64,000 nucleotides of DNA. Source: Phragmites australis. Its lineage: Eukaryota > Streptophyta > Magnoliopsida > Poales > Poaceae. The DNA is taken from the NCBI RefSeq assembly GCF_958298935.1, contig NC_084942.1, positions 1,123,501-1,187,500 of the forward strand. Reading direction: 5' to 3'. Numbering within the stretch: the first letter of the stretch is position 1; every line of letters starts with the position of its first letter. Below the pieces are notes generated by a model. It was given only the letters and a program-made list of their open reading frames with translations, did not search any database and was not told the origin of the DNA. Below are positions 1 to 64,000 of this stretch, in pieces. Made by a program: the position numbers and the translations under genes.

Positions 1-388
1 GAAGCTAGGTGTAAATTAAAATGACTCCTACCATCAAATCAGCTTCATCATCCACTTCATACTACGATCAAAATCAGCTTCATCACCCACTTCGTACTCA
101 CTCATACGGGTGGAGGAAGAAAAAGATGAAAAAGGAAACCGGTAGGTACAGACAATCGACTCAACACTCTTCTCGTCATCGTCGTCGTCTTCTTCTTCTT
201 TTGACGGCAGGCAGGCACGGTGGGAGATGGAGACGAAGCTAGCTAGGTGCGTGTCATTCTCCGTCTCCGATGAGAGGTGTCCATCTGAATGAATATGATA
301 CTACTATGCTGACGCTGACGCTGACGCTGAATTGAAGCTAGGCCCGATCGATCGATCGATCGATTTGTCTCTGCGGCCTTGGTAGTTA
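1..388. other. 3' flank of the first LOR gene
   Basis: No gene is seen. This should be the 3' UTR and downstream region of the minus-strand LOR gene that ends at 389. It holds two microrepeats: about four GACGCT-type units at 308-331 and a CGAT run at 344-364. Confidence 0.5.
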
Positions 389-1057
389 CTACGCCGACCA
401 GGTCCTGCGCAGCAACGAGCGCGCCGAGCCGCCGAACATCTCGTCGAGGGTGATGACGAGGCCCATGGCCAACGGCGCGCCAAGGCGGGGATCCGCAACC
501 AGCCGGAACACGTCGTCCCCAACGGACTCCTTCCGCCGCACCTCGGCCACCGCGTTCCCGTGCGCGTCGCGCACCGCGCAGGCCCGCCGGCCGTAGGATC
601 CCTCCACCACGTACGCCTCGGTGGAAGAGATGCTCGAGCCCTGCACCTGCAGGGGAGTGACGTGCGCCAGCGCCTTGGACGCGCGGAGGCTGACGCGGCG
701 GCGGACGGAGAGGAGCGGCTTGGCTTTGGCTTTGTCTGCTGCTGCGGCGTCGCCGTCGTAGATGACCCAGTGCTCCGCCAGGCTCAGCTTCTTGCGTCGG
801 ATGGTGAGGAGCGCCTTGCCTGCGACGTCCATGAGCACGACCTCGGCGCGCCTTCCGGAACCGTAGCTGTCGACACGGAAGGCGAGGTTGCCCTTGGCGT
901 CGAAGACGGTGAAGCCGTCGCAGTTGAAGAGCAGCGACTTGCGCCACACCGTCAGCACCGTGGGCTGTTCTTCCTCCACTGACGCCGCTCTGCTAGTGCT
1001 ACTGCTGGTGGTGGCGGGCTCTGGCACGCCGGCGTTGCTGGGGTGCACCTTCGCCAT
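389..1057 (-). CDS. LURP-one-related (LOR) protein, intronless
   Basis: This 222-residue ORF matches the plant LOR (DUF567) family, which has a tubby-C-terminal-like beta-barrel fold. In Arabidopsis the founder LURP1 is linked to pathogen response; the biochemical role is unknown. A low-complexity Ser/Thr-rich lead (residues 1-30) precedes the signature VWRKSLLFNCDGFTVFD (about 37-53) and FRVDSYG (about 60-66). LTIRRKKLSLAEHWVIYDGD lies near 84-103, and the C-terminal GDDVFRLV segment is followed by a hydrophobic helix (about 186-213). The length is normal for the family. Unlike the two paralogs at 34 and 43 kb it has no intron, and its RRK|KLSL junction matches their intron position. A TATA box lies about 110 bp upstream, which supports this start. 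The exons are very GC-rich, as is common in grass genes. Confidence 0.93.
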   Translation of the reverse strand: MAKVHPSNAGVPEPATTSSSTSRAASVEEEQPTVLTVWRKSLLFNCDGFTVFDAKGNLAFRVDSYGSGRRAEVVLMDVAGKALLTIRRKKLSLAEHWVIYDGDAAAADKAKAKPLLSVRRRVSLRASKALAHVTPLQVQGSSISSTEAYVVEGSYGRRACAVRDAHGNAVAEVRRKESVGDDVFRLVADPRLGAPLAMGLVITLDEMFGGSARSLLRRTWSA

Positions 1058-1166
1058 CTCTCCTCCTCCTCCTCCTCTGTTTGTTTGCTTCCCTCCCGGC
1101 GAGGCCTGTGCGTGATTGCAGCTTGGATCTATCGGAGGTGGAGGAGTTTGTGGGCGAGGCGTGGGG

Positions 1167-1174
1167 AATTTATA
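1167..1174 (-). promoter_or_regulatory. TATA box of the first LOR gene
   Basis: Read on the minus strand this is TATAAATT, about 110 bp upstream of the ATG at 1057. It predicts a start site near 1135-1145 and a 5' UTR of roughly 80-90 nt. Confidence 0.6.
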
Positions 1175-3529
1175 CCGCCGTGGATTGGCATTGGCTGGGG
1201 GGAGCTGGGTACGTGGGCGGCGAGAAATGAGCTGACGCGGCCGCGCATCGCCATCTCATGGCATGTGGGTGGTGCCGGTCTCGGGAGACCCCGCCTCCTC
1301 CTGACCAAGGAGCGAGCGAAATGACCTCATCCTCACTATTTAAAAAATACGAGGTGATCCTAAAGCTTTGACGTGGTCTGCTCCCCTTTCCCGCGCCCTC
1401 CCGTCCGTCTGGGCCATGTCGTGTGCACACATCCAGGCCTGTGCGCGCCCGTCCTGGTCTACTCCCGGCCACAGCCCACCTGCCCTGTAACCTAGCCGCA
1501 TTTTTTAATCATCATGCACTAATCAGGTGCATGCATGCCTTCTCCATGTTGGACCATACTACCTCCAGCATGCATCCATCTCTTTTTCCTATTTCTATAT
1601 TCAATAGCACACGCATGTACGCTATAGAATATTTTTTTCAGCCAGACTCGACGCTTCGATCAAAGACTGTACCTTATGTGTATGTCTCGTAACGCATTTC
1701 AACTCTACCACATTGTAAATTGTACGTCTCTCGTGTGTAAGTCTCATGATGTAATCATCTTTATGTGATCTACCTTCCCCTCCTACGCTCTTCCGTATGG
1801 GTTCCGTAGCCTCTGTTCTGAGTCCTGCACACTCTCGTAGCTTCACATGTCCTCCTATATAAGTTTCTTGTGCTCCGCATCTAACATGCAAAGCAAGTGT
1901 ACCTAACTAGTCAGGATATAATTCCTGGGAGACTTAATCCATTTTCGTCACACTACTGAACATCCTCTCAAAGTTACTCTTGATAATGCACATCGAGACG
2001 GTCGGCAATGGTCGAAAAAAAGAATTGAAAGTTTGTGATAACGGAATAGTAAACGTTGCGAATAAAGTTGTTGCCTCAAAGTAACAGGATCACGAACTGC
2101 AATAACGGTTTTTTCCCCGTTATATACAATCCTTTTTTATTTCAACTTTTCTGATAAAAATAAACACTTGCCCACTAGATATTCAATTTTGACTCTTTTG
2201 ACCACGCCAAGGTCCACTGGCTATGTAAATGAGCTACCTTTGTCAAAGCTTTGGCCACGCCACAACCCATGCTCGTGGCTACATAGGCTGCTACGCCAAG
2301 ACTCATGGCCTGACCAAAAGATTAAAATTTAAAAAATTAGCGGGCTGGAGTTTATTTCTAAAATGTTAGTTAAAAGAGGTTTTAAAATAGAGCGATGCTA
2401 TTTATCAGTGCCTGAAAATATAGTTCTATTTAGGTAACTTGTGTAGACTATCCAATCTTGATCCAATACCTATGCACCTTTCTTCTTCCTCAGTGTTTCT
2501 TCTTCCAAACACATATTATGCTTCTTTCTCATGGCGTGCATCTTGTTCCCTCGCCTCTCGTCCTCCTCCACCCATCTCTAGCAGTGCTCCTACCATCGCC
2601 CGCCGTCTTGCTAACCCGCCGTCCTTGCCTCTCCCGCCCTGGCATTGGCCCAATGACTATCCTCTGCCGCCCACGACCGGCTGCGCTCCCACCACTTCAC
2701 CCCATGCATGTCTCTTCCGCTGGGCCAATCTCCTTCCCCAGAACCTTTTGTAATTCCGGTGACGAAGAAGCCCTCTCTCCAAAATCAACCCCTCTAACCC
2801 TCTAGTGTTCTTCGCCACCTGAACAAACCTCCTAAATTTCATTTGAAATTTAAGAGGCGTGTATGTAAAAATAATAAATCATGATATACTTACACATACT
2901 CCACTAAAACTGTCACATTAAACATGAGAATTTGATATCCCCTGCTATAAACAGTACGAAAGGTCAAGCACGTAGCCAGCAGAGAGAGTCCAGAAAAGAA
3001 CAGAAAATGTGTTCAAGGTGGCAACTCGATCGTTTTTGTTTGGTATACAGCACTCGCAGAATTTCCTTGCTATAATTTGATCCAGGATCATGGATGCTGC
3101 TTTAAGCTTTCTCTTGAGTCCTTGGTAACGCGTGTATGGAGTGAGGCATGGCAATGGCGAAGCGTACTTGGATTGTGATAGACTCGTTAAGCGTACTTGG
3201 ATTGTGATAGACTCGTTCTTTCTTCAGCTGTTGTTACTTGATCACCATCATCGTTGGAGCGTTGGAGTTTCATTCTAATCCCATATCTATCTTTTTAAAT
3301 TTGTTCCTTTCTTGCTTTGATTTTTTTTCCTTTGATCAACCCATCATGCACGCACCAAGGCCTATCTTGATATATATTACTTTTGCAGTAGTCTACCATA
3401 CCATGTTTGAACCGTTCCATGATTGGCCTACATATGTATACCGGTTCTTTTTTATTACATGATAAAGCATACGGACACACCACTATACATACCACACTTA
3501 CTCATGTATACCAATTGATTTGCTATACC
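1175..3529. other. Intergenic, no gene recognised
   Basis: No coding sequence with recognisable domains is seen. The segment 2440-2800 is pyrimidine-rich and gives long but unconvincing ORFs. A perfect 29-bp tandem duplication occupies 3160-3217. The remainder is AT-rich. Confidence 0.5.
3160..3217 (+). repeat. 29-bp perfect tandem duplication
   Basis: The unit at 3160-3188, beginning AAGCGTACTTGG, is repeated without change at 3189-3217, which suggests a recent slippage event. Confidence 0.9.
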
Positions 3530-4801
3530 TACTATGTGAAAAATAGATAAAAAGAGATACAAAATTAATAGTCGTAATATGATCCGTCACTTATGATAAT
3601 AATGATGAATCATAGTTATAACCCGTCATTTATAATTAGTCATAAGTGACATGTCATCTTAGACTAGTCATAAGTAACGTGTCATCCTAAACCAGTCATA
3701 AGTGACAGGTCAGGTTATGCCCTGTCACTAATGACCAACTCATCAGTGACGGATCATTCTAGAGAGTCATTAGTGATAGGTCAAATTCCGACTTGTCACT
3801 AATAACTAGTTTGATAAAACAGAGCAGATGAAGGAATTTACTTAATCAATCATTAGATATATTAGTCAATTAATTCCTACCACAACTTACTTATTTTTTT
3901 ATATAGTAAATATGTACATAGCATGATGCTATATTTTTTTATTTTTCTCTTATATTTTCTCACTTCAGTAGCATTAGAATAGAAACTATTGTACATTTTT
4001 GCTCAAGTTTGATGTAAGGGGTGACGGCTATGGACACAAACGTGTGTTCCGAAAACGGTGTCAAAACTTTAGGGGGCGAGAACTCAATCTTCTAGGCTAT
4101 TTTTGGCCTCGAAAATTTCATGAACCTGATAGTATTAGGAAGAAACGGATGTAATTTTTTCTAAAAATGTACATAGAGTCAAAAAAAACATCAAATCATA
4201 GTTTATATGCAAAAGTTATGCGTATTTTACTGAAGGTCAGTCCGAGTCACCTATTTGGTAACATGTTCTTAGATGATAGGTCATAACAATGACCCATCAC
4301 CTAATCAGTCATAGGTGACAGGTCACAGTTATGACCCGTTACCAATGATCTTCGGCACTGAAGGTTGTAGGATAAAATATCCGCTTCCATTCACAACAAT
4401 GTGATAGCTGAGGGGGTAAGGGGTATGCACACGAGGGGAGGTCGCGTGTTCGATTCCCATAGAATGCGAAGACTGAAAGCGGTTTGAAAAATAGTGTGAC
4501 TTGTGGGTATATGTGATGGGCTTTGTGTTGGGTGTCTCGGGTGAAAAGATATATTTTTTAAAAAATTTTCATGTCAAAAAAGTAAAAAAGTCATAAGTGA
4601 CTGATCACTGTTACGAACTGTCACTTTTAAACTTCATAAGTGATGGATCAATTTATAATCCATCACCTATTATAGAGTTGGTGACAAATCATAACCCATC
4701 ACTAATAATGACTTATCAGTAACACGTTTAAGATAACATATACGGGACTGTCGCTTGTAACGATTACCACGCGTCACATATAACCTTTTTTTCACGTAGT
4801 G
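3530..4801. mobile_element. Non-autonomous CACTA (En/Spm-type) transposon
   Basis: The ends are inverted: TACTATGTGAAAAATAG at the left, and CACTACGTGAAAAAAAG when the right end is read on the minus strand. The left end thus has a first-base C-to-T change from canonical CACTA. A perfect 3-bp target duplication, ACC, lies at 3527-3529 and 4802-4804. The interior holds many subterminal repeats around GTCATAAGTGAC and GGTCA in both orientations, as is typical of CACTA transposase-binding arrays. It is 1272 bp long and no transposase ORF is present, so it would depend on an autonomous relative. Confidence 0.88.
4405..4465 (+). repeat. tRNA-like A-box/B-box segment inside the CACTA element
   Basis: TAGCTGAGGGG (4405-4415) fits a pol III A box and GTTCGATTC (4448-4456) fits a B box. 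The two lie about 33 bp apart, as in tRNA genes and tRNA-derived SINE heads. I cannot fold it into a full cloverleaf, so it may be a SINE relic or a chance match. Confidence 0.3.
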
Positions 4802-6189
4802 ACCTCATGTCCAAATAGGATATACGACATGCTTGTCTTAAGTGAAATAGGTATAGAAGTTGTAAATTGCACTACGGATGATGAGAAACACAGCAAGATT
4901 AGTGATTTTCCACCGCCCGTTTTCATTTGCGAGTGGTCGATGATTTGTAATTTTCTTATGAAGTATCACATATTATGGGAAACAAGTTTGTTGGTAATTA
5001 TGTTATTCATGTTTTGTTAAATTATCAGGAAAGAGACAAATTATAGTAGAAAAATTATCGGCTACTCAAGAAATAATACTATAGAGTAATTAAAACTGTT
5101 GGCCACTCGTAAATAACAGTGAGTAAAAACTGAAACTCTAGTTGTGAAAGGAAGTTAGAAAAAAAGTAGCTAGTCCTGGTTGAGGTTAACTACTCGTGCT
5201 TTAAACATTGTGCAACTCTCTGGAGGCCAAGTATGAGGATTTATTTGACAGAGTTTGTAGAGCTGTTTTTTTTACTAGAATCAGTGGAAGCTCTGTTAAA
5301 TAACAGTTTTTAACTTTTAGTTTTTTTAAGAATTCGTGAGAGTGATTTTCTAAAATGAACTAGAAACCATGAAGCTGAAAAAAATAACTTCACATGATTC
5401 ACTTCCCGTACAGAATCACTTCCTCCTAATATTTTATTTTAGAAAATCATTTTCAGTTACAGAATTACTTACTCTAAAGAAACACTCACCGCTGAAAATT
5501 TAGATCAGAGAGAACTCTATTAATATTCTCTGAATATATAATAAGCACTATACAGTAAAAAAGCACTAAATATAAGCATTTAGTTGACGGAACACGACAG
5601 TGTACGGGTGACGCCCACCAACCGAAGACAGGGGCATGCATCGCAGTTACGTGATAAAAGAAACAAAATGGTATTATATATTACTTCCTACGATAATCGC
5701 TGGTCGTTTTTCCTGTTCCATGATTGATGGTGCCCTCAAAATTCTGCTACTTCTTTCTCTGTATATGCATGGATGCAGATCTTAGCATATCCGGTATTAC
5801 GAAAAATATTTGACAAAGCACTATCTTGTCTTAGCTTATCCTGTACTTCCTTCTGTGGTATGCATGGATATAATTTATTGAGTTGATCCCTTAATAAGCT
5901 GGTCACCTGTTCTATTAGATGCAAAATTCTCCTCTCGATGAACCGATCCAATATGATCTACTTGCAGACTGATCCTCAGTTATTTTGGCTAAGGTGCGCT
6001 AGCTTTAGTTTGGACGAAGGTGCACGGTGAAGATGATGGAACAGAGGCTGGATCCATCCATCGATCCATCGGCGCCATCGTCATCTACTATGATATTAGA
6101 GCTGAGTTTGATCAGCTGTTAATTTTAATTGGCTTCGTGATTTGCAGGTGACAATGGAGAAATAGGGAAAGATCTCTTTTTTTTTTTAA
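4802..6189. other. Intergenic, with a decayed MITE
   Basis: No gene is recognised. The stretch includes a MITE-like copy at about 5238-5512. The segment 5640-6120, upstream of the copia gag remnant, resembles neither the LTRs in this window nor a coding sequence. Confidence 0.45.
5238..5512. mobile_element. Decayed Tourist-like MITE (same family as 47185-47472)
   Basis: The interior aligns with the element at 47185-47472. Shared blocks include GTGATTTTCTAAAATGAACT, the segment around TTCACTTCCCG, TATTTTATTTTAGA and the CAGAGCTG-like left part. The terminal repeats have eroded, so the ends are approximate. Confidence 0.6.
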
Positions 6190-6229
6190 GGTCGTGACTT
6201 TTCGTACTGAAAGGTGCGTATAAGGAAGT

Positions 6230-7960
6230 GTTATATGGGAGATTGTAGACTCTAATTACGAAATTCCTATTATTCGCATTTTTCAGACCCAGATTGAACA
6301 ATATGAATCTAACAACAAAGCTAGAAATATATTGTTCACTAGCCTGAGTCATAATGAGTTTGATAGAGTTCAATTTCTCTGTACAGCTAGAGAGATCTGA
6401 TCTATTCTTAGTTTCTTTCATGAAGGAACCAAACGGATAAAGGCTCGGCGTCAGAGCACGTACAATCAGGAATATCAGATGTTTGTGTAGAGCCTTGGAG
6501 AGTCTTTAGATTCTATGTTTGTTGAATTTGATGAAATTATTAGCAATCTTAGATCCACTGGGGTTTTACCTTATTCTGATAATAAGAGAGCGATTAAACT
6601 TCTTTATACTCTTGAACGTAACATATGGGAAGTAAGATCTCTAGTATTGAGGAGTTATTCAGTTATGACACATTGACTTATGATGAGCAAGCTAAAATCC
6701 ACAGAGATAGCCAAAACGGCTAGAATATGTCTAGAAAACTCACTGTCTCAAAACATAGCATTGATTTCAGGATCTAATATTGGTAGTCATGCTGGAGTTA
6801 TTTTTTCTTGTGCTAACCCCTCAACTTGTAGATTTGCTTTGTCTTCTTTAGTCTCTATTACAGAGGAACAGGTGGATGTGCTTAATGATGAGGATCTTGC
6901 ATTGATCGTGAAGAAGTTCATCCGCTTCTACAACAACATAAGAAACCAAAGAAGAGGCAATGCTCAAGGATGCTTCGCGTGTGGAGACCCTGATCATTTC
7001 AAGGTGGTCTGCCCTAAGCTCAAAAATGGGAAGACCGCAACCACGACTACAACAACCACAAGAAGAACAACAAGTCATTACTCAAGAACTGTGACAAGAT
7101 GGTTAAGAAGGCGGCCAAGGTGGCGTCACGGGCTTTTGTGGCGGCTCTTAGCGACATCGACACATTCTCAAGTGAGGATGAGAGCTCAAAGGAGAAGGAG
7201 CATACCGTGAAGAACAAGGACTTCACCGGCCTTTGCTTCATGGTGGACGACAATGACAATGACCCCGAGCTTAATCCCTCTGAGGTATTGCCTTCCTACG
7301 ATCATCTTTCTGCTGATATTGATACCTTGAATGATGCTCTTGTTAGCTATGATAGTTTACTTAAGAAAGCAGTTTGTGAGTTGAAGGAGTTTAGGCCTAG
7401 GTATGAGTCTGTGTCAATTAATGTTGCTTTGCTTAGGTCTAGGGTAAAAGATGAGGATTGTGAAAGTTGTATGGTTGTTATGACTAAACTTGCCGAGCTT
7501 TAGACTCTACATGCTTAAGTTGTCCGTCGGTTTGAGACTGCTAAGAAGAACCTCCTTGAAGAGGAATCTAGATCTACTCTTCTAGGTGCTTGCAAAAACT
7601 GTCATTTGCTCACAAAGGATGTTGAAGTGAAAGTCAAGTGCATTCAAAATCTAGAGTCTAGATTGGAGAGTGCTGAGTTTTCTAAAGATATGCAGCCAAA
7701 CTGTTCCACATGCATAGTCCTTAAGGACAAACTCAGCTATGTTAGAGGGCAGGTTTAGAAGCTCATGGCCGAGAATGAGTACCTTATTTCTCTTGTGGAG
7801 AAGTGCTCAGAAGGTAAGGGCAGACTGGATTCGATCTTGACCAAGATTAAGATGTGTACCGATAAAGCGGGTTTGGCTCACAAGTTGGGTTTCAAGAGGA
7901 TAACTTACAATGGGGTTAACAAGACTGTTTTTACCTCACCTACTACATAGAAGCTGGAAA
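6230..7960 (+). pseudogene. Copia gag, decayed
   Basis: Spread over three frames is a UBN2-type gag region (about 6270-6720), with recognisable pieces such as ARNILFTSLSHNEFDRVQF and SLDSMFVEFDEIISNLRS. It is followed by a zinc knuckle CFACGDPDHFKVVC (6971-7012), which fits CX2CX4HX4C exactly. Downstream is an acidic, coiled-coil-like C-terminal region (ORFs 7099-7503 and 7765-7950). In-frame stops occur, for example after residue SILSF-proximal CTAREI, and near 7501 and 7757. The product would have been the capsid/nucleocapsid polyprotein. Confidence 0.82.
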
Positions 7961-8539
7961 AATCTAAAGTCAATGCCATACCACAACTCATCAAGAAGAA
8001 ACCCACACCACAATCTAAGAGAGCTCCACAGCCTAAGATGAGAGCCCATGTAAGAGAGTCTAGAGTGACTGGTAGTCAAATTCTCGAGAGACGCTACCAT
8101 TGCACCTGCTGCTAGAGAGAGGGTCACCAAGTTCGGTTTTGCTTTCGCCGTAGGAGAAATGAGCGGTGTGAGTGGGAGTGGAGTACTCGAGACATGTACC
8201 ACCCCTCTTTTGGTGTACATGAGCATTTCCTCGCTCTTAGTCATGAGTTTTCAGCGTTTTTCAGTTTTCTCCTTGAGGTGGTGTCCGACGTGGATCTTAC
8301 CATGATTTATATGGTTTTGCTCCATGTGTCATAGGCTTTGAGTCATAGTGTTTTGGTAGCCCACACTTTACTCGTCGTGGTGTCTACCCCTAGCGTGCTA
8401 GTTCTGATTTGCATGCATATGCTCTTACTGCTTCTGGATGGATGACTCTGTACTGGATTCTCAAGAGGTTTTTGACTAACCCTCGTACCGAGCCATCCAC
8501 CCACTGTTCTTCTCATATGTGGGTGGCAGGCGGAGTCCT

Positions 8540-11500
8540 GGAGAACAAGTGGTTCATCGACTCCGGTTGTTCGCGTCATATGACCAGAGATGCATCATGT
8601 TTCTCCAGCCTTACCCCGATGAAACGACACAAGTACATCATATTCGGGAATGATAGAAAGGGAAGAGTGAAGGTCAAAGGTATGGTAAAGGTGAATGAGA
8701 GTTTTACTCTTAAAGATGTGGCTTTGGTGGAGCATCTGGGATACAATTTGTTTTCTGTATCTTTGTTGTTGGATGAGGACTTGGAAGTGCACTTCATCTC
8801 GATTTCTTATGCCTTAGACGCTTTGGTTTGTCAGATTTCTCGAATTGGGAGAGTTTTTGGAGCCAATTTATCTGAGTTTTATAGTTCTTCTCGGTGTTTA
8901 TTTGCACAACCTTCTTCTGAGCTTTGCATGTGGCATAGGATGTTAGGGCACATGAGTTTTGATTTGCTCTCACAGTTGAGTGCCCTAGGCTTGATCTGAG
9001 GATTTCCTAAGTTCAAGTTTGAGAAGAACCTTATGTGTGCTCATTGTCAGCATGACAAGATGGTTGCTGCCTCTCACCCACCAGTCAATCCACTGATGAC
9101 TGAACAACTGGCAGAGGTTCTCTATATGGACACTGTTGGTTATTCCCTAGTTCGTTCACTGGGTGGGAAGTGGTATGTACTTGTCATTATTGATGACTAC
9201 TCTCAATACTCTTGGGTCTTCTTTCGTGAGCAAGGATAAAGTGTTCTCACACTTTTGGAGCTTAGCTTTGAAATTATTCAAAGAACTCCTTGGTGCATTG
9301 AAAGCAATTCGCAGTGATAATGGTACCGAGTTCAAGAACTATCTCTTTGATGCTTTCTGTCTTGAACATAGCACTAAGCATTAATTTTCTGTCTCACGCG
9401 TTCCTCAACAAAATTGCATGGTTGAAAGGAAGAATCGAACTTTGGTTGAGATGGTTAGGACGATGCTTGATGAGCATAGGACTCCTAGAAAGTTTTGGGC
9501 AGAGGCTATTAGCACAGCTTACTGTATCTCCAATTGGATTTTTTTGCACTCGATTTTGAATGTGGCTTTTATAAGTTGCACTTTGGGAGAAAGCCAAAGG
9601 TTTCTCACTTGAGAGTATTTGGATGTCGTTGCTTCATTCTAAAGCGTGAAAATTTTGACAAGTTCAAGTCTTGTTCTTTCGATGGGATTTTTTTGTGTTA
9701 TTCTCTTCATGGTCATTCTTACAGGGTTTATAATCTTGACAATAACGCTATCACAGAATCCTGTGATGTGACCTTTGATGAATCAATCCTTTGTTCTAGT
9801 ACGCGTGTGCAGGTGACCAAGAGATTGGTGAAAGCATCTTTATAGATGGCAACCTTCTAGCTATTAGTAATGATGAGGATGATCCACTACTTCCTGCTAT
9901 CACACTGGCTTTAGAGCTGGCTCCTCCTTCTTCTACACTAGCAGAGGGTCCTACAGCCTCTATTTCCTCTTCAGCTGCTTTCGGGCCTTCACCAGCAACG
10001 CTTGAGTGGTAGATTATCTCACAACGTGAAGCTCCTCAACACATTCAACGGAGACATCCCCCACAATTGATGATCGGTGACTTTGGTGAAAGGGTAATGA
10101 AGTCCAAATCTACTCAACATGCTCATTTAACTGATTCTGTATTTGTTGCTTCTTTTGAGCACATGATGTTAGACACGCTTTTTCTAATTTAAATTGGGTC
10201 AATGCCATGCATGAAGAACTAGAAAACCTTGAGAGGAACCAAGTTTGAGCCCTTGTAGAGCTACCCCCAAATATCCATACCATACACACCAAATGGGTTT
10301 TAAAAAACAAGTAGGTGGAGGATGGGTGTGTAGTTAGAAACAAAGCTAGACTTGTGGCCCGGGGTTTCACTCAGATAGAGGGGATAAACTTTGGAGAGAC
10401 CTTTACACCAGTAACTAGACTAGAAGTCATTATGATCCTCCTTGCATTTGCTACATCTTAGGGTTTCAAATTGTACCAAATGGATGTCAAAAGTGCTTTC
10501 ATAAATAGATTCATAGAGGAAGAGGTGTATGTCAAGCAACCCCTAGTTTCGAGCACCACAAACACCCACATTGATTATACAAGCTTCAAAAGATTTTGTA
10601 TGAGCTTAAGCAGGCGCATAGGGCTTGGTATGATAGGCTTAAGTCCTTCTTGTAAGAGTATGTGTATGTGATGGGTCAGTCAATAAAACATTGTTTACCC
10701 TTAGGCATGGTAATGACTTTCTATTTGTTCAAATATACGTGGATGATATAATTTTTTGTGGCTCTTCTCATGCACTTGTGGCCAAGTTTGTTAGAAACTA
10801 TGAGCAGAGAATTTAAGATGTCGATGATGGGCGAGCTCAACTTCTTCTTTAGACTTCAAATAAAGCATTGCAAGCAAGGTACATTCGTCCATTAGACGAA
10901 GTATACCAATGATCTATTGAAGAAGTTCAACATGAGCGATGCGAAGCCCTTGGCGACATCGATGGCTACCTCGACCATACTTGATCCGAATGTAGATGGT
11001 GAGGTGGTAGACCTGCGCGTGTACAGGAGCATGATTGGCTTCCTCCTATATCTGACGACGACAATACCCGACATTCAATTTGTCGTTTGCTTGTGTGCTC
11101 GCTTCCAAGCATCACAAAGGACCTCTCACCGTCAAGCGGTGAAGCGCAACTTTAGGTATCTCAAACACACTCTTGAGTATGATCTTTGGTTTTCTGCATC
11201 TTCTTCGCTTTCCCTTTAAGATTTTTCGGATGCCTACTTTATTGGTTGTAGAATTGATAGGAAGAGTACCTCCAATACTTGTCATTTCTTAGGTACCTCT
11301 CTTATTTATTGGTCTACTCGTAAGCAATCTAGTGTTGTGCAGATAACTGCTGAAGCTGAATATGTTGCTGCCACTAGTTGTTGTTTTCAGATTTTGTGGA
11401 TGGTTGCTACTTTGAGAGATTTTGGGTTATCCTACAAGAGTGTGCCACTTTTGTGTGACAACACTAGTACCATAAGCTTATCCAATAACTCAATCCAATA

Positions 11501-11690
11501 CTTCAGAACAAAACACATTGATGTGATATTCCACTTTTTGCAAGACCATAATGAGAATGGAGACATTGACTTGAGATACATAGACACCCAACACCAGATT
11601 GTCGACATCTTCACCAAACCTCTAGATGCATCCAGGTTTGCTTTTCTGATGGGAGAGCTTGTAGTGTGTCACCCCAATGGCATTATGTGA
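8540..11690 (+). pseudogene. Copia pol (protease-integrase-RT-RNase H), decayed
   Basis: The protease motif WFIDSGCSRHMT starts near 8550 with catalytic Asp at 8559. The GAG-pre-integrase piece is LCMWHRMLGHMSFDLLS (about 8920-8975). Integrase acidic residues are visible in LYMDTVGY (9121) and SDNGTEF (about 9313), and VERKNRTLVE holds the third acid (about 9421). RT shows YQMDVKSAF (10472) and the YVDD box (about 10737). RNase H shows AEAEYVA (11347) and ends with FTKPLDASRF before the stop at 11690. At least six stops or frameshifts break the frame, so no functional polyprotein is possible. Confidence 0.9.
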
Positions 11691-13012
11691 GGGGGAATTA
11701 TCTTTGTACATACTCTATTTTACTGTTATTGCATTTGCATTGCATCTCATCTTATAAGATAATCATATTTGTTGAGCTTTGACTTATATGTATTTAGCAT
11801 TTTCAATTGCTAGTCTTGAATTTGAACTAAGTTGAGTAGTTGTGTGGAGCAACCTTTTAATTTTAGGCTCCTCTTGATTCTTTGACATGAAATATTTCAA
11901 GCAAGCTAGCTTTCCTAAATATGATATTTGGTAATTTTATGAATCATGTAGACTATGAAATGCTACATTTTTTATCACCATATTCGTAATTGCTTTGTCT
12001 TAGTCAATGCTTATATTAAGACTAGTTTGATGAATATTTGCTCTAGGCTTGGTTCAAGATAATAGATTGGGGAACATTGCACTATATTTTCTATCTTTAT
12101 CAAATATATAGCTCATGATAGAACCTTGGGGAACATGTGTTCCTTGTATCACAAGAACACTAATAGACTTGATCTCGTGAAATCTTGATAATTTGTGCCA
12201 ATTGAACAATCAAGTTTTTTGTGCTAAGATGTGATCCAATACGGTTGTGTTGAAGCCTCGAGGTGTCTGTCGTACCCAGTCGTGCGACACTTCATTTGCA
12301 TAAGAGACAACTTGAGGATAAAATAAATTTAAAAAATGTGCATAAATATTCTATTTTTAATCATTTGATCTAACTAAGTCTTGATTTCATATATGAGAGT
12401 TTGCAAAGCCTACTGTCATGAATACTTATTTGCCTAGTTCGATATTGCAGTTTGCTAGTTCTTAATGCTTGTATTGCTTCGACACGAGTGGATGCTTATG
12501 TGGTGGTTCCTTTTAACATGATTCGGTTATGTGAACTTAAATGCACCAAAAATTATTCAGGATTAGCTTGTAAAGTTTCATGCTCTTATGTCACTGTCTC
12601 CTTTTAAACCTTTTATGCGATTGTGAGCTCCACATTTTACTCTCTATAGCCCTTTGATGTTTATAACCTTTGTAAATCCTTTGTGGTATACTTGTGGAAG
12701 CTCATTAGGATTGCATGTTCATGCATTGTATGGTCTTTTATCCTTGATGTTTGCATTGCCAAAGGGAGAGAAAATAATAAAATATGCACTAAATCATAAA
12801 GAAGAATCTTGCATAATAAAAATTGTGCATTCATCAAGTGAGAGTTTTTGTTTTTAGCTTGTCTTTGCTTCTCTTCGGGCTAATGCAATCTTTCTTATGC
12901 CAAGTGACATCTTTTACTCTTTCTTGAGTTTTTTTTTCACTTGGATGAGCTTCTTTTGTTGAAGTTTTCAAACTAAAATATTTGTACTTTGAGAGTTGTC
13001 AATGCACTCATC
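11691..13012 (+). other. Spacer between copia pol and 3' LTR
   Basis: No conserved domain is seen. SIRE-lineage elements commonly carry a long spacer, sometimes with an env-like ORF, at this place. The only ORF here (12654-12857) has no recognisable features. A purine run GAGGGGGAA follows the pol stop directly, but it is not followed by LTR sequence. Confidence 0.55.
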
Positions 13013-13022
13013 AAGGGGGAGA
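13013..13022 (+). other. Polypurine tract of the copia element
   Basis: AAGGGGGAGA directly precedes the start of the 3' LTR, where plus-strand priming would occur. Confidence 0.75.
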
Positions 13023-14396
13023 TCAAGAAATCAAGTTGAAATGTGCCTTAGTTTATATGTGATGGGTGATTAACAATGTTGATAATTTGGGACTTTGTGC
13101 TTAACTATGGAGTTGGAGATACATGTTTGCTTGTCTCATGGTATGTAGGTGATGTATGAAACTTGATGGGCGATGGCGGGATGATCAGGGCTAAGCGGCG
13201 TGCTTGTTGCTGGACGATCAAGGCGGCTGGGCGGAGTCAAGGGTGATCCTAGCCGTGCACGTGGAGAGCAGGCAAAGCATGGAAAGGTGGATGAAGAGTG
13301 CGTGTTGGCAAAGTCAAGCGAAAGGGATGGCGGTGCAAGTGACAAGATAGCTCGAGGGATCGAGAGTGAGAGAGACTTGCTGGCAGTCAAGATCATGAGA
13401 CGGAGTACACACGTTGACATCGGATCGCTGGCTTAAGGTGTAAGAAAGTGGCGGTGAGCCACACTTTGAGAAGCGTGCAAGGCGGTTTCGCGGTTTGGCC
13501 TCGAAACTGTGGGAAAGTGTGAAGTGCACATGGCATCATCGCGAAGCTTGCGTCAAGACGAAGCTAAGTCATGAAGGCACAACAGCCGTTCGATGGACGT
13601 GGAAAATGATGGACGAAAATACCTTCGATGGTAGGTAGGAGTGTATTGGAAGAGATAGGTATTTTGGGAACAATCTAGAAACTTAAGGGTCAAGGAACCT
13701 AGGCTATAAATAGAGAGTGAGGGCTGATTGAGCCATTTGAGCCATCTATTTGAGAGTTGTGTGCTAGGGTTTTATGGGAGAGAGACGGGTGCTTAGCCTT
13801 TGTATTAGGTGAGAGGTCTTGTATGCAAAAATATTTTATAATTCACCCAAAATAGGGCGTTCCTCTGCAAGAAATGGAGTTTATGTTTCCCCTTGTGCTT
13901 GTGTTCATCTTCTTCTAGTTTCCCTCTATTGGTTCCCTTACTTGGTTGCAGGTTTCTCGGTTTTCGTTGCAATTTTCATGAAACTTTCATTTTTGTTTGA
14001 AAGCTGAAATTTTTCACCATGTTGAAGTAGTTCTTCATATTGCTGGAGGTATAAAATTCACATTCAGAATTGGTCTTAAATTTCCTTACCTCTAAATCAT
14101 CAATTTAAAGAGTTTCTTTACTCGGTGACTATCTTATTGGATTTAAGTGTTTCTTTCTCAAATTGCAAGTTTTTGTGTGCGATAACGTATGGATTGGTTT
14201 TCAATGAAACCTAGTATTCAATTTCATCCATGAGAGACACACTTTCTTAGAGGATCTTTTAGTGTAATATGTTTCTCTTAAGTTTTTGCTTTCGCATGTT
14301 GTTTGAGGTGTGTTAGGTGAAAAAATAGAAAAAGATCATCCAAAAATTTTGTGAGGCACCTATTCACCTCTTTTAATTGTCATTTTTGATCCTAGA
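13023..14396 (+). repeat. 3' LTR of the copia element (array-less subtype)
   Basis: The sequence aligns over its full length with the solo LTR at 19857-21199 and, in reverse, with 26270-28297 and 51927-53734. Its start (TCAAGAAATCAAG) corresponds to TGAGAAACCAAG in the other copies. Its end, TTTTTGATCCTAGA, corresponds to GTCCTACA, so both termini have mutated. It lacks the CCGG-rich array found in the two reverse copies. Confidence 0.82.
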
Positions 14397-14954
14397 TACT
14401 AGATATGTCGCAAGTTGGAAATTTGATTCAGATAAGTAAAATTGTTCAAGGAGATATGACATCCTTTGGAGACATATGCATTACTTTGGCCGGATGCTAT
14501 ATATTCGTTTGCAGCTTCCCCACAGTCACAAAAGAGTATTGTTTTGGGTTGCATACAATCTAACATGTTTAAACTTTGATCTCTCAATATCTGTTTGAAC
14601 ATTTTGATTCAACTTTTGAAAATAGTATATTTAGATTTGTTTTGAAAAGCAGTTCCAAAATATTATAACTTTTATATATTTTACACTAGTACTAATTAGT
14701 AATTAAAATAATATATTGGTGATCGTGTCGATGTCTAAAATAATATTCTTTTGTGGTCGGAGAAAGCGCTATATATATGCAGGGAATTTTGTGCTGTGTC
14801 TGAATTGATTCGATGCATTGGAATCGCTAATTAAAATAATATATTGGGAATTACATGCTTGGTTGTTGTGTGGGCGGGCGCTGTCGTCGATCACCATAGA
14901 CGCAGCGAGACGGCACACCTGACACCGTGACATGTAGAGGGTACTACTCCAATA
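14397..14954. other. Intergenic, with a MITE relic and a short direct repeat
   Basis: The segment 14560-14765 resembles the Stowaway at 30120-30382 (shared TTTGATTCAACTTTTGAAAA-like and TATTATAACTTT blocks) but its 5' terminus is lost. A 20-bp direct repeat, TAATTAAAATAATATATTGG, occurs at 14702 and again at 14830. No gene is seen. Confidence 0.5.
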
Positions 14955-14960
14955 TAGTAC

Positions 14961-15302
14961 TTGATGACTTTAATCAAAGTATGTTTAGCTGGTATCCCAA
15001 CGTACTTGATGTCTTTCAATAGATACCCTAAATGCGCAGTAGATGCCATCCATTATCAAATGTCCCATTGTTTCTGGAATAACTATGATGGTCATCATTC
15101 TAATCATTTGTCAAATTGGGTTGGTATATGTATGAGAAGGGAATATGGGGGCTTAGGGGGGATTCCAAGTTTAAGAGATTTGAACATTTGTCTTCTAGCT
15201 TCTCGGATTAAAAGGTATGAGCTATACAAGAATAAAATGTGGAAACAAGTGATAGATCATAAGTACAAAACCTGTGCACCTAATATATTCTCATGTCCTT
15301 GA
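14961..15302 (+). pseudogene. LINE reverse-transcriptase C-terminal region
   Basis: The ORF contains the plant L1 motifs LAGIPTYLMSFNRYPKC, HCFWNN and MRREYGGLGG followed by LNICLLASRIKRYEL, typical of the region just after the RT palm. It ends at a stop at 15300-15302. Homology continues beyond 16517, where YRWPLGNGK-like and DNWLGTS-like pieces (zf-RVT-proximal region) are visible with several stops. Confidence 0.8.
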
Positions 15303-15479
15303 GATAATGCATCACAATTTTGGAAAGGGGTCTCGTGGCCAGGCTGGTAAGTAGGGCTGGAAACGAGCCGAGTTGAACCTGTATATTCTCATGTCCTTTA
15401 GATAATGCATCACAATTTTGGAAAGGGGTCTTGTGGCCGGGCTGGTAAGTAGGGCTGGAAACAAGCCGAGCTGAGCCGA
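15284..15479 (+). repeat. 98-bp tandem duplication across the hAT insertion junction
   Basis: 15284-15381 and 15382-15479 are near-identical copies. Each has LINE flank (TATATTCTCATGTCC to CTGGTAAG) followed by about 30 bp of the hAT end (TAGGGCTGGAAAC). The first hAT fragment starts at 15352 and the complete element at 15450, exactly 98 bp later. Confidence 0.92.
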
Positions 15480-16508
15480 GCCAGGCTAAGCTCGAATACT
15501 TCACTGAGCTGGAAAACGGGCTCGGCTCAGGCTCCCAGTGGCTCGCGAGCCGAGTCTGCTACTCCACAGTTCCTCGTCACCATCTCCTCTTCACCTACCG
15601 TCGCACCTCCGCTCACGTGCCTCCACATTTGACCTTCTCACAGGGCTCCTGTGGAAGTGCCGCACGGTGGCGTTAGCGCCGGACGCCGACGAGGTGATGC
15701 ATATGATCTGCATTGTCAACACCCGCAGCGGCAAATCTGGTGATGCCATCCCAGAAGGCTACTACGGCAACGTGTTTGCGTTCCCAGTGGTCGTCGCGCC
15801 CATGTCCACTGGAGCCCGGGCCGACAAGCCAAACCGAGGGATGGTGAAGCCGACGCCGGTGGCCATGGCCTAATAGTGTTATTGGCTTCCCAGGAGATGG
15901 CGAAGCCGACACTGGTGGCCACGACGGAGGAGGTGGCGGCTGGTGGCCGCTACCCGCTGGGAGTGCGGACGCGAAGGCCTTCGACAAGGCGGCGGAGGCG
16001 CTCATCGCGCTTAGGGATGCCATGCTGGTCCATGCTTAGGGACACTGTGTTGGTCCGGTGGCGGCGAGTGATCCATTCCAATGGGCGTGTGGTGGATCGA
16101 GAGGGGAGGGGAGGGGAAGAAGATACGTGGGGAGGGGCGATCCATTCCAGAAGCCGAGGAGGGCGGTGGCGGCGCGGTCGATGTGGACGACCTCCTCTGA
16201 GACGGTGAAGGTGGATCTCGTCGGCTTTGGTGGGGAGGCTGAGTGGCGACTGGCCTGATTTGGATCGAGTGTTGCCTGTTGTGTTGGAACCTAAACCTAG
16301 GATATCACATGGGCTAGGGGCAGCTGGGCTTGGGCTCCTGTGGGCTGGCCGGCAAGCGACCCAACGAGCAGCTCGCGAGCCAGCTCGGGCTCGGCTCGAT
16401 TTGACACCAAGCTAGGGAGACAGCTCGGGCTCGGCTCATTTGACCTACGAGCCGAGCCTTTTCGAGTCTGAGCTGGCTCGCGAGCCTCGAGCTTTATTTC
16501 CAGCCCTA
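15450..16508. mobile_element. hAT-type non-autonomous transposon with captured gene fragment
   Basis: The 1059-bp element has inverted ends: TAGGGCTGGAAACAAGC at the left, and TAGGGCTGGAAATAAAGC when the right end is read in reverse. It is flanked by a perfect 8-bp target duplication, CTGGTAAG, at 15442-15449 and 16509-16516. Eight-bp duplication and a TAGGGCTGG-like end are characteristic of hAT. Subterminal GAGCCGAGC/GCTCGCGAGCC motifs repeat near both ends. No transposase is present; the interior is GC-rich and contains a BAHD acyltransferase fragment, so this is a gene-capturing (Pack-type) hAT element. Confidence 0.9.
15628..15798 (+). pseudogene. Captured BAHD acyltransferase fragment
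   Basis: About 57 residues match the middle of benzyl-alcohol benzoyltransferase-like BAHD enzymes. Visible pieces are FDLLTGLLWKCRTVALAPDA, ICIVN and IPEGYYGNVFAFP. The HxxxD and DFGWG catalytic motifs are absent, so only an internal segment was captured. It lies in an ORF beginning at 15538, and unrelated sequence follows after about 15800. A second alanine-rich stretch at 15965-16040 (ADAKAFDKAAEALIALRDAM) may be another captured piece from an unidentified source. Confidence 0.82.
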
Positions 16509-16828
16509 CTGGTAAGGCAGCTAAGATGGGATATAGATGGCCGCTAGGAAATGGTAAGAACGTAAATTTCTAGGAAGATAACTGGTTGGGTACATCTTTT
16601 TAGCAATTATGTTTTGGGACATATATGTTATTGTAAATGAAAAGAATGCCACTATTGCTGAGTTATGGGATGGGGTCAACTTAAAATGTACTTTTCGCAG
16701 ATGTGCCAATGATAGATTAATGAATATGTGGCTATAAGTGTGTCAAATAGTTCAAACTATTGATATGTCAAATGAAGATAGTTTGTGGTATGACAATTTG
16801 ATTCTAAAGGTCAATATAATTCACAATC

Positions 16829-17055
16829 TGTTCGGTGTCAGGCTGGTGCCCCTGGACTGGGCTGGGCCTAGGTAAGCCGAAGGGTACAAAAGAAGGACGA
16901 CATGAGTTGAGAAGGCAACGAACAACAGAGAACCGAACCAGTCTTCCTCTTCATCCTATTCTTCTCCTGCCACTATGCTTCTTTCACCTCTGGATCTTCC
17001 CCTTCTCTCTTCTAAAACCTTCCTCTAGCTTCTTATTCCTCAAGAGCTGCTAACA
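16829..17055 (+). repeat. 5' LTR (227 bp)
   Basis: It begins TGTTCGGTGTCAGG and ends GCTGCTAACA. It aligns end to end with 19236-19462 at roughly 88% identity. It is very short for an LTR, in the TRIM size range. Confidence 0.92.
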
Positions 17056-17057
17056 AC

Positions 17058-17069
17058 TGGTATCAAAGC
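17058..17069 (+). other. Primer-binding site (initiator tRNA-Met type)
   Basis: TGGTATCAAAGC lies 2 nt after the LTR. It differs at one base from the usual plant TGGTATCAGAGC complementary to tRNA-iMet. Confidence 0.85.
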
Positions 17070-17079
17070 TATTCAATCC

Positions 17080-17403
17080 ATGGGATTCAGCATGGAGAGG
17101 GAGTGGAAGATTGGCGCCTGCCACATGTTCAATGAAAAGCCCACAAGCAACCGGAGGCCACCCAACCGCGTTCTCGAGATCACCATGCACAAGGTTTGTT
17201 ACCCCATGACCAAGAAGGTGATTTGTCGAGTGTTTGAGCCATTCGGACCAGTGGAACATGTAGAGGTGTTGGCGGAAACAAATCAAGTGTTCACTCAGGT
17301 GGTGTTTCAAGCAAAGCGTGATGCAACCGAAGTTTATTGGGATTTACATGGCTTGTGTGTGTATGATGGATGCTTTCAGCTCGACATCCATTATGGCATC
17401 TAG
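17080..17403 (+). CDS. RRM (PTB-like) ORF of the LTR element
   Basis: An intact 107-residue ORF starts 11 nt after the PBS. Residues 25-105 resemble an RRM of plant polypyrimidine-tract-binding-like proteins: PPNRVLEITMHKVCYPMT near the start, VFEPFGPVEHVEV in the middle, and LHGLCVYDGCFQLDIHY at the end, corresponding to the PTB motif YDGCCQLDI. It occupies the place where gag would lie. It could be a captured host exon or an RNA-binding protein proper to the element; the intact frame favours some past selection but does not prove it. Confidence 0.7.
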   Translation: MGFSMEREWKIGACHMFNEKPTSNRRPPNRVLEITMHKVCYPMTKKVICRVFEPFGPVEHVEVLAETNQVFTQVVFQAKRDATEVYWDLHGLCVYDGCFQLDIHYGI

Positions 17404-17442
17404 GAGCTTGACTCCATCTGCGACACCCACTCATGTGCCATA

Positions 17443-17775
17443 GGGGATTGTGGGTCAGACCAGGTGGAGTGCAACGGCATGGGAGTCTCCCCGCCCGCCA
17501 CGCTTGCCAAGTTCACCCTCGATGGCACCGGCGGGAAGGACTTCTACGACGTCAGCCTCGTCGACGCTACAACGTGCCCATGCTCGTCCAAGCGGCCACG
17601 TTGGACTGCCCTGATGCGGGGGGCCTCGTGGACCTCAACAATTGTTGCCCCAATGAGATCCACTCTGATGACGATCATGCGTGTCGTAGCGCTTGCGAGA
17701 TGTTCTACCACCCTGAGTGCTGCTGCAATGGCACCTATGACAACCCAGACCCCCACTCCACTGAGCGCTTCTCTC
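17443..17775 (+). pseudogene. Captured thaumatin-like protein fragment
   Basis: Family pieces are seen in two frames. GMGVSPPATLAKFTLDG and DFYDVSLVD are in the first frame; YNVPMLVQAATLDCPDAGG, CPNEI, ACRSACEMF and CCCNGTYDNPD are in the second. The frame changes near 17568, where one base of the expected GGCTACAACGTG has been lost. The conserved cysteines of the PR-5 core are visible, but both ends of the protein are missing and no intron interrupts the fragment. Confidence 0.82.
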
Positions 17776-17779
17776 TCAC

Positions 17780-17935
17780 CAACCCGGTAGTATTCCTCTG
17801 CTTCAGAAGCATGGGCGTGTTCGAGTGGCCGCAAGCCATGGAGATCACCACTGCACTCGAGCGCTGCTGCCACCGCTTATTGTGGGTCCTATGGGGCCCG
17901 CCTGCCATCGAGTCGGGCGCTGGTGCTCTGGACGG
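17780..17935 (+). pseudogene. Captured UDP-glycosyltransferase fragment
   Basis: In the same frame as the second half of the thaumatin fragment, VVFLCFRSMGVFEWPQAMEI and LERCCHRLLWVLWGPP match the segment of plant family-1 UGTs just before the PSPG box (typically FxSxGxF...LERSGHRFLWVxRxPP). The PSPG box itself is not present. Confidence 0.75.
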
Positions 17936-17954
17936 GTCGGAACCCGACGAATGC

Positions 17955-18175
17955 GAAGTCCGTGGATGGCATCTTCAACGTGGACGGTGCCAAATGGTGT
18001 CACCAACAGAAGTTCTCCAGCCTTGAGTTCTCCACCCAAGTGCTGCGTGACTACAACAACGCCGTGTTCTGTGATACGGCCGCGGAGCTCGCGGGCATCG
18101 TGGCCACCGCGGCACAGGGCGCCAGGGACAGGTGGACAAATAGGTCTTGCTGATGCGATCTGGTGCCTGCTGACG
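17955..18175 (+). pseudogene. Captured cytochrome P450 fragment (clan 86, CYP704-like)
   Basis: VDGIFNVDGAKWCHQQKFSS followed by LEFSTQVLRDYN and ELAGIVATAA corresponds to the GDGIFNxDGxxWRxQRKxxSxEF region (helix C) of CYP86/94/704 enzymes. A V-D-K-stop-VLLMRS run just downstream fits the following VDMQDLLMR segment. The helix-C WxxxR motif has lost its arginine (WCHQQ). No heme-binding cysteine region is present. Confidence 0.72.
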
Positions 18176-18199
18176 GCGCGCACCATGCATAGGTCCTGC

Positions 18200-18555
18200 A
18201 CTAGCGTGAGGTTATCAACGCACGCGCGGCGATCCTACGGCACTCAGACGTGTACAACGTTGGTGAGGAGTTGCATGCTAGGAGGTGCCAGCAGGAAAAG
18301 GCCAGTGCAGCCAGCACCCTTCCAGGAGCGTTGTCCGAGGCAGCGGCTGCTGTGAAAGCAACATGGATGTCAGACAACTTAGGCTGGCGCGACCTCGCAT
18401 TCCGTGTGGGCGCCGCGTCCCACGTGCTCCAGATCGTCCTCAACAAGAAGATCCTGGGCGAGCTCGTCATGCTCAATTCCCTGCGCTACAACATTGAGTT
18501 CGGGCGGTTCGTGCACGACCTCATCGACAGGTGGTGCTCCGACTCGACGCCGTGA
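18200..18555 (+). pseudogene. Unidentified captured fragment
   Basis: The ORF reaches from about 18200 to the stop at 18553-18555. It includes HSDVYNVGEELHARR, an alanine-rich stretch, MSDNLGWRDLAFRVGAASHV and LRYNIEFGRFVHDLIDRW. The base composition and codon use look like a grass exon, but I do not recognise the family. Confidence 0.4.
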
Positions 18556-19206
18556 ATGCCCATGTACACGATGGCCACACTAGTGCTGATCCCATTCCCA
18601 AAGGCGCAACGCCTAGACATGAGCATGGACACATGCCACTTTAGCTTCTGGGTCGTCAACCAGATGATGCTCCTTGTGGCGGTGGCAGCCGTCGTCCCCG
18701 TAGCATCGACCGCCTCCCATGACGCACTCACCACCGGCGCTGTCGTTGGGAAGCCAACCGTCCTCGTTGCTGAGAAGCTCGACACCGTGGTGCTCACGCT
18801 GCTGCAGAGGTTCACCAACTTCGACTGCTTCTACGGCGTGTTAGTGATAAGCTGTGGCGTCACTGTGGTGACCTTGCTCTGGGTTGGCATCGACAATTGC
18901 TACGTCATACACTTCCAGTCTGACGGCATCACTGTGCACGGTGGGCACGAGACCTTCATCTGGAACAGCTTCCTCAGCCAACACATGACCACCGGTAGCA
19001 ACCCCGTGCCAGACATCCAGTTGGACAGCAATGACAACTCCGTGCCAGACGTCGTCATCTTCTCCGTGGAGACCGGGATCATGGTCACCGTGCTGACCAA
19101 CACCATCTTCAGTGTGCACTGCTACAACAAGGCTGTGGTGCACAACCTGGGAGGGCAGACAATCCAAGTGCCCTGGAATTCTGGTGGTGCGACGACTACA
19201 GCTTAG
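18556..19206 (+). pseudogene. Captured QRT3-like (pectin-lyase-fold) fragment
   Basis: An uninterrupted 216-residue ORF. Its second half resembles plant QRT3-type polygalacturonase-like proteins: VGIDNCYVIHFQSDGITV, GGHETFIWNSFLSQHMT, DSNDNSVPDVVIFSVETGI and VHCYNKAV. The first half (to about residue 95) is not recognised and may come from another gene. It ends 30 bp before the 3' LTR. Confidence 0.72.
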
Positions 19207-19222
19207 GGTTAAGCCGCAATTC

Positions 19223-19235
19223 AAGGAGAGGGGAA
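19223..19235 (+). other. Polypurine tract of the gene-carrying LTR element
   Basis: AAGGAGAGGGGAA abuts the first TG of the 3' LTR. Confidence 0.85.
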
Positions 19236-19462
19236 TGTTAGGTGTCGGGCTGGCGCCCCTGGACTGGGCTGAGCCTAGGCAAGCCGAAGGGTACAAAAGA
19301 AGGACGATCTGAGCTGAGAAGGCATCGAACAATAGAGCATCGAACCGGTCTTCCTCTTCATCCCGTTCTTCTTCTCTCACTGTGCTTCTTCCACCTATGG
19401 GTCTTCCCCTTCTCTCTTCTAGGACCTTCCTGTAGCTTCTTATTCTTCAAGGGCTGCTAGCA
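19236..19462 (+). repeat. 3' LTR (227 bp)
   Basis: It begins TGTTAGGTGTCGGG and ends GCTGCTAGCA. It has the same length as the 5' LTR and is followed directly by the target duplication CAATC. Confidence 0.92.
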
Positions 19463-19490
19463 CAATCTTTGTATAAGATAGTTAATTTTA

Positions 19491-19856
19491 GGGGAAAATG
19501 TGGTTTCTCCGGTTTCTGAATCACTTTATTTTCATTTACAATTGTCATTCTCTTTTGAGAATAAAAGTCTATTCAACTATCCAAACAATTATATAAAGTG
19601 ATTCTAATTTACTAAGAGAAGCTGGAACGAAAACGTTTCTAAAAGAATTCAGAACCTACCTAACAGAGCCTAACATTATTTAGGGTGTTTGCTAGCTAGT
19701 TTGATACACGTGTTGACACAACACGAAGCGGGCTTGCATTTGCATTGTTCCCTTCCACGGAAACACCGTTAGACACTCATACTTCTTTAATTTGCCCAGC
19801 ACTACAGGAAAGGATCGGAACTAGCTAGAGTACAAGTAAAAGGTGTTGGAAGTGCT
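19491..19856. other. Intergenic, nothing recognised
   Basis: AT-rich sequence between the LINE remnant and a solo LTR. The part 19500-19675 has some MITE-like character (GGTTTCTGAATCACTTTATT and CAGAGCC-like ends), but the terminal repeats are not convincing. Confidence 0.4.
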
Positions 19857-21199
19857 TGAGAAACTAACTTAAAATATGTATTAATTTATATATGATGAGT
19901 GATCGATAAGATTGGTAATTTGAGACTTTGTGCTTAACTATGGAGTTAGAGATACGTGTTTATTTGTCTTATGATATGCAGGTGATGGATGAAACTTGAC
20001 GACTAATGGCGGGATGATCGGGACTAAGCGACGTGCTTGGTGTCGGACGATCAAGAAGGCTGGACGGAGTTAAAGGTGATCCTAACAATACATGCGGAGA
20101 GAAAGAAAAGCGCAAGAAGGTGAATGAAGATGGTGTGTTGACAAAGTCAAATTAAGGGGATGCTGGTGAAAGTGACAAGATCGTCCGAGTGATTGGGAGC
20201 AGGAGGGACTTGCCGACGGTTAAGATCGTGAGACAGAGTAGACGCGTCGACATCGGAATGCTTGCTTAAAGTATAAGGAAGTGGCGGTTAGTCACACTTT
20301 GAGAAGCATACAAGGTGGTTTCGCAGTTTGGTCTCAAAATTGTGGGAAAGTATGAAGTGCACGTGTCATCATCGCGAAGCTTGCGTGGAGACGAAGCTAA
20401 GTCATGAAAGCGCCATGGCCATTCGATAGATGAGAAAAAAGATGGACAAAAATATTCTCAGTAGTAGGTAGGAGTGTATTGGAAGATATGGGTATTTTGA
20501 AAATAATATAGGAAATTTAAGGGTCAAGTAACCTAGGCTATAAATAGAGGAGGAGAGCTAGTTAAGCTCTTTGAGCTATTTATTTGAGAGTTATGTGCTA
20601 GAATTTTAGGAGAGAGAAAGATGAGTGGTGAGAGCTTTTGTATGAAAAACACTTTGTAATCCACAAAAAATAGAGAGTTCATTTGTAAGAAATAAAGTTT
20701 ATGTTTCCTTTTGTGCTTGTGTTCATATCCTTCTAGTTTTCCTCTATTAGCTTCTTTGTTTTGTTGCAAGTTTCTCGGTTTTCGTTGCAATTTTTGTTTT
20801 TGTTTGAAAGCTAAAATTTTTCACCATGTTGAAGTGGTTCTTCATATTGCTAGAGGTATAAAATTCACATTCATAATTGGTTTTGAATTTCTTGCCTCTA
20901 AATTATCAACTTGAAGAGTATCTTTACCCGATGGCTATCTCCTTGATTTAAGTGTTTCTTTCTCAAATTGTAAGCTTTTGTATGTGATGATGTATGGATT
21001 GGTTTTCAATAGAACCTAGTGTTCAATTCCATTTATGAGAGTTATGCTATTTTAAGGATCTTTTTGTGTAACGTTTTTTCTTAAATTTTTGCTTCTGCAT
21101 GTTGTTTTGAGATGCGTTGGATGAAAAATAAAAAAATACCATGCAAAAAATTAGTTAGACACATATTCATTTACTTTAATCGTCGATCTCGATCCTACC
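19857..21199 (+). repeat. Solo LTR of the SIRE-like copia family (array-less subtype)
   Basis: It aligns over its length with the 3' LTR at 13023-14396. It starts TGAGAAACTAAC and ends CGATCCTACC. Possible 5-bp target duplication: GTGCT (19852-19856) and CTGCT (21200-21204), with one mismatch. No internal coding sequence adjoins it, so it is a recombination product. Confidence 0.82.
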
Positions 21200-21204
21200 C
21201 TGCT

Positions 21205-21984
21205 ACGCTTGTTTCATTCATCTGCTCGATCTATTCAAGGTTCCATCCCGGTACATGCATGCATGCATCTATCCCAGAATGAGTCGCACTTCTTGATGAA
21301 AGACAGCGCGCCTACTGCTAACTGCATGCATCGAAGCTAACTCATCATAACATTTACAATGCCCCAGATTTTAGCTGCACATGCATGCATATCAGGTCCA
21401 AACAAACACAAAGTTTGTGAGAGATTAGTGTGCACGGGAGCTGTCCCCCGAGGCCCCGACCAGAGCGCAACCACACGAGCTGCCCAATCTCGTTTTCTTC
21501 TGCATCCCATGCATGGAACTGAAGAAAATTGTATTCGGGAGGGGACGAAACACATCAACATTCAACAACTAGCAAAAATACTATCCCGTGCGCTGTTACA
21601 CATGCAAAGATATATCGTCACAACATAATATCATGCATATCGATCAATCAGTTACCGTTCAAAAAAAAGAAAGAAAGATCAATCAGTTGGCGCTTTTCAG
21701 TTTGCACGTATACACATGCATGCATGCACCCTATGCGGCAGATAAAAAAGGTATTGGAATTGCTACGCTAGCTTGCTCGTGCATGCATGCATGGATGGAG
21801 GTGGACATGCAATCGACAGGCACGCACACATAGCATGTAGTAAATTTGGCAGGGAACAGCCAAGGCAATGCTGTCACTGATCGATCGAGCCCCAAACACA
21901 AGCTAGCTAGCCCATGTGGACGTGGGCATTCCAGCTGAGTTGTTCATTGCACAGCTTCTTTTTGAGATTGGTTTGTGCCTTTGT
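21205..21984. other. Intergenic, nothing recognised
   Basis: No gene is seen. CATGCATG-type (RY) motifs occur repeatedly, at about 21258, 21380, 21715 and 21780. The longest ORFs have no family features. Confidence 0.4.
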
Positions 21985-22210
21985 CACTACTACAGAAAGG
22001 CATATCAGTGTCGATTCAAAAACACTAACAGTGTCGATTTTTGAACCAATATTAATTACTCGGCATTGATACGGAACTCGTATCAGTGCCGGTTGTACAC
22101 CCGACACAATTAACATTTTTAGCGAATAAAAAAAAGGGAAAATTGGCGGCGGCGGGAGCAGCATCCAAGCCAGCTCGGATGCCGCTCCCGCTGTCGCTGT
22201 CGATTCCCGT
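21985..22210 (+). mobile_element. CACTA transposon left end, truncated
   Basis: It begins CACTACTACAGAAAGGC and continues with subterminal repeats ATCAGTGTCGATTC and CAGTGTCGATTTTTGAACC. It aligns with the left end of the CACTA element at 56861. No right end is found before the chromovirus, so only the terminus survives. Confidence 0.78.
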
Positions 22211-22264
22211 AATACCATGTTGATGAATCACATAATTAATCACATGATTAATCAGCATGGTATT
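22211..22264. repeat. 20-bp inverted repeat (hairpin) at the CACTA/chromovirus boundary
   Basis: Arms at 22211-22230 (AATACCATGTTGATGAATCA) and 22245-22264 pair at 18 of 20 positions across a 14-bp loop. The chromovirus coding sequence begins immediately afterwards. Confidence 0.8.
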
Positions 22265-22289
22265 ACTGTGGATCTGAAGAATGTTGTTT

Positions 22290-24437
22290 GAATGGTGGAA
22301 TAGCAAAGACCAACTAATGTGACTGAGATTCGGAGTTTTCTTGAGCTTGCTGGTTATTATCGATGTTTTGTGTAGGGGTTCTCTATCATTGCTAAGCCGA
22401 TGACCAAACTTACAGAGAAGGGTGCTCCTTTTGAATGGGACGATGATTGTGAGGCTAGTTTTCAGACTCTGAAGGATAAGTTAGTTAATGCCCCTATTCT
22501 TGTTTTGCCCGAGAGTGCCAAGCGTTTTACAGTGTATACGGATGTTTTTCGTATTAGACTTGGTTGTGTGCTTATGCAGGAGGGCAAGGTAATCACTTAT
22601 GCTTCCAGGCAGTTGAAGAAACATGAATGGAATTATCCCACACATGACCTAGAGTTGGCTGCAGTGGTTTTTGCATTGAGAATATGGAGACATTATCTCT
22701 ATGGTGAGTCCTATGATATCTTTACTGATCATAAGAGTCTCAAGTATATCTTTACTCAAAAGAAGCTGAATTTGAGGCAGTGAAGATGGCTAGAGTTGAT
22801 TAAGGAGTGCGATATGATGATTCAGTATCATCCGGGAAAAGCAAATGTGGTGGCTGATGCTCTTAGCAGGACAGGCATTACTAAGGCTGCTATGCCTTTG
22901 GTTGTAGACTTGGACCGTATGGGTGTATCCTTTTGTTTGACAGGCACTGCTCGTGAGGAGACTTAGATGCTCATTCAATCCTCTTTTCTTGACTGTGTGC
23001 GGGAGGCTCAACAGCACGACCGTTTGCTACAGGAGGTTTGTTAGAGGATTGCAGAGGGCAGGCCTAGAGAGTTCAATATTGATGAGCAAGGTGTTGTCCA
23101 CTTCAGGGGATGTCTCTATGTGCCCCAGAAGTCAGAGGTGAAGATAGACATCTTGAGAGAGGCCCATCAGACTCCATATATAGTTCATCCTGGTGAGACT
23201 AAATGTATAGAGATCTTAAGCAAAGTTTTTGGGTGGAAGAAGATGAGAGTGGATATTGCCAAGTATGTGGCAGCTTGTGGTGTATGTCAGCAGGTAATGG
23301 CCGAGCATAAAAGGCATGCAGGGTTGCTTCAGTCTTTGGAGGTTCCCAAGTGGAAATAGGAGCATATCACTATGAACTTTGTAGTTGGTTTATCTCTATC
23401 GCCTCGTGGGCGGGATGCCATATGGGTTGTTGTGGACGGGCTCACTAGGTCCACGTATTTTATTCTTTTGAAGACGACGAGTTTAGCTCAAGATTTGGTT
23501 GCCTTATATATCAAGGAAGTGGTGAGATTACATGATGTGCCTAAGTCGATTATATCAGATCGAGACACCAAGTTTGCATCAAAGTTTTGGCAGAGTCTTC
23601 AGAGTGCTATGGGAACTAAACTTTTTGTGAGTACCACTTTCCATCCTCAGGCAGATGGGCAATCGAAGCGGACCATTCAGACTTTGGAGGATATGCTACG
23701 TGCTTGTGTCCTTTCTTGGAAGGGCAGTTGGGAGGATCACATTATGTTGGTGGAGTTTTCCTATAATAACAGTTATCATGCTAGCTTTGAGATGGCTCCA
23801 TATGAGGCTTTGTATGGCAGGAAATGTGTTTGTCCCCTACGTTGGGATTCGTCTGGTGAGAGGGTTGTGGTTGGTCCCGAGATTGTTCAGCAGACCGCCG
23901 AGAAAGTGCAGGAGATACAACAGAACATGTTGGCCACTCAGAGCTGACATAAGAGTCATGCAGATGTGAGGAGATGTGAGCTGGAGTTTGCAGTGGGTGA
24001 CCAAGTTCTCCTCAGAGTATCACCCACAAAAGGGTGTTGTTCGGTTTGGCACTACATGGAAGCTTAGCCCAAGGTACATTAGGCCTTTTGTTATCACACC
24101 TCGAGTTGGCAGTTTAGCTTATCATCTACAGTTAATGGATTCTATGAGTGGTGTGCATAATATCTTCTATATATCTATGTTGAGGAAGTATCGGAAGGAT
24201 CTAGAACATAAGATTGATCTCGAGCCTATCACAGTGCAGGATGACTTGTCTGTTGAGTATCACCCAATGTGTATTTTGGACTTGTTAGAGTGAGTCATGA
24301 GGAGGAGGATGATCAAATATGTGAAGGTTTTATGGACTAATCAATCGGAATGTGAAGCAACGTGGGAACTTGAGGAGCAAATGCGTAAGAAGTACCCAGA
24401 GCTCTTCGAAGTTGGTGAGTTTTACTTTATGGTCTAA
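22290..24437 (+). pseudogene. Chromovirus pol remnant (RT end, RNase H, integrase, chromodomain)
   Basis: RT thumb/connection (LAGYYR near 22348), RNase H ([37 protein letters not shown]; 22520-22750), the H2C2 zinc region (ending CGVCQQVMAEHK near 23300) and the integrase core (VVVDGLTRSTYF, ISDRDTKFASKFW) are all readable. In the integrase core the expected catalytic Glu in GQSERT is Lys (GQSKRT, about 23657-23677). Stops at 22780, 22965, 23041, 23358 and 23945 also disable it. A chromodomain-like tail ends with a TAA at 24435-24437. Confidence 0.85.
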
Positions 24438-24495
24438 GTTTTGTTGTCATGGAATGGTAGAATTCGGGGTCGAGTTCTTTTGAAGGAGGGGAGAA

Positions 24496-26269
24496 TGTAA
24501 CGCCCCAAAAATCATATAAATAGGCATTGATCGGGCACTTTAAAGAGGAGGCAAAAAGTTGACTTTTTGATCCGTTACTTGGATGGATGATCGGAGATCA
24601 CAGATGCGTAGGACTCATCGAAACAATTCCGTTTGACTACTCACATGTTATGTTCGGAGTTTGGAACATAAAGCTACGAATTTGGAAGCTTGAGATTCAA
24701 AGAGGGAAAAAGAGACCGATGGATCCTTGTCCCTGATTGTGACCGAATGAACCCCTGGCCCTTAATCGCCCTGTTCCTCTAAACCCTAAGAGTCTTGTTT
24801 TTTTCTTCCCCACAGTAGCCGCCCCTGCCTTCTTCCAATCTTCTTCACGCAAAAGAAAGAACATAGAGGAGAAAAGAAGAAAGAAAGAGAGGAGGAGAGG
24901 ATCGGGAGGAGGAGGAAGAGGGGGCCGGCGCCCCTCTCACCAGGGTAGGAGTTCCTCCCCTATTTTCCCTTGTGCCGAGCTCCTCCCCATCCCCTCCCAT
25001 TTGCATCTTGTGGAGCCATTGGTCTGTGCAGCAGCAAGGAAGAAGGAGGAAGGAAGAAGGGAAAGGAAGGAAGAAGGGGAAAGGAAGGAGAGGACCGCAG
25101 GAAACGCCAGGAGAACACCGCAAGGATCGTCGTCACCTTCGCTATTTCCTTGAGGAAACCCCAGGTGAGGCCCCAATGGATGAATCCCTGTTTTTTATAT
25201 ATGTTTTGGTCGAGTTATAGCCCGGGGAATCGAAGGGATGTGGTGCCGTTGCGCTGTCAATTGTTTCACGAGTTGCAGTTTGTACAGATTAGGAAATTCG
25301 CCTAGGGCAGAGTTTTTCTCTATGTTTGAGGTGTGATAAAATGATGGCCCCTTTTAGAAAGTTGTAGATAACAGTGGGATCTAGTTTCCAGCCAATTTTA
25401 GTGGCAATTCGTTGGACGGTTTGGAATAAATCATCATTCGAAGTCAGCTATTTTTTTCTAATGAAATCTGATCAGTAATAAATGGAACTGTTTTTGGAAG
25501 GGTTAAACGGTAGAATCAGTTCTGCCACCTTTATACAAAGTTGTATTACTTTCCATAAGCTTTCCATATTGGTAAAGTACGCGTTCATTGTGTAAGTAGA
25601 ACTCCATATATCGCTGTTCAAATTAGACTGTTAGTTTTGTCTGTCAGAAAGTTCAGTCGTTTAGATATAAATTAGGGCATCTTAATGACCTCAAACCTAA
25701 CAAGTTAAAACTAAAAGTTGTAGATTATGAACATTTCTGGCTTCTAATGAATTTTGGTGTTTTTTGATGTGTAGTTTAGCAGCTACAAAAAAGAGAATCA
25801 TGCTGTCAGTTTCTGTCAGACAATTTATGTTCACTGTTTTCAACAGATAATTAGGCAGCCTTCGAGGCCAGATAAAATTATGGCTTCTCCACAAAAGTTG
25901 TAGATATTTTTCTGTAGTTTCCAAAAATATACTTTTTTTGCTGTCATATCTATTGTAGAAAAAAAAGATAAAAAAAGTCAAGCAGCACTACTGCATTTGA
26001 ACGAATGCAATCTTTGTTATTTTTATTTAAGTGACGGATTCGGGGTGTAGGAACGTTTTTTTTTTCTGTATGTATATGTTGTTTGGAGTGTCTTTGCTGA
26101 GGTGTGGTTGTGGAATAGGTGGTGTTGCTCCGGATTGTACTTGAGGCTTGTGGCTTGCTCGTGAAGGCAAGTAAACGTTAGTGGTGATTTGCTACTTGCT
26201 TTAACTTGTTGTTTATTCTACCTTCACTTTAATTAAATGTTCAGAACCATAACCACCATGATATATTAT
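24496..26269 (+). repeat. Chromovirus 3' LTR, first part
   Basis: It begins TGTAACGCCCC directly after the PPT. It includes a purine-rich stretch at 24850-24930 and a GAAGG-rich stretch at 25035-25095. It is interrupted by the solo LTR at 26270 and resumes at 28298-29184. Confidence 0.75.
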
Positions 26270-28297
26270 TGGACTGAGGTTGGTGACTAGATGAGGGTGG
26301 ATAGGCGCCTTACCAAATTCTTTCGAATCGGATGGCCTTCTCCTTCGTTTCACCCATTGCACCTCAAAAACTCAAACGGAAGCAAAATCTAGAGAGAAAC
26401 GAGTTGCAATCAAGAACGTAAAATAAATCATGGCTCTCATGGTTGTATGTAAACTCTAGGTTATAATAGAACTCAATCCATAATTCATCGCTACAAAAAT
26501 ATTGCAACTTGATGAGAGAAACATTTCGATCCAAAGAAGATCAACAGAAGAAGAAGTTTTCCATGTTGATGATTTAGAGGCAAGGGAATTTAAGATCCAC
26601 TTATATATATTTGAATGTGAATTTTATACCTCTAGCAACAAGAAGAACAACTTCACATGGAGGAAAATTTTCAGCCAAAAAACCAAAACGAAAATCTTAT
26701 CCAAAAAGAAAAAACTCGCAACGAAGCCAATAGAAGGAGATTAGAACGAGATGAACACAAGCATCGAAAGTAACAGTCTCTTCATTTCTTGCGAAGGACA
26801 ACCCTCTTTTTGGCAGATTACAAGATAGTTTCTTCATAAAAAGCTCTCACCTAGAACATAGGTTAAACTACCCTCTCTCTCTCCTCTAAAAACCTAGCAC
26901 TAAATCTCAAATGGCTGGCTCAAGCCACCCACACTACCCTACTCCTCTATTTATAGGCCTAGGGAGGTAGCTTAACCCTTAAATTTCTTTATTCCCAAAA
27001 TACCCCTCACTTCCAATGACCTCCTACCTACCATCGGGATATTTTGGTCTCCATCCATCAAACGACCGTAGTGTCTTCACAACTTAGCTTCGTCTCGACG
27101 TTAGCTTCACGATGATACCACGTGCACTCCATCCTTGACGTTAGCTTAGTTTTGAGACCAAACTACAGAATTGTCTCACACGCTTCTCAAAATGTGACTC
27201 ACTGCTGCTTGCTTTCACTTCAGCAAGCATCCCAATGTTGACACGTGTACTCCATCTTGCGATCTTGACCATCGGTAAGTCTCTTCCGCTCATGATCCAT
27301 CGGGCCGCCTTATCACTTGCACCGGTATCCCCTTCTCTTGACTTTATCAACATGTCATCTTCATCCATCTTCTCATGCTTTCCTCGACCTCTATGTGCAC
27401 AACTAGGATCACCCTTGACTCCGCTCGGCCTCCTCAATCGTCCGGCACCAAGCACCCCGCTTGGCCCTAATCATCCCGCTGTCGGCTGTCAAGTTACATT
27501 ATTCACCTGCACAACATCAAATAAGAAAACATATATCCTAACTCCATCTCTAGTTAGATCCAAATCAAAATCCTCAGTTCAAAGAACATCTCAGAAAAAT
27601 CATGAACGCCGAATAATCCGACACACACTCCTCCTGAGCGTCAGACCATCCGACGTGTGCAACTCAACAGACCAGCCTATCCTGAATCCTCTTTGCAAGA
27701 AATAGTCCGGCGTGCCTTCATGCCTATCGCCGGACCATCCGGCATGTTCACCTTTGCCGGAATCCATTTTGCACCCTCTCTGGAAAAATTCCTCTAGCGA
27801 AGCATTCGGCGTGTACATCTTCAATCATCGGACCATCCGGTGAATGCAATTCCACCGAATCACCCTTTTGTAGCTTCTCTGCATCAAAGGTATCCGATAT
27901 ACTTGCTACTCATCGTTAGACCATCCGGCACGTAGAACTGCTCCAAACACGCTCTGCAACCTCCCCGGAAAATTGCTCCGGTGTGTATAACGTCCCATCG
28001 CCGGACTATTCGGCGTGCACTTCAATTTTTTGCTTCTATTCTAAAACACTCCTACGTGAACTGTATAAGAACGTCGGACCATCCGATGAGTTCATTTTCT
28101 TTAGAGCTGGATCATCCGACATGTACTATTTTCCTGGACTTAGTCACAAAAACACCAACTTTATTTTCTCTATAACTTTGGTTAGTGATGATCATAATTG
28201 CAGTACATATACAATCCAAAAATCATCAAACTAAATCAACACACTTGTCAATTACTCATCACATATAAACCAAGACATATTTCCACTTGGTTTCTCA
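26270..28297 (-). repeat. Solo LTR of the SIRE-like copia family (array-bearing subtype)
   Basis: Read on the minus strand it starts TGAGAAACCAAG (28297) and ends CAGTCCA (26270). It aligns with the other copies except for a CCGG-rich array at about 27600-28140. It lies inside the chromovirus LTR, so it is younger than that insertion. A clean 5-bp target duplication is not visible (ATTAT left, TATAT right). Confidence 0.8.
27600..28140 (-). repeat. CCGG-rich repeat array inside the solo LTR
   Basis: About ten degenerate copies of a motif like CCGGACCATCCGGYG are arranged roughly as pairs every 90-100 bp. The array is missing in the copies at 13023 and 19857. Confidence 0.75.
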
Positions 28298-29184
28298 TAT
28301 ATGCTCTTAACTTGAGGAATTTGACGAAGTAAAGCTTTTATTCATGTCTTATGTGGTTATCTTGCTTTATGCCTTTAATATCATGAAGGATTATTATTGT
28401 CGTATATGTGGATGATGAAGGCAATGAGGTAATGTGGTATTTACAGTTTCATATGCATTCATTTGCATTGCACCTCATATGAAGTAATATATCGTCTTTT
28501 GCTGGCCACAACTTGTACTGGTACACGTCGTACGTTGCCCGAGGAGGGGTACAATGCAGCTTCACACTTCGTTGGGTGTAAAGGCAGTGGACATGCATTT
28601 GCACTATGCAATTTTAAACTGAAGTTTTTCTTACTATTGAAGTTATGAGTTTTCTCCTGTGAATATTTGGAAGTGGATAATCTTGCTATCTACATATTGT
28701 TACTACTCTCATAATTAAAATGATGCTTAATAAACTTGTAGTTTAAACAACTTAATAAAGCCGTTTGCTTGTTAAAATTTATCTCACCTTGGTTACAATC
28801 TATCCAGGTGCTTGATGTTTTGCTTGGCTTAGAGGGATGTGAGTAGCAACACTTCTTGCACGTCGTGATTCACCTAATTATCAAGTAGTGGTGCTGTAAT
28901 AATAATAGTATATTAGATGGAGTTGCACTTGTATCTTAGCATGCTAAACTTAAGTTTTGGTTTGTCATGTTATAAGTTAAAGTTTGAAGTTTTAATATGT
29001 TGGTTAATTTCTAGGATGCTTCTATGATAGTGTACTATTTTACTTTATGCATCTTTTATGATATCTGTTTTTTCTTCCATTTTATCATGTTTAGAGAAGG
29101 TGCTGCCGAAATTTAATAGTTTTTGCAAGTTTGTGAAGTAGTTGTGGTAATATCTTAGGCTTTTACGGGGTCTGAGGTGTTATA
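28298..29184 (+). repeat. Chromovirus 3' LTR, second part
   Basis: This is the continuation after the nested solo LTR. It includes GCATTCATTTGCATTGCACC (28456-28475) and ends TTACGGGGTCTGAGGTG followed by TTATA, close to the usual GGTGTTACA terminus. Confidence 0.7.
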
Positions 29185-30119
29185 TGATATAGTTTGTCAG
29201 GATTGATTGTAATTTATGAGGATTTGATAATTAATAATTAAATAATTACTAGAAATTCATTATATCATGATGGTGTACCATCGTACACGTATCCATCACC
29301 TTGTACAACATGTTTAATGACCGCCATGAGATAAAAAGGCATGTGCGGATATTTAGGCAATTCATCGTGTTCTACATGAAAATATAATTTTGGAAGGCTA
29401 CGCTCGAGACACCGAGTAGGGTACACCTCCTCAACCCAACTATATAAGGAGAGAATGGGGTACATCAAAATAAACAACCTATTGAGACCCACAATAGATT
29501 GAAGCCATAACCAAAATAATCCGATAAGAGCTTCAAGATTTAAAATATGAGAGAACTCACCGAGATTCATATGAGTAGATCTAGACACACCCTATTATAA
29601 TTGTACTCTATTGAGATTAATCAAGACAGCATAAGACACAGAGTTGTTATCCTAAAAGAGGTCTGAACCTGTATAAAATCTCGTGTCCTTCTCATCGATA
29701 CGCATAATTGATGACCAAATTTTTTCACTTTAAATAAGTATTTGCATAATTGACTTCACTAATCACCGACAATAATCTATCTAATACGATTCGATCTTAT
29801 CTCTAAGATTGTCTTGCGATCCAAGTCATGTATTGTATATAAACATGCTCACGAGACTCAATACAACATCAATAATAATTCACACTATATTTATCTTTCT
29901 ACACAACTGAATCTGATTTTTTTTCTTTTCTTCTGTTGTTTCACCATGGAAGATTTTGGGAGAATCACTTGCTCGAGCAAAAGTGAAGGCAGCATGTATA
30001 ATGGTTTGATTTGAAAACCACAACACATTATGGGTCAGCGCTTCATGAATGGAAAACCTCTGAAGAATCCAAGTCTCAAATCTTGGGACATAAAAGCTGC
30101 GTGTTGATAATGTTATATA

Positions 30120-30382
30120 CTCTGTACCCCCTTCAATCGTAAAAAGGTGTCATTTTAGGTTACGTGTCAAACACGTTTAAATTTTGATCATCGATATTTT
30201 TTTAGTACTTTGATTGAACTTTTGAAAATGATATGTATATGTTTGTTTTGAAAAATAGTCTCATAATATTATAACTTTGCTATATTTTAAATATATTTTA
30301 TACTAGTAATTAGTGATCAAAGTAGTGTTTTAGTAATTTTGTTTCTATCTAAAATGATATATTTTTTTGTATCTGAAGGGAG
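30120..30382. mobile_element. Stowaway-like MITE
   Basis: Ends CTCTGTACCCCCTTCAATCG and (reversed) CTCCCTTCAGATAC are imperfect inverted repeats of the CTCCCTCCGT type. A TA dinucleotide flanks both sides (30118-30119 and 30383-30384). It is 263 bp, AT-rich and non-coding. Confidence 0.7.
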
Positions 30383-31287
30383 TATATCATCGATTCATTG
30401 CCGCTGTTGACTTAAAAGCTGTGTTTTGATAATGGAGTAGTTTGCATGTTTGATCAAATCGTTGAATAATCCCATGCGAGTTGTGCGTCATCGATGGACA
30501 ATGGAAAACCTACGCAACATGCACTACCATGGAGATAGACAAATTAGAATCAAACCAACGCAGCTCAAAGCTAAGAATATAATTACAACGTAACTCTATT
30601 TGTGAGATGGTTAGAACATGCTACGGTGTCATGCATACATGCAACTTGGATAATGTCAACTTACCAAACAAATGCCATCATGCCTAGTGAAACTTTTCGC
30701 TCACGCATGTGCTGATGCTCTATATAATTAAGCTTTTCTTGCACGCAAGTGTGTGGACAACTTTGCACACACTTTGCATTGCAAGGGATTAATTTCTGCT
30801 TGCCATGACACGCATGCAAGTCTTGAGTTAGGCAGTGGATGTCACATCATGCATGATTCATACACACCTTAGATAAAAACCGTCTGTGGTAAACTAATCA
30901 CATACATCTTTTATAGCCACCTGTCTAAAAGAATCTCCGAGAATAAAAACTGTACAGAATAACATATTATCACATACAGATTTTGAAAAATGCTTATGTA
31001 ATATCTGAGCTTCTCAAAGACAGTTTTAGAAACAAACTGCTTGTGATGTCTGAGCTTATCACAGACGATTTTAAAAAAAACTGACTATAACGTAACACAG
31101 TAGGCTTTGCTAAAAAACTCATGTGGGATGTGTATGTTAACTCATATTGTTTTATAACAAAAACCGATTGCGATGTTTCCGGCTCAAACAAGGCCCATTT
31201 GTTTTTGGACCAAACTCACTATATCCTAACCCTAGTTATAAATATTCACTTCCCCTTCCCCTCCCTCTTGAAAGCCAACTACTAAGG

Positions 31288-31502
31288 CTATCTCCAACAG
31301 TTATCTTAAATTTTCATCCTCAAAAATACTATTACAGCATCCCTTGTAACTATTACAGCATCTCCTATTTTTTCATCTCCAGCAGCTATCCTATTTTCTA
31401 CCTTTTACTCTTTTTTTCTCTCTCCTATCTTGCTGTCAGCCTCTGTCAAAAATACTATTACAGCATCGAATCTGCAAATTTGCTTTCTCTGCTGGAGATA
31501 AG
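31288..31502. mobile_element. Small inverted-repeat (MITE-like) element
   Basis: The left end CTATCTCCAACAG pairs with GCTGGAGATAAG at the right. The motif AAAAATACTATTACAGCATC occurs twice inside (31322 and 31447). It lies about 180 bp upstream of the FHIT-like start. Confidence 0.5.
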
Positions 31503-31677
31503 CGCTATAAAGAGTTGTGCACCATCATGCAAAAACTACCGCTAATACTCTCGAATGGGCCTCCAAAATGCGGGCCCAGTCCTCTTGAAAGCCCACAGTT
31601 GACTGTGTTTTGTTCCTGTCCTTCGCCGCCGGCCGCAGCCGCGCGCCAGCACGTCCTCTTCGTCGTCTCCGCCGGAG

Positions 31678-33023
31678 ATGGAGGCGTCCTACAAGTTCGG
31701 GCCCTACAAGATCGACGCCAGGGAGGTCTTCCACGCCACTCCCCTCTCCTACGCCATGGTCAACCTCCACCCGCTCCTCCCTGGTAATATTCCTCGTTCC
31801 CTTTTCACTTCACCTTTGGTGATGCTTACTTGATTGCTGTAGCGGCCACTGCCGAGCTCATTACACCATAGCAGTATTAGTTTGGGAGTTGCTGGAACAT
31901 TAGTCATCGCGAAACGTATTGTAGCTTGCCCTAAGTAATGTTGTGGATGACAGCTAGAATAATCTAACTGCGAGTTGCGAGTGCTAAAAAAACATATATG
32001 TTGAGGATGATTGCTTCCTATCCAACAAATTCAGGCAGGCACCAGTGTACCACCGTACCATTAGGGCTTGTTTCGATAGGTATGTATTACGTGCAATGCC
32101 TTCAGTCTGGCAGGAAATTGAACTAATTTTCCTACCAATCTGAAGGTATTGGGTCTAATCCCTGCCTAGTGCCTACCAAACAAGCCCCGGTGATTCTGTT
32201 CAATATTTCCCCCAGATATATAAAACCTGAGACTAGTACTAATACTCTCATCCCTAGCAGCTGATGTTTACCCCTATGATCTAGGATCATAACAATTTGA
32301 CTCAAAGTTTGATACATCATATATTCAGAAAACTGTTTTATGTTATATACATAATTTCTTTCCTCGACAATACATACATGTTCTTGTGTTGCCCCAAGCG
32401 TGAAGTGAAAAGATTTGCTGATCTAAGTTCTGATGAGACTAGTGGCTTATGGGTTACTGCAAAGGAAGTTGGTGTATGGCTTGAGCAGTACCATGAAGCA
32501 TCTTCACTTACATTTACTATTCAGGTGAGGTCTATGCTTCAATATTAATGTTGTGGGGAGCTTATTCTTTCAGTATTCAATACCAAATTTATACAAAAGA
32601 GGTGTCCTATTTGGATTCTGATCCTGGGTCTAGAAAATCTGCTATGCATGCCATGCTAACTCCTTTTTGCTCTTTTACTCTACTCACACCTTTGATTAGC
32701 TTGTTATGAACTTCTCTTTCATGTTATATTCTATGAATGAAGAACATGAAGTTACTTATCGACAAGGATATTACTTATCAGGATGGTCGTCAAGCTGGTC
32801 AAACAGTTCCACATGTCCGCATTCACGTCATCCTCAAGCTAATCAATCTGGTTATATTATTTCTGAAATTTTATCAAATTAAGCTCACCCTTTTCCTTGC
32901 TTATAGATTGATGTGAAAGAGAAAGAATTAAAGGAGAAGCTTGATCTGGACATTGAGAGGAAAAATAGAACCATGGAAGAAATGGCTCATGAGTCCAATG
33001 AGTGCCGTGCTCTTTTCTCCTAG
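31678..33023 (+). pseudogene. FHIT-type HIT hydrolase (diadenosine triphosphatase) pseudogene
   Basis: Exon 1 (31678-31783) encodes MEASYKFGPYKIDAREVFH and continues to HPLLPG, as in plant FHIT. Exon 2 (about 32379-32524) encodes CPKREVKRFADLSSDETSG through SLTFTIQ. Exon 3 (from 32782) encodes DGRQAGQTVPHVRIHV, and the last exon (32907-33023) encodes VKEKELKEKLDLDIERK to a TAG. Faults: no splice acceptor AG where exon 2 should start; an extra T in the HVLVCP codons (near 32388-32390); the HIT triad reads HVRIH, so the nucleophile His is Arg (CGC, 32818-32820); and the PRK.GDFE.NDEIYDA part and its donor are missing. Known FHITs cleave Ap3A in the cytosol; this copy should not. Confidence 0.83.
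32064..32188. mobile_element. Short Tourist-like MITE in the first FHIT intron
   Basis: GGGCTTGTTTCGATAGGTA at the left pairs with TGCCTACCAAACAAGCCCC at the right. It is about 125 bp long. A clean TTA target duplication is not seen on both sides. Confidence 0.55.
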
Positions 33024-34121
33024 AAGTAAATCTAGTATAATAGTATATAGTTTCTAAATTTAGCTGGCTGTTTTCCAGAAATAAGCCTCATTACTTCTTG
33101 TCCTCCATTGTGGCAATTCAGTTGTCGTTGCACTGATATGGTGGTGTCCAATGATCTAAACTGGTATGGTGGTTTGTTACGTACTATGGAGAAATAGTTA
33201 TCTGTTGTAAGGAATACATTCTTACTGACAAATCCTATAGATTAGAAACCAGTTTTTGTGTCCTGCGGGGCATCAGTTGTTTGTTGGAAGAAGTATGCCT
33301 GTACTGACAAATCTTTTCTTTATGGAACTGTAAGTGAGGGGGTACCGTTTTCCGTTATTAAATCTAGGCAGCCATTAGTGATGGGCTGCAGGCTATGATT
33401 CACCAATCTCCAATAGTCTATAAAAATACCCTGGTTATCGGTTACTTTGCCTAAATCATTTCTGATCTGTAAGGTTCTGAAGCCCAAACCCTACCAGTTT
33501 ATTCTTGTAACCGGTTAGATCATAACCCCCCTTTTGCTGATTTGCATCTTGGATTTGATTAACTTCAGTCACTTTCATCTTTTTCATTGTGCTCTGCTTG
33601 GTATCAGGATAACATTGCTTCGTTGGATGCCCCTAGCTGGAGGCCATTGTCCATTGGCAGCCCTGGACTGAATAACTCTGAATTTATTTATGTTTGTGGC
33701 CTGAATTGCAGCTCCCTTTGTGTCCTGAATTTATTTATGTTTGTGTCCTGAATTTATTTATGTTTCAGCCGTCTTCTGAAGACATTGCCGCTGTACTAGG
33801 TAACCTACATGTGCTTGCCCTGGAGTTCTTGGCATGATGTATTGCAGAAGTAGTTGTTTGGCTAGAATTTTAGTGCTTCAGGTATCCACTAGGCACTTAG
33901 AATTTTAGTGCTTCAGGTATCCACTAGGCACTAGCAAATGCATGTCATTTTCTCCTGGACTTTTCTTCCGAAATTTGCATCCTGAGGTCACATTTTGCGT
34001 ACCTATTATCAAATCAGAATTTAGCCATCTTTCTTTCGATGGAACATTGTGATCACACAAAATGGGTTAGGACTTAGCCGTCGTTGCATCTCTGCTACTG
34101 CTGCTGCTACTACTAGTACCG
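33024..34121. other. Intergenic between convergent FHIT pseudogene and LOR gene
   Basis: No gene is seen. A unit of about 33 bp beginning AATTTTAGTGCTTCAGG is tandemly repeated at 33868-33933, and a CCTGAATTTATTTATGTTTG unit is repeated at 33724-33765. Confidence 0.5.
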
Positions 34122-35937
34122 CTACTGTGAAGAACACACCATTGGCGTGTACGGTCTGTGACAAATCCTGTCCATGACAACGACGATAGCCATGATCGTG
34201 GCAGCGTCGACGCCCGGCCGGACGACGAGGCTGAACACGTCGTCTCCGAGGTTCGTCACCGGTCTGGATGCCACGCCAGCGTTCTTCCTCGATATCCTCG
34301 CCGCCTCCTTGCCGTCGCTTCTGCGGATCTTGCAGCTTCTCCTCGAGAAGGAGCCCTCGATTCTGAAGCTGGGAGCAGCCGGCAGGTGTTGGCAGCCATG
34401 GCCTGATGCAGCTGCGCCTGCTGTTGTTGTCATGTAGACCTCTGCTTCGTCGCTGCTTTGCAGAGCGGAGCACTTGCTCATTGTGAAGCGTTGTTGCTGT
34501 GACATGGGAGACTGCTTCTTCTTCTTGTCGATGCCTTCTTCCATTGCTGTGTAGCAGTTCCATCGATCGTGCAGGCTGAGAAGCTGTTACAATGGAACAA
34601 GCGTTTTCACCTTTTTGTTTTTTGAACGAACGGTACAAGACAGTGCCAATTTTATTAAATAAAGCAGGAGTAAATACAAATAGCCAACAGGAGAAAAAAA
34701 AAAGGAAAAAAAACAATTACATCGATTACGCTGACAATACTACAAACTACAGCTAAAGCAACTACAAGTGCCAACAGAAGAACTGTAACAACGTTTTCAC
34801 CCTCATTACTTGTGGTGGTTTTGCTCAGTCAAAAGCTAACAACGAAAGAACAGTGAACCAGGTTTAGGACTTCAGGGATCATTTTCTGCTTTTGGTACAA
34901 CCGCGTGACATTGCAAATTGCAAAGAAAAGGTTTTAGGGTAAGATATAGATATGTGGCAAAAGAATAAGATCTATAATTATTCTTTTCTTATGAAAACAT
35001 TTTTATTTTGCTTGTTTTTGTCGGTAGTTGCATTTTCCTGGAATGTTTCCTATTGGTTGGCCTAAATCTTCTTCTTCTGGTGAGTCACCAAATCTTTGAA
35101 TTAATCTGTAGTAGTAGCTCATTGAACAAAATTAGGGTAAATGCATTTCATCTGAAGACCTACAAGGCTGTCATTTTCTGAGAGAGGGAAAATGGGACAG
35201 CGTGATTACTAATGAAGATTGCAAAATTGTGATCAAGTCAAAACATTTGTGATTACTACATGTGAACTGTAATTTCTTTGATCAGGCTTTAAGGATTGGT
35301 AATCAATTTTATATTTTATATTTACTTTGTACTGCTTTCAAGAAATTAATCAACAGGAAGAAAATAACACTGTAAAGGATAACCTCGAGTACAATCAATG
35401 GATGCATCATGTGTAAATAGGATTGCTAATCTTACTTTTGTATCTTAATTTTTTTTTAAAGGGAAGTTTTACTAACTTTCAACGTTACATCGAAGTGATA
35501 CAAACCCAGATTCTACATAATAAGATGCACACAACCAATTTTGTATCTTAATTAAAGCAATAGAAAACGATCTGTATAATTTCAGGAAATGCATGTACCT
35601 TGTCTATGTGGCTAACAAGCAGAAAGGTAATGTTGTTGGGGTTTCCAGATGCAGAAAGATAATCAATCACCTGTGGCCTGAGGGACAGAAGAGGCGTGCC
35701 TTGTCCATCCATGAGCAGCAGCTCGCCGGCGCACAGCTTTCGCCGCCGTGAGTAGTTGTCGACGCGGAAGACCAGCCTGCCCGCGCCATCGTAGACGGAG
35801 AAGCCGTCTGTTCCCTGGAAGCCCATGCTGGATCTCTTCCAGACCGTGTACGCTTCCGGGCGATGTGCCGGCGGCGGCGCAGCGCGGCGAGCACGGCCGC
35901 CGCGGCCTGCGCCTGAAGGGTGTATTCTGCTACTCAT
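34122..35937 (-). CDS. LURP-one-related (LOR) protein, two exons
   Basis: Exon 1 (35671-35937) runs from MSSRIHPSG to LLSLRPQ and ends CAG|GTGATT. Exon 2 (34122-34583) starts after TAACAG with LLSLHDRWNCYTA and ends at a stop. Joined in phase 0 the protein has 242 residues. LOR signatures: VWKRSSMGFQGTDGFSVYD, FRVDNYSRRRK and LLLMDGQGTPLL in exon 1; RRSCKI..DGKEAARI, GDDVFSLVVRPG and the hydrophobic IMAIVVVMDRI near the end. The start was chosen because the paralog at 43-44 kb also begins M(M)SRIHPS; an upstream in-frame ATG at 35991 is possible. The 1087-bp intron contains a LINE 3' end. Function is inferred from the family (pathogen-response-linked LOR proteins). Confidence 0.9.
34606..34735 (-). 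mobile_element. LINE 3'-end fragment in the LOR intron
   Basis: Read on the minus strand the segment has TTTATTTAATAAAATTGGC then CCGTTCGTTCAAAAAACAAA, the usual tail of plant L1 elements, ending about 20 bp from the exon 2 acceptor. No RT sequence accompanies it. Confidence 0.65.
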
Positions 35938-37639
35938 GCTGTTGGGGTTTGAGAGGGAGTGAGATGCATGACGGATCGATGGAAAATGCAAGGTGCGGTA
36001 CGTGTGGCGAGAGGAGTAGGATTGACGTGAGGGAGCAGGCGTCTCAAGTCACCATCTGTGGCTTTCAGAATTTATTGTCATGGCGTACGTATACAGATGA
36101 TTGTTGAATCGTGGATGCCTACCTTTTTTCTTCTTATTTCTTTTTTTGAAGGATCGTGGATTCCTCTACCTTGCATGTTGGATAATGCACCTGAGAATGA
36201 CTGCAGTGAAATTATGCCGATTTTTTCCTGATTTTTTTATTTCAATATTTTTAAACTGGATTTTGCAAATATATGAGTCTGTTTTGAAAAATTACAACAA
36301 GAATAAAAATAAAAATGTTGGGTTCCAATGCTCTTAAATTCAAAAGACTATTGAAATAGTCATGAAAAAGGAAGAAAGTTTTTTCCTTTTTGTTCATCTT
36401 TTTTTCCCCAAGTGCTGAGAAGAAAGTCTCAGGTACGGCACAACTGAAATCTGAGCAATCGCCGGAAAGTCTAGCTTGCTGGTAATACTCGACTTAAATT
36501 TCGATCCTAATTAACTTGTTAAGTTGTTGCTTCGTTTTCTAGGTGAGCTAACATTTTGTTCTTTTTTCTGACTAACTTTTATGCTAATTATTTTTGCCAT
36601 TTCACAGGATTTGTCGGGGCATAAATTCTTTATCACAGTGCTGCTTAATTTGTGCAGTTATAAATACAGCCGACATGGCAAGAGTAGCTTAAAAATATGA
36701 AAAGGCTGATGAATACAAGACAACTGATGAGTTGCAGTAATATTCTCTCAACTTTGTCTTTGTTCTCGGTTCTTCTGATGTTTTTGGTTTATTAGGGTCT
36801 GTTTAGTTAGGCTAATGCTTTTGGTTTTTATTGAAAAGTTGGTTTCTGTTTTTTAGCTTCTAGTTGATGTTTTTTTATTGGTTTTTAAATAAATTTTTAA
36901 CTTCTTAGCACATCAGAAATCAGAAAAACTCCTCCTAGCTTGCTTTTTAGTTTTTAGTTCATTTTCTCAGAAGCTAATTTTTTAGCTTTTCAAAAACCAA
37001 CTCAATGGGCAGTCGTTTGGTTGGACTTCTGGCTTCTGACAAGTAGAAATCAGCAGAAGTCTAACCAAACACAGTCTAAAGTTCTCTCATGCACTGAATA
37101 TGATATGTGCTTTCTGTGAGATATGTGAAATGTCTTGTGAATATTTTCTTTCTACGAGGATTGCAGATCTTAACAGATGAAATAAAGATGGATGGAATAA
37201 AGGGAGTCACTGGTTTGTTTCGTCTTCAGTATGAATACTCAGCTTGCTTTGTAGTACAAAAAGAGAGCTGAAGTTCCTTCTGCAAATTTCTCTTTTAGGA
37301 TTCGACAAACATTGGTCACTTTTCCCTTTTGCATCTCTGATGGTGCTTCAAGGTGGAAACCACCAACATAATGCTTCTATGAGAACAATTACTTACAGCT
37401 TACAACTCAAAGAGTTTTGGTTAGATCAAAGGAATCAGGTGGGAAAGGAAACAAAGATTGTTGCATATCAGCATTTTTTTTTTCTGATTTTAGTGCCAAT
37501 GGGTTATTTTTCACCCACAAGATAGCAACATTATATTTTGGGAAAAGTTAATAGTACTAGAACTGGTACGTATGAAAAGTTGTGCCTTTTAACTTTTCCT
37601 TGTTACCTACTCAATTCCCAGCACAAGTTCACTTTACTA
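35938..37639. other. Intergenic upstream of the second LOR gene
   Basis: Includes a Tourist-like element (about 36796-37075). The rest is AT-rich with no recognised gene; the ORF at 37244-37525 shows no family features. Confidence 0.45.
36796..37075. mobile_element. Tourist-like MITE
   Basis: The left end GGGTCTGTTTAGTTAGGCT follows TTA. The right end GAAGTCTAACCAAACACAGTC is its imperfect reverse complement. The T-rich left part and A-rich right part form a long imperfect foldback. Confidence 0.55.
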
Positions 37640-38617
37640 GGCACATATGCAAAGATTTAGGTAACGCCACCACCACCACCAAAGCTGAGGAGCTCTGGAG
37701 ACTATGGGGCGGCCTAGAGGCACTCTGTCGTCGCCAGCCGGCTCTACGGCCCTTCGTAGCTAGCAAGGGACCTCACGCTGCCACCCTGCCTCAGCCTCAC
37801 GCTATCGCCGCCCAAAGGTCATTGTCGCTTGGACCTGAGCCACCGTCACCGAGTTTCGACGACGCCAAACGCTGTCGTCGCTCCGCTGCTCTCCCTGGCA
37901 TCGGCGCCACATAGATTCGGCTAGCTAAGGGCCGACCAATTGCGCTGATTTGGCCGTCATCGAGCCGGATCCAGTCGTTCAGCTGTTCGGATCCATCCGA
38001 ACCGAATCCATCAGCGGTTCCTCTTTCGGCTGCAACAGAAGGGAGGAGGAGGAGGAGAGGAACTTTGGTGAGGACCAGACCAGCTCAAAGGCATAGCCGG
38101 CTACCGAGCTACTACGCACATCTTCCTCATCACGCGGGACGACGAAGCCATGTTCTTAGCATGCAACGATGAAGGAATAGCTAAACAACGTTGGCCAGAT
38201 CTGCCTCCCCCTAGTCAGTCTCGCCTCGCCACCGTCAGCTAGGTCACCACCATCGGCTCTGTTGCCGCTGTTGCTGTGGAGGGGCACGCAGAGGTGCAAC
38301 ACTGCGAGGAGGCCCTTTTGACTCTGTAGGAGTCATCCACCTCCACCACCACATAGGTTTAGTGTCGTAGATCTAGCCTTGTCAGCTCGGGGAGCTTTTG
38401 GTTCTTGAGTTGTGCTCAGTGGGAGAGAGTGGGCGTGTGAGATGGAGTGAGCATAGCTGCTGTCGCCGTTTGACGTCGCCCCAAGTTGCCAACTTCTGGA
38501 TCCGCTACTCCAACTTAGCTTCATGCCGCCACCACTCTAGATGCACCACCGTGATGCCTTCTCGTGTCGTATTCCCATGATCGCCAATTGGGTCTGACCA
38601 GCGCACCGCATGGCGAC

Positions 38618-40056
38618 TGTCGGAGGATTAACTCCAGTCGCAGGGATCCCGAGAGACCCCTTTTTAGAGATTCGACCGGGGGGATGATCCTGAATATGTT
38701 CGTCGAAGAAATAAATGGAAATGAATGCAACGGCCGGTGGTGGCGTGGTGACCTAGTGCAAGAAGAAGTAAATGCACCGGAATTTAGACAGGTTCGGACC
38801 GCACGGGAGCGTAATACCCTACTCCTGTATGGATGCTACAACTGTCCCAAGGAAGTCTCTCAGGGATGTTGCTGGTTACAAGAATCTTGATCTATCTAAG
38901 AGACTGGGGCTCCTGGTTCTTCGGCCCGTCTCGTGCTACTCACTTCTCAGCCGTGTTTCTCTTGTGCTGTGTTCTTCGTCCGTCTTTTTCTCTATCTAGC
39001 TCCATTTCTCTATTCTTTTTTGCCCCCTTGCTTCTGTGCCGCCGGCTGCCTTAGGTATTCGTCGGCCGCGACATGCCCCGAACGGAAGGAGGGGGCCCGA
39101 GTTCCGAGACGCCATAAATGGAAAGGGCGTCATCATTTCCTCTGGACGAAGTGACCGGGGGTGGAAAATGTATCGCACGCCCGGTCATCCATCACCATAA
39201 ATGCCCTGGCAACGGGCGCCGTGGAGAGGGCCCACCGGGCAGTCGCAGAGCAACCGGCGTGCCCGCCCTGTCTTGTTCCCCTGCCACAGCAGCGCGGCAG
39301 ACGGAACGTCTTGGTCCTTACGACGTTATCCCGAGACAAGCCGGATAGCACGGGACGGGACCCGTGCAATTAATAACCCCACGCCTCTCTGCCAGAACGT
39401 GGCAGGAACTGACGCTGAGCGCGGCGGGAGCAGTTGGGGGTGTCAGGCCATGCACGCTCATTAAATGCGGCCTCGAGCCTTTGACTGGTTGACACCTCAT
39501 CGGCGGGCCCCTCGGGGGCCTTTCGGAGTCGTCGGGGTACCGAGTGCTCGGGGGTACTGTTCACCTCCCCGAGCACTCTCTCCCGAGAATGCCTTTCCTT
39601 GTCCTCGGGGGACCGAGTGCTCGGGGGTACTGTTCACCTCCCCGAGCACTCTCTCCCGAGCACTCTTGTACGGACCTTCGGGGAACCGAGTCCTCGGGGG
39701 CTGCCGCACGCAGCCTCGAGCACTCTTGTATGGACCCTCGGGGAACCGAGTGCTCGAGGGCTGCCGCACGCAGCCCCGAGCACTCTCTCCCGGAACTTAT
39801 CTATTCTGGTCGTTGGGGTACTAGGGTGCTCGGGGGTGACCGTATATCTCCCCGAGCACTTTCTTACCGGTACTTGAATTCCGTGGATCATAGGGGAACT
39901 GGGGTGCTCGGGGACCACTGACTGTGGCCCCGAGCGCCTTCTCCCGGGACTTAATCTTTTCTCATCTTGCAGGAGAGATCCCGCGGATGGCGTCATGTGG
40001 CGGATGGCTGGCTCGGCCTCGGGATTCGGGGACCTCCGGTTCCTGATACCCCGACA
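38618..40056 (+). repeat. Solo LTR of a gypsy-type retrotransposon
   Basis: The 1439-bp unit starts TGTCGGAGGATTAACTCC and ends ATACCCCGACA. It is flanked by a perfect 5-bp target duplication GCGAC (38613-38617 and 40057-40061). No internal region is present, so it arose by LTR-LTR recombination. It carries a hairpin array at 39540-39950. Confidence 0.92.
39540..39950. repeat. Tandem hairpin array inside the gypsy solo LTR
   Basis: Six imperfect units of about 60-73 bp, each with CCGAGTGCTCGGGG followed 12-20 bp later by CCCCGAGCACTC, its reverse complement. Two adjacent 60-bp units (39661-39720 and 39721-39780) are almost identical. The place within the LTR suggests U3. Confidence 0.85.
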
Positions 40057-42306
40057 GCGACGCACCTCATCATTCTACTCGTTTGTTGCGTTGCCTCACG
40101 TGTCGCCACTAGAGGCATCTGCATGCAACTGCTCCTGCCATTGGGTTGCCCATGCACCAAACACACATCAAGCCATGTGGCGCCACCTCGAGCTGTCGCC
40201 TGAGCTTGACGGTGCCACAAGTCGTCGATGTCCAAATTCAACATCTCGCCGCAATGTCGAGCCGCTGCCATCGAGCCATGTGGCATAGCCTCGAGCTACC
40301 GCCCGAGCCCGATAGAGCCACAAGTCACCGATGCATGAATCTACCGCCCTATCGCAGCCCGAAGTCACAGCCACCCTTGAGCAGACACTAGGGTTTCTAT
40401 TAGGCCCATCAATGGCTCTCAAGTCACAGGCGGTATCCCCACCTCTATCATCATCTCCTCCGTCGTCGCCACCAATGCCACCACCTTCACCTTCATCGTT
40501 ACTACCCTCCAATTATGTCGAGGCATCGTGGGTGTTGGTGGGCTCGAAGGGTCGTTCTAGGTAGGATCCTCTTTCACGCCATGCCAAGCAGCCAACAATT
40601 TTTTCGCTCACAGCTCAATCAGAGCGTAGTCTCGCTTTCAAAAAGTGGGCCACCAAGTCGGTTCCTACCGAGACATTTTCCGTTGCATCCACTGTTAGGG
40701 CCCTGGGCATCTAAAGCAGCAGTGCCTCTGTCGATCCATTTTTTTCTCCTACCACACATGCTCCCACCCCACCCACCCAACCACACTGTTTGCAACCAGC
40801 TCAAGGTTGGGTAGAGTTCGTGGCTATGACCCAACGGTGCGGACATCACTCCTCTTCGCCAGTTTCACCTCGACTCTTTGCTAGGTGTAGCTTGGATGCT
40901 GACTCGATCCACCGCGATAAGGGGGTGATAGGTGTGGATGCTGCTACCATGCCTCTCAGGACTTGACCGCACTGGACCTTCAGTCTGTGCTTCCACCTCT
41001 CCTGCAGTCGCTACCCTATGAGCTCTAACAAAAGTTTGCAATCTATTTGGAGGAAGGGTTGCGCCCTCTTAGGGACGAGATTTTTCTATCAAGTTGTGGC
41101 TGGTGCGTGTGGCCAACCAATTGGAGCACGTGGGGCCACCAAATGAGGACCCCTCTAGTGCCAACATGGTTGGCCTCTTTGGTCCTTGCTCTCCGGTTTG
41201 GCGCTCTCCAACCCTAATGTTCTTTTCTTCGCTCATAGCTACTTGTACACCTCTTAGAGACTTCTTATCGGTGACCGTTGCGGCCTTAAACAACAGTGAG
41301 TTACCCGCCGCAAATAAGGTGGATAAGGCACCAACCACCTTCACAATGCAGAAGCATCAGGAGCTGCTCATGAATCATTTGCAGACGCACTAGGATCCAC
41401 CCACGGAGCGATAGTTTCTCCAAGTTGACTCCCTGCCATCCCTTTGGGCAACATTGCGGATGGTGTTGCCCAAACAGCTACCAAGGAGCGATCAAGACCC
41501 ATGACCGACCCAAGGTTGCAACCCAAAGCTCGTGTCACCAAGACGGAAGATGGATCCACCACAACTCTTGTGCCACGACCCCTCAGGATTATGAGCAACA
41601 CATGATGGCTCCGTTCCTTCCTGCACTTGAGCCAGAGTCCCTAGAGTACTCCTATGACTACTCGGGGATTGACTTTCAATAGTTAGAGGCGACATCTCCG
41701 ATTTATGAGCGGTCTTCTGAAGCTTACCTACTCTTGTTGGCAACTGCCCCCACCGAGTTCGAGCCAGAGACTCTAGGATACGATTCAGATTGTCCTATTG
41801 CGCCTATTCTGGACTTTGCTGAGACTAAACATTCACCTTTCGTAGGGGTCAAGGATCCCCCTTGCTCTCCTCCAAGACCTTCACCGCCGACGGCGATGCT
41901 GGCAAGATGTAGGAGGAGGGTTTATGATAGGTCGATGGTTTGTGGAAGTGCTTGTCTTGCCTTGAAGTACCTAGCCTATTTCGATGAATCACCTCCCCAA
42001 CCGCCGGTGGTGCTCTCGCGGATCATTTCAGTCGTCGACCTTCAAAATTATATGGGGTTATGAGTCATCAATCTTACGAGTTGCTCGGGAGCGGTGCTGT
42101 TGCGGTTCTCCTTCTATTGGCTCTTTAGTTGCTTTGGCTGTAGCTTGTTGTGTTGCCTTTGTGGTGCTCTAGGACTAGGCTAGGTTAACCCGATGTGTTT
42201 TGTGGTTTCTACTTGGTTTCCCCTTAATTAATCGAGCATGTCAGCCTGTCAGGCTTTTCTTCTTATTAATATAATTGACAGCTCTCTTACCAATTCGTTT
42301 AAAAAA

Positions 42307-42864
42307 ACAAAGATTTAGTGACTCTTACGAATACCTTATAGCCAGCAATATTCTTGTCTGCACTTATCCGGGAAATTTGTTTGTGCCCACCTGTTCAAAC
42401 TTCCCAATTTGCAGGAAGTATATGACTGACCATTCCAGTTTCCAAAGATACTCGAAAAGTTCATACATGATATATACGTGTAATGGTATGCAAGCCAAAA
42501 CACTGTGACGATATTTATTCAACAGCACTAATTGGGATATCGTGCTCATTGTTCTGCATAAACAAATTGTGATTCTTTTCTCCAGCGGGTAATGGTAAAG
42601 AGAGCCTCAAATAGTGATGTTACATAGTGTCCAAAGTTTCTTTTTTCAAAAAGTATATAGAATCATGTTTACCTACAAGTTATATCTGGAGGAATTTGTC
42701 AAATTAGGTCTTAGTCGGTTGCAGCCAATTTACGGTTGCATTTAGCGAACTAGAGTCTTTGTTGGTGAGCACTGCCCTTTCTTTACTTTAGTGATGATGC
42801 ATCACTGAATCAGCAAGCACTCGATGCATAACATAGTTGGCAGAAAGGGCTTCATCACCAAGAG
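42307..42864. other. Intergenic downstream of the third LOR gene
   Basis: AT-rich; no gene or repeat recognised. It should include the 3' UTR of the minus-strand LOR gene ending at 42865. Confidence 0.4.
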
Positions 42865-44379
42865 CTATGAGGAACAAATCATGGGAGTGTATGGTCTCCA
42901 ACAGATCCGGTCAAGAACAAGGACGAAAGCCATGATCATCGCGCAATCCACGTTCGGCTGGACCACAAGGCTGAACACATCGTCACCGAGCGTCAACGAA
43001 TTTGACGCTGCTTCAGCCTTCTTCCTCATTATCCTGGCCACCTCCTCGCCGTTGCTATTGTGGATCTTGCAGCTTCTTCTCCTGAAGCAACCCTCAACCC
43101 AGAAGCTGGGAGCATGCTCCGTGTGGCGATCTGATGCGCTTGTTGTGCATCCTGACATGAGCACTTCTGCTTCGTGACCTTTTTGCAAAACGGAGCATTT
43201 TCTCATTGAGAAGAGCTGCTGTGATCTTGTCCTCTTGCCTTGGCCTTCTTCTGATGCTTTGTAGCAATTCCATTGGTCGTGCATGCTGAAAATCTGTTGC
43301 AAAATAAAATAACTTTGTTAGATTTAATTTTCTGCCACTAGTTGTAATGATCTTGCTGGCCAGTAAGAGACCAATGCTTGCGTTCATCTGTTGTACACTT
43401 GTAACTAGGGATATAAGTCCTGTCAAAGAAAGAAACGAACTATGGGAGGGGATAAAGCAACGATTAACTTTGGATTTTGATTCGACGTACATTGGATTTA
43501 GCTCAGACTATATTAAACTGTCAAGAAAATAATCGAGGCTGATAGCATACGGAGCAGGAAACAAAGCATTTTGTCTGTTCTGAGCACATTTTGTACTTTC
43601 GTAGATGTATTTTTCTTTATGGAGTGAGGTGATTGAATTTCCTGTAAAAAATTGTCATTTTCATTTGAGCTGAATATTCTGGTGAGCTACCAAATGTTTG
43701 TAGTAGTGGCAGCAAGACAAATAAACTATACAAACTCGCGCATCCAATTTAATTTGGCGAGAACTATTCTAGGGAACAACGAAAAAATGTTGGACAGATC
43801 AAAGGAGACTCTCGTTGAATCAGAAAATTTTGCAGTGTGTTTCAGATGCGATGGTACAAAATAATAAAGCTTTGGATGAACATTTCGCGATCTAAAAAAT
43901 TCCCTGCTATACATCTACATTAGAAAGAATTGCTACTGGAAAATTAAATCTAATTCTACGATGATGGTGACCAGAATATACATCATATCATTGTTGAATC
44001 CTGATTCGTTGTACCATTACGTACTAGATGAACATCTGAATATTATGGTCGATGTAACTGCAGCATCTGCGTCGTATATACATCAGGACATGCTTAACAT
44101 GAAATTCGCAAGTGACGGATATGTCACCTGTGGTCTGAGGGCGAGGAGAGGCGAGCCCAGCCCATCCATGAGGAGCAGCTCGCCGGTGAAGAGCTTGCGG
44201 CGGCGGGAGTAGTTGTCGACGCGGAACGCGAGGGCGCCGGCGGCGTCGTAGACGGAGAAGCCGTCGGTGCCTTGGAAGCCCATGCTGGACCTCTTCCACA
44301 CCGTGTAGTGCAGGGCATCATCTCCGGCGCGGTGGTGAAGAGGAGGCCTGGTCTCGGAAGGGTGTATCCGGCTCATCAT
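42865..44379 (-). CDS. LURP-one-related (LOR) protein, two exons
   Basis: Exon 1 (44128-44379) runs from MMSRIHPSETRPP to LLALRPQ and ends CAG|GTGACA. Exon 2 (42865-43293) follows GCAACAG and begins IFSMHDQWNCYKAS. Joining is in phase 0, giving 226 residues and an 834-bp intron. LOR signatures: VWKRSSMGFQGTDGFSVYD, AFRVDNYSRRRKL, LLLMDGLGSPLL, then RRSCKI, GDDVFSLVVQP and a hydrophobic MIMAFVLVLDRI near the C-terminus. It is the closest relative of the LOR gene at 34-36 kb and keeps the same intron position and orientation, so the pair arose by duplication. The TATA box (44426-44443) puts the transcript start near 44400, which favours the ATG at 44379 over the in-frame one at 44406. Confidence 0.92.
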
Positions 44380-44425
44380 GGTGGATCGATCGGGGAAGGT
44401 CGTCATCGATCTCCGATCCTCAGCT

Positions 44426-44443
44426 CTTTTTATATATATATAT
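44426..44443 (-). promoter_or_regulatory. TATA box of the third LOR gene
   Basis: On the minus strand TATATATATATAAAAA lies about 50-60 bp before the chosen ATG, predicting a very short 5' UTR. Confidence 0.6.
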
Positions 44444-46345
44444 GACTCGGATCGGTCTCTCTCTACGTACGACGTACCCGTTTGCTGCTGCTGCTGCTGG
44501 AATGTCGCCAAGTTCTTGGTGACCTGTGAGTGTGCAGCTGCGTGGCATCGCACCTTTATGATCGGTTGTGTCGTGTGCATGCGCCAGGATCAAGATTCCC
44601 ATGCCCTATGTAAGTACAGGTAAGGCTCACGAGGAACCTTCTACGAATAGGAAGATAGTTAGTCACAAAATTATTTACTTTTAATTTAAATATATTTCTG
44701 AGGAAAAAGTGAACAGTTTATTTATACTTTAACGATTATTGTTACTTCACGACAATTGACTATACAGTCGTAGGCACCGGTCCCCATGTTCACCTTCCTC
44801 CCTGCTGCCTCGCCCTCCTCTCCATCTACAATGGCTCATCGCAGTGGCACCACTGGCTTTTGGTTCCCTATGCCTTGACCACTCTCTCCTACTCTTCGGT
44901 CACCCCTAACTCTAATCTGCAACCATAGATGACCCCTTTGGCCTCATGCATCCCATCCATTTGTTGAACCCGCACACTCATTGTCTATTCCCTACAAGCT
45001 CACAATCATCAAATTTTAAGTAAACTTTCGATCTCTGTATCAATAAAACGTTAAAACGTACAAGATGCACACAATCATTTTAAAAAAAATAGATACCCAA
45101 ATTCGTGTCTAAAAGAACTTGAACTCAGATGGTTTAGACGTGCACACCCTCAACAAAATGAGCTATCCTCATCTAGGCTGCCCCTTACATTACATCAGTG
45201 CAACGGTGCCGCTCTTCTCTTCCTCCAACCCTGCTGCCCCATCTTCCTAACTGTTTCCAATGGCTCACCATTGCCGCACCACCACTTCCCTAAAAACCGT
45301 AACTAAATGCTTCCATTCTTCATCCTACTATCCTCTGCCGCCCATTGCCCTCCTCCAATCCTCCATGCTCAGGAACTGCAGTGTTCATCAAGACCTAGTC
45401 CTTTAGACTCTGACCCACTAGAAATAGAGATTGGGGGTGGTAGATTGATTTGTGCATAAATCGTCGTTCAGATTGGTTCTTTAAAATGTAGTTGTAATAA
45501 CATATGAGACAATCATATATTCCCTTCATCTCTAAATAGATAACATTTTAGAGTTAAGTATAAGTATTAAGGTGAAAATAAAATGATCATCTTGCTCACT
45601 ATTAATACTAGTTATTGTATGGGAAATAAGAATAACATTAAAAAGGAAGTTACTAAAGTTATCTCAATATTATAAATATCATATATTTTAAACATTGTAG
45701 AAGAGACTAAAACATTATTTATTTTGAGACGGATGGTGTATAGCCTAATATGTAGCACTCGATCGTTTGTAGGCGTGTACTGAAGTCGATAATCGGGCAT
45801 CATAACATGTCATTATTTCCCAAGCACGCTTCCCTGCCCAGTTCGTTGTAAATCAGTAGAGATATATACTTCGAGTAATCACTTGGATTAATAAGTGCCC
45901 ATTCAAGTGTTAAAGCTCAAGATTCCGCAAAAATTGTTTTCTTTTGTCCTTCCTTTTGGTGAGTGGGTGAAGTGGAATTCCTGAGAGGTCACCGTCATGC
46001 ATGCGTGAACTTCCTTCGCAAAAAAAAAAAAAAAAAAAAAAGAGCATGCGTGAACTTGTGATGCGTTCCAGCATCTCCTTCTAGCTAGTTGGTAAACCAA
46101 AACAGCAGTCAGAAACAGGAGGCGTTACCAGTCACCAAAACTTGACTCCGTTAATTCCTCTTCAAACTCTCTTTTTAATGGTCTTGAAAAGCATGTCCTG
46201 ACAGAGAACAATTTGGATATAGACAAGCATTTTGTCAGATCCATCTTACACCACACTAGCTTGAATGAGTGATTCGATCGGTGGACTAAATACCCACTTC
46301 CATTATAAAATGGTCAACTAAACGATTGTTTATCTGACAACAATA
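44444..46345. other. Intergenic with a Stowaway and a poly-A run
   Basis: Contains the Stowaway at 45520-45738 and an A-rich run of about 22 at 46020-46041, possibly a retroposon tail. The segments 44780-44900 and 45200-45400 are pyrimidine-rich and resemble 2440-2700 in composition only. Confidence 0.45.
45520..45738. mobile_element. Stowaway-like MITE
   Basis: TTCCCTTCATCTCTAAATAG at the left pairs with ATTTTGAGACGGATGG at the right, and TA flanks both sides (45518-45519, 45739-45740). Non-coding, 219 bp. Confidence 0.72.
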
Positions 46346-46595
46346 CTCTATTTGTTTCTTTTTATATGGCATATTATGACTTGAAAAATCTCCAAAAGTA
46401 TACTTTGACTATTAATTTCTCTTACAATGTATCATCAACATTTTTATAAAATCAATATCGTATTAAAAGTTATAAAATATGAATCTATAGATACAACTTT
46501 ATACACTAAACATGCATATAATATGACTAATTATTAACCAAAACTTATGAGGTTTCATCTTTTCAAATCCTAATACGTCGTATAAATAGAGGGAG
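46346..46595. mobile_element. Stowaway-like MITE
   Basis: CTCTATTTGTTTCTTTTTAT at the left pairs with GTATAAATAGAGGGAG at the right. TA target duplications lie at 46344-46345 and 46596-46597. It is 250 bp and AT-rich. Confidence 0.8.
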
Positions 46596-46838
46596 TACTT
46601 TGTTGCAGTCTATGCATGCAGATATTCCCAATAGCGACTTGGAGGTTCAAATTAATTTGAGAAGCATGCTGACCTCGATGACGGAAATGCAACTCCTTGT
46701 TTTAGATGTTTAGCGACATTTTTAGAAATGGAAATCATTCCAGCTTTTTACATGTGTGATGCATACAGCCAACATTATTATTACAAAGTTTTGATTTAAA
46801 GCCCGCAACCAAACGAAAGCAAAGCATGATAAATTATG

Positions 46839-47070
46839 TTATGCATGTATTATATAACTACAATACCACGTATGTTTTGCGAAGATGTCCATTGCCACCA
46901 CCTCCAAAGTGTGGCACACCTTTAAAACATCTTCCCTTTGGTTCTCCTTTTTAGTAATCTCTAGAATCTTAACTAGTAGGTTCCTCTGAATATAGCCTGC
47001 ATGAATGACATATTTGTTTTCTTTATTAAACACAATATCATTACGACAAAACCAGATAGCTTAAAAAATA
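46839..47070 (-). pseudogene. LINE-derived coding remnant
   Basis: On the minus strand the segment around 47020-47060 reads like IWFCRNDIVFNK, a pattern at the end of plant LINE ORF2/zf-RVT proteins, followed by a short decayed tail. A second, weaker relic of this type lies at about 55930-56000. Confidence 0.45.
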
Positions 47071-47184
47071 GCGGCAATGCTACATCTATAAAAAGTTCTA
47101 CAAAAATTGTACTTACGTGCTGCATACATCTGTGACTAATGCTAGAATCTTTGTAGATTATTTTGTAGGTGCAGTGTAGCATTA

Positions 47185-47472
47185 TGGTCTGTTTGGCAGA
47201 GCTTTCAGAGCAGCTTCCCGGCTAGAATTAGGGGGGGCTCTGCCAAACAGCAGCTTTCAGCTTTTACTCCTTGAGTGAAATTTATGGGAGTGATTCTCTG
47301 AAATGAACTAAAATTTGAGAAGCTGAAAAAACAGCTTCTCCTGATTCACTTCCCGCAGAGAATCACTTTTTCCATATATTTTATTTTAGAGAATCATTAG
47401 AGAATCACTTTCAGCCACATAATCATTTCCTCTAGAGAATTTGAGTCAGAAAAAACTCTACCAAACGGACCC
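47185..47472. mobile_element. Tourist-like MITE
   Basis: GGTCTGTTTGGCAGAGC at the left pairs with CTCTACCAAACGGACCC at the right. TTA lies on both sides (47182-47184 and 47473-47475), as expected for PIF/Harbinger-type MITEs. Non-coding; related to 5238-5512. Confidence 0.78.
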
Positions 47473-50400
47473 TTACTCTCATCTGCATATCTGAAATTTG
47501 GGTCTGTTAGCAGTTACTTTCCTTTGCGTATGTATTAAGGTCTTACAGCAGCTATTCCAAGTTCCCAATGGCTGAAATGAATGAAGATGCCTGCTGGCAT
47601 GCATGAAAGAGACATGGACTCGTGAATATTAAGTAAAGAACATAATCATCTGGTGGCGAATCTTTTGCCCAAATGCATGCGCTGCGTTTAGCACTAACTA
47701 CAAGCTGTGATCTGGCCAATGTCCAATTAGAAACCAACAAGGTTTGTTGCGGCCTAAATTACACGATTAATTACTCTGGAATCCGGACACCACAAACTCC
47801 AGCCTACGTTGCAAAATATAGATAATGCTGATAGGATTAGGTTGAAGAGAGGTATGAACTGTGAGCATATATAACTCAATTCTTTAGGGTCTTTGTGCTA
47901 AACCTTTTCACCCGGGTTTCAGTACCAAACTCTGCTCGGGTATCCACTTCTCTTGATTAAATCCTAGAAAGAAATAGTACATGCACACGTGGATACGTTC
48001 AGTGGTCAAAGCACATCCCACGTTACTTGAGGTTAAGCCTCCAATCTAATTTAGGCGGGTGTGTGTGGCCATGAATGCGTTGTGTGCCCGATTTATACTG
48101 AAAAAAAGGATTAGGTTGAAGAGGTTAATTAGCTTTCTGATGATGATTAGCTAACGCGCTAGTCACTTTTTAATCTCATCATCATCATGATCATGATCTC
48201 CATAGTTTAGTATGGTCCTAGACTAGCCAAATGGTGGGTTTGGTGTTCATATGAAGGAAGGAGGACGTGAAGGAACGTGCTAATCTCTGCAAGTTGCAAA
48301 TTTCATTTGCTCGTTCATCGGTCATAAAGCAGAAAATTTTTGGACGTATATATGTTGCTTGTTACATTATGCAATGACATGTATTGTAGTAGCTAGGTTC
48401 ATTATTCGGTTGGTAGTAATTGAGATCATCACCTCAATAGTCTAGGAAGCAGCTTGGAGAAAAATCTTAAACCAATACATATGGGTTGGTTTAAAATTTA
48501 ATTCAGTGTGGCTGTAAGCTACATCCTAAGCGTATATTAGCACTTGTATATATGTGCATGTTTGTTTGGTAGACACACACATATAGGCACACACGTCGAT
48601 ATATAGATGTTTCTGTAAGCTAACAAGGTGAGTAACATGTACGATGGCACGATGCAAGTACGTACGCTCAACCGTCCTGCACAGACAAGTTCCACATATA
48701 AGATTATCCTATCGATCCCTATATGGTCTGAACCTACTCTAAAGTGATTGTGTGATTCTGCCGACACAACATATGCAAACCCGTACAACCATGAACAGAG
48801 AACAGATAGAGAAAAGGAAACGAGAGAAAAATGCATGCGTTTCTGCTTCTATTGGTTGTGTGCATTGTTACTTTTCCGGCGTGATCGACGACTCCTACGT
48901 TTGCTTGCGCTGTGACGCACTTGATCTTGATGCATATGTATGTAGTAATTATAAACATCACATCCTAATTTGCGGATGTAAACTTGTGGATGCATGCACA
49001 TATCCATGTCGAAATCAAACCACTTTAATTTGCCGCTTCTTTCAGAGGCAGCAGATATGCATACATCGGCGGATCCAGCGGGGCTGCACCATTGGATAGA
49101 AAGGGTGAAGGAGAAGAAGAAAGACAAAGAAAAAGAAGAAGAAGAAGAAGAGTGAGAGGAGATGAAAAAAGAAAAGAGAGCCCCCTACAACTTGCTCATG
49201 CCTGCGTTCACTGTATGCATACATACATCATAAAGTTATTCATGACTTGAGTGAGTTTAGTCTGGGATGCTACAAAAGGAAGCAAAGAGTAGCGGAAGTA
49301 CTGTGACACCGACACGTCTTCTGCAGAAAGTTGTGAAGTTACAAGAACAAGCCCATGTTTTGCTCAAGAAAAAAAGAACAAGCTCATGTGAATGCAGAAA
49401 TTATTCTCGGCAGGCCATGATGTAGTCGTTTTGTTGCTCGATATGAGGGCCGAGTCCATCCATAGACTGAAGCTTCGCAGTAGAGGAGGCCAGGACCATA
49501 CACTGTCTATGGGCATTAAGCCCGCGTTCTCCTAGAGCTGGACTCGGCTTCTATCTTACCACTTAAATAGGTGGACCGGGTTCGGCTTCAACATTCTGTG
49601 CCCCGAAACTGGGCACCAGCAGAAATTGGCACCATAAAAAAAACAAAATCAATCTCTCTTCCTATTCCTACCTGTAAACTGTAGTGTACTACTGTGACAG
49701 CAGCACTGAGACCAAAAAAAAAATGACGCGAGCTCTTCACCTAGTCTGAAGTTCGATGAAACTAGCTGCTGCATCGAGTTGTCTAGAGAAGATTTTTTTT
49801 TACCCGGGTTTAGTTCTGTTTTGACTTGATTAATCTCAGGAAAAATAATTATAATGAGATGTGTCTGGATATAATCTTAAAAATCTTGGTGAGTTCTTCT
49901 ATATTCTAAATCATAAAATTCTTATCGGATAAATTTAATCTGACTTGAATCTATTGTGAATTTTAATGGATTATTTCTGATTCTATCTAGCTAAGCTTAT
50001 GTCATATTGCTTGTCTGACTTTTAGCTTATCTTAACCCTCTTTTCTTGACATATCACATTTCCTTCTTATATAGTCAGGTCAAAGAGACGTATCATACTC
50101 GAAGTCTTTGAATGTAACATTTTTGAATTATATTACTTCCAAAAATCTAAAAAAACTCATTCCTAATTTGGGTATGGTTTTCATGAATTATCCGGAATAT
50201 CGGTACATATTTTATTTATCGGGGGTTATGAAACATAATTCTAAAGGTACGGGCTGGTCTGCCCTGACAGAGATGTTTTCCTAGGTGAAGGGTGAGTTGC
50301 CTGTAAACAGAGTATCTTGTAGCAGGTTGGTACCTTGATTTGTGTATGTTTAACTTTAATCCTGCATGCTGAATGAGTACCCTCACGTTACTGCTAAGTT

Positions 50401-50949
50401 TAGTTTATATATTTGGAGTAGGTTTTGGACCTTACGGTACCACATTAAAACCAAAAAACTCATCTCGATTGGTAAGGAAAAGGAGAAACTAATCCAACTC
50501 AGCTGCGTAAAAAATCCGTTAGAGTCGGCAGCTTGAAAAATGAGACATATCAGCACTTTCCATTTCGTCAAATTTTCCATATGTTACGTGGGTATGATGC
50601 AAGCAAAAGAGAGGCAGAGCGGAAAGCAAATATGTGCGCGGCTGCCCAATTTTTTTCCATGCATAATGTATCACTTCACTGGTCATATATTATTGGCACG
50701 CTCTGGCAGCGCTCAAAGTTCGACACGACAATAAGTTAGGCACGAATAGTAATCAAAGGCTCAAAAGTCTCTGAACGAACACAAAAGAAATCAAACTATT
50801 CGGTATGTATGTTAATTTGCAATCGCATCATATCGTCAAACCATTGAATTTGGACTCATGCATGTCCATGGATGGTCAATAATCAGATGAGGTCATGCAT
50901 GCAGGAACCTAATCAAGCAAGTGAGTTCATGGATGGATGGATGGATGGA
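47473..50949. other. Long intergenic stretch
   Basis: No gene is recognised. The segment 47900-48110, ending GTGTGCCCGATTTATACTG with an A-rich run, has some SINE-like character. At 49065 a CGGCGGATCCAGCGGGGC segment resembles the ends of the foldback element at 53760. The segment 49110-49175 is an AAGAA-rich purine run. The longer ORFs lack conserved features. Confidence 0.4.
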
Positions 50950-51474
50950 TCACGATGGCTGGGTGCAGTTGCCGGTGCCGCAGCCGCAGGTGCGGGGCGT
51001 GAAGGCGCAGACGCCGAAGGGCTTGCCGGGGAGGTTGCAGTCGATGGCGTAGCAGCAGCTGGTGTCCACGCAGCTGCTCGTGTTCGACGCCGCGCAGCAC
51101 CGGCACCCGTCGCACAGCTCGAACGGATCGTACGCCTCGAGCTCTGTCATCGTCGCCGCCGCCGGCAGCGACGACACCGACCGGTACACCACGCTCCGCA
51201 CCGGCACGTAGTACTCCGACGACGACCTCCGTCGGCTGCCGCCCAACTCCATGCTGCTGGATCCTGCTCGTCCACAAGTGACCAAGAAGGCAAGAACACG
51301 ATGATGTATGCATGCATGAACCGATCATATACTCGCGTGCGACCGATTGATCGATCGACTGCCGCAGATAGCTGTAGGCAACACGTACGTACCTTGGGCC
51401 GCTTGGAGGCAGGCGACGAGGAGGAGGCCGAGCGATAGGAGCACGAAGCCAATGCGGCAGATCATGGAGGCCAT
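50950..51474 (-). CDS. Secreted 12-cysteine peptide, two exons
   Basis: Exon 1 (51393-51474) encodes MASMICRIGFVLLSLG and the rest of a signal peptide ending ACLQAAQ. Exon 2 (50950-51263) follows CAG. The phase-1 junction completes a Gly codon, giving 131 residues. A Ser/Arg-rich linker (GGSRRRSSS) leads to YVPVRSVVYRSVSSLP and then twelve cysteines in the order C2C1CC7C4CC4C7C5C1C3C, with CNLPGKPFGVCAFTPRTCGC in the middle. I believe it belongs to an uncharacterised plant family (annotated as DUF7866-type in databases), but could not check. The signal peptide and paired cysteines imply an extracellular, disulfide-rich product. TATA at 51667-51676. The paralog is at 54619-55314. Confidence 0.85.
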
Positions 51475-51666
51475 GGCTAACGATTTTGGTTTGGTGACAA
51501 TGGAAGAAGAGGGACAAGGGAAATGAAAATGAAATATACCAATACCTTTTCTTTGGGTTAACTAACGCACTAGCAGTAGTAAAATTAAAATGGCTTTGAT
51601 TTGCAAGATGGCGACCCCATGTAGACTAAGATGGATGGGTGTGTGCCAGAAGGCTGATCGAGGGCA

Positions 51667-51676
51667 ATATATATAG
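51667..51676 (-). promoter_or_regulatory. TATA box of the first 12-cysteine peptide gene
   Basis: CTATATATAT on the minus strand, about 195 bp upstream of the ATG at 51474. Confidence 0.5.
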
Positions 51677-51734
51677 ACTACGACAGACACTTTGAGAGGG
51701 ACAGAGGGTGTATGTGTCTCCATCTATCCATACG

Positions 51735-51960
51735 TGTTTATATAATTATTAGGAGTAAACAAATTGCAAATTATATATATATTTACCCCCATCTATCCAT
51801 AGATTTGGCTAGTGCCTGTGTAGGATCGAAAAAGATGACTAGGGAGGGGTGTTTATATAATTAGGATTAAACAAGTTGCAAATTATATATTTACCTCCAT
51901 CTATCCATAGATCTGGCTAGTACCTGTGTAGGACTGAGGAAGATATATAACTAGAGGGAG
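51735..51960 (+). repeat. Tandem duplication across the solo-LTR insertion junction
   Basis: Copy A (51735-51849) and copy B (51850-about 51960) each contain flank (TGTTTATATAATTA to TAGTGCCTG or TAGTACCTG) and about 30 bp of LTR end (TGTAGGA...GGGAGG). The LTR start appears at 51819 in A and 51927 in B. The copies differ at several bases and by short indels. Confidence 0.85.
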
Positions 51961-53734
51961 GTGAATAGTAGTCTCACCAAATTCTTGGATAGTTTATCCT
52001 AATCTTCACCCAATGTGTCACAAATCAAAGAGCGGAAGTAAGAAACCAAGAGAAATAAATCACACCTAAATTCTACTGAAAAGAACATAGCTCCAATAGA
52101 TATATCTGGACCCTAGGTTCTATAGAAAATCAATCTAAGTGTCATAGCTCACACAAACTTACAAATTGATGGAAAAATATTTAGATCCAAAGAACTAGGT
52201 ACCAGGTGCAGAAATTTTCTAAATTAATGGATCTAGAGGTAGGGGATGGTTCAAGACCAACTCATAGATAATTCTTATCCCTCTAGCAACAAGAAGAAGG
52301 ACTCCAATATGGAGGAAAAAAATCAGCTCTCCAACAAAAACGAAAATCACAATAACAATGAAAAACTTGCAATCATGTAAGGGAGCCAAAAGAGAAAAAC
52401 TAGAAGGAGATGAATACAAACATAAGAGTAAAATAATCTTCATTACTTGCAGAGGAACACCCTATTTTCGGTGGATTACAAGTATTTTTGAATACAAGTC
52501 TCTCACTTAACATATAGGTTAAGCTCTCCCATCTCTCTTCTAAAACCCTAGAGCTCACTCTCAAAATCCTTTCAAATGGTTGGCTCAAAGAGGCTCTCAC
52601 AACCCTCCCCTCTATGCCCTTGGAAGCTTAATTTCTTAACCCTAAGTTTCCTAGATTCCTTTTTTACCCTCAAAGTTTTCTAGATTTCTTGCTCTCCGAG
52701 TAACCTAGATTCCTTGCTGCCCAAGTAATCTTTCTGATGATGACATGTGTAATCTGTCTTACGATCTTGATCGCCAGCAACTCTCTCCCGCTCACGATCC
52801 CTCAGAACGCCTTGTCACTTGCACCGGTATCCTTTTCGCTTAACTTTGTCAACACATCGTCTTCATCACATTCTCATACTTTGCTTGCTCTCCACACGTA
52901 CAGCTAGGATCACCCTTGACTCCATCTGACCACCTTGATCCTCCAGTACCAAGCACCCGCTTAGCCCCGATCATCTTGTCGCCGATCATCAAGTTGCATG
53001 CATCACCTACACATCATAAGATAAGCACACAAGTTTCTCCAACTCCATTTCTAGTTAGTCATAATCAAAACTCTCTGTCGAAAGCTCATAAAAAAAATCG
53101 TGAACACCGGATGTTCCGGTGTATTTAGTCCTCTGATCATTGGACCATCCGGTATTTGCACTTCTTCGATCCACTGAAAACCTTCTGGAAAAAGGTCCGG
53201 TGAATCCTTCGGCGTTCACACATTCAAGCACCGGATCATTCGGCGTGTAGAAGTCTTCTTTCCATTGAGCCGAAGGAAATCTTCTGTAAAATGCTCCGAT
53301 GTTTCATCTAGCGCTCACAACTTCAACCACCGAACCATCTGGTGTATATAATTTCATCTTCCATTGAACCGAAAGAAAAACTTTTGGAAAATACTCAGGC
53401 GAAGCATCCGGCGTAACCAATCCTCATCGCCGGATCATCCGATGAGTACACCGATTTTCTCTTCTGAGTCAAAATGCTCCAGTGTGAATTCTTATGAACA
53501 CCGGACTATCCGTTGTGTTGTCTTTTCTGAGCACCGGACCATTCAGTGTTAACAATTTTCTTGATTCGAAGATAAAAACTTCCAACTCCAATTCTCTCCA
53601 TCTCTGGTTAGGCATAATCATAATCATGCATTGTAATACATAGACATACTCATGCAAACCAAGCTCAACTCAACTTTAACTTTGTCAATAGCTCATCACA
53701 TATAAACCAAGGTATATAAGAACTTGTTTTCTCA
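51927..53734 (-). repeat. Solo LTR of the SIRE-like copia family (array-bearing subtype)
   Basis: Read on the minus strand it starts TGAGAAAACAAG (53734) and ends CAGTCCTACA (51927). Target duplication: GCCTG at the right (53735-53739), ACCTG at the adjacent left (51922-51926) and exact GCCTG before the outer LTR fragment (51814-51818). It lies between the two 12-cysteine peptide genes and contains a CCGG-rich array at about 53100-53550. Confidence 0.88.
53100..53550 (-). repeat. CCGG-rich repeat array inside the solo LTR
   Basis: About ten degenerate motifs such as CACCGGATCATTCGGCGTG and CGCCGGATCATCCGATGAG, in register with the array at 27600-28140. Confidence 0.75.
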
Positions 53735-53759
53735 GCCTGTGACCAAACTAATGGAAGTC

Positions 53760-53987
53760 AATATATTCAATGGCGGATGTTGAAGAATCAGGTAGGGGCA
53801 CATCCACCTCTCTCCCCTCTTCTTCTTTCTCTTCATCTTCTTCTCCTTCTCTCTTTTCTTTTTTCTCTCCCTCATCCATAAAAAAAAATTGTTTAGGGGG
53901 GAGGGGGCTCAGGGAGGCTTCTATTGGCTGAAGTAGGCAAGTAGCAGGGGGTTGGAGGCCCACCTTAGATCCGCCCTTGAATATATT
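53760..53987. mobile_element. Foldback/MITE-like element with GGCGGAT ends
   Basis: Arms AATATATTCAATGGCGGAT (53760-53778) and its inverse (53969-53987) match at 18 of 19 positions. The interior is pyrimidine-rich (CTTCTTTCTCTTC) and then GGGGG-rich. A similar GGCGGATCC end occurs at about 49067. Confidence 0.65.
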
Positions 53988-54618
53988 ACTGTATTAACAC
54001 TACATGGTGGTTTCAGCAAGAAATTGGAGTGCTCCAGGAAACTTCCGGAACTCAAAATGCAGGAGTAGTTTCTTAAGCTTTCAGCAGCAGGCCGAGAAGA
54101 AATAATTAATCGATCACTCTCTATAGAAAATTGTAAATGTTTCCGTGTTCAAGAAAGTTGTGTAGCCATCGAGCAAATTGACCGAAGAGACGTTGTGCGC
54201 GCCAGTTAATGAAAGCGATTGACATTTCTCTGAAAGTAAAGGGAATATGGAATTATGGATTTTAAGTATGTGATTTTCAGAGCTTTCATAAAGATTGATG
54301 TTACTAAACCCATAGAGATTTATGTTATTGAACATTCACATGATCTTTAAGAAATCAGAAGCGAAAACAGCAATGAAACCTTAAAATCTTACTTACCCTC
54401 CATATTTATTCAATTCGCGCATCAACAGACAACACATGAATGTAGCAGTTAAAGAACACAAGAAGATGGAGTGACCAAACCAAACCACTCTACGTTTGCA
54501 AATGGATCATCATCAGACCACTGCATATTTTGACGCACATCGATCTATCAAATATATGATCGATCGAAACTGATAAAAAGTGACGACGCCGGCCTTTGAT
54601 CAGTATTGTATTGCTAAT
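53988..54618. other. Intergenic downstream of the second peptide gene
   Basis: No gene is recognised. It should include the 3' UTR of the minus-strand peptide gene. Confidence 0.4.
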
Positions 54619-55314
54619 TCAGAAGAGGAGATCGATGAACTGAGGAGATGGTTTGGTGCAGTTGTTGGGGCCGCAGCCGCAGGAGCGTGGCCAGAAGGCG
54701 CACGTCCCGTACGGCTTCCCGGGGAGGTTGCAGTTGATGCCGAAGCAGCACTGGGTGTTCACGCAGTCGCTCGCGTTGGACCTGGCGCAGCACCGGCACC
54801 CACTGCACGTCTCGAACGGCTCGTGTGGCATCCCCCCCGGCAGCGACGACACCGACCGGTACACCACGCTCGACACCGGCACGTACGTCTCCTCCTCCGA
54901 TGATGATGATCTCCTGCTGCCGCCCTGCTCCTGCTTGCCGCCGGCCAGGTGCTGCTCCTCGATGACTCCTGCTTATTTGATCGAGTACTTGTTGAGTTTA
55001 ATCAAGAAGAGGATAAAAGCAAATTATGTGAGATCAGATCTCACACGTAGGCTTTTGCCTCCGCGTGACACGTGTTTTTCACCACGTCTATACGTACTCG
55101 TGCAAGCTGTTGGATCGAAAGTGTATGGCACAGATGGAGATCTCGCAAGAGTTTTTCTCCCGAAGGTGACATAATTTACTTTCGAAGAGGACACACATGA
55201 CACATGATCCGATCGTAGATATGCATTCGATCGATGGACGTACGTACCTTGGGCTTGGAGGGAGGTGACGAGGAGGAGGGTGAGGAAGATCATGTACTGC
55301 GGGCGATTACCCAT
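54619..55314 (-). CDS. Secreted 12-cysteine peptide, two exons (paralog)
   Basis: Exon 1 (55248-55314) encodes MGNRPQYMIFLTLLLVTSLQ then AQ, a signal peptide. Exon 2 (54619-54968) follows AAGCAG. The phase-1 junction completes a Gly codon exactly as in the neighbour at 50950-51474, giving 138 residues. The linker is Gln/Gly/Glu-rich with RRSSSSEEE, followed by YVPVSSVVYRSVSSLPGG and twelve cysteines in the same spacing (CNLPGKPYGTCAFWPRSCGC centrally). An upstream in-frame ATG at 55332 would add six residues. The C-terminus extends ten residues (SPQFIDLLF) beyond that of the neighbour. Intron 279 bp. It is a tandem duplicate, and the intervening DNA includes a solo LTR. Confidence 0.85.
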
Positions 55315-55384
55315 GGTTAATACTTCCTTCAAATTTGTGACTTACCTAGGGATTACTGTATGTGTTAGCCTGAGAGTGACGGCA

Positions 55385-55392
55385 GTATATAT
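55385..55392 (-). promoter_or_regulatory. TATA box of the second 12-cysteine peptide gene
   Basis: ATATATAC on the minus strand, about 70 bp upstream of the ATG. Confidence 0.5.
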
Positions 55393-56860
55393 GGAGAGCG
55401 ACAGGGTTGCTGAGTTTGGAGGACATGCGTTTTTTTAGGGCGAAGAGGACATGCGTTTTAGCTAGCAGTAAATAATCTGAAAATTAATTACCTCTAAATA
55501 AGGTGTCAAAATGAACGTTTTACCTAGGAAAGATTAACTTGCATGTGAGAAAATTTGGCACAAAATTCTTAGCATCGAGCTTCACATTGACAAACAATAT
55601 TTGGCACAAAATTCTTAGCTTGCCAACATTTATGCATGGTGTTTGTCCAGGTACGGTGTTTGCTCATGTAAACACATTTTTATTTCTCTTAATTAGTATA
55701 TTGTCTAAATTCAGAGCCTTTTCGCAGTGATTCTCTCTCACCAACCCTGTAGCAATAATTGAATATATAGCTAATAATTTCACATCCCATACATATTGTT
55801 TTATTCCTTTTAGAGGATACTATTTTTATTTATATTTTTTTCAAGGTAAAAATGATTTTTTAATAAAGAAAATTCATGGGAACAACCTTTCATTTTCTGC
55901 AATAAGGCCCAATGCCTAAAAAAAAGCTCTTCTGAAGATAACCTAAATAAAAGATGTCTTTCTTTTTTAAAAATAATATCATTTTGACAAAGTCATATAG
56001 CTCAATTGTAAGGCTGCATCATCAAGCAAGAGAGTGCCCTTGACGTGTTTCTTGAAAAAGATTGCCCACTGATTAAAAACATCATTTGGTTATGACAAGA
56101 TAAGGTTGCACACTGACTAGTTTATCTACCAACATTCTTTTCTGTCCATCCTATATATGAATCAGATTAGATATGTGAACCAAATGGTGACACTTGTTTG
56201 GTTCCTCCGGCCGTTCCATCTGCTTTCCATGGACAGACTTTTGGGTTAGAATTGAAATAGATATGCCTCTTCGTTATCAAACCGGCAAAGCAGAGACACT
56301 TTAGTTTTCCAAGGCTCATCTGGCCTTCTTGTTCACCTCACACGCGACACCACGTAATGCGAGCGATGATGGCGACGACGACCATGGCTCGACGGCACTA
56401 GGAAATATTAGTGTGTAATTATGATACTATATAGTGACTGAAAATGACAATAGCTGAACAATTTTGCTCTCAATTCTAAAACCAGCTCGAATTATGCATG
56501 ATCAGAACATTCCGTGGAATTTTAGGCTGAATCGATGGTGGTTTTCGTCATGCTGAAGATTATTGTATCAGCACACTCAGGTGCAGCCGATTATTGGTCT
56601 TCAGGGTCATGTGATGAGGCCAAAGTTTATCTTAGACTTCTTAGTGCTGCTCATAATATAACACTCTCAGAACCGGAACGTAATTCAAACCAACGTCAAA
56701 TCTTAAAGAAAAATTCGGTATTATCTCCTCTATAACTAGAGTTATAACTGGTCACTCACCACACAGAGAGGTATCTATAACACCACACTAACGGTAATGA
56801 GCACACTAACAAGAAGAATATGCATCAATCATACATCCAAACCACAATAGATCAAACATA
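55393..56860. other. Intergenic, weak LINE relic
   Basis: Contains a short direct repeat (ATTTGGCACAAAATTCTTAGC at 55552-55572 and again near 55599) and, on the minus strand at about 55930-56000, a weak LINE-like piece similar to 46839-47070. The ORF 56535-56735 is not recognised. Confidence 0.4.
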
Positions 56861-57699
56861 AACTAGTACAGAAATGGTCATCAGTGTCGGCTCAAAAACG
56901 CTATTAGTGGCGGTTTTTGAACCGGTACTGGTTACTCGACACTGATAGTTATAGACTATCATTGTCGGTCCATAATAAGAAACTGACACTGATACTTAAA
57001 CTATCAGTGTCGGTTTGCAGTAAAAACCAGCACCGATAGTCTCCTTATCAGTGTCAGCTTTCTATCATGAGCCAGCACTAATGGCCCGTCCCTTGTACAG
57101 AATCTAACCGTTGCCGGCAATAGTACAAATAATATCATATACAATACATACAACAAGATAAACATGCATTCATATGTCATATGCACATATTATGTTCTCA
57201 GCTCATGAAATCTCACATACATACACAATTCATTCACATCTTATCTCATTCATACATATGTAATCATGTTATTTCACATGTTATTGACTAGAGTTCATAA
57301 CTAAGACAAGTTTACAACAAAAGTTCATAATTAATACAAGTATGAAAAAAAAAGGTAAGAAGCGATGTCATTCAATTCTTCTTGTTGATTGAAGACCCTA
57401 AACTATGCTTTTTACCTTGAGAAAAATCAGGTAAAGAACTCCACGGACTAGGTGAAGGGACGGCTTCCGAACAACACCATTTGAAAATGTAGTACCACTC
57501 GGACTCTGGAATGACTTGGCCATTAATGAACCTACAGAGTTGTTCCTGAATTGCGTTGATTCTCTATGGCTTAAGGATAACTATTTACAGCTTGAGGTCA
57601 TGTAATTACCAGAATTAAACAAATCAATCTATTTGAACATGAGTAAGAACTGAAAAGTAATCATCAATATGTATACCACTTACCTCGGTATTGGTAATG

Positions 57700-59050
57700 G
57701 TTCTATAATTGTTTTCGGTCCATCCATGCATGAAGTCACATACATAGTAGCCACATAAATTATTTCCCTCGGTTTGAATCCTACAAGAAAAGTTGGTTAC
57801 GACTTTCCATTCCTTCCAGAAAAGAAAGTGATGTCATTTCCTGTTGACGTAGCGCATGCACACCTTATATGTGTGTGATTATTAATCGTAACTAGACTTA
57901 TATTTAATCAATTTGAAGTTTAGTAAAATATTAATGAAATAATTAGTTTACCTTTGTAGTAAGTCTATGACGGATTGATATTCAGTTACTGAATTTCTTT
58001 TCGCGTCGAGGACAACGATATTGCTATAATCAATTTGGATGACAAAGAGGCCCCAGTGAAAACTGCACATATGTCACCGTAGATAATTAGTCCTAAGTCG
58101 TAACATAGTGATGCTCAAAAGAGTAGAACAAAATCGGAGGAAAACACTTACCCAAAGTTATAAGGTAAAATATGTACCTCTTTAATTGGTACGTTTGAAT
58201 AAAATCAAGTGCATAGTCATCAGCTACTTGTGGCTACGTGGCCATCGTCTTCTGGTTTATTTTCATTAGGTCGAGGAATTCAACTTCAGTAATGCTCTTT
58301 TGACCGCATGTATGTATCTCTATTCTACATACACAAGAAGTTAAGGTATTCAGTCTAATGGTACAAGAATATATACAATGAATTATACATGTAAGACACT
58401 TACAGAATCCACAAACTTATGAGTTGAACGTTGTTGATACATTTGATACATCTCATCAAAGTGAATCTAAACTTCGTCGTCCTCATGGAGGAAATCACAA
58501 TGCCTATATTGGAACACGAACATTTGTTTATCGGTCTTCTATTGTGTCAAGTACCATGAATGAAATCTCCGTATTTGGGTTGTTAGTTCTGACAGGGACT
58601 CAATCAGTGGTTCGCCAAGCTTAAATTGCCATATAGTTTTTTCTTTTTCAACCTTGGACTCATCATGAAGTGCTTCTTTTGTCATTCCAGCCTTAATTAG
58701 AAAGTTTTTTTCTAATTCTTCCTGTTGTTCTAGCACTCTTTGTATTTTTACCTTCTTGCCCGACACCTTCCTCAACTGTTTTTATCCATGATGCGTGCGT
58801 AGTTAGATTTTAGTGGTGGGTCCCCAGGTCTAGCCAAATTATGAAGAAACTTGGCGATCGTTGCTGGATCGACAACACTCTTCTCTGGCTCAATACATTT
58901 GAAGTGTGCAGTGACATCGTCGTTCACTTTCCTTCTGATTTCCTCATCAGTTTTATCATAAGGCAGAGGAGATGGTGGCTTCTTAGATACTACCTGCCAC
59001 TTCTTAGCTACTACTCGCTGCTGTGACAAAGTCGATTTCTGAGATGACAT
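57700..59050 (-). pseudogene. CACTA-encoded protein with C48 (Ulp1-like) peptidase domain, decayed
   Basis: On the minus strand the ORF from 59050 reads PPSPLPYDKTDEEI, HFKCIEP and FLHNLARPGDPPLKSNY, typical of the N-terminal part of grass CACTA proteins. After a frame change, PLIESLSELTTQIRRFHSWY (about 58539-58600) and FDEMYQMYQQ follow. The peptidase part shows FHWGLFVIQIDYSNIVVLDA (about 57990-58060), with the catalytic His, and GNNLCGYYVCDFMHGW (about 57715-57765), with the catalytic Cys. Stops and frameshifts separate the pieces. Confidence 0.72.
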
Positions 59051-59285
59051 CGACTTATGAGATTGTACAAGTGCTACCGGCTTTCACCAAATGAAATGTA
59101 GATCATCTTACTGTAAATCTAAGTAAAAATGAAATATAGATCATCTTACTAACCTTGGAGTACCTTGGTCACGTAGATTCCTCCAGATTTTGAAGTCTCC
59201 AAGCGTAAGGTTGGGCACAAATGGCGGGAGCCGAGCAGAACAAAGCTCCTCTCTGTTCTGTTCGAGCTAGGTGGAGAAGAAGGCT

Positions 59286-59297
59286 CCTTTTATATAC
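59286..59297 (-). promoter_or_regulatory. TATA box of the CACTA gene
   Basis: GTATATAAAAGG on the minus strand, just inside the right subterminal repeats and about 240 bp before the first ATG. Confidence 0.5.
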
Positions 59298-59510
59298 ATT
59301 ACATTTATTAGTGCCGACTCATGATTATCAGCCAGCACTGAAGTATCAGTCTCAGCTTATTCTAGGAGCCAGTACTGATACTCAGTATCAGTGCCAGTTC
59401 AACTCGGCTCAATCATTGATCAAGTGTGGGAACTTATAAACCGGTATTGATACTTCATCAGTACCAATTCTATCCTAGCCGGCACTCATAATCAAAGGAC
59501 ATAATTTCAA

Positions 59511-59511
59511 C

Positions 59512-59541
<30 letters not shown>
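59511..59541. repeat. Microsatellite (TA)n(CA)n
   Basis: A TA run directly followed by a CA run immediately outside the CACTA right-hand repeats. Confidence 0.9.
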
Positions 59542-59542
<1 letters not shown>

Positions 59543-61085
59543 TATCATGCTTTGCAGTCGAGGAATATAAACAACTGCAAGAGAGAAGATATATCTCACT
59601 TCCTTTACCTCATAATCCAGAGAAAACATCAACTCTTCAGAAGGCAGAAAGTAAGTCGCATACTCACATTTAATTTAATAAATTATTAAGTAAATGTAGC
59701 AATTAAAAGATGGAGGTAACCAAATAATAAGTTAAAGCGTAGTCATCCGTTATATTCACTTGCCTTCACCGATGATGAAGACAAAAATTATATGCGTCTC
59801 GAAGTGGCACCACCTGAACAAGTGCATGAATTAGCACCAAAACACCGTAACAATAAAAAAAACAAAATAAGACACACTCCTATGCCTAAAAACCTTGCAA
59901 ACACGAAAATCGTGGTCTATGGAAAGACATCTACCACTTAGCTTGCAAGACTTCAGCAAGAACTTCATCTAACAAGGTCGAAGACCGAAGTACCAAACAC
60001 CATGGGAACTAACTTTCGATGGATGACAACATCGTTTTATCAATTACTCCTAAATCACTCATCCAAATCAAACAAGACTAGCTCCATCGGAAAGACAATG
60101 ACTAGATCTACAGCTTCCTTTTTAGCTTATGGTCGCATTCGACTCCAATTAAATCTCAATTTCCAATTAATCACTGCACAATAAATGGATCATTAAAACA
60201 CTAATCCGATGCCGGAATCGATCATCCCCACACATCTACAAGTATCTAAGGACTAATTAGAAGTCACCTTTGCGGCGAGGAAGTTGAATCGACGACGGTC
60301 GGTTATTCCCGCGAAAACCCCTCCTCTTTTCTTCTTCTTCTTCCTCCTCCTCCTCCTCTTATTCTTTCTTTCTTCTTTCTTTCTTCCTGGTGTCGGTTGG
60401 CTCCTATCTACCCCCACCCGCCCTCCTACTCTCCCCCCGCCCTCTGCTCCCAGCCACTGGGCCCTCTGCCCGACCTCCCCCAAAATCGGCCTCACGCGCC
60501 AGCGACAGCTGGCCACGGTGCCAGGCGGGCAGCACGGCGTGGGGAGAGTACGGCAGGGCGGCGAGCTGTTGCAAGCGGCCAGCGGTGCAGGGTGACGGCT
60601 GCAGCCAGGGTGGCGGTGGAGGGCGGGGCGACGGCGGCGGTGACTCCTAGAGTTTGGTTGGCAGCGGATGAGGTGAGGCTGTCGAGTGGAAACCGTCGGG
60701 CGGGGGAGGGGGGAGGTTTGAGCAAAAGCAGAAAGATAGACAATGACCGATTATCATATTTTAACGAGGCCCTTAGATATGTTCAGTAAATTCTGACTAA
60801 ATAATTAAGCACTCACAAAATCACGCACAAGGAGAGTTCAAAGTCGTGATCATCTTACGGCCATTAATTGAGAATTAGGCGCATGAAAAGACAACTTTGC
60901 AACTGCAAACGGGCACAGCCTTAAACAGGATAAAACACCAGTGAAAACCACTGACATACGGTATCCAGATCACTACCAGGGCAGGGCGCCAAGCACAGGA
61001 TAACAATAGCAATGTCAGACCACTATGCACAATGCATCAAGAGGTCATGGGAATACAATTTTGGACGACAAAACATGACTAAGGG
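59542..61085. other. Intergenic, GC-rich island with a pyrimidine run
   Basis: The segment 60325-60390 is a TTCTTC/CTCCTC run. The segment 60400-60700 is GC-rich with ORFs on both strands that lack known domains. It may be a leader region of a decayed transposon or a dead promoter; I cannot assign it. Confidence 0.4.
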
Positions 61086-61311
61086 CATCGTTCTTCCCTG
61101 TGGCAGGATATCAGACAGGAGAAACTTGTGAAGCAATTGCATACAGATTCCTGAAAAGAGGCTCCAATATGAACAAAACCACCATATAACGGATATGTCA
61201 TCGTTCTTCCCTGTGGCAGGATATCAAACAAGCTAACTTGTGAAGCAATTCCATACTGACTCCTGTAAAGAGGCTCCAAATTTGAACACCACCACCATAT
61301 GCCGTATCAAC
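61086..61311 (+). repeat. 113-bp tandem duplication downstream of the kinase
   Basis: CATCGTTCTTCCCTGTGGCA starts at 61086 and again at 61199. The two units stay aligned to about 61311 (GAGGCTCCAA, CACCACCATAT), with scattered substitutions and short indels. Confidence 0.9.
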
Positions 61312-61577
61312 CATCCAACCACTCTTAGTTCAGCCTTTCATTCCTACGGTTAAACCCGCCACTTTTGGCAGGGCTCATCTCAGTCAAGGATACATAAGAC
61401 CACAGTGAAAATTAGAGGGCCTTACAAGCAGCAGCATGCAGATCAAATTTACACATCAAAATGCTGGCTGAAAAGCGAAAAGAGAAACCCAAACGCACAC
61501 ATGCACCCACACCACCCATGGTTTAGACTTCGCAATATACAACTGAACCTATGCCAGCAGCAACTGAAACACCACTA
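61312..61577. other. Probable 3' UTR of the kinase
   Basis: No ORF of note is seen. The position directly after the minus-strand kinase stop fits a 3' UTR. Confidence 0.4.
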
Positions 61578-63725
61578 TCACCTAACTCTGCATGCCGGGA
61601 CAGCAGGGGAACATTTGGGGTTTGGGATGGTCCTATAGTGGACGTTGTTCCCGGTTAGCCTGCGGCAAACTCTATAGTCAGGAAGGCCAGAAGATTGACC
61701 AGCTCCATCACTTCCACCACCACCATGCAATGGCTCCAGGGTCTCGACGACGTCACTCATAAGAGGCCTTGCCTTGGGGTTCTGGCTCAAGCAGTAGTAT
61801 GCAAGGCTGCAGGCCTTGTGAGCAGCTCTGCTTGAATACTGCCCCTCCAGTTTCGGGTCGATGATTTTGAGAAGCCTCCTCTTGTCATTGAGCTTGGGGA
61901 GGGCCCAGTCAACCAGGCTCTGCTCCCTGCTGGGCCGTGACTTGTCAATTGACTTGCGCCCTGTCAGGAGCTCGAGAAGGACGACACCGAAGCTGTAGAC
62001 ATCACTTCTAGCTGTCAAGTGACCTGCACATTAGATATCTACATGAGAAGAATGAATTCACAACAAACATCACATCCTTGCATATTGGTTGGTCACAATT
62101 TTGCTACAAGATGATATTCCAGTACTGAACAAGCAGCAAACGATATCTATGTGATCTCAGTTCATGCAGTAGAAATAATACTTCTGTGACTGGGCATTTT
62201 TCTACAAAGTAATATACTCATACTGAAACAAGCAGCAAATGGTGCATATAAGATCTCAGCTCATGGAATAGAAACAGTAGTTCTGTAACTTGACAGTATT
62301 ACATCAAGAAGCCCATATCCAAACAGTCTGCAGATATCTTCTAATAATGCAGTTACCAAACAAAGTTATATAACAGGGAAAGTACCAGTCATCACATATT
62401 CAGGGGCAGCATAACCATAGGTTCCCATCACCCGAGTTGATACATGGGTCTCATCACCTTCTGGGCCAGCTTTTGCCAGGCCAAAGTCAGACAGTTTAGC
62501 AGTATAATCCTGTGGCAATGCAAATTAAAGATAAGTGTCATTATGTCAAACATAAATGTATTCCCAATGAATATGCATAAAACTGAAAAGGAGGAACAAA
62601 AGGGCATGAACAAGTAATTAACACTCAACTGAGTCCAGCAGAATATTTGAGGTCTTGAAATCTCTGTAGATGACAGGCCTTTGAGCATTGTGAAGGCAAG
62701 CAAGCCCTTTGGCAGCTCCCAGTGCAATCGACATCCTAGTAGCCCAGGGTAACGACGTAGCTGTCTCTGAGAACATAAAAAACAAGATATGTGGTCAGCA
62801 AACTTCTTTCCTCTCAAATACAAGTTCGCTATGAATGAATCTCGGGAAAAACAGTAGCAACATTACATATCATATATGGTAACATTTTTATAAATCACTC
62901 TCAGTTCTTGTTCCTGGTGGAAATTGCTAATTTTAATAAAGCATCAAGAAATGTAGCAGGTAATGATTGCAGTCCGGAATTAGAGGAGCATGAAAAAAAT
63001 ACTCGACAATAACATATGCAGAAGAAATTCACAGCAAGGTGATATGCTTATTTTAATATCTTCCAGCAGATTATGTTTGGATAATTGGATTTGCGCCTAA
63101 AGAAATAAGAAGAAGCCATACGTTCACACTGGTAATTTCCCTAAAAAAGTTAGTACAGAAATCAGAAAATAGATTGTAGCCAGGTAGTTTCCACCTATAA
63201 TCAAGCAAAACCGGCAGTTTACCAAACAGATAATCATCGAGGATGTTGAGTTATCAGCAAGTTCAAGACTTGGATGTGTAGCCGGTTATTTTGGACAATT
63301 TTGGAAATAAAATGTAGATATTTTTTCCCAAAGATAGTGAATTAGTTTGCACTAGTTAAAGAAAGCATGCCTAACTATCTGCTCGATAGAGAAGTTTGAT
63401 CATACCAGCAATACTTGATAGAAAAACGCAACTGTAACATCCACTTTTTATCAGCTTACGGTATTCTTGTCAGTGGGCGGTGTTAGAGAAAAGAGAAGAC
63501 TATATACAAAACCTAAAAGTGATATCATAGAAACATGAGCTTGTAGACAAGCAGCAGGTGGTCATGACAAACAGGAGTAGAAGTATTACTTTGGAATAAG
63601 TGATTTTCTAGACTTCCTCGAAACATGAACTCATAGACAAGAAGCCGGTGGTCATCTTCACAGCAATATCCAATCAACTTTACCAGATTTGGATGCCTTA
63701 ACTGCCCCAGGAAATTGACCTCAGT
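61578..63725 (-). CDS. Receptor-like cytoplasmic kinase (RLCK-VII type), 5' end outside window
   Basis: Four exons in order: 63590-63725 ([20 protein letters not shown] through SLENHLFQ), 62630-62766 ([20 protein letters not shown], catalytic loop [14 protein letters not shown]), 62386-62509 ([31 protein letters not shown]) and 61578-62023 ([20 protein letters not shown] through the stop). Phases agree at each junction (1, 0, 1). The catalytic Asp in RDFK, the DFG and APE motifs and the activation-loop THVST are intact. The region is closest to plant RLCK-VII/PBL kinases (RIPK/PBL8-like), which relay signals from membrane immune receptors by Ser/Thr phosphorylation at the plasma membrane. The N-lobe start (P-loop, VAIK lysine, any N-myristoylation site) is not in the window. 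The C-terminal tail after kinase subdomain XI is about 50 residues. Confidence 0.93.
62101..62296 (+). repeat. 98-bp tandem duplication in a kinase intron
   Basis: TACTGAACAAGCAGCAAA at 62123 recurs as TACTGAAACAAGCAGCAAA at 62221; ATCTCAG(T/C)TCATG and ACTTCTGTGACT / AGTTCTGTAACT keep the same spacing. The copies are clearly diverged. Confidence 0.82.
63519..63690 (+). repeat. Tandem duplication that copied part of a kinase exon into the intron
   Basis: AAACATGAGCTTGTAGACAA at 63531 and AAACATGAACTCATAGACAA at 63621 are 90 bp apart, and similarity continues over AGCAGGTGGTCAT / AGCCGGTGGTCAT. The copy at 63621 lies in the exon ([10 protein letters not shown]). The other lies in the following intron and reads LLVYKLMF. 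Confidence 0.85.
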
Positions 63726-63847
63726 CTGATGAAGAAACAGAAGATGCATCGAACTTTTCATATTTTGGGAGCAAAACACAATACTGAAGTCATTTTTACA
63801 TTAAAAATATGCTGAAAACTATTGAAGCTGTCTGCACAAAATAACCG

Positions 63848-64000
63848 TATTTTCCTAGCAGTCATTCAAACTTGCTAATGGATTTCAAACATAATGTATC
63901 ATGTCTTTGGTCGGTAATGTTGCTTAATTCACCCAAATAGTATTTTCCTAGAAGTCAGTCACACTTGTTTATGGATTTCAAACCTAATGCATCATGTTTC
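63848..64000 (+). repeat. 93-bp tandem duplication in the first visible kinase intron
   Basis: TATTTTCCTAGCAGTCATTC at 63848 recurs as TATTTTCCTAGAAGTCAGTC at 63941, and TATGGATTTCAAAC and ATCATGT keep register to the window end. Confidence 0.85.

Follow-up and report, generated by a model that had tools for sequence, protein, structure and literature searches.

The window analysed here is a 64-kb stretch of Phragmites australis DNA, in which positions 16829–19462 are occupied by a complete LTR retrotransposon of 2634 bp, labelled EL; apart from the strandless target site duplications, all of its features described below lie on the plus strand. The 5′ LTR (16829–17055; TG...CA, starting with TGTT) and the 3′ LTR (19236–19462) are each 227 bp long, and copies of the target site duplication CAATC are found on both sides (16824–16828 and 19463–19467). 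When the two flanks are joined at a single CAATC, a LINE-like reading frame is restored, as judged by eye. The primer binding site (PBS) TGGTATCAAAGC (17058–17069) agrees at 11 of 12 bases with the complement of what we take to be the 3′ end of tRNA-iMet. It is the sole 11/12 match on the plus strand, and the relaxed pattern is absent elsewhere on both strands of the window. At the other end, a 3′ tail module (19190–19235) contains the polypurine tract (PPT) AAGGAGAGGGGAA (13 bases; 19223–19235). No gag, protease, reverse transcriptase or integrase was matched among the EL ORFs compared, and EL is therefore considered as non-autonomous. The equal LTRs with their CAATC duplication, the tRNA-iMet-type PBS, the PPT and an interior lacking protease, reverse transcriptase and integrase had all been claimed in the original prediction, and each was recovered by alignment, by reading of the flanks or by ORF comparison.

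The two LTRs align without gaps at 88% identity, with 28 differences (21 transitions and 7 transversions), i.e. a K80 distance of 0.1375. At the substitution rate of 1.3e-8 used for LTR dating, EL is about 5.3 million years old. Patterns derived from the LTR DNA gave 0 matches in the viral and bacterial collections. A 5S rRNA-like sequence, the hallmark of the Cassandra TRIMs, was searched for by an Rfam scan of positions 16800–19500, which returned nothing up to an E-value of 1.

The interior of EL consists of sense pieces from at least seven host genes. A 5′ head module (17091–17400) carries an RRM of the hnRNP-L/PTB type (Pfam PF11835, RRM_8; E = 1e-13). It is followed by a thaumatin-like protein (TLP) piece (17430–17753), whose PF00314 matches (2.9e-14 and 1.9e-8) fall in different frames owing to the loss of 1 base relative to its donor, and by a UDP-glycosyltransferase (UGT) piece (17781–17943; PDB glycosyltransferases, 3.6e-6). 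The P450 piece at 17965–18160 is CYP704C1-like (best E of 5e-16 against the P450s of the protein database, which include CYP704C1-like proteins of grasses; 13 of 56 residues unlike Panicum), and CYP704 presumably belongs to P450 clan 86. A cellulose synthase-like D (CSLD) piece occupies 18228–18388. The ORF at 18205–18552 found nothing in PDB, Pfam or NCBIfam, and none of its 20 protein-database candidates had an E of 1 or less; it was recognised solely through its host donor. The CSLD name comes from the donor translation read by eye and is backed by a Cellulose_synt match (1.1e-13) in the sibling element L031. Then come a D-3-phosphoglycerate dehydrogenase (PHGDH) piece (18680–18837; PDB, 2e-12) and a QRT3-like polygalacturonase piece (18851–19133; 18 bases missing), the latter matching the protein database at 1.3e-33 with its best match from Phragmites.

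The RRM, thaumatin, UGT, P450 and QRT3 identities of the original prediction are thus borne out by Pfam, PDB and protein-database matches. Its view of a several-gene content stands, and its count of six pieces has to be raised to at least seven genes. Its "unidentified protein" resolves in part into CSLD and PHGDH; the stretch of about 290 bp between them (18389–18679) has a coding-like codon composition in frame 0 and no match among the best 40 of 55 candidates. That all pieces are in sense also holds, since 10 antisense or other-frame ORFs (3 plus, 7 minus) compared with Pfam gave a best E of 0.021, under the cut-off score. Sub-cut-off Pfam or PDB matches for pieces of the window, such as Ribonuclease_T2 (0.095), CxC2 (0.014) and a tailspike domain (0.11), were judged to be due to chance. 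No named chimeric protein resembling EL was present among the 39 (P450) and 5 (QRT3) protein-database matches.

We searched the genome (848 Mb, 28 contigs) with the EL interior and scored the best 40 of 55 candidates. Among the matches listed, all seven recognised pieces match elsewhere in the genome. As the original prediction had suggested, a search of the species' own genome reveals donors, and five pieces have host genes at 80–82% identity. These donors are found at C18:27524749-27525073 on the minus strand for TLP (81.2% nucleotide identity over 325 columns), C7:32392298-32392490 for P450 (81–82%; 80.6% over 196 columns), C22:20226555 for CSLD (80.1% over 161 columns), C7:36274889-36275046 for PHGDH (81.0% over 158 columns) and C13:27866317-27866612 for QRT3 (82–83%; 82.4% over 301 columns). 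The translation of the QRT3 donor includes a stretch identical to part of a Phragmites australis protein. All five donor genes also have a second host copy that is a little more divergent, which would be expected of a tetraploid; P. australis is described as an allotetraploid (PMC11742667). For RRM and UGT, no host donor was found, the matches examined reading, by eye, as family copies. L055 (C4:48651) and L060 (C2:49564) were considered as donors of RRM and UGT, respectively, and rejected on this basis; the matches in L066 and L067 (RRM) and L031 (UGT) likewise read as family copies.

Then, we investigated how the five pieces have diverged from their donors, with the second host copies included. 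The EL branch carries 166 substitutions, distributed as 52/47/67 over the three codon positions (P = 0.14 vs. uniform). The donor branch shows 2/4/13 changes and the second copies 16/5/27, the latter count including changes common to the donor and EL. The decay of the EL cargo is therefore close to neutral. The ratio of nonsynonymous to synonymous changes on the EL branch is 0.69 of the neutral opportunity (P = 0.02), and with this value a wholly neutral decay is not certain. EL-branch divergence is homogeneous across the five pieces (chi-square = 2.78, 4 df, P = 0.59), and thus gives no sign of captures far apart in time. Capture of the five pieces would fit within one short period. The capture of several genes, as originally predicted, agrees with the presence of the donors; the "serial" character attributed to it draws no support from this homogeneity.

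We also searched for relatives of EL elsewhere in the genome. Queries with the LTRs found 15 and 20 places, in overlapping sets, and 19 loci (EL included) were compared using eight LTR and tail queries. LTR sequence is present in 18 of the 19 loci (all but L034) and the 3′ tail, which is thus family-wide, in 15 (all but L015, L032, L033 and L034). Both LTRs are retained in ten: EL, L009, L010, L013, L016, L017, L019, L021, L030 and L031. Other copies with a related LTR, which had been named as a check on the capture model, therefore do exist. Besides the CAATC of EL, exact 5-bp target site duplications flank L010 (GTATT) and L031 (ATTTT), and the flanks of L009 and L030 agree at 4 of 5 bases. 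Seven measured LTR pairs have K80 values of 0.055 to 0.24. At least two types of 5′ head exist in the family. The RRM head is found in EL, L009 and L011, with the module also in L066 and L067 and the RRM core in L055, while the second type is found in L010, L015, L017, L019, L021, L030 and L031. The RRM is thus indeed present in EL, but it is not cargo private to this copy, being a family module found in five other loci.

Cargo between head and tail differs from member to member. Among 17 interiors compared, long shared stretches were limited to the pairs L010–L030 (1447 columns) and L013–L016 (1548 columns); the next longest, between EL and L011 (369 columns), is the head, and elsewhere the interiors share single patches only. 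The TLP patch of EL is 76% identical to L015, below the 81% shared with its donor, and the UGT sub-patch at 17839–17943 also occurs in the family loci L031 and L060. In L009, an RRM (2.2e-13) and a Pkinase match under the cut-off (1.3e-5) were detected, and a single ORF joins UDP-glucose epimerase (PDB, 3.1e-24) to LOG (Pfam, 1.9e-7). L010 carries GH17 (3.4e-7; GMC reaches 0.052), L013 carries ClpB (PDB, 1.8e-14), and L011 combines the RRM (2.4e-7) with ureidoglycolate hydrolase (UAH; PDB, 8e-13) and phosphofructokinase (PFK; PDB, 3.8e-12). No match above chance came from the ORFs of L016, L019 and L030, whose cargo is known through DNA similarity to L013 or L010, or by eye alone. No cargo was recognised in the ORFs scanned from L017, L018 and L020. 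L021 shows a weak F-box match under the cut-off (0.0037). Nested within L021 is also a distinct copia element, identified by eye, which has its own LTRs with 2 differences over 171 sites.

A normal gag-pol in other members would have spoken against the capture model. No Pfam match to gag-pol up to an E of 0.1 was obtained for the 40 ORFs that we selected from twelve related loci, with the nested copia ORFs of L021 set aside. In the same 40 ORFs, 26 have no Pfam match at all at this threshold. No autonomous partner element was found for the family. The presence of donors in the same genome and the lack of gag-pol in the members examined support the view that EL would have captured pieces of several host genes.

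The five donor-matched pieces of EL each lie within one uninterrupted donor stretch and cross no intron, so that EL alone does not prove that its cargo was spliced. The sibling L011, a partial member whose 3′ LTR is absent, is more informative. Two introns with GT...AG ends, ~100 and ~335 bp long, divide the corresponding part of its UAH donor gene, at C23:21396 kb, into three exons. These exons are joined exactly at their borders (96, 94 and 83% identity) in the UAH piece of L011, on which the intron check among family pieces was carried out, and the third one carries a 7-base insertion there. Capture from spliced mRNA, as originally predicted, thus finds its evidence in L011, where two introns are exactly absent, and not in EL itself. 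Moreover, the UAH piece is flanked on both sides by PFK pieces, the downstream one being the PDB match mentioned above, and both are colinear with a PFK gene at C13:19.9 Mb (63–72% identity). The junction overlap was checked at the UAH start: L011 reads CGTCGAC, which is also found at the same point in the PFK paralogue L052, and L051 reads CGTCGAT. A UAH piece inside PFK is what template switching predicts if synthesis moves to a second mRNA and then returns to the first, and the L011 arrangement would fit the capture of spliced mRNA by this process.

The same fragments could have arrived as DNA, if a Helitron or Pack-MULE loaded with gene fragments, or filler from break repair, had entered a small LTR element and then been copied along with it. 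Such a route has numbers on its side in maize, where a survey counted 1194 captures by Helitrons, and 425 LTR elements accounted for at least 189 independent ones (PMC2774510). It does not account well for the exact exon joins and the two cleanly missing introns of L011, the sense orientation of all recognised EL pieces, the EL interior with no inverted pair of more than 15 bases within or touching it, or the differing cargo between the same LTR-proximal ends across members, and we consider it improbable. Alternatively, each gene may have been acquired by readthrough 3′ transduction followed by internal deletion, with no template switching. Readthrough transduction has been documented in plants (PMC13317346), but here the element would have to have inserted separately next to each of the seven genes and to have lost the linking sequence, and a UAH piece within PFK, starting at a sequence common to both, is not among its predictions. 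This explanation appears very improbable.

We therefore favour, as highly probable, the view that EL is an old member of a non-autonomous, gene-capturing LTR family, which acquired pieces of spliced host mRNAs via template switching. This view draws together the anatomy of EL, its five donors, the differing cargo, the two introns absent from L011 and the UAH piece inside PFK. Our confidence is slightly lowered by the 26 relatives' ORFs that have no match. Members would retain only what an autonomous element needs in trans, i.e. LTRs, PBS, a short 5′ head, the 3′ tail and the PPT. Host mRNAs would presumably be packaged alongside the element RNA, and the reverse transcriptase may change template at short shared sequences, so that pieces of spliced host mRNAs would take the place of the element interior. 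The resulting copies would be mobilised in trans by an autonomous partner, and recombination among members would then spread and reshuffle the pieces, in a direction that is itself conjectural.

Pack-MULEs and Helitrons are DNA transposons whose copies within a family carry different host-gene fragments. The copies of the EL family differ in cargo in the same way but, unlike these transposons, have LTRs, a PBS, a PPT and cargo that is intron-free where compared. Maize Bs1 is a non-autonomous element, and EL shares with it an interior that holds pieces of several host genes unrelated to one another. Bs1 is described as a low-copy LTR element (PMC2774510) in which three host genes are represented by pieces and a novel chimeric gene is present (PMC13317346); compared by description alone, EL differs by its at least seven genes and by a family with differing cargo. 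The soybean TRIM GmaRetroS15 is reported with three genes, exon-only cargo and a 5-bp target site duplication (PMC4717578). EL resembles such elements as a small LTR element with a 5-bp duplication, a short LTR (227 bp) and a cargo of gene pieces, but its 2634 bp exceed the 1.17–1.45 kb given there for gene-carrying TRIMs, and it holds at least seven genes vs. three. Gene fragments are known in intact LTR elements of maize, rice and sorghum (PMC2774510, PMC3726574). The maize survey reported fragments in 425 intact LTR elements and, under its own conditions, none with more than one standard nuclear gene (PMC2774510). This survey was not fully sensitive, as Bs1, a maize element, holds three genes. 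Neither an element with at least seven genes nor a family with variable cargo is covered by the descriptions of Bs1, GmaRetroS15 and the maize survey. No published description of this family was found in the literature searched, subscription papers lying outside its scope. Gene capture by LTR elements is mostly described as single events, and one small family here displays several. Since the donors are still in the genome, the junctions, the splicing state of the captured RNA and the sequence of events are open to direct reading. The template-switching model of retroelement gene transduction thus becomes testable in a plant, and the family illustrates how plant genes can be cut and pasted by elements of this kind.

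Finally, we looked at the coding potential of EL. Over the 716 codons of frame 0 there are 6 stops, compared with 26 and 20 for the other two, and in 5000 simulated sequences the minimum number of stops over frames averaged 16.8 and was never as low as 6. The third-position G+C is high through most of this frame. A nearly open frame is what one would expect if the interior were a degraded ordinary or domesticated gene lying between unrelated direct repeats. The target site duplication, PBS, PPT and matches to seven unrelated gene families argue against this reading, and the family copies with both LTRs elsewhere refute it, so that it is almost certainly wrong. The stop test is moreover too generous, because each piece is an open exon and the TLP–UGT part is in another frame. 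The strict claim of a single intact chimeric ORF at the time of EL insertion was dropped; an ancestral chimeric ORF is possible, judging from the frame itself. If EL belongs, as we favour, to a gene-capturing family, one may tentatively imagine a standing exon-shuffling lineage, in which host mRNA pieces would be packaged and recombined between a translatable head, whether the RRM or another N-terminus, and an in-frame tail, chimeric proteins would be repeatedly produced and reshuffled among members, and the RRM would possibly hold RNA; we regard this extension as rather doubtful. Among the six copies of the RRM head, codon position 2 has the fewest changes, or shares the lowest count, in all 15 pairs, these pairs being non-independent.

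Among the other loci of the element's family in the same genome, L060 and L031 (3519-3914 within the locus stretch) each carry, as read by eye, a starch-synthase piece fused to a UDP-glycosyltransferase (UGT) piece. This join is perhaps a single fusion common to the two family members. Insertions into family members were also observed. A copia element, identified by eye, is nested inside the family member L021, at 1623-6475 on the reverse strand of that locus, and the copia LTRs differ at 2 of 171 sites. At L009, the 3' LTR is interrupted by an insertion of about 1.45 kb, at about 4734-6193. Additional family-like matches were found in the host genome on contigs C13 (6468200 and 6477756) and C15 (4521913), those on C13 being matches to the family's 5' head and 3' tail modules spaced by about 9.5 kb.

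In the window, the gene-capturing element is surrounded by sequence that looks by eye like a decayed LINE (16500-16828 and 19468-19560); the two flanks put together read, by visual inspection, SQSLYKIVNFRG. Other ORFs resemble by eye remnants of copia gag-pol (6680-8999) and gypsy integrase (23372-23947). Two minus-strand ORFs, at 389-1057 and 44083-44580, appear similar to each other on inspection; they are possibly host genes, LURP-one-related.
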